Positions 1 through 39,991 of a stretch of DNA of 39,991 nucleotides are shown in pieces. A model generated the notes under the pieces. The model worked only from the letters and a program-made list of their open reading frames with translations, searched no databases and was not told where the DNA came from. Every line of letters starts with the position of its first letter. Within the stretch, counting starts at the first letter, position 1. Location of the stretch: contig SCSP01000104.1 in NCBI GenBank assembly GCA_004297845.1, forward strand, positions 1-39,991, read 5' to 3'. This DNA comes from Bacteroidota bacterium. Lineage in GTDB: Bacteria > Bacteroidota > Bacteroidia > Palsa-948. Both the position numbers and the translations under genes were made by a program.

Positions 1-1
1 G

Positions 2-334
2 AAAAATCTGCAGGTGCTTGATGTCTCGTCAAATAAACTGGAAGCGTTGCCCGATTCTATCGGCAAACTAAAGAACCTCCGGAAACTCGCAGCCGGAAAA
101 AATGAAATAGGCGGGATACCTAAACAGATCGGGGAACTTTCCAATCTCGAAATACTGGATCTCTGGAGCAACCAGATCGTGATCTTCCCGGATGAACTGA
201 ACAAGCTCAAAAAACTCCGATGGATGGATTTGCGTGTGATAGAAATAGATGATGACAAACAGAAACACATTAAGGAAATATTGCCGAAAACGAAAATCCA
301 TTTCTCGCCCAGTTGTCATTGCGTATCAGGCTAA
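2..334 (+). CDS. Leucine-rich repeat protein, 5'-truncated by the window edge
   Basis: The reading frame is open from base 2, so the start lies outside the window. The visible 110 residues contain about three consecutive leucine-rich repeats of roughly 23 residues, with the pattern LxxLxLxxNxLxxLPxxIxxLxxL (for example NLQVLDVSSNKLEALPDSI). This spacing is typical of bacterial LRR proteins with solenoid folds used in protein binding. The C-terminus leaves the repeat pattern and ends in a short tail with a Cys-His-Cys (CHC) triplet. An internal GTG at 14 could be mistaken for a start, but the LRR pattern continues upstream of it. Partner and cellular role cannot be told from this fragment. The next gene starts 72 bases downstream on the same strand. 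Confidence 0.8.
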   Translation, partial: KNLQVLDVSSNKLEALPDSIGKLKNLRKLAAGKNEIGGIPKQIGELSNLEILDLWSNQIVIFPDELNKLKKLRWMDLRVIEIDDDKQKHIKEILPKTKIHFSPSCHCVSG

Positions 335-406
335 GCAGGATTTTTCCGGAAATTGTTCGCTTCACGTCCTTACTATTTGTATACTTGCAATTGTCGCTGA
401 CTGAAT

Positions 407-1738
407 ATGTTATTTCCTAAATCTTCAAGTTCCGATTTAAAGCTCTATCGCATATTACTGCTCGTTGGCGGAGTTTCCTATTTCCTTTTTTGGTTTATTT
501 TAAAAAGCATTGAGCCCGACAGTTATGACCCGATCTTAGGAAGGGGAGCGATATCCCTTGCGATCCTCCTGATATTTACCCTGACATATTCAGCTCAATT
601 TTTTCGAGACTATGTTGTTATTTTATCCTACGTTATGTCACACATTCTTACTTATTATTATGTATTTCTTCTTGCCAATAATTTTTATTCCTATACTTTT
701 TCGATAGGCATGATGACCATTTTATTTGGAACAGCTGTGATTTTTAAAGACCCCTATTCTTTGCTGCTTTTCCTTACTCTGTGCATTGCTTCTGTAGGTC
801 TGGGATATTTATTTGTTGAATTTCCTGCGGTTCCGCCCCTTCTATATATGAGCATTTTGATCACTGCCTCGGTTATTGCATTTTTATCCATGAGTATACG
901 TTTTAATATTCAGAAAGAACTGGATGCCAAAAATAAAAACCTACAGCAGGTTTATGACGAAATGAACACACAAAGAAAACTTGTTGAGATGAAGCATCTT
1001 GACATAACAGATAGTATTATATATGCGAAAAAGATTCAATTTTCGATAATACCGGAAAAAGACGGATTAAAAGATTTTATACGAGATTCTTTTATCTATT
1101 ACAGGGTGAAAGACATAGTAAGCGGTGATTTTTACTGGTATCATAAAAAAGAAGATGAACTGTATATCGCTGCGGTGGATTGTACGGGCCACGGAGTGCC
1201 GGGAGCGCTTGTCTCCATGATAGGAATTACACTGCTTAAGCAAACTATTGACCATCAGCACATAGTCCAGCCCGGTGAAATTCTTTCCAACATGCAGAAA
1301 GAGATATATTCCTTTCTTCAACGCGGTAGCAGCGATGGAATGGAAATCTCCCTTTGTTCCGTAAACCATGAGAAAAAAATATTGTCCTATGCAGGCGCCA
1401 TGATGAAATTAATTATGGTACGCGATGGAAAACTGACTGAAATAAAAGGAGATCGCTCATCCATCAGCCGTAACACTTCATTTGAAGTTGCTTTTACAAA
1501 TCATACTATTAAATTTGAGAGCGGTGATTCTTTTTACATTTTTACAGACGGATATTGCGATCAGTTTGGAGGTGAAAAGAAGAAGAAATTCATGTTCAAG
1601 AGATTTGAAAAACTGCTAACCGACATCCACCACCTGACAATGAGAGAACAGAAATCTATGCTCGATTCCACCTATAAAAACTGGAAAGGAGATCTTGAAC
1701 AGGTAGATGACGTCCTTATAATTGGCTTCAAGTTTTAA
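407..1738 (+). CDS. Membrane-anchored SpoIIE-family (PP2C-like) serine/threonine phosphatase
   Basis: A 443-residue protein. The first ~165 residues hold about six hydrophobic membrane segments. A polar, probably coiled-coil linker (about 168-195) follows, then a cytoplasmic PP2C/SpoIIE domain. Phosphatase landmarks are visible: VSGDFYW at 238-244, the metal-binding DCTGHGVPG at 258-266, TDG at 380-382 and a final DD at 434-435. The family dephosphorylates Ser/Thr residues using two Mn/Mg ions, often on anti-sigma-factor antagonists. No HAMP, GAF or response-regulator domain is present, so the membrane region is the likely sensor; its signal is unknown. No partner kinase or STAS-domain gene is visible nearby. 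The ATG start is preceded by an AT-rich spacer without a clear Shine-Dalgarno sequence. Family assignment is secure; target and signal are unknown. Confidence 0.9.
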   Translation: MLFPKSSSSDLKLYRILLLVGGVSYFLFWFILKSIEPDSYDPILGRGAISLAILLIFTLTYSAQFFRDYVVILSYVMSHILTYYYVFLLANNFYSYTFSIGMMTILFGTAVIFKDPYSLLLFLTLCIASVGLGYLFVEFPAVPPLLYMSILITASVIAFLSMSIRFNIQKELDAKNKNLQQVYDEMNTQRKLVEMKHLDITDSIIYAKKIQFSIIPEKDGLKDFIRDSFIYYRVKDIVSGDFYWYHKKEDELYIAAVDCTGHGVPGALVSMIGITLLKQTIDHQHIVQPGEILSNMQKEIYSFLQRGSSDGMEISLCSVNHEKKILSYAGAMMKLIMVRDGKLTEIKGDRSSISRNTSFEVAFTNHTIKFESGDSFYIFTDGYCDQFGGEKKKKFMFKRFEKLLTDIHHLTMREQKSMLDSTYKNWKGDLEQVDDVLIIGFKF

Positions 1739-1815
1739 CCTTCCAAGTTCAAACAATGGGGATAACATTATTCCATAAAAAGCTTTGTTTCTCCGTGTTT
1801 TTTTCCATCTTTGAA

Positions 1816-1914
1816 ACAGAAAACCTGGGGGCGTCCAGACCGTAGTGCCTGGACTGAGATGAAACCCGTATAACCCAATCGAGATAATGCCTGCGAAGGG
1901 AAAGTGAAGGTTCT
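1816..1914 (+). promoter_or_regulatory. TPP (thiamine pyrophosphate) riboswitch
   Basis: Conserved TPP-aptamer blocks occur in the right order and spacing: GGGGGC (from 1827), CTGAGAT with the pyrimidine-sensing core CTGAGA (1853-1858), ACCC twice (1864-1867 and 1873-1876), GATAATGC (1883-1890) and GCGAAGGGA (1893-1901). AACCT at 1822-1826 can pair with AGGTT at 1908-1912 to close helix P1. It lies 85 bases before thiS on the same strand, which is where a TPP riboswitch is expected. No terminator-like hairpin plus U tract follows; the space between aptamer and thiS is filled by a palindromic repeat (1942-1996). Control at translation initiation is therefore more likely than transcription termination, but this is inference. 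Confidence 0.95.
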
Positions 1915-1941
1915 TCCTCAATTTCTCCTCCGAGTTTTCGC

Positions 1942-1999
1942 CACAGATTACACTGATTTGCACGGAAGAAATCAGTGATGATCTGTGAAATCAGTGGTT
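1942..1999 (+). repeat. Palindromic 5'-UTR hairpin element (copy 1), upstream of thiS
   Basis: CACAGAT (1942-1948) and CACTGATTT (1951-1959) pair with AAATCAGTG (1969-1977) and ATCTGTG (1981-1987) around a 9-base loop, giving a strong hairpin. AAATCAGTG is repeated at 1988-1996, three bases before the thiS ATG at 2000. The 5' arm can thus pair with either copy. Related elements with the same arm order stand before the carbonic anhydrase (8666-8716) and thiE (9373-9426). This points to a dispersed repeat family rather than a gene-specific structure. Confidence 0.8.
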
Positions 2000-2200
2000 A
2001 TGAAATTATTGATCAACTCCGAACTCAAACAATTTTCCGGAAAGAACATTTCCGAACTGGTGCAGTCATTGAACATGACCAGCATCAATGGAATTGCTTT
2101 AGCCGTGAACGAAAAAGTAGTTCCGAAGAATGATTGGGAGAAATTTGAACTGAATAATCATGACAAAATTTTAATCATCAAAGCTGCACAAGGCGGATAG
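2000..2200 (+). CDS. thiS: Sulfur carrier protein ThiS
   Basis: A 66-residue ubiquitin-fold (beta-grasp) protein ending in the diagnostic Gly-Gly, the terminus that ThiF adenylates and converts to a thiocarboxylate. It then delivers sulfur to ThiG for the thiazole ring of thiamine. The family size is 65-70 residues, matching a start at ATG 2000. A GTG start at 1985 would add MKSVV from the flanking repeat and is less likely. The gene follows the TPP riboswitch and so is the first gene of the thiamine locus. The expected partners thiF, thiG and thiH are not in this window, so ThiS must be served by genes elsewhere. The stop codon touches the next palindromic repeat (2200-2287). Confidence 0.93.
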   Translation: MKLLINSELKQFSGKNISELVQSLNMTSINGIALAVNEKVVPKNDWEKFELNNHDKILIIKAAQGG

Positions 2201-2287
2201 GTTCAGATAACAGATTCGTACAGATTTACAGAGGAATACAAAATGGCTGCTTACCTGCAAATCCGAAAAATATCGGTTATCTGTACC
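2200..2287. repeat. About 88-bp palindromic element (copy 1)
   Basis: Its ends form an inverted repeat: GGTTCAGATAACAGAT (2200-2215) against ATCGGTTATCTGTACC (2272-2287), 14 of 16 pairs. The interior includes CAGATTTACAGA and ATGGCTG. A second copy in opposite orientation at 39884-39965 aligns along its whole length, including those interior blocks. The element begins at the last base of the thiS stop codon. It has no open reading frame. It is a small non-coding mobile or repetitive unit, MITE- or REP-like, mover unknown. Confidence 0.8.
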
Positions 2288-2325
2288 ATAAAAAAAAATA
2301 AAAACTCTAAATTCTAAGTTTTAAA

Positions 2326-5253
2326 ATGGGAATATTATATTACAAAGACCTTGATTTCAAAAATGTCAGTCAGAAATTTTTTCAGATACTGGAACATTTG
2401 AAAAACGGCAACTTCGCTGCGGCTGAAGTAAAAAAGATGCCCGAAACAAACCTCTATCGGGCTAAATTAGATTACAGCAGTCGCCTCATCTTCCGGCTTG
2501 CCAAATACCATAATCAAACCTACTTGTTGCTGCTGGAAATTATCAACAATCACGATTATAGCAAATCAAAATTTCTGCGTGGAGTTGCCATTGATGAGAA
2601 TAAACTTCTCCCATTACAAAATATTTCGGCCGTTGATTCCAAAGAAATTCTTACACTTCCATACCTGAATCCCAAACAAAAACATTTTTATTTTCTCAAT
2701 AAAATTATCTCCTTTGATGATGAACAGCAAGCAACACTGCATCTCCCGCCTCCTCTTATTCTCATTGGTTCTGCCGGAAGCGGGAAAACGGCTCTCGCAT
2801 TGGAAAAAATAAAATTACTGTCTGGCAATATACTTTATGTTACCCTGTCTCCTTATCTCGCTGAACATGCTGCACATATATATTATTCCAACAACTACGA
2901 AAATGAAAAACAGGAAATAGACTTTCTTTCTTTCAAGGAGTTTTTAGAAACCATCCGCATTCCTGAAGGGAAAAAAATGGAGTTCAGAGCATTTGAACAG
3001 TGGTTTTTACCGCATCGCCATCACTCCGGGATAAAAGATACGCATAAATTATTTGAAGAGTTTAGCGGAGTTGTTACAGGATATGCTGTTGACAAGGAAT
3101 TTCTCAGCAGAGAGGATTATGCTAATCTCGGTATCAAACAATCAATTTTTCTTAATGAAGAACGAAATCAAGTGTATGATTTGTTTGAAAAATATTTACG
3201 GTTTCTCAAGGAAAAGAACTATTACGACATCAATATGGTGGCGAATCAATGGGCAAAATTATGTCAGCCCTGTTACGATTTTGTCATTGTTGATGAAGTG
3301 CAGGACTACACGAACATTCAGCTTTTTCTGATTCTTAAATCACTAAAATTATCCGGAAATTTTATTCTATGCGGTGATTCCAATCAAATTGTTCACCCCA
3401 ACTTTTTTTCGTGGAGCAAAGTAAAAACGATGTTTTACCATCATCTCCGCGAAAGCAATATAACCCGCATTCTTACCACCAATTACCGCAATTCTCCGCA
3501 AGTAACCGAGATTGCAAATAAGCTGTTAAAAATCAAAAATGCACGCTTCGGGTCAATTGACCGCGAAAGCACTTATTTAATTCAATCCGCATCGGCACGC
3601 AGCGGAGAGGCAATACTGCTGGAAGAAACCGACAAAGTGAAAACAGAATTTAATCAGAAGACACGTCAGTCCACTCAGTTTGCCGTATTGGTCATGCGCA
3701 ACGAAGACAAAGTGGAAGCCGCAAAATTTTTCAATACTCCGTTGCTTTTTTCGGTGCAGGAAGCAAAAGGGTTGGAATACGAAAATATTCTGCTTTATAA
3801 TTTCGTCAGTGAAAATGATAAAGTATTTCGTGAAATCACTTCCGGCATCACCCCACAGGACGTAAATCAGGGAGAAATAAATTATTCCCGTACAAGCGAT
3901 AAAACCGACAAATCGCTGGAAGCATATAAGTTTTATATCAACTCGTTGTTTGTGGCAATGACGCGCGCCATCGGCAATCTTTATATCATTGAAAAAAATC
4001 ACAAGCAGGAATTGTTGTCATTGCTTGAAATCAATGTAACAAGTCAACAACTCCATTTGCAGCAGCAAATTTCATCAAAAGACGAATGGCAGCGAGAAGC
4101 GCAACGATTAGAAAAACAGGGACGCACAGAACAGGCGGAGCTTATCCGCAAAACGATTCTTGGCACTCAGCCCGTTCCCTGGCGGGTGATTACTAAGGGG
4201 GAGTTAGGAAATCTTAAACTGGAAGCGCTCAATCCTGAAACGTTTAACAAAAAAGCAAAAGACATCCTCTTTGATTATGCACTCATTTATGGCGATGCGG
4301 ATATTATGCAAAAACTCGTTACGCTGAACTACAAACGCGCTGAGCATGCAGAAACAGAACGCCCCTCATTGCTGCGAAGAAATTTTGTGAATTATGTTGT
4401 TGACAATCCAAAGACTATTATGCCTTTGATTAATAAATATGGAGTGGATTTCAGAAATGAATTTAATCAAACTCCTTTAATGATTGCCTCATGGACGGGA
4501 GGAATTAACATCACTAATTATTTACTCGCTCTTGGCGCAAAAACAGAACTTACCGATAATTTCGGAAAGAACGCTTTGCAAACCGCACTTTTACAAACCT
4601 ATATGTCTCAAGACTATGTAAAAAATAAAATTGGAAAAATTTACCCTCTTGTAGTTACTGAAAGTGTGAATGTAAAAGTGGATAATCACCTTGTGAAAAT
4701 AAATAATCACAAGTCGGAATACCAACTCCTCAACCTGTTGATAGCCACACAAAAAGAATTAATAAAAACCGGAGAAGCAGACAGGTCATATGGCTTTACT
4801 TCAAGTGAAATCGTAGAAATCGTTGAAAATTTTCCTGATAATGTGCTTCCATCCTATCGCAAAAAACAGCAATATATAAGCGCAGTGCTCGCCAGAAATG
4901 AAGTGTCGAGAGAAGTTGCGTACAATAAAAAATTATTTATGCGTCTGGAACGGGGATATTATGTGCTTAATCCTGAATTAGAAATACAAATCAACGATCA
5001 GTGGTTGAATATTTACGAGTTGATGCAAACCGAAAAAATGACTCCTGAACAAAATAACAAAATGATAAAAATGCGACTGGAGAAACTCATTCAATCCCTT
5101 GTGGAACGTGAAAAACAGATTAATGAGGCTATGAACAAAGAAAAAAATAAAAACAACTGGAATAATGAGAAACTATCCGAAATGAGAAAAGATTTATTTT
5201 CAGTAAAAAAAGAAGCTGAAAAAATAATTGAGAAAATATCGGGATTAGAATAG
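2326..5253 (+). CDS. UvrD/Rep-like SF1 helicase with RelE/ParE-like N-terminus and C-terminal ankyrin-like repeats
   Basis: 975 residues in three parts. Residues ~1-90 resemble the RelE/ParE toxin fold (YRAKLDYSSRLIFRL, then a strand-rich stretch ending NNHDY). Residues ~100-580 carry the SF1 helicase motifs: Walker A GSAGSGKT near 148, Walker B VDEVQD near 322, GDSNQI near 350, NYRNSPQ near 386, QEAKGLEYE near 478 and VAMTRA near 543. These are features of an ATP-driven 3'-5' DNA translocase. Residues ~640-770 include an ankyrin-like unit (NQTPLMIASWTGG...NYLLALGA). The last ~70 residues are charged and likely coiled coil. The gene splits thiS from thiC and is flanked upstream by a palindromic element, suggesting insertion into the thiamine locus. 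It has no biosynthetic link to thiamine. DNA repair or phage defence are possible roles; neither is shown by the sequence. Confidence 0.85.
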   Translation: MGILYYKDLDFKNVSQKFFQILEHLKNGNFAAAEVKKMPETNLYRAKLDYSSRLIFRLAKYHNQTYLLLLEIINNHDYSKSKFLRGVAIDENKLLPLQNISAVDSKEILTLPYLNPKQKHFYFLNKIISFDDEQQATLHLPPPLILIGSAGSGKTALALEKIKLLSGNILYVTLSPYLAEHAAHIYYSNNYENEKQEIDFLSFKEFLETIRIPEGKKMEFRAFEQWFLPHRHHSGIKDTHKLFEEFSGVVTGYAVDKEFLSREDYANLGIKQSIFLNEERNQVYDLFEKYLRFLKEKNYYDINMVANQWAKLCQPCYDFVIVDEVQDYTNIQLFLILKSLKLSGNFILCGDSNQIVHPNFFSWSKVKTMFYHHLRESNITRILTTNYRNSPQVTEIANKLLKIKNARFGSIDRESTYLIQSASARSGEAILLEETDKVKTEFNQKTRQSTQFAVLVMRNEDKVEAAKFFNTPLLFSVQEAKGLEYENILLYNFVSENDKVFREITSGITPQDVNQGEINYSRTSDKTDKSLEAYKFYINSLFVAMTRAIGNLYIIEKNHKQELLSLLEINVTSQQLHLQQQISSKDEWQREAQRLEKQGRTEQAELIRKTILGTQPVPWRVITKGELGNLKLEALNPETFNKKAKDILFDYALIYGDADIMQKLVTLNYKRAEHAETERPSLLRRNFVNYVVDNPKTIMPLINKYGVDFRNEFNQTPLMIASWTGGINITNYLLALGAKTELTDNFGKNALQTALLQTYMSQDYVKNKIGKIYPLVVTESVNVKVDNHLVKINNHKSEYQLLNLLIATQKELIKTGEADRSYGFTSSEIVEIVENFPDNVLPSYRKKQQYISAVLARNEVSREVAYNKKLFMRLERGYYVLNPELEIQINDQWLNIYELMQTEKMTPEQNNKMIKMRLEKLIQSLVEREKQINEAMNKEKNKNNWNNEKLSEMRKDLFSVKKEAEKIIEKISGLE

Positions 5254-5305
5254 GGACAGCACAAGTTAATAATCCGTGCAACAACAAGTCGAACATATAA
5301 AATAA

Positions 5306-7261
<1,956 letters not shown>

Positions 7262-7262
7262 A

Positions 7263-7379
7263 ATGGAACTTAAAGACTGGCATATATATTTCACGAATCA
7301 TAATGAAGCGCTTAAGAAAATGGTGCATAATAACGACCCTGGGTTTTTCTATGTGGCGCTTCATCGATTGAATATTTAG
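7263..7379 (+). CDS. Possible 38-residue small ORF after thiC
   Basis: An ATG two bases after the thiC stop opens a 38-codon frame (MELKDWHIYFTN... to HRLNI). I do not recognise it. It could be translated by coupling to thiC, or it could be chance or a gene remnant. Codon use looks ordinary, but the length is too short to judge. Nothing else occupies this gap except a hairpin at 7387-7403. Confidence 0.2.
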   Translation: MELKDWHIYFTNHNEALKKMVHNNDPGFFYVALHRLNI

Positions 7380-7386
7380 CAAAAAT

Positions 7387-7403
7387 GTGTTTTAGCAAAA
7401 CAC
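7387..7403. promoter_or_regulatory. Small perfect hairpin in the thiC to thiE-like spacer
   Basis: GTGTTTT (7387-7393) and AAAACAC (7397-7403) pair perfectly around an AGC loop. An A-rich rather than T-rich tract follows, so it is not a canonical intrinsic terminator on the plus strand. It may stabilise the processed thiC message or be incidental. Confidence 0.35.
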
Positions 7404-7429
7404 CCTATTAAAAAAAATTCATTAAATAA

Positions 7430-7936
7430 ATGAAACTAATTGTTGTCTCCTCTCCCACTCCTGTTCCTAACGAACGCGCTACCATCAATTCTTTATTTGA
7501 AGAAGGGGTGGAGGTTTTTCAGATTCATAAACCTGACTTTTCAAAAGAAGAAATTAAAAACTTCATTCAGCAAATTCCCACAAAGTATCACAACAGAATT
7601 GTTTTGCATTCTGATTTTCCGAAATTTCATTCATTGAAAGAACTTGAAGAGTATAAAGAAAAACATGAATATGCTTTCCTCTCTCCAATTTTCGATAGTA
7701 TTTCAAAAAATGGATACAAAAGCAAATTCACCGAGAACAAATCTGAGTTAATCAGTGCAATCAGTGGAAAAAAAATAATTGCATTAGGCGGAATTGACGA
7801 AGACAAAATAGAAATCTGTCGCGAACTCGGCTTTACAGGAGTTGCTGTTCTTGGAGCGATTTGGAAAAATGACAATCCCATTGAAAAATTCAAACGAATA
7901 AAAGCCTTATGCCAAAAGAAAGATCTTGTGTTTTAA
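7430..7936 (+). CDS. thiE: ThiE/TenI-like thiamine phosphate synthase paralogue, internally shortened
   Basis: 168 residues matching the ThiE/TenI TIM-barrel family: FQIHKPDFSKEEI near the N-terminus, YAFLSPIFDSISKNGY in the middle, then ALGGID and the phosphate-binding end GFTGVAVLGAIW. Bacteroidota proteins of this type are usually about 200 residues. Here IVLHSDF runs straight into FHSLKELEE, so about 30-35 residues are missing, including the strand that carries the kGIHl motif. The frame is intact. This looks like a clean in-frame deletion that removes part of the barrel, so catalytic activity is doubtful. A full-length thiE lies at 9427. The 3' end overlaps thiD by 28 bases, implying translational coupling. 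In related genomes such a paralogue beside thiC and thiD is common. Confidence 0.8.
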   Translation: MKLIVVSSPTPVPNERATINSLFEEGVEVFQIHKPDFSKEEIKNFIQQIPTKYHNRIVLHSDFPKFHSLKELEEYKEKHEYAFLSPIFDSISKNGYKSKFTENKSELISAISGKKIIALGGIDEDKIEICRELGFTGVAVLGAIWKNDNPIEKFKRIKALCQKKDLVF

Positions 7937-8661
7937 GCGTTGCCGGCTTTGATCCCAGCGGTGGCGCAGGCGTTCTTGCGGATATCAAAACATTTGAGCA
8001 ACACAAAGTGCAGGGAATGGGCGCTGTCACAGGGTTGACCTTTCAGAACGATTCGGAGTTTGAGGGAGTGAAATGGGTTGATACAGCCGAAATTGAAAAA
8101 CAAATAGAAATTCTTTTCAGAAAATTTAAGTTTGACTTTATAAAGATCGGAATGATCCGCGATCTGGAAGTCCTCGGAAAAATTACAAGCTCCAGACTTC
8201 AAGCCCAAAATCCAAACGTGATATGGGACCCTATCTTGAAAGCCTCAGCGGGATTTGAAATTCATAAAACGATTGACAAAAAGAAAGTGATTGATATTTG
8301 CAGTAGTATTTACCTCATTACTCCCAATGCGGATGAAGTAAAAATTCTGACAGGAGAAAATGACGAAGTAAAAGGAGCGAAAGAACTATCCCAATATTGT
8401 AATGTTCTCTTAAAAGGCGGTCATAGCGAAAAAAATAAAGCGAAAGATCATTTATTTACAACTGAAGGAAAAGTATTTCCATTTCGTCCTAAGAAAATCT
8501 CCCCCATGGGAAAACACGGTAGCGGGTGTGTGCTTTCCTCCGCTATAACTGCAAACCTGGCAAATGGTTTATCTTTGCAGCGCGCTTGTTTGAGAGGAAA
8601 AGATTATGTAACGAAGTTCATAATGAGCAATAAATCATTATTAGGCCATCATAAAATATAG
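7909..8661 (+). CDS. thiD: Hydroxymethylpyrimidine/phosphomethylpyrimidine kinase ThiD
   Basis: A 250-residue ribokinase-fold enzyme that phosphorylates HMP and HMP-P to HMP-PP, the pyrimidine substrate of ThiE. Family marks are SVAGFDPSGGAGVLADIKTF at the N-terminus (substrate site), WDPILKASAG, ITPNADEVKILTG, LLKGGH, and the anion-hole/catalytic loop GKHGSGCVLSSAI near residues 203-215, where GSGC replaces the more common GTGC. The start at ATG 7909 lies inside the end of the preceding thiE-like gene. No SD is needed if translation is coupled. Length is slightly below the family's ~265 but covers all motifs. A palindromic repeat begins a few bases after the stop. Confidence 0.95.
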   Translation: MPKERSCVLSVAGFDPSGGAGVLADIKTFEQHKVQGMGAVTGLTFQNDSEFEGVKWVDTAEIEKQIEILFRKFKFDFIKIGMIRDLEVLGKITSSRLQAQNPNVIWDPILKASAGFEIHKTIDKKKVIDICSSIYLITPNADEVKILTGENDEVKGAKELSQYCNVLLKGGHSEKNKAKDHLFTTEGKVFPFRPKKISPMGKHGSGCVLSSAITANLANGLSLQRACLRGKDYVTKFIMSNKSLLGHHKI

Positions 8662-8665
8662 TCGC

Positions 8666-8716
8666 GAATTTCACTAATTAACACGAATGAATTAGTGTAA
8701 ATTCATGTAATTAGTG
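8666..8716 (+). repeat. Palindromic 5'-UTR hairpin element (copy 2), upstream of carbonic anhydrase
   Basis: GAATTT (8666-8671) and CACTAATT (8672-8679) pair with AATTAGTG (8690-8697) and AAATTC (8699-8704), with one bulged T. AATTAGTG recurs at 8709-8716, followed by GCT, as in the copies at 1942 and 9373. The start codon is at 8731. The arm sequence differs from the other copies, yet pairing is preserved, so the structure appears to be what is conserved. Confidence 0.75.
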
Positions 8717-8730
8717 GCTAAAAGTATATC

Positions 8731-9369
8731 ATGGAAAAACTTTATCAAAAACTTCTGCAGGGCAACAAAGACTGGGTTGCCAAAAAATTAAAAGAAGATC
8801 CGGAGTTTTTTAAAGAGCTTGCAGCAGGTCAGCAGCCCGGTGTGCTCTGGATCGGATGTTCCGACAGCCGCGTTCCTGCCAATGAAATCACAGGAACAAA
8901 ATCAGGCGAGGTATTCGTACACCGCAACATCGCCAACATGGTGGTGCATACCGACACAAATATGTTGAGTGTGCTGGATTTCGCTGTTAATCTTCTGGAA
9001 GTACAGCATGTAATTGTATGCGGGCATTACGGATGTGGAGGAATTCAGGCTGCTATGAGCAACAAGCATTATGGCGGAATTATTGACAATTGGTTGAGAA
9101 ATATTAAGGACGTATATCGCCTTCATAACAAAGAACTGGATGGGATAAAGACCTCTGATATGCGCGATAGAAAATTAACCGAACTAAATATTGTTGAACA
9201 AGTTTACAACCTCTGCAAAACCTCCATTGTTCAGAGCGCCTGGGAAAATCACAAACGCCCGCATGTGCATGGATGGGTGTATGATGTGAGCAACGGATTG
9301 ATAAAAGATTTGAATATTACTGTGCGGGATGATTCGGAGATGCATAATATTTACAAAATAGATTTTTAA
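8731..9369 (+). CDS. can: Beta-class carbonic anhydrase
   Basis: A 212-residue zinc enzyme interconverting CO2 and bicarbonate in the cytoplasm. The zinc ligands are visible: Cys43 in the CSDSR motif (with the Asp45-Arg47 dyad), then His99 and Cys102 in CGHYGCGG. The length and the segment IDNWLRNIKDVYRLH resemble E. coli Can. It sits between thiD and thiE, each junction carrying a copy of the hairpin repeat. It therefore may be an insertion into the thiamine locus or simply share its transcript. No direct role in thiamine synthesis is known for the family. Confidence 0.95.
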   Translation: MEKLYQKLLQGNKDWVAKKLKEDPEFFKELAAGQQPGVLWIGCSDSRVPANEITGTKSGEVFVHRNIANMVVHTDTNMLSVLDFAVNLLEVQHVIVCGHYGCGGIQAAMSNKHYGGIIDNWLRNIKDVYRLHNKELDGIKTSDMRDRKLTELNIVEQVYNLCKTSIVQSAWENHKRPHVHGWVYDVSNGLIKDLNITVRDDSEMHNIYKIDF

Positions 9370-9372
9370 CCG

Positions 9373-9426
9373 CTGATTACACAGATTAACACCGATTAAT
9401 CTGTGTAATCAGTGAAATCTGTGGCT
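9373..9426 (+). repeat. Palindromic 5'-UTR hairpin element (copy 3), upstream of thiE
   Basis: CTGATTACACAGATTA (9373-9388) pairs without mismatch with TAATCTGTGTAATCAG (9397-9412): a 16-bp stem and 8-base loop. AATCTGTG is repeated at 9416-9423, directly before GCT and the thiE ATG at 9427. This is the most perfect of the three copies and probably the youngest or best maintained. Confidence 0.88.
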
Positions 9427-10116
9427 ATGATTTCCCGATTACACTATATCACGCAAGACCTTCCGAATTTTTCTCATGCACAGCTTGTTGAATTTGCCTG
9501 CAAAGGCGGTGCGGATTGGGTGCAGCTTCGTGTAAAAAATAAACCGTATGAAGAATGGCTGAAGATCGCACAGGAAACAAAATTAATCTGCCTGAAATAC
9601 GGAGCCAAATTTATCATCAACGACAGTGCACAAATTGCAAAAGAAGTTGAGGCGGATGGTGTTCATCTGGGCAAAAACGATATGAATCCAAAAGAAGCAC
9701 GAAAAATGTTGGGCAATAATTTCATTATTGGAGGAAGCGCGAACAGCAGGGAAGATGTACGAAAGCAGATGGCCGATGGATGTGATTATATTGGTATTGG
9801 CCCGTTTCGCCATACAACAACGAAAGAAAAATTAAGTCCGATTCTTGGTATAGATGGAATACGAAATATCATCAGAGCAATGTCTCCCTCCCCGAGGCAA
9901 CCAAGCAGTGCGAAAGTGGGGGGCACAACTCGATGGGTAGATTTTCCGATGATTGCCATCGGAGGAATTAAATTAGAAGATATTGAACCGCTTATGCAAA
10001 CCGGAGTTCACGGAGTGGCGGTTTCTTCAGGAATTAATTCTTTGGAAAATAAAACCGAAACGACAAGGAGATTTCTCACTTTGCTCGGAATGACAACTTC
10101 TGTTATGCCGCTTTGA
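9427..10116 (+). CDS. thiE: Thiamine phosphate synthase ThiE
   Basis: 229 residues; couples HMP-PP with thiazole phosphate to give thiamine phosphate. Visible family features are WVQLRVKN (pyrophosphate-binding strand), [29 protein letters not shown], the [13 protein letters not shown] loop, AIGGI and the phosphate-gripping [11 protein letters not shown]. The start at ATG 9427 fits the family; a GTG at 9412 would translate part of the hairpin repeat. Residues ~152-172 ([15 protein letters not shown] and following) are an extra Pro/Ser-rich segment encoded by GC-rich DNA just before the PMIAIGGI strand, like the inserts in thiC and pabB. The last 14 bases overlap the convergent clpX gene. thiG, thiH and thiF, expected next, are absent. 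Confidence 0.94.
9880..9942. repeat. GC-rich insert inside thiE
   Basis: The stretch contains CTCCCTCCCCGAGG at its left and GTGGGGGGCAC at its right, so C-rich and G-rich arms face each other around a ~20-base middle. It interrupts ThiE between the conserved GIDGIRNI and PMIAIGGI blocks without shifting frame. It resembles, but is not identical to, the thiC elements. Confidence 0.6.
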
Positions 10117-11353
10117 GACGTTTTAGCTTGCTTCTGGAAAGTTTGTTTTTCGCGTAATCCAGCGTGATATGGAGTTCTTTGGTCTTAGTATCAGAAGGCA
10201 TCTCATACATGGCATCGGTCATCACACTTTCACAGAGAGAACGTAATCCGCGAGCGCCCAGTTTAAATTCTGCCGCTTTTTCCACAATAAAATCGAGAGT
10301 GTCATCATCAAAAGTCAATTTCACTCCGTCAATCTCAAACAGTTTAACGTACTGCTTGATAAGCGCGTTTCTGGGATCGGTAAGAATTTTTCGGAGCGCT
10401 CTGTTATCCAGAGGAGCCAAATACGTAAGAACCGGCAAACGCCCTATGAGCTCCGGGATTAATCCGAATTTTTTCAGATCAAGCGGGGCAACGTACTGAA
10501 GAATATTTTCCCTGTCAACCGCATCGTTTTCTTTGGAAGCCGTATAACCCAGCGACTGGGGCCTGATCCTTCTGGCTATCATTTTATCAATTCCGTCAAA
10601 CGCTCCTCCGCAAATAAAAAGAATGTTGGAGGTATCTAACTGGATCATTTTCTGTTCCGGGTGTTTCCTTCCTCCCTGCGGGGGAACATTCACTATCGAT
10701 CCTTCCAGTAATTTTAAAAGCCCCTGCTGCACTCCTTCTCCCGATACATCGCGGGTAATGCTGGGATTGTCACTCTTGCGGGAAATTTTATCTATCTCGT
10801 CAATGAAAACAATTCCCCGTTCAGCGGCAGTCACATCAAAATCAGCTACCTGCAGCAAACGAGTGAGGATACTTTCAACATCTTCTCCCACATATCCTGC
10901 TTCGGTAAGCACGGTTGCATCCGCCATGCAGAATGGGACGTTCAGTATCCTGGCGATTGTTTTTGCCAAAAGTGTTTTCCCGGTTCCGGTCTCGCCCACC
11001 AGGATGATATTGGACTTTTCTATTTCAGTATCCTCTTGTTTGGCAGTGGTGCGTTTGAGTTTTTGGGAAATGCGCTTGTAATGATTGTAAACTGCCACCG
11101 ACAGCACTTTTTTGGCATCGTCCTGCCCAATCACAAATTCATCGAGGTGCTTTTTAATTTCAAGCGGCTTGAGCAGGTTCAACGCAAAATGAGCGGACTT
11201 CCCCCCTTTGGCCTTTAGCTCCTGCTTCACCACCAGATGCGCCTGATCCACACAATGATCGCAGATGTGCCCGTCAAGCCCTGAGACCATCACATTGATA
11301 TCCTGCTGGTCGCGCCCGCAGAAAGAACATTTCACATTTTGTTTAGCTGCCAT
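10103..11353 (-). CDS. clpX: ATP-dependent Clp protease ATP-binding subunit ClpX
   Basis: A 416-residue AAA+ unfoldase that feeds substrates into ClpP. The N-terminal zinc-binding domain has Cys9, Cys12, Cys31 and Cys34. Walker A GETGTGKT is at 119-126, the pore loop GYVG at 152-155, Walker B VFIDEID from 181, and the sensor region [21 protein letters not shown] follows. The ClpP-docking loop, usually IGF, appears here as LGY, as I recall for other Bacteroidota. It begins 2 bases after the clpP stop, so the pair is co-transcribed. Its 3' end overlaps the thiE 3' end by 14 bases. Confidence 0.98.
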
Positions 11354-11355
11354 AA

Positions 11356-12054
11356 TTATTTTTTGTTTGTTCTCACTAAAATTTCATCCACCATGCCGTA
11401 ATCTTTCGCTTCCTGAGCAGTCATCCAGTAATCGCGGTCGCTATTTTCCCAAACCTTTTCGTAGGTCTGTCCGCTGTGCTTCGCGATGATCTCATACAAT
11501 TCCTTTTTCAGTTTCTGTATCTCTCGGGCGGTGATCTCGATATCCGATGCTTGCCCTTCGGCCCCACCCATCGGCTGGTGGATCATGATCCGTGCGTGCG
11601 GAAGCGCACTGCGCCTGGTCGGTGCACCCGCGCACATAATTACTGCACCCATGCTTGCCGCCATTCCGGTGCAGATGGTAGCCACGCCCGGAGCGATGTA
11701 CTGCATCGTATCATAAATACCAAGCCCGGCATATACAGAACCACCAGGCGTATTCAAATATATCTGAATGTCTTTTTTCGCGTCTGCCGATTCCAGGAAA
11801 AGCAACTGCGCCTGGATGATGTTTGCCACATAATCGTTGATGGGAACTCCCAGAAAAATAATCCGGTCCATCATAAGGCGGGAGAATACGTCCATCGTGG
11901 CAATGTTCAGCTGCCGTTCTTCAATGATCGTTGGAGAGATGTAAGAGTCGTTGCGGATCGCAGCATTGCTGATGGAGGTAAACCGTTCATAGTTAAGGCT
12001 GCTGATGCCGCGGTGTTTGGTGGCATATTTTCGGAATTCATTTTGGTCAAACAT
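11356..12054 (-). CDS. clpP: ATP-dependent Clp protease proteolytic subunit ClpP
   Basis: A 232-residue serine peptidase that forms the tetradecameric barrel of ClpXP. The triad can be placed at Ser134 (GMAASMGAV), His159 (MIHQPMGG) and Asp208 (DRDYW), with the normal 49-residue His-to-Asp spacing. [19 protein letters not shown] is the typical oligomerisation/substrate region. The extended N-terminus (about 45 residues before the core) is probably a propeptide. It lies 72 bases after tig and 2 bases before clpX on the minus strand, the standard tig-clpP-clpX order. Confidence 0.98.
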
Positions 12055-12126
12055 AAGCGCTAAATGTTTAGGTTAGTGTGAAGGGCTAATCATTGGTATG
12101 CATTTGTATATTGGTATTGTAATCCA

Positions 12127-13455
12127 TTATGATTTTTTAAAGAATTCATCATAAGGAACTTCTCTCTTTTCGATGGTAAAGGTATTTTTAAAAAGCTCTA
12201 TCAGTTTCTGATCGTATAATCTGTCGTACGCGCCTCTCACTTGTTTTTCGTCTGCCAGCACTTTTTTTACCTGCTCTTTAATTACTTCCTCGCTTGTATT
12301 TTGCATTCCTCGCTTTACAAAATTCATTTTAACTGCATCAGAAACAAATTTTTCTACTTCTTCTGCCGGTACGGCTACTTTATATGTTGTAAGCAGATGC
12401 TTTTCAAGAAGTTGCCATTTAAGCGAACTCGCGTATGAATGGTATTCCTTATCAATCTGTTCCGCAGAAATCTTTTCTTTATTGGTAGCAAGTAAATATC
12501 GTTTCAAAAAACTTTCGGGCAAAGAAAGATTTATCTTTTTCATAAGAGATTCTATAACTTCGTTAAAGAATTTCCGGTCGCTGTCGCCTACAAACATAAC
12601 GGAAATCTCTTCGCGTATTTTATTTCTGAATTCATCTTCGCTGTTAATTTTTCCGGGGCCGTAAATTTTGTCGAACAATTCCTGATTCACTTCCGACTGA
12701 ACAATGCGGCTCAGGTTTTTCAGGCGGAATTGAAGGAAGATCGATGGCAGTTTGTCAGCAGGAAGATCAAGTATTTCAAAAATGTATGCGGCATCCTCAG
12801 CAAGATCAGCAAGAATTACTTTATCATCATTCTTTAATCCAATGAGTTTATTTTTATTTTTTGCATTAGTGATTTTCGCAATATCAATAAGCGTAGTTTT
12901 AAAGACCCCTCCCGGAACCACATCGCCCAGTGTGTTCACTTCAGCAAAATCACCCACCAATACGTCTTTATCCTCTGATGTTTCAGGGTGAATTATCTGC
13001 CCGTAGTTCCTGCGGAAATAATCTATATGTTTATCGATCAATGCATCATCGGCTTTAACCGTGTAATAGGAATATTTGTCCTTTGCCGAAAGTTCCACAT
13101 TCATTTTTGGCGCAAGACCCAGATCGTATTGAAATTCAAATTCCGTCTGGGTTTCAAAATCAACATGGGTATCTGCTTTGGGAAGCGGATTGCCAAGTAT
13201 TTCAATACGATTTTCGTAAATATATTTGTGAAGGGAGTCCGAAAGTATTCCATTTATCTCTTCAAATAGAATTTGCTTCCCAAAACGTTTCTTCACCATA
13301 TCAACCGGCACTTTTCCATGGCGGAAACCGGGCATATCCATTTTTTTCTGATACTTTTTTAGAGCAGTGTTATACCGTTCCAGATAATCAGTAGGAACAA
13401 TTTTGACCTTCAAAACCGCATTCAGTTCATCAACATTTTCTTTAACAATATTCAT
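12127..13455 (-). CDS. tig: Trigger factor (ribosome-associated chaperone)
   Basis: A 442-residue protein. The ribosome-binding signature appears as PGFRHGKVP at residues ~41-49. The middle part corresponds to the peptidyl-prolyl isomerase domain, which is divergent in Bacteroidota, and the long helical C-terminal part forms the chaperone cradle. It binds nascent chains at the exit tunnel. It is first of the tig-clpP-clpX run. A TAnnTTTG -7 box ends only 8 bases before the ATG (13464-13471), suggesting a very short leader. Confidence 0.95.
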   Translation of the reverse strand: MNIVKENVDELNAVLKVKIVPTDYLERYNTALKKYQKKMDMPGFRHGKVPVDMVKKRFGKQILFEEINGILSDSLHKYIYENRIEILGNPLPKADTHVDFETQTEFEFQYDLGLAPKMNVELSAKDKYSYYTVKADDALIDKHIDYFRRNYGQIIHPETSEDKDVLVGDFAEVNTLGDVVPGGVFKTTLIDIAKITNAKNKNKLIGLKNDDKVILADLAEDAAYIFEILDLPADKLPSIFLQFRLKNLSRIVQSEVNQELFDKIYGPGKINSEDEFRNKIREEISVMFVGDSDRKFFNEVIESLMKKINLSLPESFLKRYLLATNKEKISAEQIDKEYHSYASSLKWQLLEKHLLTTYKVAVPAEEVEKFVSDAVKMNFVKRGMQNTSEEVIKEQVKKVLADEKQVRGAYDRLYDQKLIELFKNTFTIEKREVPYDEFFKKS

Positions 13456-13723
13456 GGTGATTACAAATGTAAGCAGGGCGGTAAAGATAAGAGATTTCTG
13501 CGGATAGAAATTGCACGAAATGAATCACGAATTCATAGGGGCCAAAAAGTTTACTTTATACAATTCTCTGCAAAAAAAATCTGTAAGTGCTTGACTTACA
13601 GCCGAATCAATGTTTTTTTAATTGTATCTCTCAAGTCCTTGTAAACATTAATTTGGTCGGCATATAGTTCGACCATTTGCTGATTACTCCTGAGATTTTC
13701 TTTATAATACTTTCCGCTGGTTT
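13456..13723. other. Intergenic region between purS and tig with several small inverted repeats
   Basis: 268 bases without a credible gene. It holds the likely tig promoter. It also holds ATGAAT-CACGA-ATTCAT (13520-13536), which may be a decayed relative of the 5'-UTR hairpin family, TGTAAG...CTTACA near 13580-13600, and TGGTCG...CGACCA (13654-13675). None is followed by a T tract convincing enough to call a terminator. Confidence 0.5.
13464..13471 (-). promoter_or_regulatory. Candidate -7 promoter box for tig
   Basis: On the minus strand the site reads TACATTTG, matching the Bacteroidota housekeeping consensus TAnnTTTG. It ends 8 bases before the tig ATG, implying a leaderless or nearly leaderless mRNA. 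No clear TTTG -33 box is seen at the right spacing. Confidence 0.45.
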
Positions 13724-13978
13724 TTACTTGCTTTCTTCAAGTGTGATCTCAAAAAATTCCATAATAGGATTAGCGAGCAGTTTTTTACAGGCTTCTTCGG
13801 TCTTTTTCTGCGCTGCTTCTTTATTGGAAGCATCAATCTCAAGTGAAATATGTTTGCCTATACGCACATTGTGTATCTCGGCAAGCCCGATGTTCTTCAT
13901 GCTTCCTGTTACCGCTTTTCCCTGGGGATCGAGAAGCGTCCTGAGCGGCATTACATTAATTTCGGCTTTGAATTTCAT
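13724..13978 (-). CDS. purS: Phosphoribosylformylglycinamidine synthase subunit PurS
   Basis: An 84-residue small subunit of the PurSQL complex in purine synthesis; it bridges PurQ glutaminase and PurL synthetase and helps channel ammonia. It begins MKFKAEINVMPLRTLLDPQG and contains GKHISLEID and CKKLLANPIME, typical of the family. An upstream in-frame start would add nine residues (MVHIRRSAC) that the family lacks. It is not next to purL or purQ; instead it follows pssA, 49 bases downstream of that gene's stop on the same strand. Confidence 0.93.
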   Translation of the reverse strand: MKFKAEINVMPLRTLLDPQGKAVTGSMKNIGLAEIHNVRIGKHISLEIDASNKEAAQKKTEEACKKLLANPIMEFFEITLEESK

Positions 13979-14027
13979 ACATGCTGATCTACGAATATGT
14001 ACCAATGAAACTAATAATACAAATACA

Positions 14028-14879
14028 CTAATGTTGTGAATTTATCCGTGCTTTCTTCTTTGTCATCATGTTGTTAATGGCAGACGAAACAATGTACAAA
14101 ATTATAATTAATGGAATACCCAAGAACTTAAATATCAGCAATAGCACAAGGGCAATGGCAAGGAAGATGTAACGCACTCTGTTACCGGCAAAAGAAAAGT
14201 TATTGAACTTCAGCGCGAATAATGGCAAGGGGGCAACAAGCAGGAAACAAGAGATAAATGTCAGCGCCATAACAGAATATGGCTGCAAAAGATATTGGTA
14301 GATATTGTTTTTCCCGTCTGTCATGGCAAGAAACGCAATTATGTTTTCGCCTGTGATACCGCCAGGGCGCACCAGTGCTGTAAACACATCATTGATGCTG
14401 AGCGGGAGTGATGCTATCAGGATGGCGCTTGCAGGAGTTGGCAAACCGATAAAAGAATAGGACTGACGCGTATCAATGTTAAATTTTGCCAGGCGAATCG
14501 CTGAAAAAACAGTAACTAGAAAGCCTGTCATAGCCAGAAAATTAATATGTGCACTCATGGCGCTTTGTGCATTATAAAAATTTGCCGGATCCTTAACAAA
14601 AGCAACAAATAATTGGGTGCAAATAATCATTTTATACAGCAACACACCGGGGGCTACGCCAAAGGAAACTATATCCGCCATTGAATCAAGCTGTTTGCCA
14701 AGTTCAGAGGTAACCTTCAGGATGCGGGCGACCATTCCATCCAACAGATCGAACAGACAGGCAATGCCCACCATGTAGGCGCACCATACTAAATTTCCTT
14801 CCAATGCGAAAACGATTGCTATACATCCGGAGAATAGATTACAAAGCGTAAAAAAATTGGGAATGTTCTTTTTGATCAT
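14028..14879 (-). CDS. pssA: CDP-diacylglycerol--serine O-phosphatidyltransferase
   Basis: A 283-residue inner-membrane enzyme making phosphatidylserine, the precursor of phosphatidylethanolamine. The CDP-alcohol phosphotransferase motif D-x2-DG-x2-AR-x8-G-x3-D-x3-D is complete: Asp44, Asp47, Gly48, Ala51, Arg52, Gly61, Asp65 and Asp69. About seven hydrophobic segments follow. The N-terminus (IPNFFTLCNLFSG) is typical of PssA rather than PgsA. psd, its usual neighbour, is not here. A TATATTTG -7 box lies upstream at 14912-14919. Confidence 0.95.
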   Translation of the reverse strand: MIKKNIPNFFTLCNLFSGCIAIVFALEGNLVWCAYMVGIACLFDLLDGMVARILKVTSELGKQLDSMADIVSFGVAPGVLLYKMIICTQLFVAFVKDPANFYNAQSAMSAHINFLAMTGFLVTVFSAIRLAKFNIDTRQSYSFIGLPTPASAILIASLPLSINDVFTALVRPGGITGENIIAFLAMTDGKNNIYQYLLQPYSVMALTFISCFLLVAPLPLFALKFNNFSFAGNRVRYIFLAIALVLLLIFKFLGIPLIIILYIVSSAINNMMTKKKARINSQH

Positions 14880-15152
14880 ACAAGTACGTCCCCATAAATA
14901 TCGGGATGAAACAAATATACAAAAACTATCTTGCTCTGCATACTAAGGGCTTGGCACAAAATAACATCTCACAAGTCGGCAAACAGGTTATCATAAGGAA
15001 ACAAGGAAAAACAATCGAATGTTCGTTGTTCTGTATTTTAGCAGTCTTATTTTAATTTTCAGGATGGATATTTACCCAGGAATTAGAGGCGATCAGGAGG
15101 AAATATGATCAATAAGCCTTTATTTAACAAAGAGATACTTTACTTAAAACAC
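14880..15152. other. Intergenic region between the third GT-C gene and pssA
   Basis: 273 bases. It contains a pssA promoter candidate: TATATTTG on the minus strand at 14912-14919, 32 bases before the ATG. A strong SD-like AGGAGG precedes an ATG on the plus strand at 15104. It heads a 43-codon frame antisense to the downstream gene, which I do not consider a gene. The rest shows no recognised structure. Confidence 0.45.
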
Positions 15153-16991
15153 TTAATTGTGCTCCCAAACCTCCACTTTCAGATCATCGATGTACAAGGG
15201 TTTTTTCCCTCTGTGCCAATAGTACACTTTTAATTTATCGCGTCCGTTTCTTACAACCGGGGTAAGGTAGTTAAGTGAAACGGTGGTCCATGTATTCGGC
15301 TCCAGGGGATGGGCCTCAATATCCGTGGCTTTGTATCCATAAGCTTTCCCGTTATGCTCAAATGTAACCACAAGTGATCCGGGATTTTCTACTTTGTCAG
15401 CAGTATTGTATATCTGAGCACTGACCTTTAATTTAACATGGTCTTCGGTGGTTAATTTGTCATAGCGTTTCTCAAGAGAAGGAGAATAAACAGAAACAGA
15501 ATCCATCTTAAATAAATGTGTTTTTGACAGGGCAGAATCGAGGATGGAATTAGGATGATCCTCAAACCCTTCGGTATACTCTTTTGTTCTTTCATATTCC
15601 TTAGGATCGATATCGGAAGCTTCGGGCGCAAGTGCATCAATGTGCAGCATTTTTTCCAAGCCCTCAGGAATTTCTGTCGCTCCGAAAGAAGCGAAATACG
15701 CGTCTTTGGTCATTCGGGGTGTGGGTAATATTCCGTTTGCCATCTGCCAGGATTGAAAGAGATTCAGGCTAACGCAGATCGCAGCGATGAGAACAAGAAT
15801 ATATTTATAGAACCCTTTTGACAAATTCATGAAGCAATATCCCATCGGAATTGCCATGGCAGGGTAGGAGGCGATCAAATAACGCTGGCCAAAACTGGGT
15901 CCATTCCACCACACCGTCCAGCTGGTTACGATGAGCAGATTAATTATAAAGTATGCAAAGATTGGAGTAAAAAGTGAGCGGTCTTTTTTATAGAGAAAAT
16001 AAAACCCTATCATTGCCAGAACCATAACGGGAGTGTATATAAACCATCCATTCCGGAAACTGAACAGGGAATTGATGGTGTGCGGAGGAAAAAGATCAAG
16101 CCCCTCGCCCGGGTTGTAATAGCTGTCAAAAATAAATTTACCCGTGTAAATTTTCCAATAGGTGAACTGTATGAAGCCCATGGCCGTTAGCGCAATGGCA
16201 AATACAATGAGTTGGGATATTTTTTCTTTCAGCAGTTTGATTTTATGGAGAAGAGTTTCTTTATTGTACACTCCCCACATCAGCGGAATGATCAGGGCAA
16301 CGGCTTCCGAAGGACGGGAAAGTGCCGCTAAACCGCATGTGATGGCAAGCAAGATGGCGTGTTTTATTTTGTACGATTCGTGCCAGCGAATGGTGAGCCA
16401 AAGAATGATGGCATAAAGTGTAAATAAATAATCGTGGGGCATGGCACCCTGTCCGTGGACGGAAGTATGGAGCGTGTAGTTAGTCCCTAAAACAAGAGCC
16501 ACCAGTAACAGAGCGGCCATTTTGTCTTCAAAAAATTTCAGCAGTACTTTTCGCAGGAAGAACACACCGGCAAAAGCAAAAAGCATGCTCCCCGTCCAAA
16601 TGACAAACTGGTAGGGCGCAGAGAAACCATCGGCAGGGTAACCTCCGATCTTGGCAGCAAGGTGCCCGATGAAAAAGAAGGGAGAATAAAGGATTGATAG
16701 ACCAATAGGATACCGCATCACCCAATCTCCGGTGGGGGATTCAAAGGCCTGGTAAAATGATCCGGTGTTGTTGTATTTCTGGATTATCCCGTCAATGATC
16801 GCGTGATCCTTCAGGCCGAGATCATGATAAATGAGAGTCAGCGGCAAATACAGATAATAACCAAAAACATCCCAGCACAGAATGTTCAGCGGATAAAAAA
16901 GATAACCAATGAACAAAAGAATTCCGCATAACGCAAAAGCGACCACTTTCGACATGGAGAAACCGGAATGTTCAGTAGTTTGAATGAGCAT
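15153..16991 (-). CDS. GT-C-type multi-pass membrane glycosyltransferase-like protein with C-terminal beta-rich domain (copy C)
   Basis: 612 residues with about ten or more membrane segments in the first ~430, then a ~180-residue soluble tail rich in beta strands. It resembles the PMT/GT39-like GT-C fold. An acidic residue in the first external loop (CWDVFGYYLYLP) and the WWNGPSFGQRYL block are typical of polyprenyl-phosphate-sugar-dependent transferases. It is a paralogue of the gene at 21007-22875: shared blocks include WDVFGYYLYLP, YPADGFS.PYQ, RKVLL.FF.DK, ALGTNY-like and a matching C-terminal VYYWHRGKKPLYIDD. The C-terminal domain may bind glycan outside the membrane. It starts 12 bases after the GH5-like gene and is surely co-transcribed with it. 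Substrate is unknown. Confidence 0.75.
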   Translation of the reverse strand: MLIQTTEHSGFSMSKVVAFALCGILLFIGYLFYPLNILCWDVFGYYLYLPLTLIYHDLGLKDHAIIDGIIQKYNNTGSFYQAFESPTGDWVMRYPIGLSILYSPFFFIGHLAAKIGGYPADGFSAPYQFVIWTGSMLFAFAGVFFLRKVLLKFFEDKMAALLLVALVLGTNYTLHTSVHGQGAMPHDYLFTLYAIILWLTIRWHESYKIKHAILLAITCGLAALSRPSEAVALIIPLMWGVYNKETLLHKIKLLKEKISQLIVFAIALTAMGFIQFTYWKIYTGKFIFDSYYNPGEGLDLFPPHTINSLFSFRNGWFIYTPVMVLAMIGFYFLYKKDRSLFTPIFAYFIINLLIVTSWTVWWNGPSFGQRYLIASYPAMAIPMGYCFMNLSKGFYKYILVLIAAICVSLNLFQSWQMANGILPTPRMTKDAYFASFGATEIPEGLEKMLHIDALAPEASDIDPKEYERTKEYTEGFEDHPNSILDSALSKTHLFKMDSVSVYSPSLEKRYDKLTTEDHVKLKVSAQIYNTADKVENPGSLVVTFEHNGKAYGYKATDIEAHPLEPNTWTTVSLNYLTPVVRNGRDKLKVYYWHRGKKPLYIDDLKVEVWEHN

Positions 16992-17003
16992 GATGGAGCA
17001 ATG

Positions 17004-18482
17004 TTACAAGTCTGCTTTTTTAACTTTAAGTGTTCCGAGATCAAAGGTTGGGATATTATCTTTTCCGGGTTTTGAACTGTTTGGACCAAAATCATCCCGC
17101 ACCGCTTCATACATGGTAGCTGTTGCGATCCAATGGTAAAAGGGATGAACTCCCAGCACTTCGAAACTTCCATCGTCCTTTGTAACGGTGTGATACGAAT
17201 GTACCCAGTGCTCATCCCAGCCCAGCACCACACCGCCTTTAATGGGCTGCTCCGTTTCCTCATCGATCAAATGCCCGATGATCCGGGAAGCTTTTCCCTC
17301 AGAGTAGTTGTAATAATTCGACAAACAGATGCAGCTGTCTTTTTTTCCAAAGGGAATAAATTTTTTAAATGCTTCGGCAACAGGTTTTACAGTTCCCTGC
17401 ACCTGTAAATTATCTTTATTAATTTTTATCTCACCGGTTCGGGTAACAACTCCCATATAATTTGCGCGGTAGGTATGCCAGTCCACATCTTTATATTGCC
17501 ACCAGGAGTAACCGCTTGCGCCACAATTATAAGCCTGTTTTAATGTTTTATTCGCAAACTGTTTTTGTTCCTCATACGTTACCGAATCATTATCGGCCGG
17601 AATGGCTGTTTCTCCTATGATCCAGGGCTTTGTGATATAGTTGCCGTACCAGTATAGTTCGTTCATTACCTGACCGGGTTCAAATTCATAGGGATGAAGA
17701 GAAATAAAATCCATATCCAGCATATTGGGGTCCCATTCAAAAACTTCACGGATTCCTTCCAGCCCGATGGTGAATAAATGGTTGGGCGCGTACATTTTAA
17801 ACATTTTATGCCAGCCTTTTACAATTGAATTGACTTCACTTTTTTTTCTTTCTTTGTGATCAAAATATAAAGGCTCATTGTACAGGTCATAAGCCATGAT
17901 GCTTGTGTCATTTCTAAATCGTGTTACTGTTTTTTTCACATGATCTTCCGTTGTTACAACTCCCGGACGTGTACGGACCAAAAAAATGGATTTCAATCCG
18001 GCATTATTCACTTCATTGAATAAGCCGGAAAGCGCATCAAAATATTTTTTATACATCTCATCACTTGAAAGAAAAACAGTGGTGTCCTGGTTTCTGCCAT
18101 ATCGCGCCATCATGGATATTTTGCTCAGGCGGTCATTGTCATCTGCCCCTTCTTCCCCTATGCCGCAAATGCGCACCGCATTGAATCCCATTTGTTTGAT
18201 GAGATTTAAATCAGCCCGTAGCCCTTTTAAGCAGGACCCTTTGGTTAAGAGATTATGCAGCGTATCTGCATCATAACTGGTGGCAGGACCGGCCCAGAGC
18301 TCTTTTCCGTCATAGCGTAGCGTAGCCAGATAATTTACAACAACGGGATAAAAATCTTTTCCGTTCAATTTGAATTTATTTTCTTTGATGGAAACAAAAT
18401 GTTCTTTCGAATTAATAGGGAACGACAGATACAAAATTGCAGCCACGGAGAACAGGAAAAAAATAAAAATATATTTTTTCAT
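17004..18482 (-). CDS. Secreted GH5-like (clan GH-A) glycoside hydrolase with C-terminal carboxypeptidase-regulatory-like domain
   Basis: 492 residues. An N-terminal hydrophobic segment (~4-22) is a signal peptide or membrane anchor; no lipobox Cys is seen. A TIM-barrel domain (~30-390) carries the two acidic catalytic landmarks of clan GH-A: YDLYNEP with Glu203 as likely acid/base, and PWIIGET with Glu291 as likely nucleophile. The domain from about 405 to the end (GHLIDEETEQPIKGGVV, then TKDDGSFEV) resembles carboxypeptidase regulatory or CNA-B-like beta sandwiches. It is wedged between two GT-C-like genes with 6- and 12-base gaps, so it likely trims or remodels the glycan they build, or acts on an external mannan- or glucan-like polymer. 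Exact GH family and substrate cannot be fixed here. Confidence 0.8.
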   Translation of the reverse strand: MKKYIFIFFLFSVAAILYLSFPINSKEHFVSIKENKFKLNGKDFYPVVVNYLATLRYDGKELWAGPATSYDADTLHNLLTKGSCLKGLRADLNLIKQMGFNAVRICGIGEEGADDNDRLSKISMMARYGRNQDTTVFLSSDEMYKKYFDALSGLFNEVNNAGLKSIFLVRTRPGVVTTEDHVKKTVTRFRNDTSIMAYDLYNEPLYFDHKERKKSEVNSIVKGWHKMFKMYAPNHLFTIGLEGIREVFEWDPNMLDMDFISLHPYEFEPGQVMNELYWYGNYITKPWIIGETAIPADNDSVTYEEQKQFANKTLKQAYNCGASGYSWWQYKDVDWHTYRANYMGVVTRTGEIKINKDNLQVQGTVKPVAEAFKKFIPFGKKDSCICLSNYYNYSEGKASRIIGHLIDEETEQPIKGGVVLGWDEHWVHSYHTVTKDDGSFEVLGVHPFYHWIATATMYEAVRDDFGPNSSKPGKDNIPTFDLGTLKVKKADL

Positions 18483-18488
18483 TTTAAA

Positions 18489-20027
18489 TTATTTCTTTAT
18501 TTGAAAAACCTCTGCCTTTCCTGCGGCAGAAACAAAAATCCGGTCATATTTTTCAACCAGCGCCTTATTTATTTCTAATGTGCAGGAATCATTAATTTCA
18601 TTTCTGTAGCGCCAGCGTATAACATAATCTATTTTTTTTCCTGTTGCCGGCTCAAATTTATCAATATCCGCGCAAGGAGGATTATCGCCAAAAGATTTTC
18701 CGAAGATTTCATAGGGATTCATTCCTTTTTTCCAGGTAAGAGGAAAGTGCGGGCTTTCCGCTTCATAATTATCCAGCAGCGTGATATTTTTTACTGTGCC
18801 TATATAGCTGTACAGGTTGATGTGCAACCAATTATCAGAGTAACTCAACGGAAGCACGAGACTGCCATTTTTTATTTCTTTTGTAACGGAAAAATACTCT
18901 TTTGCATCCTGGTCGAGGTCTTTCATCTTGCTATGGTGGTATTGAAGAAACCACAAGCTTACACAAATGCTGACAACCGATGCCCCTGTTTGCATAAAAA
19001 GTGGAATGGCAGATGAAACAAACCAAAGCATAAGCGAGAAATAAAAAAAAAGCAAAATACGGATGGAAATAAAGCCCCCGGATGCCATGTTATTCGGAAC
19101 AAAAAGGTAAGCGATCAGAAAAATGAGGGAGAGGAGCCACCCGCTTTCTCCGGCAGCCGCTTTTCTTCTAATAATCTGCACAAGCAGGCAGATCACAAGC
19201 AAGAAAAATGTCACAGCCATAACAGCAGAAAACACTTTTTCTTCATCGTATATCAATGTAATTAGCGGTCTGCATAAGAATAGATGTTTAATGCGTTCTG
19301 CCAGATATATTTCTTCTCCCGGGAATTTTTCGTTTGATTTATCCATAATAAAATAAAGAAGCAAAGACAATGAAGGAAGCGTTGCCGCCAGAAACAATTT
19401 TATTTTATGAATGTTTGCACTCCTCGGAACGGAAAAAAAATAAGCATAAACAAGTCGTATTCCAACGGTTAAACAAAAAAGGACAAATACAAAGGGATGG
19501 CTGAAATAAATAAGCATCAGCAGCAAAGACAGGGTAAAAATATTTTTTCGATTCAGCGTATTTTCATTTTTCAGCCAATAGGCGAATACTGAAAAAAATA
19601 AAACAATGCCAATACAGAAATTATAAAACCCTGCATGAAGAAGAAAGGAATAGATAAAAGGGAATATAAGATAGGTCATCCGGATGTTTTGAGGATTTAT
19701 CGAACGAACAAGCATTCGGAATGAAAACGGCAGAGCAATAATATATGAGCAGAGCAATATTTTTTCCGATACGTGTGGGGTGAAAAATAAGTTCAATAAG
19801 ATCATGATGGTATGCCCCGTCCAATTGGGCATCAAGTCAGAATTAAATTGATAAATATCGGAAGCATTCGGTTTATTTGCAATAATCTGCATGATGAGCG
19901 ATGAATTATACGTATGACCGGGGCCATCTAGTGTAACAAAAAACTCCACCATTATCACCGGCAGTAAATGAATAATTACCAGCAAAAAGAAAAACAGGGT
20001 CTCGTACTTATTTTTTTGATTGCTCAA
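18489..20027 (-). CDS. Multi-pass membrane protein, probable GT-C glycosyltransferase (copy B, divergent)
   Basis: 512 residues with about ten to twelve hydrophobic segments up to ~residue 370, then a ~140-residue soluble C-terminal part. The first external loop contains TLDGPGHTYNSS, an acidic plus His arrangement reminiscent of the catalytic Asp loop of GT-C enzymes. It does not align obviously with the two GT-C paralogues on either side beyond overall architecture. Its stop lies 6 bases before the GH5-like gene. A role in transferring lipid-linked sugar or exporting/assembling envelope glycan is inferred from topology and neighbours only. Confidence 0.6.
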   Translation of the reverse strand: MSNQKNKYETLFFFLLVIIHLLPVIMVEFFVTLDGPGHTYNSSLIMQIIANKPNASDIYQFNSDLMPNWTGHTIMILLNLFFTPHVSEKILLCSYIIALPFSFRMLVRSINPQNIRMTYLIFPFIYSFLLHAGFYNFCIGIVLFFSVFAYWLKNENTLNRKNIFTLSLLLMLIYFSHPFVFVLFCLTVGIRLVYAYFFSVPRSANIHKIKLFLAATLPSLSLLLYFIMDKSNEKFPGEEIYLAERIKHLFLCRPLITLIYDEEKVFSAVMAVTFFLLVICLLVQIIRRKAAAGESGWLLSLIFLIAYLFVPNNMASGGFISIRILLFFYFSLMLWFVSSAIPLFMQTGASVVSICVSLWFLQYHHSKMKDLDQDAKEYFSVTKEIKNGSLVLPLSYSDNWLHINLYSYIGTVKNITLLDNYEAESPHFPLTWKKGMNPYEIFGKSFGDNPPCADIDKFEPATGKKIDYVIRWRYRNEINDSCTLEINKALVEKYDRIFVSAAGKAEVFQIKK

Positions 20028-20113
20028 TGGGATTTTGCAAATAGAAAGGATTTTAAAGTAGTTTCATTTCCGTATTATAATCCGGAAATAGTATATTTAT
20101 TTATGATTACAAT

Positions 20114-20818
20114 CTAAAAATTGTATTTCACAATGCACCACATCGCCCTGAATCCATCCTGCCAGCTTATTTTTTTGCCTTCGGCATAGGTGCGTCCGTA
20201 GTAGGAGATGCCCACTTCGTAAATGCGGATTTTTTGGATACGAGCTATTTTTGCTGTAACCTCAGGTTCAAAACCGAAGCGTTTTTCTTTCAGTTTAATG
20301 TTCTTGATAATATCCGCACGGAAAAGCTTGTACCCCGTTTCCATGTCGGTAAGGTTCAGGTTGGTGAACATGTTGGAAAGAGCGGTAAGGAATTTATTGC
20401 CTATAGAATGCCAGTAAAATAAGATCCGGTGCGGGTTCCCTCCCATGAAACGTGATCCATACACCACATCGGCAAACCCATCCAGAATGGGCTTGAGCAT
20501 GATGTTGTATTCTTCAGGATTATATTCAAGGTCAGCATCCTGCACAATGATGTAATCTCCGATGGCAATTTCAATTCCTTTATGGATGGCAGCACCCTTA
20601 CCTTTATTTATAGGCTGGGAGAAAAAATTGAATTTCTGTTCGGGATGGGAAGCAATGTATTTATCGATGACTTCTTTGGTATTGTCTTTTGAGCAGTCAT
20701 TTACAATAACAATTTCCTTCTGCATTTCTCCGATGAGCTTAACAGCAAACACTTTATCGAGAATAAGATGGATGGTCTTTTCTTCGTTGTAAGCGGGGAT
20801 GATGATAGAAAGAGTCAT
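20114..20818 (-). CDS. GT2-family glycosyltransferase, dolichol/polyprenyl-phosphate mannose synthase-like
   Basis: A 234-residue GT-A fold enzyme. It begins [13 protein letters not shown], has the nucleotide-binding [24 protein letters not shown], the metal-binding QDADLEY (Asp94 and Asp96), YGSRFMGG and [11 protein letters not shown], all typical of DPM1-like enzymes. These load mannose, glucose or GlcNAc from a nucleotide sugar onto a polyprenyl phosphate at the inner face of the membrane. There is no C-terminal membrane helix pair, as in short DPM1 forms. It lies between GT-C-like genes, which commonly use such lipid-linked sugars as donors. Sugar specificity is not predictable from this sequence. 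Confidence 0.88.
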
Positions 20819-20865
20819 GGGTTATTGAAGGCGGGCAAAGATACTAGATAAAATAAACAGCCCAA

Positions 20866-20968
20866 CCGCTAAGTCGCAAAGACGCAAAGCGAAGCAGGGA
20901 GGGCTATAATTCTTAGCGCCTTCGCGTCCCCGCCTGCCGTCAAAGGCAATTGATGGCGGGCAGGTTAG
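20866..20968. repeat. Two intergenic palindromic elements between GT2 and GT-C copy A
   Basis: The arm CTAAGTCGCAAAGACGC (from 20868) faces CTTAGCGCCTTCGCGTC (20914-20930) as an imperfect inverted repeat. Directly after it, the C-rich stretch with CCCGCCTGCCGTCAA faces TTGATGGCGGGCAGG (ending near 20966), forming a second GC-rich hairpin. The 188-base gap has no gene. The nested layout suggests one repeat landed in or beside another. Confidence 0.65.
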
Positions 20969-21006
20969 CAGTAAAAAACAGATACTCCGATAAGCGTTTT
21001 ATGGAT

Positions 21007-22875
21007 TTACTTAGGCTCAAATGCTTCGATGGTAAAATCATCCACCCGGATGTGTTTCTTCCCATTGTACCACATGTACACCTGGAGGGTATCAGTAGCA
21101 GATTTAGCCAATGGAGTTAAATAATAGACCACCATTTTATTCCAGGCATTTATTTTAAAAGAATCGAGCGAAAGTGTTGTGCCACGATACCCGTACAGCT
21201 GCCCTTGGTGTTTGAAATTGGTTACGAGCATGGCATGTTCGCAGTCCAGTGAATCAAAAAAATACACATTTGCGCTCGCTTTTATCCATGCATACTCTTT
21301 GGAAGTAAGATCGGAATATTGTATCTCATAGGTTGCGGCAAATGGCGTGAGGGGATCCATTTTCAGAGAGTGGTGAGAGGATATGAACAGGGAAGTATCC
21401 ACGTATTTTTTTTGCTCTTCGTCTGTCACGGAATCAAAATCGGATACTGACAGTGTTCGTCCGGAAAATCTTTTTGCCGATTCAAGATTTTTTGGCGGCT
21501 TACCGAGCCGGTCCACCTCCAGGAGTTCGCGCGTCTCTTCGTCCACAGATGTTTTCAGGAAAACAGCCCAGTAGTAATTTTTTGTCATTCTTTCTTTGTC
21601 AAGGATCTCCTGTTTGTATTGCCAGGTCTGGAAAAGGTTCAGCAGCACCAGCAATGCAATCACCGAGACAAGAATACTTTTCAGCAATTTTTTTTGTTCT
21701 TGTATGTATTGCAGGCTGAAGCCCAGCGGAATGCAGAGCAGGGCATAGGTCTCCAGCAAGGCGCGGTTGCTGAAGCTGCTCGAGTACCACCACCCTTCAA
21801 AAGAAGAAATAAGATACAGATATCCGGTAAAGCATAAAAACAAAGCAAGAAAATGCTCCCGGCTTTTGTTATAAACGTAAATAAACCCCGCAAGAGCAAA
21901 GATCATCAGCGGAGTATAGAGCAGCCAGCCTTTTTTGAAGCTGAAAAGGACTTTCAGTATGAAGGGCTTTAGAAAAAAGAATTCTTCCGTATAGGTGAAA
22001 TAAAGGTAGCTGCCTGTAGCGGCCTTCCAGTAAAGCATCTGCATGGACCCCACCGCAAGCAAACCTGCAATAAATGCAAGAATATGTCCACTATGTTTTC
22101 GAAACAGAACAATTTTATTGCGAATGCCATTTTCCCCGCCAATCCCCCAAAGTAGCGGAACAAATAACCATACTATTTCAAACGGACGTGTAATGGTGCC
22201 AAGCGCAATGAATGCTCCAAGCTGCAGCGCGTAAAGCAGTTTTGGGTTTTTGTGCCACAGAACAGTGAGGTACAGTATCGCTGCATTGACAAAAAACAAT
22301 AACACATGCGAGAGCACAGCCCCTTCCCATGCCGTGTACTCAAAATAGTTTGTGCCGGCTACCAACAGAAAGAGCACAAGCGCGGTAATTTTATCCGGAA
22401 AAAAATTCAGCAATACTTTGCGGACGAGCAGCAGTCCGCACAATGTATAAAAATAGCCTGCCGACAAGGTGCCGATCTGGTAAGGGATAGAGAATCCGTC
22501 AGCCGGATAGCCGAACGCTCCGGCCAGCAGATGACTTATAAAAAAGAACGGAGCATACAGGACAGATGCTCCCATCGAATACTTTATTACCCAGGTATTT
22601 TTTCCGTCATGCGGAGTGTTGAATAGTTGGTAGAGCGTATCGGAGGCCTCGTATTTTTTTTGAACCTCAAGCACCCAGTCGAAATGCTGAAGGGTGATAT
22701 CATGCTGTATAAATGCAGCAGGCAGGTACAGATAATATCCGAACACATCCCAGGAGATCACGTACCGGAGGTACTTCATCTGGGAATACTGGAACAAGAT
22801 CCCGAACGAAAGGATGAAAATGAAAAGTGCAAGGAGAGTAAATAGGGAGAGGCGGTTGTTGTTGTTTAGCGGCAT
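21007..22875 (-). CDS. GT-C-type multi-pass membrane glycosyltransferase-like protein with C-terminal beta-rich domain (copy A)
   Basis: 622 residues from ATG at 22875. A longer frame reaching 23019 would overlap scoB by more than 130 bases with a sequence lacking family similarity, so I reject it. About ten membrane segments are followed by a beta-rich external tail ending VYMWYNGKKHIRVDD. It is a clear paralogue of the 15153-16991 gene: WDVFGYYLYLP with the acidic first-loop residue, GYPADGFSIPYQ, RKVLLNFFPDK, and the GWWYSSSFSNRALLE block where copy C has WWNGPSFGQRYL. The start lies 7 bases after scoB, so it may be read from the sco promoter. The gap to the following GT2 holds two palindromic repeats. 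Confidence 0.75.
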   Translation of the reverse strand: MPLNNNNRLSLFTLLALFIFILSFGILFQYSQMKYLRYVISWDVFGYYLYLPAAFIQHDITLQHFDWVLEVQKKYEASDTLYQLFNTPHDGKNTWVIKYSMGASVLYAPFFFISHLLAGAFGYPADGFSIPYQIGTLSAGYFYTLCGLLLVRKVLLNFFPDKITALVLFLLVAGTNYFEYTAWEGAVLSHVLLFFVNAAILYLTVLWHKNPKLLYALQLGAFIALGTITRPFEIVWLFVPLLWGIGGENGIRNKIVLFRKHSGHILAFIAGLLAVGSMQMLYWKAATGSYLYFTYTEEFFFLKPFILKVLFSFKKGWLLYTPLMIFALAGFIYVYNKSREHFLALFLCFTGYLYLISSFEGWWYSSSFSNRALLETYALLCIPLGFSLQYIQEQKKLLKSILVSVIALLVLLNLFQTWQYKQEILDKERMTKNYYWAVFLKTSVDEETRELLEVDRLGKPPKNLESAKRFSGRTLSVSDFDSVTDEEQKKYVDTSLFISSHHSLKMDPLTPFAATYEIQYSDLTSKEYAWIKASANVYFFDSLDCEHAMLVTNFKHQGQLYGYRGTTLSLDSFKINAWNKMVVYYLTPLAKSATDTLQVYMWYNGKKHIRVDDFTIEAFEPK

Positions 22876-22882
22876 CCGGTTG

Positions 22883-23542
22883 TTAATCAAGCACCATTTC
22901 CGGCACATCGCCTTCCACCACCAATTTTCCCGCGGTGGATTTCCGGATCTGATCCACCGAAATGCCGGGAGCGCGTTCAAGAAGTTTGAATCCGCCTTGC
23001 GGAAGAACATCATACACACCCAACTCGGTCACGATCTTTTTGATGCAACGAACGCCCGTGATCGGCAAGCTGCATTTAGGAAGTAATTTTGATTCTCCCG
23101 CTTTGTTCACCTGCTGCATGGCAACGATAATATTTTTTGCAGAGGCTACCAGGTCCATCGCGCCTCCCATGCCTTTCACCATTTTGCCCGGGATCTTCCA
23201 GTTGGCGATGTCGCCATATTCGCTCACTTCCATAGCGCCCAGAATGGTGAGATCTACTTTTTGCGCCCGTATCATTCCAAAACTCATGGCAGAATCAAAA
23301 ATGGAAGCACCTTTTAAAAGTGTTACGGTTTGTTTACCGGCATTGATGAGATCCGGGTCTTCCTCTCCTTCAAAAGGAAAAGGGCCCATCCCTAAAATTC
23401 CGTTCTCGGATTGGAGCACAATATCCACTCCTTTCGGAATATAGTTGGCGCATAAGGTAGGAATCCCGATGCCGAGATTGACATAATACCCGTCCTTAAT
23501 TTCTTCTGCAATGCGTTTTGCGATTCCGTCTTTGTCTAACAT
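22883..23542 (-). CDS. scoB: 3-oxoacid (succinyl-CoA:acetoacetate) CoA-transferase subunit B
   Basis: A 219-residue family I CoA-transferase beta subunit. The catalytic glutamate that forms the glutamyl-CoA thioester is Glu46 in QSENGILG. Other family blocks are NLGIGIPTL, SFGMIRAQKVDLTILGAMEVSEYGD and GKMVKGMGGAMDLV. With subunit A it moves CoA from succinyl-CoA to acetoacetate in ketone-body and short-chain acid use. It follows scoA on the minus strand after a 173-base gap filled by a repeat, unusual for subunits normally almost touching. Confidence 0.95.
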   Translation of the reverse strand: MLDKDGIAKRIAEEIKDGYYVNLGIGIPTLCANYIPKGVDIVLQSENGILGMGPFPFEGEEDPDLINAGKQTVTLLKGASIFDSAMSFGMIRAQKVDLTILGAMEVSEYGDIANWKIPGKMVKGMGGAMDLVASAKNIIVAMQQVNKAGESKLLPKCSLPITGVRCIKKIVTELGVYDVLPQGGFKLLERAPGISVDQIRKSTAGKLVVEGDVPEMVLD

Positions 23543-23543
23543 G

Positions 23544-23724
23544 CCAATTTGAGAATTAGTTAATTTGAAGATTTGAAAATTATCCTTTTGATGACGATAT
23601 GATCTTCGAAAGTATTTTTTGTATTACTGTTAATTTTTCTACAATAATATTTTTCTTATCCTCTCTCATTTTATTTTACGGCTGTTAATTTTCAAATTGC
23701 TACATCCTCAAATCTTCAAATTCT
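23544..23724. repeat. AT-rich inverted repeat separating scoA and scoB
   Basis: AATTTGAAGATTTGA (around 23563-23577) is mirrored by TCAAATCTTCAAATT (around 23709-23723), and TTGAAAATTA is mirrored by TTAATTTTCAAA around 23686-23698. The arms enclose about 130 bases without an ORF. The right arm runs into the 3' end of scoA, so its last codons are part of the repeat. Confidence 0.7.
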
Positions 23725-24426
23725 TTTCCTAACAGTGCGTTGTTCAATGCGTTTCTGATAATTACTCCCCTGAAATATCCTATGGACATAAATTCCCGGC
23801 ACATGAATATGATCGGGATTCAATTCTCCCGGCTCCACCAGTTGTTCCACTTCCGCGATGGTAACTTTTCCAGACATTGCTACAAGCGGAGAAAAATTTC
23901 TGGAGGTCAATCTGAAAACCAAATTACCCTGCGTATCTCCTTTCCATGCTTTCACAATGGCGAAATCAGGCTCAAAGGCATATTCCATCAAGTATTCTTT
24001 TTCCGTTCCGTTGAATCTGAACTTGCGTACTTCTTTTCCAATGGCAACTTCTGTTCCCACTCCTGCTGGCGTGTAAATGGCAGGCATGCCGTATCCTGCG
24101 GCCATCAATCGGGTTGCAAGCGTTCCCTGAGGGATCAGGTCCACTTCCAGTTCTCCGCTCAGCATCTGCCGTTCGAACTCCGCGTTCTCCCCTACGTAGG
24201 AAGATATCATTTTTTTGATTTGTTTTCCGTGCAGCAGAAGTCCGAGACCGAAATCATCCACTCCTGCGTTATTGGAAATGCAGGTAAGATTTTTCACCCC
24301 AAGTTTTACAAGCGATGTGATGCTGTTCTCCGGTATCCCGCACAAACCAAAACCTCCAAGGGCGATGGTCGTACCGTCTTTTACATCGTTAACGGCTTCG
24401 TCTGAATTCTTAACGGTTTTATTCAT
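23716..24426 (-). CDS. scoA: 3-oxoacid (succinyl-CoA:acetoacetate) CoA-transferase subunit A
   Basis: 236 residues with the subunit A signature GGFGLCGIPENSI near residues 24-36, then NNAGVDDFGLGLLL, ISSYVGEN, LIPQGTLATRL and AGVGTEV. It partners scoB downstream. The C-terminus (QKRIEQRTVRKRI) is close to the usual family end, though its last codons coincide with a repeat arm. A TATCTTTG -7 box ends 8 bases before the ATG, suggesting a nearly leaderless transcript that covers scoA, scoB and perhaps the glycosylation genes beyond. Confidence 0.95.
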   Translation of the reverse strand: MNKTVKNSDEAVNDVKDGTTIALGGFGLCGIPENSITSLVKLGVKNLTCISNNAGVDDFGLGLLLHGKQIKKMISSYVGENAEFERQMLSGELEVDLIPQGTLATRLMAAGYGMPAIYTPAGVGTEVAIGKEVRKFRFNGTEKEYLMEYAFEPDFAIVKAWKGDTQGNLVFRLTSRNFSPLVAMSGKVTIAEVEQLVEPGELNPDHIHVPGIYVHRIFQGSNYQKRIEQRTVRKRI

Positions 24427-24434
24427 AGAAACGA

Positions 24435-24442
24435 CAAAGATA
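24435..24442 (-). promoter_or_regulatory. Candidate -7 promoter box for scoA
   Basis: The minus strand reads TATCTTTG, fitting TAnnTTTG, and ends 8 bases upstream of the scoA ATG. The short distance implies a leaderless or nearly leaderless mRNA, like tig. Confidence 0.45.
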
Positions 24443-24493
24443 TAAGGTATATGGTATAGAGGTATAAGCGGAGGGCTAAGGTTGAAGAAGGAG

Positions 24494-24530
24494 GCTTACC
24501 GCGTAAGCAAGTTGATGACGTTTTAGTCAT
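24494..24530. repeat. Pair of adjacent small hairpins between scoA and frr
   Basis: GCTTAC-CGC-GTAAGC (24494-24508) is followed by ATGAC...GTCAT (24515-24530). They lie in the 184-base divergent region between scoA and frr. No T tract follows. They may be a small repeat element; no second copy was found in the window. Confidence 0.4.
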
Positions 24531-24610
24531 AGGCATCAGGATATAAAATTTTATCATTTGGCGTATTTTCTTATTCGTAAATTCGTATTCCATTCAAACT
24601 CTACATACCT

Positions 24611-25174
24611 ATGAACCCCACCGCACAAGCCGCCATAAACGCCACCAAAGACCAGATGGAGAAAGCCATCTCCCACCTTGAAGCTGAACTAATCAAAATA
24701 AGAACCGGAAGAGCGAATCCCTCCATGCTGGATGGCATCCGTGTGGATTATTACGGGAATATGACCCCGCTGAGCCAGGTGGCGAACGTGAGTTCTCCGG
24801 AGGCACGTACCCTGATGGTTCAGCCCTGGGAAAAGAACATGCTGGAGCCCATTCAAAAAGCAATACAGGCCGCAAACCTTGGTTTCAATCCCGGAAGCAA
24901 TGGCACGGCAGTGATCATTAATGTTCCTGCACTAACGGAGGACCGAAGAAAAGAATTAGTAAAGAAGGCAAAATCAGAAGGCGAAAATGCAAAAGTGAGC
25001 ATACGCAAAACAAGGCAAGAAGGCAATGAAGCTATAAAAAAAATAAGCAAACCCGCCCTCACGCAGGATGAAGGGAAGGAGGCAGAAGGGAAAGTGCAGA
25101 TTATGACGGATGGATACATCGTCAAGGTAGACAAGTACCTGGAACAGAAGGAGAAAGAGATAATGACGGTGTGA
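24611..25174 (+). CDS. frr: Ribosome recycling factor
   Basis: 187 residues, the family's normal size. It splits post-termination ribosomes together with EF-G. The signatures ELIKIRTGRANPSMLDGIRV near the N-terminus, PLSQVANVSSPEARTLMVQPW, and LTEDRRKELVKKAKSEGE with the following helix are all present. pyrH, its common upstream partner, is not here. The gene is alone on the plus strand between scoA and a T9SS cargo gene, with a GC-rich repeat right after its stop. Confidence 0.97.
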   Translation: MNPTAQAAINATKDQMEKAISHLEAELIKIRTGRANPSMLDGIRVDYYGNMTPLSQVANVSSPEARTLMVQPWEKNMLEPIQKAIQAANLGFNPGSNGTAVIINVPALTEDRRKELVKKAKSEGENAKVSIRKTRQEGNEAIKKISKPALTQDEGKEAEGKVQIMTDGYIVKVDKYLEQKEKEIMTV

Positions 25175-25177
25175 GTC

Positions 25178-25211
25178 ACACCCCCTTTTCGCCCCCGGCC
25201 CTAAAGGGAGA
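25178..25211. repeat. GC-rich repeat fragment between frr and a T9SS gene
   Basis: A C-rich stretch leads into CCCTAAAGGGAG. An inverted relative (CTCCCTTTAGGGCGGGG) lies at about 34183-34199. It occupies nearly the whole gap between the two convergent genes and could act as a weak terminator, though no long T tract follows. Confidence 0.5.
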
Positions 25212-25213
25212 AA

Positions 25214-26731
25214 TTATTTATTTACGACTATCTTCTTAGTCGTATTGCCGATTTTTAGGAAATAAATTCCGTTTGGTAATTCTCCACTACTAATTACGAA
25301 TGAATCCGAATTGCGAATAATTTCCGGATGGATTTTCTTGCCAACCACATCAAACAGTTTTATGTCTGCGATTCGTAATCCGCTGTAATTCGTAATTCGT
25401 AAAACAGCCGAAGTGCTGAATGGATTCGGGAAAATTGAAACTGAAGCATTTAAATCCATTTCCGAAATGACATTCGTCTGCAAAAACTCATAACACCCTA
25501 TATCATATCCGCTTCCCTGAGGGCGAATGTTCAGGTCAAGATCATTGATTACAGAGACAGAAACCGAGGAACTACCTGCATTTATCGCCTGAGATCCGGT
25601 AAGCAGATGGTAGTCAAAAGCTGTAGGGTTCACGAAAATGCTGGTTTGGGTTGCGGCTAATACTGAATTACTGTCATATCCCCCTGCTGCTTGCCATTGT
25701 GCAAGTGTGATAGTGGTATTATCTCCATCATTACTGAAACGGTTCGCCACAATATTATTGTTGCTGGTAAAACCGGAAAGTGAAGCCGCATCGATGGTAA
25801 TGCTTCCGCGCGTGGGATGCAGATTGATGAGTATGTTGTTAAAAACAGCATTGCCGGTTGAACCATCTGCAATGTTAACGCACCAGCGGGCGTTACTGGC
25901 ATTGATGATGGTGTTGTTATATACTTTATTATTCTTCGCCCCTGCTCCTCCATCAATCATATAAAGAGATATTCCGCTTGCATGATTATTATACAAGAGA
26001 TTATTCATGAAAAGAGAATTCTGAACCCCATCGCAGTTAATTCCGGAGCCACCGTTGGTTCCATTCTCATAAATAATATTTCCTTCCACGCGCGCGTTAG
26101 AGATGATTCCGTCCCCGCCTAAGCTTATGTCCCCGTTCATATGGATGCCACAAGCATTATTATGATGGCTTTTATTATAGCGAATGATGGGATTATCGGC
26201 ACTGTTTGAAAAATAAATTCCGTGTTCGATTTGGCTGTTGGAACATTCGTTGTATTCGATAATGATATTTTCTGCAAAACCCGTTAGGATACCCCATCGC
26301 GAATTATTATCGCAAAAATTATTTCGAACCACGCAGTTGTCCGCGAGCACTACACGGATTCCCGTGCGGGGTTGGTTGATGACCCGAAATCCATCTATCA
26401 CAATCCAATCGCATCCTTCTACGTTGATGCCATCATTCGTAGTTGCGTTAGGTTGATTGATGGTTGCAGAACTTCCAAGCGCTTTGAAAACAATGGGGTT
26501 ACCGGAAGTTCCGCTGGCGCTGATGTAGCATCCTGCATAAGTTCCGTTGGCTACCAGCACGCAATCTCCCGGAACAACATTATTCGCTGCGTATTGCAGG
26601 GTTACCCAAGCAAGAGGAAGTGTGAGTCCGGTGTTGCTGTTGTTCCCTGTGTTAGAAACATAATAATTGGTTGAATACACGCTGTTGGTTAAAGAAAAAA
26701 GCAACAACAGCAGAGGTAGTGGTTTTTTCAT
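25214..26731 (-). CDS. Secreted right-handed parallel beta-helix protein with T9SS sorting domain
   Basis: 505 residues. A signal peptide occupies ~1-20 (MKKPLPLLLLLFSLTNSVYS). Then comes a segment typical of pectate-lyase-like beta-helix proteins (YYVSNTGNNSNTG, VLVANGTYAG), followed by many short Asn-rich coils such as CVVRNNFCDNNSRWGI, consistent with parallel beta-helix rungs. The C-terminal ~80 residues (SIFPNPFSTSAVLRITN to KKIVVNK) are a type A T9SS sorting domain directing outer-membrane export and surface attachment. No catalytic lyase motif can be assigned, so polysaccharide binding or cleavage is a guess. Part of the sorting domain is encoded by repeat-like DNA (25291-25402). Confidence 0.88.
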   Translation of the reverse strand: MKKPLPLLLLLFSLTNSVYSTNYYVSNTGNNSNTGLTLPLAWVTLQYAANNVVPGDCVLVANGTYAGCYISASGTSGNPIVFKALGSSATINQPNATTNDGINVEGCDWIVIDGFRVINQPRTGIRVVLADNCVVRNNFCDNNSRWGILTGFAENIIIEYNECSNSQIEHGIYFSNSADNPIIRYNKSHHNNACGIHMNGDISLGGDGIISNARVEGNIIYENGTNGGSGINCDGVQNSLFMNNLLYNNHASGISLYMIDGGAGAKNNKVYNNTIINASNARWCVNIADGSTGNAVFNNILINLHPTRGSITIDAASLSGFTSNNNIVANRFSNDGDNTTITLAQWQAAGGYDSNSVLAATQTSIFVNPTAFDYHLLTGSQAINAGSSSVSVSVINDLDLNIRPQGSGYDIGCYEFLQTNVISEMDLNASVSIFPNPFSTSAVLRITNYSGLRIADIKLFDVVGKKIHPEIIRNSDSFVISSGELPNGIYFLKIGNTTKKIVVNK

Positions 26732-26802
26732 TGCATAATTAGTTTTCCGGTTGCGATGGTTTTGTTTCCGGGAATCTATTTCTTTTCAGTATACTGCTCA
26801 AA

Positions 26803-28185
26803 CTAAACCCTTTCCCCGAACTCCGAGTAATACTTGAAGAACAAAGGTATTGTCTCAATTCCCTTGAAATAATTGAATACCCCGTAATGCTCATCGGGAG
26901 AATGGATGTTATCTGAATCCAGTCCGAATCCCATCAGTACCGACTTCACTTTTAATTCTTTTTCAAAAAGCGCAACAATTGGAATGCTTCCTCCGGAACG
27001 AACAGGAATAGATTTTTTTCCAAAGGTGTCCTGCATGGCTCTGCTTGCCGCATGGTAAGCTGCCGAATCTGTAGGAGTAACCGCAGGCTCTCCTCCGTGA
27101 TGATAGGATACTTTTACTTTTACGGATTTAGGAGCTATCCTTTTAAAATGTTTGGCAAAAAGATCGGATATCTTCTGAGACTTTTGGTTAGGCACTAAGC
27201 GCATGGAAATTTTTGCATACGCTTTTGAAGGAAGTACGGTTTTTGCGCCTGCTCCGGTATACCCCCCCCATATGCCATTGAGTTCGAGCGTAGGGCGGAT
27301 GGAAGTGTGCTCAATGGGAGAATATCCTTTCTCTCCTTTCAGTTCAAGCACGCCAAGATCCTGCATATATTTTTTTCTGCTGAAGGGGGCTTTCGCCATT
27401 TCCACTCTTTCTTTTTTGCTTACGATCTGCACATCTTTATAAAAACCGGGGATGGTAATCTTGCCGTTCTTGTCCTTCATGGAGGTAATCATCTCAGCAA
27501 GTATCTGAATTGGGTTTGCCACAGCGCCTCCGTAAACTCCGGAATGAAGATCGCGGTTAGGTCCCGTCACTTCCACTTCCATATAGCTCAATCCTCGAAG
27601 CCCAACATTGATGGAAGGCACATCGTTCGCCAATATGCTGGTGTCGGATATCAACACCACATCCGCTTTCAGTTTTTCCTTATTTGCTTTTACAAATATT
27701 CCAAGATTGGATGATCCCACTTCTTCTTCTCCCTCTATCATCAACTTGATATTACAAGGAAGCGTGTTGGTTTTCATCATCGTTTCAAAAGCCTTCACAT
27801 GCATATACACCTGCCCTTTGTCATCGCAGGCTCCGCGGGCATAAATATTTCCATTCCTGATCACAGGATCAAAAGGCGGAGATGTCCAGAGATTGAGTGG
27901 ATCGGCAGGCTGAACATCGTAATGTCCGTAAACCAGAACTGTAGGCAAAGAAGCATTGATTATTTTTTCTCCGTACACAATCGGATATCCTGCCGTTTGG
28001 CAGATTTCTACGTTATCCGCACCCGCTTCGATAAGTCTGTCCCTCACTGCATCGGCAGTTTTCAGAACATCATTTTTATATTTAGGATCCGCGCTTACGG
28101 AAGGAATGCGAAGCAAGTCTAAAAGTTCGTTCAGGAAACGTTCTTTGTTGGCTTCGATGTAGGAGTTGATTGAAGACATAGTCAA
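26803..28185 (-). CDS. M20-family dipeptidase / metallopeptidase
   Basis: 460 residues. The di-zinc M20 pattern is visible: YGHYDVQP with His88 and Asp90, ARGACDDKG with the bridging Asp at 121 or 122, EGEEEVGSSN with the Glu pair around 154, ISDTS, and a late HSPDE with His. A dimerisation/lid domain occupies roughly residues 195-370. The family cleaves dipeptides or acylated amino acids, mostly in the cytoplasm; no signal peptide is seen. Starts at 28185 and 28179 (MTM or MSS) are both possible. It is divergent from hemH, with face-to-face -7 boxes in the 74-base gap. Confidence 0.92.
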   Translation of the reverse strand: MTMSSINSYIEANKERFLNELLDLLRIPSVSADPKYKNDVLKTADAVRDRLIEAGADNVEICQTAGYPIVYGEKIINASLPTVLVYGHYDVQPADPLNLWTSPPFDPVIRNGNIYARGACDDKGQVYMHVKAFETMMKTNTLPCNIKLMIEGEEEVGSSNLGIFVKANKEKLKADVVLISDTSILANDVPSINVGLRGLSYMEVEVTGPNRDLHSGVYGGAVANPIQILAEMITSMKDKNGKITIPGFYKDVQIVSKKERVEMAKAPFSRKKYMQDLGVLELKGEKGYSPIEHTSIRPTLELNGIWGGYTGAGAKTVLPSKAYAKISMRLVPNQKSQKISDLFAKHFKRIAPKSVKVKVSYHHGGEPAVTPTDSAAYHAASRAMQDTFGKKSIPVRSGGSIPIVALFEKELKVKSVLMGFGLDSDNIHSPDEHYGVFNYFKGIETIPLFFKYYSEFGERV

Positions 28186-28199
28186 TAATTTAAGTGGAG

Positions 28200-28207
28200 C
28201 AAATGTA
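28200..28207 (-). promoter_or_regulatory. Candidate -7 box for the M20 dipeptidase
   Basis: The minus strand reads TACATTTG (TAnnTTTG consensus), 14 bases before the ATG at 28185. A matching box for hemH lies 18 bases away on the other strand, so the two promoters overlap. Confidence 0.45.
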
Positions 28208-28225
28208 AGGGAAAATTGGAAGTAG

Positions 28226-28233
28226 TATATTTG
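28226..28233 (+). promoter_or_regulatory. Candidate -7 box for hemH
   Basis: TATATTTG fits the TAnnTTTG consensus and ends 26 bases before the hemH ATG. A -33 TTTG at ideal spacing is not evident. Confidence 0.45.
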
Positions 28234-28259
28234 CCGGTCAAGAATTCAGAAGACAGGCT

Positions 28260-29294
28260 ATGAAAGGCGTTCTCCTTGTCAATCTCGGCTCCCCCGATTC
28301 CCCGTCTGTAAAAGACGTTCGGAAATACCTGACCCAATTCCTAAACGATCCGCTTGTAATTGACATTAACCTTGTTGCACGGTTTTTTCTTGTCAATTTT
28401 TTCATTGTTCCCTTTCGTGCATCGAAATCTGCCAAATTTTATGAGCAAATATGGACAAAAGAAGGATCTCCGCTCATTACACACAGCATCAAACAGAAAG
28501 AGTTGCTTCAGAAATCCATCGGACATGATTATATTGTTGAAGTTGGAATGCGCTACCAAAATCCAAACATAAAATCTGCATTTAAAAAGCTGGTTGATCA
28601 GAAAGTGGATAGTATTGTGGCAATTCCACTCTACCCACATTGGGCATCCTCCTCCACCGAATCAAGCATCCTGGAAATAAACAAGGTTGCGAAAAAAACC
28701 GGGTTCACTAAATTAAAGATCATTGAGAAGTTTTATGATAATGAAGATTATTTGGCGGCAGCAGTTGATGTTGCTAAAAAATATATGCCCTCCCCCCTGC
28801 CCCCCTCCAGCGGGGGACAAACAGCCGAGTACGATTATTATGTGTTCAGCTATCACGGCTTGCCGGAAAGGCAGATCACAAAAATATATCCCGATCACTG
28901 CGAAATAAACGATAAATGCTGCTCCGTGATCTCAGAAAAAAATAAATACTGTTACCGTGCTGCCTGTTACCATACAACACGGGAACTCGTAAAGCGCTTA
29001 TCCATTCTGGAAGGAAAATATATTTCTTCGTTTCAATCCCGCCTGGACGACAAGTGGCTGAAACCCTATAGTGATAAGGTGATAGAACAGTTAGCAAAGG
29101 AAGGAAAGAAAAAAGTGCTGGTCTTCTCCCCTGCATTTGTATCGGACTGCCTGGAAACTATTTACGAAATAGGAACGGAGTATGAGCGCCTCTTCAAACA
29201 AAATGGGGGAGAGGAACTGCAATTAATAGAAAGCCTGAATGAAAATCCGAAATGGATCGAGGCGTTGAGAAAAATGGTAATCAGTGAACAGTAA
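28260..29294 (+). CDS. hemH: Ferrochelatase
   Basis: 344 residues; inserts Fe(II) into the porphyrin to complete haem. It starts KGVLLVNLGSPDSP, has the active-site His199 in FSYHGLPERQ and the late acidic site FSPAFVSDCLETIYEIG with Glu299. A Cys-rich internal stretch (HCEINDKCCSVISEK then YCYRAACY) suggests an internal [2Fe-2S] cluster, as reported for some bacterial ferrochelatases. Residues ~177-190 (PSPLPPSSGGQTAE) are an extra Pro/Ser/Gly-rich loop encoded by a GC-rich palindrome just before the catalytic strand. The final codons run into a 7-bp tandem repeat. It is divergent from the M20 dipeptidase. Confidence 0.96.
   Translation: MKGVLLVNLGSPDSPSVKDVRKYLTQFLNDPLVIDINLVARFFLVNFFIVPFRASKSAKFYEQIWTKEGSPLITHSIKQKELLQKSIGHDYIVEVGMRYQNPNIKSAFKKLVDQKVDSIVAIPLYPHWASSSTESSILEINKVAKKTGFTKLKIIEKFYDNEDYLAAAVDVAKKYMPSPLPPSSGGQTAEYDYYVFSYHGLPERQITKIYPDHCEINDKCCSVISEKNKYCYRAACYHTTRELVKRLSILEGKYISSFQSRLDDKWLKPYSDKVIEQLAKEGKKKVLVFSPAFVSDCLETIYEIGTEYERLFKQNGGEELQLIESLNENPKWIEALRKMVISEQ
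28786..28826. repeat. GC-rich palindromic insert inside hemH
   Basis: CCCCC (28801-28805) faces GGGGG (28812-28816) around TCCAGC, preceded by another C-rich tract. It is translated in frame as PSPLPPSSGGQT between the KYM and YDYYVFSYHG segments of ferrochelatase. Confidence 0.65.
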
Positions 29295-29325
29295 TCGGTG
29301 ATCGATGATCGATGATCGATGATCG
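29277..29325. repeat. Seven-base tandem repeat spanning the hemH stop codon
   Basis: Seven consecutive 7-mers follow the pattern RTRATCR: GTAATCA, GTGAACA, GTAATCG, GTGATCG and three ATGATCG. The TAA stop of hemH (29292-29294) falls inside the third unit. The last three units are identical, indicating recent slippage. Confidence 0.9.
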
Positions 29326-29360
29326 GTTTTTACTGATAATCAAACACCGGTAACTTCTCG

Positions 29361-30749
29361 TTATTGCGTGTACGCAGAACGGATGAACACTTTTTTGCTC
29401 ACTGCATTGCTGCCGCTGTACACCTTCACTACATACATGGCCGAAGCAATGTTGCTGACGAAAAGTTTGAGGTGATTGCTTCCGGCAGGAACGGTTTTAG
29501 TTTCGTTCATTAGATTTTGTCCAAGTACATCATACAGTTCGAAAACATATTTTCCTTCAGCAGCCGCATCAATATTGACCGAAATCCCTCCTTCGCTTCC
29601 GAAAATAAATATGTCATCGTTGGAACAGCCGTTCATAGTCATCTGAGCGGATATTATGAAACTGGAGTTAAAATCTGTTTCGCGAATACGGTAGTAAGAA
29701 ACTCCCGGAATCGGATCCTCATCAACGAACGAATAATTTTTAATGGCGCTGCTTTGCCCGGCCGCAAGCACATTGGCAATATCTGTAAAATTTGTACCGT
29801 CATAGGATCTTTCTACGGTGAAGTAATCCGAGTTTTGCTCCGATGCAGTACTCCATTTTACAGTAACATCTCCCTTGTTACATTCTGCGGAAACATCCAG
29901 CCAGGTTACGGGCAGAGGAGCTACATCTGTAACTAATATGAAGGGGGTGAATTCCGTTAATCCTGCAGCAACCGCAGTATACGTTGCAGCGCCTTGGTTA
30001 CCGCTTTGAGCGGTTGGTGTTTTTGTTCCACCGGCTCCTCCTTTCCCATCGTTCCAAAGGGAACCTGTCCAGTGCTGGGCGGCAAGAAGTCCTGTAGGTG
30101 ATACCGTCATAGTGTTTTCAGCTCCGCGATAAGAAAATGTTACATCAGCGGTGGTGGCAGCATTAACGTCAATATCCCACCATCTGTCAATGACCGAGCC
30201 TACAGATCCATCTGTTGCATTAATATTCATTTGTGTAACAGGGGCAACTGTTGTTGTACCAAGACCGGGAAGACCATCGCTGATACCCGCCCAAGGAGTA
30301 TTATTGCTTGCAGAGGGCCAGGTTGAAATGGCCACTACAGTTCCCGTTCCTGCCGTTTCTTTAAATGTAACTGGAAGATACCCCGTAGCTACCGTAGCGG
30401 TAGTGGTTCCCAGTGGAACTAAGTAAGAAGGGGTGCCGGTAGCTGTAATGCCTCGCCAAACCACGTAATTATACTGATGTTCGGAAACTATCCAACTAAG
30501 GCTGCCGCTTGCCGGGCACGCCCCTGCAGGCCCCGCTCCGCAAGCGTTGCAACAACTGATGCCGAGAACCGATGCATTATCAAGAACCAGACAGATAGGA
30601 GTGGATTGTGTTCCATTGCTCATTCTCATGTACACAGCTGTGTTAGTGCCAATTACAATACGAGCTTGTGCGCTCACAACATTTTGCTCTGACAAACTCA
30701 TCATCAAAACAAAAAGCGGGTAAAAGATGCAACGTAACTTTAGTTTCAT
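29361..30749 (-). CDS. Secreted T9SS-sorted protein of unknown function
   Basis: 462 residues from the ATG at 30749; this start gives a clean signal peptide (KLKLRCIFYPLFVLMMS, cleavage after SAQA). A longer frame from 30773 would put MGCTKFSP before it. After a Cys-rich patch (SCCNACGAGPAGAC, ~residues 46-60) comes a beta-rich region. Then an immunoglobulin/fibronectin-like module follows (VKWSTASEQNSDYFTVERS), common in T9SS cargo. The end is a type A sorting domain (GKYVFELYDVLGQ to KKVFIRS). No enzymatic motif is recognised. It is probably a cell-surface or secreted adhesin-like protein. A TATATTTG box lies 32 bases upstream. Confidence 0.85.
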   Translation of the reverse strand: MKLKLRCIFYPLFVLMMSLSEQNVVSAQARIVIGTNTAVYMRMSNGTQSTPICLVLDNASVLGISCCNACGAGPAGACPASGSLSWIVSEHQYNYVVWRGITATGTPSYLVPLGTTTATVATGYLPVTFKETAGTGTVVAISTWPSASNNTPWAGISDGLPGLGTTTVAPVTQMNINATDGSVGSVIDRWWDIDVNAATTADVTFSYRGAENTMTVSPTGLLAAQHWTGSLWNDGKGGAGGTKTPTAQSGNQGAATYTAVAAGLTEFTPFILVTDVAPLPVTWLDVSAECNKGDVTVKWSTASEQNSDYFTVERSYDGTNFTDIANVLAAGQSSAIKNYSFVDEDPIPGVSYYRIRETDFNSSFIISAQMTMNGCSNDDIFIFGSEGGISVNIDAAAEGKYVFELYDVLGQNLMNETKTVPAGSNHLKLFVSNIASAMYVVKVYSGSNAVSKKVFIRSAYTQ

Positions 30750-30781
30750 GGGTGAAAATTTAGTACATCCCAATCATTGAA

Positions 30782-30789
30782 CAAATATA
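30782..30789 (-). promoter_or_regulatory. Candidate -7 box for the T9SS gene at 29361-30749
   Basis: The minus strand reads TATATTTG (TAnnTTTG), 32 bases before the chosen ATG at 30749. Its position upstream of both possible starts is compatible with either. Confidence 0.45.
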
Positions 30790-30896
30790 GTATTCTATAC
30801 GTATCTATCTATGAATTGGTTGCCCTTTTCGACAAGTTGGGCTATTTCTTGGACGAACGCCCTTGTTTTATAGCTCAAATTTACTTCAAAATAAAC

Positions 30897-30904
30897 TATT
30901 TTTG
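30897..30904 (+). promoter_or_regulatory. Candidate -7 box for pabB
   Basis: TATTTTTG fits TAnnTTTG and ends 41 bases before the pabB ATG. A second fit, TAGTTTTG at 30934-30941, ends 4 bases before the ATG and would give a leaderless mRNA. I cannot choose between them. Confidence 0.35.
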
Positions 30905-30945
30905 CCTCAATCCCCAAAAACTCAGGATAAATTTAGTTTTGCGTT

Positions 30946-32322
30946 ATGAGAGAGTTTATTTCATTCCAGATATATGATGTTGCTCTATTCAAAAAACAGC
31001 TGTTAAAATGGTGTGCTCATTTTCCCAAATACTGTGTTTTAGACAGCAACCTGTGGAGCGGAAGCGATAACGAGTTAATGGCTGCTGCCGGATCTGTGAA
31101 TGAAATAACTCCTGAGAATAATTCCTTTGAGGAACTGAAGAAATTTCATGCGGCAAAAAAAGACTGGCTGTTCGGGTACCTATCCTACGACCTGAAGAAC
31201 GAAACGGAAAATTTAAGCTCCGGAAATTTTGATGGGATTGGTTTTCCGCAGATGCATTTTTTTCAGCCGGAGTATATTTTTATTCTGCGGGGGGACAAAT
31301 TGGAGATACAGTATTTAAGTGAATTATCATCTGAAAAGGAAGTCGAAAATATCTTTAATGAAATAGACAGAATACAGAATACAGCATACAGAAGCCCCCA
31401 CCGGTCATCCGTTAAAAGCAGCCTATCAAAAATGGAGTATCTCCATGCCGTCAATAAAATAAAACACCACATCCGTCTGGGCGATGTTTACGAAATGAAC
31501 TACTGTATGGAGTTCTTTGCCGAAGAGGCGGTAATAGATCCGGCACAGGTTTTTCTGAAACTGAGCGAGGCTTCACAGTCCCCCTTTTCGGCTTTTTACC
31601 GGAGCGATGATAAATACCTGATGTGCGCCAGCCCTGAAAGGTTTTTGAAAAAAGAAGGAAACAAAATCATTTCCCAGCCTATCAAAGGCACCGCTAAAAG
31701 AGGCAGAACGGATTCGGAAGATAATGAAATTAAAAGCCTGCTTGGACAAAATGAAAAAGAAAAAAGCGAAAATGTAATGATCGTTGACCTGGTCAGAAAT
31801 GACCTTTCAAAGTCCTGCAACAACGTAACCGTTGATGAGCTTTTTGGTGTTTATACTTTTAAACAATGGCACCAGATGATATCAACCGTAAGCGGCACCC
31901 TGCGCGAGGGGGTAGATTTTACAGAGGTGATCAAAAATTCTTTCCCTATGGGATCCATGACCGGTGCGCCCAAAGTGCGCGCCATGGAACTGATAGAACA
32001 ATATGAAAAAACAAAACGAGGGTTGTATGCAGGATCGGTGGGATACCTAAGCCCACCTCACCCCCAACCCCTCTCCAAAGGAGAGGAGAGTGAAAACAGC
32101 CAGGTGAATTTTGACTTCAACGTAGTAATCCGAAGCATCCTTTATAACCAAAGCACAAAATATTTATCCTTTCAGGCAGGGAGCGCCATCACTGCAAATT
32201 CCGTTCCTGAACAGGAATATGAAGAATGTTTGCTGAAAGCAAAGGGAATGTTTGAAGCGCTGAGTATTTCTGCGAAACCGTTATCTGTTAATAGTTATTC
32301 GTCAATAGAAACGACTCCATAG
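30946..32322 (+). CDS. pabB: Aminodeoxychorismate synthase component I
   Basis: 458 residues of the chorismate-utilising family. It makes 4-amino-4-deoxychorismate for folate. PIKGTAKRG at ~245-253 has the Lys typical of PabB where TrpE has Ala. Other motifs are ENVMIVDLVRNDL, GSMTGAPKVRAMELIE near 336 and FQAGSAITANSVPEQEYEE. Residues ~369-386 (PHPQPLSKGEESENSQ and flanks) are an in-frame insertion from a GC-rich palindrome, splitting the normal GYLSP-x-FDFNVVIRS junction. The C-terminal tail beyond FEALSI (about 20 residues) is encoded by one arm of an inverted repeat and is unlike the family end. tilS follows 54 bases downstream; no pabA or pabC is seen. Confidence 0.94.
   Translation: MREFISFQIYDVALFKKQLLKWCAHFPKYCVLDSNLWSGSDNELMAAAGSVNEITPENNSFEELKKFHAAKKDWLFGYLSYDLKNETENLSSGNFDGIGFPQMHFFQPEYIFILRGDKLEIQYLSELSSEKEVENIFNEIDRIQNTAYRSPHRSSVKSSLSKMEYLHAVNKIKHHIRLGDVYEMNYCMEFFAEEAVIDPAQVFLKLSEASQSPFSAFYRSDDKYLMCASPERFLKKEGNKIISQPIKGTAKRGRTDSEDNEIKSLLGQNEKEKSENVMIVDLVRNDLSKSCNNVTVDELFGVYTFKQWHQMISTVSGTLREGVDFTEVIKNSFPMGSMTGAPKVRAMELIEQYEKTKRGLYAGSVGYLSPPHPQPLSKGEESENSQVNFDFNVVIRSILYNQSTKYLSFQAGSAITANSVPEQEYEECLLKAKGMFEALSISAKPLSVNSYSSIETTP
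32055..32092. repeat. GC-rich palindromic insert inside pabB
   Basis: CCTCTCC (32070-32076), AAA loop, GGAGAGG (32080-32086), preceded by CCTCACCCCCAACC. It has the same orientation and loop as thiC insertion 2 but is read in a different frame, giving PHPQPLSKGEE instead of [11 protein letters not shown]. Confidence 0.88.
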
Positions 32323-32361
32323 GAAGTGGCTTCAGCACCTAATAACAATTAACCGTTAACG
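32279..32361. repeat. Inverted repeat across the pabB stop codon
   Basis: The 21-base arm 32279-32299 (CGTTATCTGTTAATAGTTATT) matches the reverse complement of 32341-32361 at 18 of 21 positions, with a 41-base spacer. The pabB stop at 32320-32322 lies in the spacer, so its last codons are repeat-derived. The right arm ends 15 bases before the tilS ATG. Confidence 0.75.
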
Positions 32362-32376
32362 ACTAACTTTACATCC

Positions 32377-33708
32377 ATGCTTGATCAATTTCTCGGTTTT
32401 ATTGAAAAAGAGCAACTCTTTAAAAAGGATCAGAAGGCGCTTTTGACAGTAAGCGGAGGTGTGGATTCCATTGTCATGTGCGATCTCTTCCACAAGGCCG
32501 GGCTTTCCTTCGGCATAGCGCATTGCAATTTCAAGCTAAGGGGAAAAGAATCGGATGATGACAAAAAATTTGTTTCTGAACTGGCTGATAAATACAAAGT
32601 TCCGTTCTCGTGGAAATCTTTTAGTACAAAGCCGTATGCTGAAAAGAAAAAAGTATCCATTCAGATGGCCGCCCGTGAACTTCGGTATGAATGGTTGAAA
32701 AGGCTCGCAAAGGATAAAAAATACGACTTTATCGCAACCGCGCATCACTTAGACGATTCCATTGAAACTTTTTTCATCAATATCCTGCGCGGAACAGGCA
32801 TTGCGGGCTTGCAGGGAGTTCCTGTAAAGCAGGGCATCATCATCCGCCCGCTGCTTTTCGCCAATAAAAAAAGGATCCTCGAATATGCCGAATCGGAAAA
32901 ACTTGCCTGGCGTGAGGACAGCAGCAACCTCACGGATAAATATCTGCGAAATAACATCCGCCATCATCTCATTCCCTCTTTGAAAAAACTGAATACAGGA
33001 TTTGAAAAAACAATTACTAAAGAGCTGTCCTATTTCAAAGATGCTGCCGAAATATTCAAAAAATTTATTGAGGAAAAGAGAAGGGAGATCGTTGTTGAAG
33101 AAGGAAAAAACATCTTGCTGAATATCAAAAAGCTGAAAGACAGCGGGCATGCCGAGACCCTGCTTCACGAACTGCTCCGCGCTTACGATTTTACGCCAGA
33201 AACCACCGAACTGATAGCAAAAAGAATGTACACTTCTGCAGGTAAAAAATTTCTCTCCCCAACGTACCGCCTGATAAAAGACCGGAATTTTTTGATTCTT
33301 TCCCCCCACGGAGGTGTTGACAATGGAAAAGCCGGCTTTATAAAAAAAAATCAGGATGAATTCAAAAGCGCGAATTTACATTTGAAAATTGGGGTTCTTC
33401 AGGGAGGACTTGCCCGAGTAAAAGACAAAAAAAACTCCGTGGCATATTTTGATCACGATACCGTCTCCTTTCCCTTGAAAATCAGAAAATGGAAACACGG
33501 AGATTCGTTTCACCCCTTAGGTATGACCGGAAGAAAAAAGCTCAGCGACTTTTTTATAGATAATAAGTTGCCGTTAAGCGATAAAGGGGATATCTATGTG
33601 CTGGAATCGGATGGAAATATCATTTGGGTTATAAATCACCGTATTGATGACAATTATAAGGTGCTTCCGGATACGAAAAATATCCTGCATATCTCCATCC
33701 TTGCATAG
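32377..33708 (+). CDS. tilS: tRNA(Ile)-lysidine synthetase
   Basis: 443 residues. The PP-loop ATP pyrophosphatase motif SGGVDS is at 26-31, followed by AHCNFKLRGKESD and ATAHHLDDSIETFFINILRGTG, all typical of TilS. It attaches lysine to C34 of the CAU anticodon tRNA-Ile, changing its decoding to AUA. The C-terminal domain (RKWKHGDSFHPLGMTGRKKLSDFFID) is the conserved tRNA-recognition end, so the gene is complete. It follows pabB and probably shares its transcript. Confidence 0.96.
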   Translation: MLDQFLGFIEKEQLFKKDQKALLTVSGGVDSIVMCDLFHKAGLSFGIAHCNFKLRGKESDDDKKFVSELADKYKVPFSWKSFSTKPYAEKKKVSIQMAARELRYEWLKRLAKDKKYDFIATAHHLDDSIETFFINILRGTGIAGLQGVPVKQGIIIRPLLFANKKRILEYAESEKLAWREDSSNLTDKYLRNNIRHHLIPSLKKLNTGFEKTITKELSYFKDAAEIFKKFIEEKRREIVVEEGKNILLNIKKLKDSGHAETLLHELLRAYDFTPETTELIAKRMYTSAGKKFLSPTYRLIKDRNFLILSPHGGVDNGKAGFIKKNQDEFKSANLHLKIGVLQGGLARVKDKKNSVAYFDHDTVSFPLKIRKWKHGDSFHPLGMTGRKKLSDFFIDNKLPLSDKGDIYVLESDGNIIWVINHRIDDNYKVLPDTKNILHISILA

Positions 33709-33779
33709 TAATTCCGCGAGTTTCATTAAGTTCAACGAAGTAATCTTTCATTCCGTCTTTGATTTTGTGCGATTCGTCT

Positions 33780-33797
33780 AAATACTTGAAAGTATTT
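33780..33797. promoter_or_regulatory. Perfect palindrome upstream of the small conserved gene
   Basis: AAATACTT-GA-AAGTATTT is an 18-base perfect palindrome with 8-bp arms, 50 bases before the ATG at 33848. Size and symmetry suit a dimeric repressor's operator, but no regulator is encoded nearby, and the AT-rich content makes chance possible. Confidence 0.35.
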
Positions 33798-33847
33798 GAA
33801 ACAAAAATTAATTATCTGCGTTATAAGTGGAAACTAAACAAACTGAC

Positions 33848-34144
33848 ATGGCACAAACATCTACTGCGGTGATTTCCCCCGTACAAAAAGAAGAAGTACC
33901 CCGCCTGAATTTCCCGAGTGAGGAAGTGCTGGCTGACGCTGAAGCATCTGAAAACAGGCGCAAAATGCTGGAACAGGCAGTGGTGCTTGGAAACACGTAC
34001 AAGGGAAAAACGAAGATCGTTTTTGAGGACAGCGAAGGCATTAAACAGATAGAAACACATATCTGGGGGATTACAGATAAACGCGTAATATTAAAACAGG
34101 GAATTGTTATTCCTATACACAGAATTCACGAGGTAAAACTCTGA
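33848..34144 (+). CDS. Small conserved Bacteroidota protein, function unknown
   Basis: 98 residues from ATG 33848 (a GTG at 33827 would add METKQTD). The N-terminal half is polar, with a helical stretch (EEVLADAEASENRRKMLEQAV). The C-terminal half is strand-rich and basic (YKGKTKIVFEDSEGIKQIETHIWG, then KRVILKQGIVIPIHRIHEVKL), suggesting a small beta-barrel such as an SH3/Sm-like fold. I recall similar unnamed proteins across the phylum but no function. It converges with pyk, with a GC-rich repeat between them. A perfect palindrome lies upstream. Confidence 0.7.
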   Translation: MAQTSTAVISPVQKEEVPRLNFPSEEVLADAEASENRRKMLEQAVVLGNTYKGKTKIVFEDSEGIKQIETHIWGITDKRVILKQGIVIPIHRIHEVKL

Positions 34145-34167
34145 ATTCGATATTTAAAAAATATTGT

Positions 34168-34204
34168 CGGAGGTGCCATTTACTCCCTTTAGGGCGGGGT
34201 ATGC
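34168..34204. repeat. GC-rich repeat fragment between convergent genes
   Basis: Contains CTCCCTTTAGGGCGGGG, the inverted counterpart of the fragment after frr (25178-25211). It fills most of the 65-base gap between the small conserved gene and pyk. Confidence 0.5.
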
Positions 34205-34209
34205 GCTTT

Positions 34210-35652
34210 CTATTCCACCTGGCTCAGCCTTAACATATTCGTTCTGCCTTTTTCCACCAAAGGCATACTTGCTGTATTTATCACGAGGTCATCCGGTTTA
34301 AGCAGTCCCTCGCGCTTCAAATAGTTTTTCAGGTCTTCCATGGTCTTATCCGTACTCTCGTACTGGTCGTAATAAAATCCGCGTACACCCCACACGAGGT
34401 TCAGTGTGGTAAGCAATGTGTTGTTATCCGTGAAAACAAAAATGTTTGCACGGGGCCTGTGGCTGGATATCCGGAAAGCAGTGTATCCCGAATTTGTCAT
34501 GGTTATGATTGCCGAAACATGGGCCTGGCGCGCCATCACGCAGGCATTGTAACAGATAGAATCGGAAATAAAGGTCTGCGTTTTAAGAGAGGGCGAATGC
34601 TCCCTGAAATAAATGCGTTCTTCCTGCTCCACCCTGGATACAATTTTGTGTATGCGCTGTATCACTTCCACCGGGTATTTGCCTACCGAAGTTTCCGCGC
34701 TGAGCATCACGGCATCGGCTCCGTCCATCACCGCATTGGCCACATCGTTCACCTCCGCCCGCGTTGGAGAGAAGTTTTCAATCATGCTTTCCATCATCTG
34801 TGTGGCAATGATCACGGGTCTCGATGCATTGATGCATTTTTCCACCAGCATCTTCTGAATCATAGGCACCTGTTCCATGGGGAGTTCTACGCCCAGATCC
34901 CCGCGGGCCACCATGATGCCATCCGCCAGATCAATGATATTGTCTATCTCTTTCAGGGCCTCCGGTTTTTCAATTTTGGCTATCACGCGGGCATGCTTCT
35001 TTTTTTCTTTGATCCTTTTTTTCAGGTCTACCACATCGGTTACCGAGCGGACAAAAGAAAGCCCGATCCATTCTACATTATTTTCAAGCGCAAAATCCAG
35101 GTCCTGATGGTCCTTTTCTGTTAAACAAGGAAGAGAGATTTGTGTATTGGGTAAGTTCACGCCTTTATTCGATGAAAGCAAGCCTCCCTGAATGATCTTC
35201 GCTTTTACAAGGTCCTTTTTATTGGTGCTTATGATCTCCAGTAAAAACTTACCGTCATTGATGAGAATGATCTCTCCGGGCGAAACATCAGTCGGAAAAT
35301 GTTTATAGTTGATGTACAATTTTGATTCGTCCCCTATACATTCCTTGCTTGAAAAGGAGATGGTCTTACCCGCAACAAGTTTCACCGAATTATTTTTCAC
35401 TTTCCCGATGCGTATCTTGGGTCCCTGCAGGTCCGCGAGTATCCCAATGTTCTCTTTTAATTTTTTGTTGAGCGACCGGATCGAGAGGATAATTTTCTTT
35501 ATTTCCTCATACGATCCATGCGAAAAATTAATGCGGAAGATATCCACTCCCTCTTTGACCATCTTCTCTAAAATTTTCTCCGAAGCGGAGGCAGGTCCGA
35601 CAGTAGCGATGATCTTTGTCTTATTGTGTTTAATCATTTCGTTAAAATTCAT
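34210..35652 (-). CDS. pyk: Pyruvate kinase
   Basis: 480 residues; converts phosphoenolpyruvate and ADP to pyruvate and ATP. Visible motifs are KTKIIATVGPAS and INFSHGSYEE at the N-terminus, ADLQGPKIRIG, the catalytic AKIEKPEAL, and ARGDLGVELPMEQVP followed by PVIIATQMMESM and TRAEVNDVANAVMDGADAVM. The C-terminal allosteric domain is present. The ATG overlaps the stop of the upstream IPExxxVDY gene by one base (TGATG), so translation is coupled; this supports the start MNFNEM over the internal MIKHNK. Confidence 0.97.
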   Translation of the reverse strand: MNFNEMIKHNKTKIIATVGPASASEKILEKMVKEGVDIFRINFSHGSYEEIKKIILSIRSLNKKLKENIGILADLQGPKIRIGKVKNNSVKLVAGKTISFSSKECIGDESKLYINYKHFPTDVSPGEIILINDGKFLLEIISTNKKDLVKAKIIQGGLLSSNKGVNLPNTQISLPCLTEKDHQDLDFALENNVEWIGLSFVRSVTDVVDLKKRIKEKKKHARVIAKIEKPEALKEIDNIIDLADGIMVARGDLGVELPMEQVPMIQKMLVEKCINASRPVIIATQMMESMIENFSPTRAEVNDVANAVMDGADAVMLSAETSVGKYPVEVIQRIHKIVSRVEQEERIYFREHSPSLKTQTFISDSICYNACVMARQAHVSAIITMTNSGYTAFRISSHRPRANIFVFTDNNTLLTTLNLVWGVRGFYYDQYESTDKTMEDLKNYLKREGLLKPDDLVINTASMPLVEKGRTNMLRLSQVE

Positions 35653-36071
35653 CAGAATACGAAATTTTCTTTTGACTTTATTTTTTTAGGGTCTATTTCA
35701 AAGGCTGTTTGAACAAAGGTAACTTCTTTAATTTTTTTGAGAATAGACGCTTTTTCAGAATAAGGCATTCCTCCCTGCACCATCAACAAATAATCTGCCT
35801 GTTTAAATTCGGATACTAAAATCTTATTTTCAACTTTATTAACGATAACACGATAATCCGTAAACATTTCCTCGTCACGATAGGCAAAAACAGGAAATCT
35901 TACAGCTATTGTTTGATTTTTCTCTATCAGTTCCATATCCCGGTTTTTTGCAAACATTGCTTTGAGCTGATTGTTGAGGGCGAAACACAAACGGAATGAT
36001 TTTTCAGGGCAGCTGATCCCGAAAAGAAAAAAATTGTAATCGTTTTCTATTAATAATTTTTTTCTTGCCAT
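35652..36071 (-). CDS. IPExxxVDY-family protein
   Basis: 139 residues of a small Bacteroidota-restricted family named for its IPExxxVDY motif. Here that motif is degenerate: VSEFKQADY at about 95-103. The rest matches the family pattern: NDYNFFLFGISC near the start and YLLMVQGG after the motif. Function is unknown. Genes of this family are regularly found directly upstream of pyk, as here with a one-base stop/start overlap, so a link to pyruvate kinase expression or activity is plausible but unproven. Confidence 0.85.
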   Translation of the reverse strand: MARKKLLIENDYNFFLFGISCPEKSFRLCFALNNQLKAMFAKNRDMELIEKNQTIAVRFPVFAYRDEEMFTDYRVIVNKVENKILVSEFKQADYLLMVQGGMPYSEKASILKKIKEVTFVQTAFEIDPKKIKSKENFVF

Positions 36072-36097
36072 TGGTTCCCGTATTTGTCATTCCGGGT

Positions 36098-37066
36098 TTA
36101 GTACCCTAATTTTTCCCGCACACGCTTCAAAACCGGTCGTGCAACTTTCCGAGCCTTTTCCGCACCCTGCAATAGCTTTTTCTCCAACTCGCTTTTTTCG
36201 ATCATGTATGAATTATATGCCGCGCGTTCCTTCTTGAATTTGTTCAGAATAAGCTCAAACAATGCCGTCTTGGCCTGCCCGTAACCAAACCCGCCTTTGA
36301 GATATTTTCCCTGCATTTCTTTTGTGTCTTCCCCGTTCGCAAGGAGCTGATATAATCTGAATGCATTGCATGTATCGGGATTTTTAGGCTTATCAAGCGG
36401 GGTGCTGTCAGTAACAATACCCATCACCACTTTTTTTAATTCATTTTCGGGAAGAAATATATTTATGTAATTATGGTACGACTTGCTCATCTTCTGCCCG
36501 TCTGTTCCCGGGATGATCATCACGCGCTCATCGATCATCGGTTCGGGCAATACAAAAGTTTCTCCGTATTTATTATTGAATGTGTGCGCCATATCGCGGG
36601 TCATTTCCAAATGTTGCTGCTGGTCTTTTCCTACAGGGACAAAATTTGCATCGTACAAAATAATGTCAGATGCCATCAGCACCGGGTAAGTGAAAAGTCC
36701 CGCGTTCACGTCAGCCAATCTTCCGGACTTATCCTTGAAAGAATGTGCATTGGCGAGCATGGGGTAAGGCGTGAAGCAGGAAAGATACCAGGCAAGTTCG
36801 CAAACCTCTGTTACATCGCTCTGACGGTAAAAAGTATTTTTCTCCGTATCAAACCCGAAGGCCAGCCATGCCGCTGCTGTTGCATACGTATTGTTTCTGA
36901 GTGTATCTGCGTCTTTTATTGTTGTAAGCGAATGCAGATCCGCAATAAAGCAAAAAGAATCGTTTTCCTTTTTTTTAGAAAGTTCTATAGCAGGCATGAT
37001 CGCCCCTAAAATATTTCCCAAGTGCGGAACACCTGTGCTTTGTATGCCTGTTAGTATACGAGCCAT
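36098..37066 (-). CDS. trpS: Tryptophanyl-tRNA synthetase
   Basis: A 322-residue class I aminoacyl-tRNA synthetase. The HIGH-like signature lies in TGVPHLGNILG (11-21) and KMSKS is exact at 192-196. DLHSLT, MASDIILYDANFVPVGKDQQQHLE and the C-terminal helical anticodon domain are present. Size matches the family. The gene lies 26 bases before the IPExxxVDY gene in transcription order. Its 5' untranslated region is replaced by a compound GC-rich repeat (37069-37163) that reaches back to the lutB stop. Confidence 0.97.
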   Translation of the reverse strand: MARILTGIQSTGVPHLGNILGAIMPAIELSKKKENDSFCFIADLHSLTTIKDADTLRNNTYATAAAWLAFGFDTEKNTFYRQSDVTEVCELAWYLSCFTPYPMLANAHSFKDKSGRLADVNAGLFTYPVLMASDIILYDANFVPVGKDQQQHLEMTRDMAHTFNNKYGETFVLPEPMIDERVMIIPGTDGQKMSKSYHNYINIFLPENELKKVVMGIVTDSTPLDKPKNPDTCNAFRLYQLLANGEDTKEMQGKYLKGGFGYGQAKTALFELILNKFKKERAAYNSYMIEKSELEKKLLQGAEKARKVARPVLKRVREKLGY

Positions 37067-37068
37067 AT

Positions 37069-37163
37069 TACCACCCCTCTCTATCTCTCCCCAAAGGGGA
37101 GAGTAAATATTACTACAGCACCCCTACTTCCCTCCCTCGGGGGAGAGACAGGGAGGGGTGATT
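37069..37163. repeat. Compound GC-rich palindromic element between lutB and trpS
   Basis: The outer arms CCACCCCTC and GAGGGGTG (near 37070 and 37160) enclose two smaller palindromes. One is CTCTCCCC-AAA-GGGGAGAG (37085-37103, a perfect 8-bp stem). The other is a C-rich/G-rich pair around CCCTCGGGGG. It fills the whole gap from the lutB stop to just before the trpS ATG. The CTCTCC/GGAGAG core relates it to the copies inside thiC and pabB. Confidence 0.85.
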
Positions 37164-38544
37164 ATTTCATCCCATGTCCTTCTCTCCATATCTGATTGAA
37201 CGACTTCGGTGCCACCTTGGGTAATTCGCGTCTATTACCCCATGATTTTTTGAAAAACCGGCTGATTATAAAATTTTTCAGTTTGGCTCCGCCTTTCTCC
37301 ATGGCGCTCCGCTTCATCATTGCTTTCTTCCAGAAGATCCATGTCAGGTTTTCCGCAGAAGTGGAAAGTTTTTCTTTTACAGCATCTCTCCGGTTGTATA
37401 AAAGCAAGTTATGCAGGTCTATTTTCACCGGACAAACCTCCGTGCATCTTCCGCAGAGCGAAGAGGAATAGCTAAGGTGTTTGTACTCTTTCATTCCCCA
37501 TAATTGAGGCGTAAGTACAGCGCCAATGGGGCCGCTGTAGGGAGACGCATACGAATGCCCTCCCACTCCATTGTAAATTGGGCAAGCATTCAGGCAGGCT
37601 CCGCAGCGAATACATTGCAGTGACCGGTGCTGCTCCGGCTGTTCAAGCACATTGGTTCTGCCATTGTCGAGGAGAACCACATACATTTCTTCGGGACCGT
37701 CCGTTTCTCCAGCCTGCCTTGGGCCGGTGAGAATGGAATTGTAAACCGTAACATTCTGCCCGGTTCCGTATGTGGCGAGTAAAGACCAGAACAATTCCAT
37801 GTCATTCAGTGATGGAATTATTTTTTCAATGCCTACAATAGCAATATGCACTTTTGGAAATGCCATGGATAGCCAGGCGTTACCTTCGTTTTCTGTCAGG
37901 GCTACGCCTCCGATATCGGCAATAAGAAAATTTCCTCCGGTGATACCGGCTTCTGCCGCAACATATTTCTCCCGTAAAAATTTTCGCACCCAGGCGGTAA
38001 TCTGCTGAGGGGTATAATCAAGAGGTGTTCCTTTTTCTTCGTGAAAGGTTTTTGCTACATCTTCCTTCGAGAGATGCATGGCGGGAGTTACAATATGATA
38101 AGGGGTTTCTTTTCTCATCTGAACGATAAATTCTCCGAGATCCGTTTCCAGCGATTCCATTCCTTCTTTCTCGAGCGCATCGTTGATGTGAATTTCTTCG
38201 GTGACCATGGATTTTGACTTCACCACGGTTTTGGTATGGAAGCGTCTCAGCACTTTAATAATTTCCTCCTGCGCTTCTTTGGCATCGCGGGCCCAGATCA
38301 CTTTTCCTCCCCGCTTGATGAAATTGGCTTCAAATTCTATCAGGTACTTGTCGAGATTTTCGATCGCCTTGGTTTTGAGAGCAGCCGCGCGTTCGCGGGC
38401 AAGTTCCAGATTAGCGTACTGTTTTTTTCCCTCAACAACTTTTTTATCGTACTGCCCTATATTGAACGAAAGCTTCCTGCGGTGCTCGGGGTCGAACACT
38501 TTTTTTTCCGCATCAATTAAAAACTTTTCGGCTATTGTACTCAT
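37162..38544 (-). CDS. lutB: LutB-type iron-sulfur protein of L-lactate utilisation
   Basis: 460 residues from ATG 38544; a TTG at 38565 would add MLNSNHP and is less likely. The N-terminal LUD domain (DAKEAQEEIIKVL, then TVVKSKSMVTEEIHINDALE) precedes two 4Fe-4S clusters: CIRCGACLNACPIY and CGRCTEVCP near residues 305-370. LutB works with LutA and LutC to oxidise L-lactate to pyruvate. Neither partner is in this window, so they must be elsewhere unless this protein does another LUD-domain job. Confidence 0.9.
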   Translation of the reverse strand: MSTIAEKFLIDAEKKVFDPEHRRKLSFNIGQYDKKVVEGKKQYANLELARERAAALKTKAIENLDKYLIEFEANFIKRGGKVIWARDAKEAQEEIIKVLRRFHTKTVVKSKSMVTEEIHINDALEKEGMESLETDLGEFIVQMRKETPYHIVTPAMHLSKEDVAKTFHEEKGTPLDYTPQQITAWVRKFLREKYVAAEAGITGGNFLIADIGGVALTENEGNAWLSMAFPKVHIAIVGIEKIIPSLNDMELFWSLLATYGTGQNVTVYNSILTGPRQAGETDGPEEMYVVLLDNGRTNVLEQPEQHRSLQCIRCGACLNACPIYNGVGGHSYASPYSGPIGAVLTPQLWGMKEYKHLSYSSSLCGRCTEVCPVKIDLHNLLLYNRRDAVKEKLSTSAENLTWIFWKKAMMKRSAMEKGGAKLKNFIISRFFKKSWGNRRELPKVAPKSFNQIWREGHGMK

Positions 38545-38639
38545 CGGATGGTTACTGTTTAACAACTCGTGTTACGAATATAACGAATCGCAGCAGGGAC
38601 TTGCACCCTATGGTAAAAGAAACATGGATGGCGCACAAT

Positions 38640-38680
38640 AAAAAAAACTCTGACGAAATCGCCAGAGTTTTTTATTTATT
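38640..38680 (-). terminator. Rho-independent terminator (usable from both strands)
   Basis: AAAACTCTG (38644-38652) pairs with CAGAGTTTT (38663-38671), with an inner CG/CG pair and a small loop. A-rich and T-rich tracts flank the stem, so both strands show hairpin plus U tract. It lies 18 bases after the stop of the T9SS gene at 38698-39753, which it most likely terminates. Confidence 0.9.
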
Positions 38681-38697
38681 TAATGAAAGTCATGCGA

Positions 38698-39753
38698 TTA
38701 TTTCACCACTGAAATTTTGTTTGTCATCTTGTAATCCCCCGCAGAAATAGTATAGGAATATATTCCTGAAGAAATCTCAGATATATCAAGTTTAAAACTG
38801 TGTTTCCCTGCTGATTGCATTCCCTGATTGAGTTCAGATAATTTTTTTCCGGCAACATCATACATGGAAAATTCCACATTGGATGATTCTTTCAATTCAT
38901 AATTAATCAGCGTATGATCCTTTGCAGGATTAGGCATGGCAGAAAGTGAAAGCATATTTGAATTCTGTTCATTCACACCTGAAGCAAAATCAACAACCGG
39001 ATAAACCCCAATAGCAACATCTAATTGCCATGTGCTGTTGGTTCCGTCATTAAATGAATGCCAGCTGTTATCGCTCCATTGTTCGTAGGTATGTGTTGCT
39101 GCATCCGGAAAATTTCCATGGCGAGAACTATACAGCCCTGCAGAATCTCCACTTGCATAAGTGAAAGACATTCCTGCCCAGAAAGTCTGGTTGGTAGGAA
39201 TTGCGAGAGGCGGAGTAAATGTGGCTGAAACATTATAAATGCCTTGTACTCCTTGCGGACCAAAAATGAGTTTGGAAGCCATAACAGAAGTATCAATGGA
39301 TGATATTGAAAAAGGAGTAGCTGTTCCAAGAACCGTTCCGGGCACACCCGCATTATCCGCCCAAATGGTTGGTGTAAACATCGCAGTTCCTGCGCCCTGA
39401 ACTTTTGCTCCAAACCAAAGCAGAATACCATTGATATTGCCTCCGGAAATAACTCCATAGTTAGCATCAAATTTCTGGCATTTGGCAATATCTCCATACT
39501 CATTTTGACCGGCTACAAAACCTTTACTGGAGGTATAAGTAACAGCGGAGTCAACTGATGGAAGCGGAGCAATCCTGTCCCAGTGGTCAACTAAAGTGTC
39601 AATCACTCCCATCGGCTGAACAAGCGATTGATTTTGTGATATTGCCTGAATAGCTGCAACATCCATTGTCTTTGCTTTGGCAATTCTTTCTTGGGCAAAA
39701 CCGCAAACAGAAATAAAACCAACAGCAATAATTAATAAGTAAAGTTTTTTCAT
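38698..39753 (-). CDS. Secreted T9SS-sorted protein of unknown function
   Basis: 351 residues. A signal peptide occupies MKKLYLLIIAVGFISVCGFA, with cleavage near Gln21. The mature part starts with a helical stretch, then a beta-rich domain (residues ~70-255). That domain contains GILLWFGAKVQGAG and FWAGMSFTYASGDSAGLYSSR, a pattern seen in many T9SS cargo proteins with no assigned function. The end (SLSAMPNPAKDHTLINYEL to MTNKISVVK) is a type A T9SS sorting domain. It has its own terminator and a long AT-rich leader, suggesting an abundant single-gene transcript. Confidence 0.88.
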   Translation of the reverse strand: MKKLYLLIIAVGFISVCGFAQERIAKAKTMDVAAIQAISQNQSLVQPMGVIDTLVDHWDRIAPLPSVDSAVTYTSSKGFVAGQNEYGDIAKCQKFDANYGVISGGNINGILLWFGAKVQGAGTAMFTPTIWADNAGVPGTVLGTATPFSISSIDTSVMASKLIFGPQGVQGIYNVSATFTPPLAIPTNQTFWAGMSFTYASGDSAGLYSSRHGNFPDAATHTYEQWSDNSWHSFNDGTNSTWQLDVAIGVYPVVDFASGVNEQNSNMLSLSAMPNPAKDHTLINYELKESSNVEFSMYDVAGKKLSELNQGMQSAGKHSFKLDISEISSGIYSYTISAGDYKMTNKISVVK

Positions 39754-39883
39754 GATTGATTTGTTTTTAGCCCGAAGAAAATATTTCCCATCGGGTTTAA
39801 TTTGTGTTTGATTTTTTTATTCTGCGAATATATACCTTTTATTATACTATGCGCGGGATAAATTTATACACATGCACAATATG

Positions 39884-39965
39884 GTACAGATAACAGATAA
39901 ACACAGATTTTCAGATAAACAGCCATCTCTAATCTGTAAATCTGCAAAAAATCTGTTATCTGTAC
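39884..39965. repeat. About 82-bp palindromic element (copy 2)
   Basis: Perfect 15-bp terminal inverted repeats: GTACAGATAACAGAT (39884-39898) and ATCTGTTATCTGTAC (39951-39965). Its reverse complement aligns with the copy at 2200-2287 across the interior, including CAGATTTACAGA and ATGGCTG. It lies upstream of the T9SS gene at the right edge of the window and contains no ORF. Confidence 0.85.
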
Positions 39966-39991
39966 AACCTGTAGAATGTACTATTTTACCC

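Follow-up and report, generated by a model that had tools for sequence, protein, structure and literature searches.

The spacer between the TPP aptamer and thiS in the genome studied here carries a copy of a dispersed, MITE-like palindrome that lies directly before the start codon and probably folds on itself without acting as a switch. In the account that we favor, with a probability of roughly two in three for the whole, the competitor of aptamer helix P1 is a separate strand upstream of the repeat (anti-P1), and TPP control of thiS has been weakened or lost. The window analyzed, a stretch of 39,991 nucleotides, belongs to an uncultured member of the Bacteroidota, and the nearest named ThiC loci are those of Bacteroidetes MAGs, Pedobacter and Sporocytophaga. 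It contains, in order, a TPP-aptamer-like segment, the spacer, thiS, thiC, a short thiE-like gene, thiD, a carbonic anhydrase gene (CA) and thiE. Six congeneric genomes (G001–G006) were compared with the present genome (G000). The initial annotation of thiS, a gene of 66 codons with its ATG at 2000–2002, was borne out by a Pfam match and by the same start in the congeners. The features discussed below are listed in Table 1.

Table 1. Features of the thiS leader and copies of the repeat in the window.
Feature	Position	Strand	Basis or remark
TPP aptamer, Rfam RF00059, degraded in P1, P2, P4 and P5	1817..1918	+	cmscan 45.1 bits, E 8e-8
P1/P2 5′ strand GAAAACCUGGGGG, predicted partner of anti-P1	1819..1831	+	pairs in the ligand-free MFE
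Anti-P1 element CCUCCGAGUUUUC, likely expression platform	1927..1939	+	MFE; comparable duplexes in other thiS leaders of the class
Dispersed palindromic repeat, family A	1940..1998	+	64.8 bits with model R2, built without thiS copies
Predicted 18-bp hairpin, 1942-1959 with 1969-1987, one bulge	1942..1987	+	pair probabilities of at least 0.957
Third module AAATCAGTG	1988..1996	+	predicted main partner thiS codons 2-5 (1990-1999 with 2004-2013), AUG in the loop
thiS	2000..2200	+	Pfam ThiS, E 6e-11; start consistent with congeners
Second copy of the repeat in the window	8661..8718	+	between thiD and CA, 12 nt 5′ of the CA ATG
Third copy of the repeat in the window	9369..9425	+	fills the gap from the CA stop to the thiE ATG, 1 nt before the ATG

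The only convincing TPP match in the genome is the one at the thi locus, on the same strand as, and 5′ of, a thiamin gene. Its homology to RF00059 (the THI element) is clear from the E-value of the match and from the locus, which it shares with intact aptamers of the congeners. It has the segment order and core of the family, including CUGAGA and UAAUGCCUGCGAAGGGA, and precedes a thiS that heads a thi cluster. It differs from the family in its score, which lies below the gathering cut-off of 54.3 bits, while the aptamers at the same locus in the six congeners exceed it (67.9–74.0 bits). No family reached its gathering score in an Rfam scan of the window, and the TPP match appeared only in the scan by E-value. 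Of the 23 aligned pairs, 16 are standard (19–23 in the congeners) and 7 are non-standard, the losses falling in P1, P2, P4 and P5. In an aptamer-only transcript, ending at P1 and before the downstream competitor, the consensus pairs had a mean probability of 0.05, compared with 0.26–0.74 in the congeners, and enforcing the consensus cost 17.5 kcal/mol, compared with 4.9–9.4 kcal/mol (ViennaRNA energies, in which ligand and tertiary contacts are not included). By pair count and mean probability, the P1/P2/P3/P4–P5 fold of RF00059 is improbable for this aptamer on its own.

The aptamer had initially been described as complete, at 1816–1914. All of its segments are there, but it is not intact, and we regard it as homologous and probably damaged, its sequence being that of one draft genome in which a local assembly error is possible. 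These losses in P1, P2, P4 and P5 make it probable that in this species thiS is under weak TPP control or has escaped it. Immediately 5′ of the aptamer, a segment at 1784–1816 (TTTG ... CATCTTTG), similar in the congeners, looks like a Bacteroidota promoter and would place the transcript start at the 5′ end of the aptamer.

Downstream of the aptamer, the 5′ arm CACTGATTT at 1951–1959 has a perfect complement at both 1969–1977 and 1988–1996, the outer one ending three bases 5′ of the thiS ATG, exactly as the initial annotation had reported. This arm–loop–arm pattern occurs once in the window, with 0.04 occurrences expected. The same annotation had seen 9-nt arms with two possible pairings. Both can be drawn, but the repeat is longer (1940–1998) and its inner hairpin has 18 bp, so that the two are not of similar strength. 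The pair probabilities of the hairpin were alike with the aptamer free or enforced, and the alternative pairing of 1951–1959 with 1988–1996 had a predicted probability of about 1e-5 with the aptamer free and less than 1e-5 with it enforced. The third module is thus predicted almost never to pair with 1951–1959. In the predicted folds, the aptamer did not overlap the repeat and none of its strands paired with it, and no mutual exclusion between an aptamer strand and the repeat was found. In the thiS mRNA, the repeat would fold into its hairpin whatever the state of the aptamer, which argues that it is not a switch.

It is very improbable, on this evidence, that TPP binding selects whether 1951–1959 pairs with 1969–1977 or with 1988–1996. 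The perfect complementarity of both partners speaks for such a choice, as do the leader of G004, which is laid out like the present one (CACTAATT with two AATTAGTG copies), and that of G005, in which the outer copy is the best match of the 5′ arm. Besides the predicted probabilities, the lack of any contact with the aptamer and the degradation of the aptamer itself, what weighs against it is that the second partner appears to be a matter of repeat design. The third AAATCAGTG is above chance, yet comparison of copies identifies it as the outermost of the three modules that make up an arm throughout the family. Pairing in two places by one 7-mer is possible in 23 of 44 family copies, far from riboswitches, and by one 8-mer in 15 of the 44; since the modules are nearly identical, pairing in two registers is a trait of the family. 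Covariation of both pairings in G000, G004 and G005 was rejected as evidence for a switch, because any copy of a self-similar palindrome, including that of G004, would show it, because the insertions may be independent, and because the G005 copy is weak. The initial proposal of the repeat as expression platform is not supported, its alternative pairing being predicted at about 1e-5 or less and unresponsive to the aptamer. An appealing switch model can, in other words, come from a repeat whose modular design provides several pairing registers wherever it is inserted. The remaining Rfam matches of the repeat, to microRNA and snoRNA families, had E-values of 0.7 and above and were set aside as chance.

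The switching element is more likely the anti-P1 strand at 1927–1939. In the ligand-free MFE structure, 1819–1824 pairs with 1934–1939 and 1826–1831 with 1927–1932, a pairing incompatible with aptamer helices P1 and P2. Among 18 aptamers of the class with thiS as the next gene, the duplex between P1 and the spacer was stronger than with shuffled spacers (z < -1.64) in 13, with a mean z of -2.6; the duplex of the present leader has -12.0 kcal/mol and a z of -1.5. Matched changes on both sides of such duplexes were found within the class, for example ACUUUAG/CUAAAGU, GUAAAGACAAAGGG/CCUUUGUAUUUAC and, in a leader other than that of thiS, UAAUACAGGG/CCUGUAUUA. Most congeners also showed anti-P1 pairing when folded without ligand, and the free MFE ensemble of G005 contained none. 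An intrinsic terminator was ruled out as the platform: as the initial annotation had also noted, there is none ahead of thiS, and no terminator-like site was found on the + strand in 1650–2350.

The 3′ end of the anti-P1 element (1939) abuts the start of the repeat (1940), which places the repeat downstream of the likely platform and argues that it is not the platform itself. The initial annotation had suggested a comparison with thiS leaders of relatives lacking the repeat; the anti-P1 element was found in those leaders too, which counts against the repeat as platform. The related suggestion that a mobile repeat was recruited as the switch is likewise disfavored, both by the upstream anti-P1 element, which repeat-free relatives share, and by the presence of the repeat before start codons throughout the genus. 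Without TPP, the anti-P1 strand would pair with the 5′ strand of P1/P2, and TPP binding would free it; in relatives lacking the repeat, the freed strand could then fold onto the start region. In the present leader, the hairpin would separate anti-P1 from the start, and exposure of the AUG is predicted to be equal in both states.

Predicted exposure of the start codon agreed with this picture. With the repeat, the mean unpaired probability of the AUG was 0.98–1.00, aptamer free or enforced; after removal of the repeat in silico it was 0.73–0.84 in the free state and 0.38–0.39 in the bound state. The repeat therefore makes AUG exposure independent of the aptamer in silico, and ‘disconnected’ describes its effect better than ‘recruited’. 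The calculation is weak evidence for uncoupling, since in several congeners, with or without a repeat, the response of the start region to an enforced aptamer was small or inconsistent. The folding method yields no clean OFF switch even for congeners with a strong aptamer, and it leaves out the ribosome, the order of folding during transcription, tertiary contacts and the energy of TPP binding. In Bacteroidota, which have no Shine-Dalgarno sequences, translation responds to structure near the start (PMC6847099), so that a hairpin and a start-codon stem should matter here.

If the repeat were instead a neutral self-folding spacer, anti-P1 would still reach the start and TPP control would work. 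With the aptamer enforced, anti-P1 is indeed predicted to pair with the early thiS codons, enclosing the repeat hairpin (GAGUUU around 1932–1937 with GAACUC in the opening codons), and strong aptamers persist in congeners that carry a repeat in this position. We consider this reading unlikely given that the predicted AUG exposure is unchanged in the present genome, and that among the genomes compared only the present one has a degraded aptamer.

Comparison of the thiS spacers of the seven genomes separates the fate of the repeat from that of the aptamer. Members of the family were found in three spacers, an unrelated repeat in two, and no recognized repeat in the other two (G001 and G003). The family lies between anti-P1 and the thiS ATG in the present genome, in G004 and, decayed, in G005; with model R2, the copies scored 64.8, 55.3 and 21 bits, respectively, the last being a weak match (E 0.03). 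The spacers of G002 and G006 contain the unrelated dispersed repeat CACCCTGAGCG(A/T)AGTCGAAGGG. The aptamers of G004 (67.9 bits) and G005 (72.4 bits) are strong with the repeat at the same place, and the repeat alone therefore does not explain the decay seen here. An uncoupling of the aptamer from thiS by the repeat, raised at the outset, has some in silico support from the AUG exposure and the aptamer decay in this species, but not from these two congeners, and the repeat may be either cause or consequence of the decay. In the rpoB tree, the genomes group as (G001,G005), (G000,G002) and (G004,G006) with G003. Set against the distribution of the repeats, this grouping suggests that repeats at the thiS site came and went; on this tree, the three family copies would reflect either a single gain followed by three losses or as many as three separate gains. 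The seven leaders, with one family, another repeat or none, provide a natural comparison for how well a riboswitch tolerates inserted hairpins.

Judged by sequence, the segment at 1940–1998 belongs to a family of dispersed, modular palindromes that resemble MITEs and measure about 59 bp; each arm consists of three similar modules of 9–11 nt. Copy numbers were obtained by searching the genomes with two models, R1, which contained the thiS copies and is thus circular for them, and R2, which was built solely from copies outside thiS. The present genome has about 19 places at E ≤ 0.001 with R2 and about 28 at E ≤ 0.1 with R1, two of them elsewhere in the window, which bears out the initial description of the repeat as dispersed. 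Distribution over the class is patchy, with matches at E ≤ 1e-4 in 33 of the 100 genomes. As is typical of MITEs, the elements end in inverted repeats, are present in multiple copies and are missing from corresponding sites of relatives; the thiD–CA and CA–thiE junctions of G001, G005 and G006 carry no repeat. A family copy lies directly 5′ of thiE in G004 (L195, 1459–1516), and none is there in G001, G005 or G006.

A further shared site was found 2 nt 5′ of the ATG of a gene in G000, G002 and G006 (L187 816–889, L217 801–858 and L224 819–878) whose product, which has no Pfam match, looks like a membrane subunit of the SdhC type. The G006 copy there matches the G002 copy in reverse-complement orientation, an apparent inversion. 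The G000 copy (L187) has the palindrome CCCGATAGCTATCGGGA nested within it. TA flanks the genus copies on both sides in 9 of 46 and on one side in 19, counts that are inflated by stop codons and TATG starts; the flanks of the thiS copy are TC and TA. No parent transposase with matching ends was found: IS630 was ruled out, there being no DDE_3 (IS630 type) gene in G000 or G004, and an origin as a REP/RAYT product was ruled out because palindromes of the family do not flank the 20 Y1_Tnp loci, with 0 family matches in flanks of about 1.5 kb.

The placement of the repeat at thiS is typical, since copies in the genus hug start codons. An ATG was counted as a start if its reading frame ran for 70 codons or more, in simple frames and not in curated annotation, and the controls were TA sites from the non-coding portions of the window. 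Of the 46 genus copies, 33 lie within 20 nt of an ATG, compared with 35 of 225 control sites, and 14 lie within 2 nt, compared with none of the 225. Without the three copies at the 66-codon thiS, the numbers are 30 and 11. When orthologous sites were collapsed, 28 of 41 remained within 20 nt (p 2e-11) and 9 of 41 within 2 nt (p 2e-8). In about one-third of cases (16 of 46), the copy occupies the interval from a stop codon to the start that follows, as at 9369–9425. By these frames, the repeat is habitually located directly 5′ of start codons in this genus. Forty related copies in seven other genomes of the class showed no such bias, with 9 within 20 nt (56 of 283 controls) and none within 2 nt. 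The repeat thus adds to a known kind of element, and what sets it apart is its clustering at start codons in this one genus.

This placement could reflect a role of the repeat itself at start sites, independent of TPP, for example as an RNase III site, an mRNA stabilizer or a hairpin for translational coupling in operons. The strength of the bias, the copies filling stop–start gaps and the same-site copies at the SdhC-like genes of three species, one of them inverted, point in this direction, as do the Correia elements of Neisseria, which are MITEs reported to lie mostly directly 5′ of genes, to be able to invert in place and to be cut by RNase III (PMC10969869). We consider it quite improbable as the explanation at thiS, because placement may merely mirror tolerated or targeted insertion, congeners do without the repeat at thiS, thiE and CA, and the related repeats of other genera show no start bias. 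A broader reading, in which the palindrome was targeted to or selected at starts in the genus, repeatedly replaced leaders (thi, sdhC-like and others) and so uncoupled the riboswitch of one species, is doubtful. Start-adjacent placement in one genus and not in others poses a testable question on insertion targeting versus selection, set in bacteria without Shine-Dalgarno sequences.

Among known systems, Correia elements share with the present repeat its character as a small dispersed inverted repeat, its placement at gene starts and the apparent same-site inversion (PMC10969869). They differ in length (204 bp compared with about 59 bp) and in lacking the three-module arms, in a comparison made by description, and no parent transposase was found for the present repeat among DDE_3 genes of G000 and G004 or at the Y1_Tnp loci. 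RUP and BOX of Streptococcus pneumoniae and ERIC of enterobacteria are likewise intergenic, palindromic, dispersed and nested (PMC10969869 and general knowledge), but have other sequences and hosts, and mobility of the present repeat is putative. For BOX elements, riboswitch-like motifs have been raised merely as a possibility (review PMC10969869), and within our incomplete coverage of the literature we found no description of a TPP expression platform formed by a dispersed repeat. REP elements are also short dispersed palindromes, and RAYT-like genes (Y1_Tnp) occur in the genus; unlike REP elements, however, the family has no copy near the 20 Y1_Tnp loci, and G005, with intact RAYT-like genes, has almost no copies.

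Several other repeats were observed. A second, larger palindromic family, GAACGC(T/A)GATGACGC...GCGTCATCTGCGTTC, was matched by R1 mainly in G004 and G005, at loci including L205, L207, L209, L211, L229 and L230; it is not start-adjacent like family A. A pair of similar CAGATAACAGATT...AATCTGTTATCTGTAC repeats, of a separate family, is located just after thiS (2200–2290) and near the end of the window (39883–39965). At 7735–7767, within the short thiE-like gene, AAATCTGAGTTAATCAGTGCAATCAGTGG is like the 3′ arm of the repeat, which may be chance. Repeats of another type, CCTCACCC..CCCTCTCC, occur within the thiC frame (5465–5510, 5832–5863 and 5906–5951), with a further copy at 32055–32086. They insert in-frame stretches into ThiC, for example of 24 and 14 residues; the same loop contains other insertions in G002 and G005, and in G004 and G006, where it is missing, ThiC is shorter.

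What the first reader, a model, noticed from the sequence alone, without database searches (positions are those of the whole stretch)
2326..5253. Helicase with toxin-like N-terminus and ankyrin-like repeats inserted between thiS and thiC
The protein joins a RelE/ParE-like fold, a complete SF1 helicase and ankyrin-like repeats, and interrupts an otherwise metabolic operon. Fusion of a toxin-like domain to a DNA translocase, plus a protein-interaction repeat, fits a stress or anti-phage effector. It may also be an uncharacterised repair protein. Its position behind a TPP riboswitch would, oddly, place it under thiamine control.
Basis: partly seen in the sequence, partly recalled or inferred. Interest (0 to 1): 0.6.

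Follow-up and report, generated by a model that had tools for sequence, protein, structure and literature searches.

The report
YoeB-like RNase fused to helicase
A single gene that fuses an RNA-cutting toxin fold to a DNA/RNA motor and a protein-binding tail has landed inside a vitamin B1 operon; it belongs to a widespread, wandering and unstudied bacterial protein family that is probably a self-contained alarm or suicide device, though this has not been tested.

Summary
One 975-aa ORF (2326-5253) lies between thiS and thiC, behind a TPP riboswitch. Residues 1-90 fold like YoeB/RelE toxins (AlphaFold2 model, Foldseek top hits YoeB/YafQ-type). They keep counterparts of YoeB's catalytic residues: D/E34 in 47 of 49 relatives, and K/R47, R53, H76 and Y78 in all 49. 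Residues 131-560 are a complete SF1 helicase. Then come a helical solenoid with true ankyrin repeats and a conserved C-terminal domain. This exact architecture is a coherent family: at least 542 relatives in one scan, full length from Bacteroidota to Deinococcota, and on large plasmids including Shigella ones. No paper found in the library describes it.

It is a wandering single gene. Sister species have riboswitch-thiS-thiC without it. It occurs in 2 of 295 genomes of its class. No neighbour recurs in 76 loci, none of 106 other loci carries thi genes, and no antitoxin travels with it. So thiamine control is an accident of insertion.

Defence is plausible but not shown: most neighbourhoods are not defence islands and enrichment is modest. 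Best reading: a self-inhibited RNase-helicase, acting like Schlafen-11 or fused toxin-antitoxins, released when the motor meets foreign or damaged nucleic acid.

The parts
2326..5253 (+). Whole gene, 975 aa: YoeB-like domain + SF1 helicase + ankyrin solenoid + C-terminal domain + coiled coil
   Evidence: (ORF)
2326..2595 (+). Residues 1-90: YoeB/RelE-fold domain; candidate active-site residues E34, K47, R53, H76, Y78
   Evidence: fold; conservation; register; YoeB catalytic residues from PMC3814384
2716..4005 (+). Residues 131-560: SF1 (UvrD/PcrA-like) helicase; motif I GSAGSGKT at 148-155, DEVQD 323-327, GDSNQ 350-354, KGLEY 481-485, TRA 546-548
4408..4596 (+). Residues 695-757: ankyrin repeats inside a longer helical solenoid (about 642-776)
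4714..5010 (+). Residues 797-895: conserved C-terminal alpha/beta domain, possibly winged-helix (inferred from helices followed by two hairpins; no family match)
5026..5250 (+). Residues 901-975: variable coiled-coil tail
1817..1918 (+). TPP riboswitch of the thi operon (sub-threshold score); context only
2000..2200 (+). thiS, left neighbour at the insertion site; context only
5315..7261 (+). thiC, right neighbour at the insertion site; context only

Best explanation
A self-contained, self-inhibited RNase-helicase carried as an accessory gene that moves between genomes. Shown: the architecture, the YoeB fold (by model), conservation of the catalytic-type residues and of all helicase motifs, single-gene mobility, and lack of an antitoxin or partner gene. 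Inferred: in the resting protein the YoeB-like domain is held in check by the rest of the chain. The SF1 motor loads on abnormal nucleic acid (invading DNA, stalled forks or stalled mRNA), while the ankyrin/C-terminal part recognises a protein or anchors the complex. ATP-driven rearrangement then frees the YoeB-like domain, which cuts mRNA at ribosomes and stops translation, limiting the invader (abortive-infection logic). It would work like Schlafen-11 (RNase + SF1 helicase) or fused toxin-antitoxins of the CapRel type.
For: YoeB fold. Residues aligned to YoeB E46/R59/R65/H83 are kept as D/E 47 of 49, K/R 49 of 49, R 49 of 49, H 49 of 49, with Y78 49 of 49 (roles in YoeB from PMC3814384). All 78 full-length relatives of the genome scan keep the RelE core and Walker A, and 77 keep DE-QD, so the fusion is under joint selection. 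No recurrent neighbour in 76 loci. Patchy: 2 of 295 in its class, 24 of 61 within one other genus, absent from all 6 sister species. Empty site riboswitch-thiS-thiC in sister species. Carried on plasmids of Shigella, Escherichia, Piscirickettsia, Methylosinus, Deinococcus, Polymorphobacter and Thermus. The tree puts a Bacteroidota genus beside an alphaproteobacterium with 100% support. Modest excess of defence-model hits nearby. The Schlafen group 3 helicase profile matches 26 of 37 members.
Against: No activity, toxicity or phage data. Profile-profile comparison with YoeB is weak (hhalign probability 2.4%, E 0.02), although it gives the expected register. His76 was matched to His83 by its place on the last strand, not by a program. 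Most loci are not defence islands. In one genus the gene sits in a few stable chromosomal spots beside housekeeping genes, as a vertically kept gene would. Self-inhibition is pure inference: no coordinates or interface scores were available.
Confidence: 0.45

Rival explanations
1. An accessory repair or replication-conflict helicase. The YoeB-fold domain only binds RNA, ribosomes or DNA and directs the motor; nothing is killed.
For: Closest solved structures are PcrA, UvrD, FBH1, and HelD of RNA polymerase. It sits in ordinary chromosomal neighbourhoods and is kept at stable loci in one genus.
Against: The patchy, mobile distribution and strict conservation of catalytic-type residues H76, R53 and Y78 are more than a binding role needs.
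Confidence: 0.27
2. A fused toxin-antitoxin or addiction gene that stabilises plasmids and islands: the chain itself contains the antidote, and loss of the gene is punished.
For: Toxin fold, repeated presence on large plasmids, no separate antitoxin.
Against: A single fused protein leaves no longer-lived toxin after gene loss unless the chain is processed. The helicase core is the best conserved part, which addiction would not require.
Confidence: 0.13
3. A ribosome or mRNA quality-control factor: the YoeB-like domain enters the A site of stalled ribosomes and the SF1 motor clears or cuts the mRNA, a housekeeping-type benefit without suicide.
For: YoeB-type domains act in the ribosomal A site (PMC3814384). 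Viral SF1 RNA helicase and Schlafen helicase profiles match.
Against: Such a factor should be widespread within clades, not present in 2 of 295 genomes of the class.
Confidence: 0.1
4. A functional part of thiamine biosynthesis under TPP control.
For: Same strand, downstream of riboswitch and thiS, no promoter match in front of it.
Against: Sister species have the operon without it; no thi gene lies near any of 106 other loci.
Confidence: 0.02

Closest known systems
YoeB/RelE (BECR-fold) type II toxins
   Same: Fold of residues 1-90, order of strands, Glu/Asp-Arg/Lys-Arg-His pattern of the active site
   Different: No antitoxin gene, fused to a 900-residue helicase chain, not matched by any YoeB/RelE family model, one long helix instead of two before the sheet
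UvrD/PcrA/Rep SF1A helicases
   Same: All SF1 motifs and fold; best PDB hits of the full model
   Different: No large 2B insert apparent between 379 and 560; RelE-fold N-terminus; ankyrin C-terminus; not an orthologue (NCBIfam uvrD/pcrA scores about 34 or less against cutoffs above 900)
Schlafen (SLFN11-type) proteins
   Same: Endoribonuclease at the N-terminus and SF1 helicase in one chain; SLFN11 senses ssDNA and blocks translation (PMC11615386); helicase profile PF09848 matches 26 of 37 members
   Different: RNase fold differs (SLFN core versus BECR); no ankyrin repeats in Schlafens (from memory); analogy in logic, not a shown homologue over the whole chain
Fused toxin-antitoxins such as CapRel and the multidomain BECR toxins of Gerdes 2025 (PMC11980606)
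   Same: Single-chain, toxin-fold, possible self-inhibition and phage trigger
   Different: That survey's main text names no helicase, UvrD or ankyrin fusion
GajB of Gabija
   Same: UvrD-like helicase; best PADLOC match (31.8 bits)
   Different: No GajA partner, different domains, weak and local similarity over the helicase only

Membership tests
YoeB/RelE BECR-fold RNase domain | BECR fold (beta-alpha-beta-beta-beta) | tested here: met
   AlphaFold2 and Foldseek, YoeB on top
YoeB/RelE BECR-fold RNase domain | General base Glu46, Arg59, Arg65, general acid His83 (PMC3814384) | tested here: met
   Counterparts D/E34 47 of 49, K/R47 49 of 49, R53 49 of 49, H76 49 of 49; register of the first three from hhalign, His by strand position (manual)
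YoeB/RelE BECR-fold RNase domain | Sequence match to a YoeB/RelE family model | tested here: not met
   No Pfam or NCBIfam hit for residues 1-130 or 1-145; hhalign probability 2.4%
YoeB/RelE BECR-fold RNase domain | Ribosome-dependent mRNA cleavage | not testable with these tools
   Needs a bench assay
Type II toxin-antitoxin module | Adjacent cognate antitoxin gene | tested here: not met
   No recurrent neighbour in 76 loci
SF1 helicase | Motifs I, Ia, II, III, IV, V, VI | tested here: met
   Conserved in A1/A3
Ankyrin-repeat protein | Ankyrin repeat above curated cutoff | tested here: met
   Ank_5 29.6 bits, cutoff 27; Ank_2 in 37 of 37 members
Gabija (GajAB) | GajA OLD nuclease partner gene | tested here: not met
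   Flanking genes in the window are thiS and thiC; no recurrent neighbour in the family
Known anti-phage defence system | Full-length match to a PADLOC protein | tested here: not met
   Only local helicase and ankyrin hits of 32 bits or less
Defence-island gene | Clear enrichment of defence genes around homologues | tested here: inconclusive
   152 versus 17 redundant models near versus control, distinct proteins estimated; few in nine isolate loci
Schlafen | SLFN-core RNase domain plus SF1 helicase | tested here: not met
   N-terminus is BECR; only the helicase profile matches

The most novel reading that the evidence does not exclude
A widespread, undescribed class of single-gene bacterial immune effectors in which a YoeB-type ribosome-directed RNase is switched on by its own SF1 helicase: a bacterial counterpart of Schlafen-11, moving between phyla and also carried on large enterobacterial plasmids.
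Probability: 0.35. Interest if true: 0.85.

Novelty: new variant of a known kind. Interest (0 to 1): 0.6.

Why it matters
A toxin-type RNase permanently coupled to a DNA/RNA motor in one chain, kept together across many phyla, would be a direct sensor-effector link between nucleic-acid disturbance and translation shut-off. Each domain has a clear active site (H76/R53, K154), so the idea is testable with a handful of mutants. It is also an annotation gap: hundreds of genomes carry it, and annotated records call it 'AAA family ATPase', 'UvrD-helicase domain' or 'ankyrin repeat' protein with no hint of the toxin fold.

Tried and rejected
Thiamine-linked function: rejected. A dedicated partner: an HD-domain gene follows the helicase in two contexts of one genus, but it is present in 48 of 61 genomes there, against 24 for the helicase, so it is a resident gene. 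Transposon or integron boundaries of the insertion: only chance-level short repeats at the edges; no tRNA in the window. Phage origin: no match in phage records; two IMG/VR hits, one beside a Mu-like repressor and transposase where the gene may be host flank. Single-sequence genome scan: patterns too rare, nothing found, solved by using an alignment. Sequence-profile search of the N-terminus against PDB sequences: nothing. Viral structure library with the full model: only generic helicases. Literature: no paper found for the fusion. Eukaryotic TRANK1 (TPR + ankyrin + UvrD-like) came to mind from memory as a possible relative and was not tested beyond a paper search.

Full report
What is there. 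The ORF at 2326-5253 (+) encodes 975 aa. It lies between thiS (2000-2200) and thiC (5315-7261), downstream of a TPP riboswitch at 1817-1918 that scores below Rfam's gathering line (45.1 bits, E 1.3e-7). Three sister species have riboswitches of 68-74 bits at the same place.

N-terminus. No family model recognises residues 1-145. An alignment of 49 relatives (A2) gave an AlphaFold2 model with pLDDT 88.4: strand 2-6, helix 12-26, strands 44-47, 52-61 and 64-74. Against the PDB its best matches are YoeB (6n90, E 9.8e-4; 8yxv, annotated only as a toxin-antitoxin complex, next; 7v6w, 7v5y, 2a6r), then YafQ, HP0892 and, weaker, HigB and ParE2. In YoeB, Glu46 is the general base, His83 the general acid, and Arg59, Arg65 and Tyr84 also serve catalysis (PMC3814384). 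A profile comparison with seven bona fide YoeB sequences (A6) aligns E34 with Glu46, K47 with Arg59 and R53 with Arg65, but with low confidence (probability 2.4%, E 0.02). His76 sits where His83 sits, at the end of the last strand (my reading). In the family, position 34 is D or E in 47 of 49, 47 is K or R in 49 of 49, and R45, R53, E71, H76 and Y78 are invariant. ParE gyrase poisons lack essential catalytic residues of BECR RNases (PMC11980606), so this conservation favours an RNase over a ParE-type function. Activity is not shown.

Helicase and tail. Motif I GSAGSGKT, DEVQD, GDSNQ, the KGLEY motif and TRA are near-invariant. The full model (pLDDT 85.5, pTM 0.80) matches PcrA, UvrD, FBH1 and HelD. 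Pfam's Schlafen group 3 helicase model matches 26 of 37 members. A helical solenoid follows at about 642-776; its second half has ankyrin repeats above cutoff. A conserved domain at about 797-895 (helices, then two hairpins) may be a winged helix (inference), followed by a variable coiled coil. Mean pairwise identity is highest in the helicase core (0.58-0.63), 0.50 in the N-domain, 0.33-0.39 in the solenoid and 0.12 in the tail. A slow core with a fast repeat region fits a motor with a diversifying recognition surface, but relaxed constraint would look the same.

The family. An alignment-based scan of genome contigs found at least 542 relatives; the 80 kept span Bacteroidota, Pseudomonadota, Lentisphaerota, Kiritimatiellota, Verrucomicrobiota, Nitrospirota, Thermodesulfobacteriota and Acidobacteriota. 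Of these, 78 are full length; all 78 keep the N-terminal motif and Walker A. Plasmid records add Shigella (101), Escherichia (13), Piscirickettsia (10), Methylosinus, Deinococcus, Polymorphobacter and Thermus. A distant Cetobacterium protein shares the RelE-helicase part, but its C-terminus looks TPR-like by eye, suggesting that RelE + SF1 is the old core and the repeat tail is exchangeable.

How it moves. In the window's genus none of six sister genomes has it. Three of them show thiS followed directly by thiC with a gap of roughly 50-110 bases. It occurs in 2 of 295 genomes of the class, and in 24 of 61 of a distant Bacteroidota genus at several sites. That genus' copies group with an alphaproteobacterial plasmid copy at 100% support, away from other Bacteroidota. 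No neighbour recurs across 76 loci, no thi gene lies near any of 106 other loci, and no short flanking repeats stand out. Hence a solitary mobile gene, and an accidental place in the thi operon. No Bacteroidota-type promoter match lies before it, so here it may indeed be read from the riboswitch-controlled transcript (inference).

Is it defence? The 136 nearest neighbours match 152 PADLOC models at 1e-12, against 17 for 136 proteins from random Bacteroidota regions. Models are redundant and only 25 were listed, so I estimate at least 12 against about 6 distinct proteins. The control comes from other taxa than much of the test set. Nine isolate loci of about 22 kb each show few convincing defence genes. 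So the association is modest and the verdict is inconclusive. The gene itself has no full-length PADLOC match.

How it probably works. A toxin-fold RNase without antitoxin, fused to a motor and a recognition tail, must be controlled within the chain. The closest working analogy is Schlafen-11, an antiviral RNase with an SF1 helicase that recognises ssDNA and targets translation (PMC11615386, abstract), with fused toxin-antitoxins such as CapRel as a second. I put 0.45 on that reading; the rivals are a repair helicase (0.27), addiction (0.13) and ribosome quality control (0.10).

Limits. No biochemical evidence; the literature library is open-access only; genome sampling is uneven; no inter-domain confidence was available. 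The Shigella and Escherichia plasmid copies were named from the hit table only and not fetched.

Noticed in passing
window 1817-1918: The TPP riboswitch scores only 45 bits here against 68-74 in three sister species, so it may be drifting since the insertion downstream of thiS.
   Followed up: partly
window 407-1738; L050, L052: A SpoIIE-type phosphatase gene lies upstream of the thi operon; in two sister genomes a SpoIIE gene is directly followed by thiC with no thiS or riboswitch found, so the operon start has been rearranged more than once.
   Followed up: partly
L135 2056-10814: IMG/VR contig where a family member (41% identity) lies just beyond the repressor of a Mu-like phage with transposase and transposition protein; it may be phage cargo or host flank.
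   Followed up: partly
plasmid hits H10-H70: A full-length homologue (42% over 905 aa) is on 101 Shigella and 13 Escherichia plasmid records, mostly large, often annotated only as UvrD-helicase domain or hypothetical protein. Not fetched.
   Followed up: no
L029 7860-10718: Distant Cetobacterium relative (26% over 629 aa) keeps the RelE-like core but seems to have a TPR-like C-terminus, preceded by a sigma-factor-like HTH gene.
   Followed up: partly
L028 12001-14766: The Thermus plasmid copy lacks about ten residues of helicase motif III (QIVHPNFFSW) and is probably impaired.
   Followed up: no
window 5464-5530 and 5840-5950: thiC contains two in-frame stretches that resemble each other ('PLSPRRGVGGE' and 'PLSQGRGVGGE'), apparently a small repeat inserted in the coding sequence.
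   Followed up: no
L051, L053, L054: Flavo-1 RNA follows thiC in three sister genomes; none reached threshold in the window.
   Followed up: no
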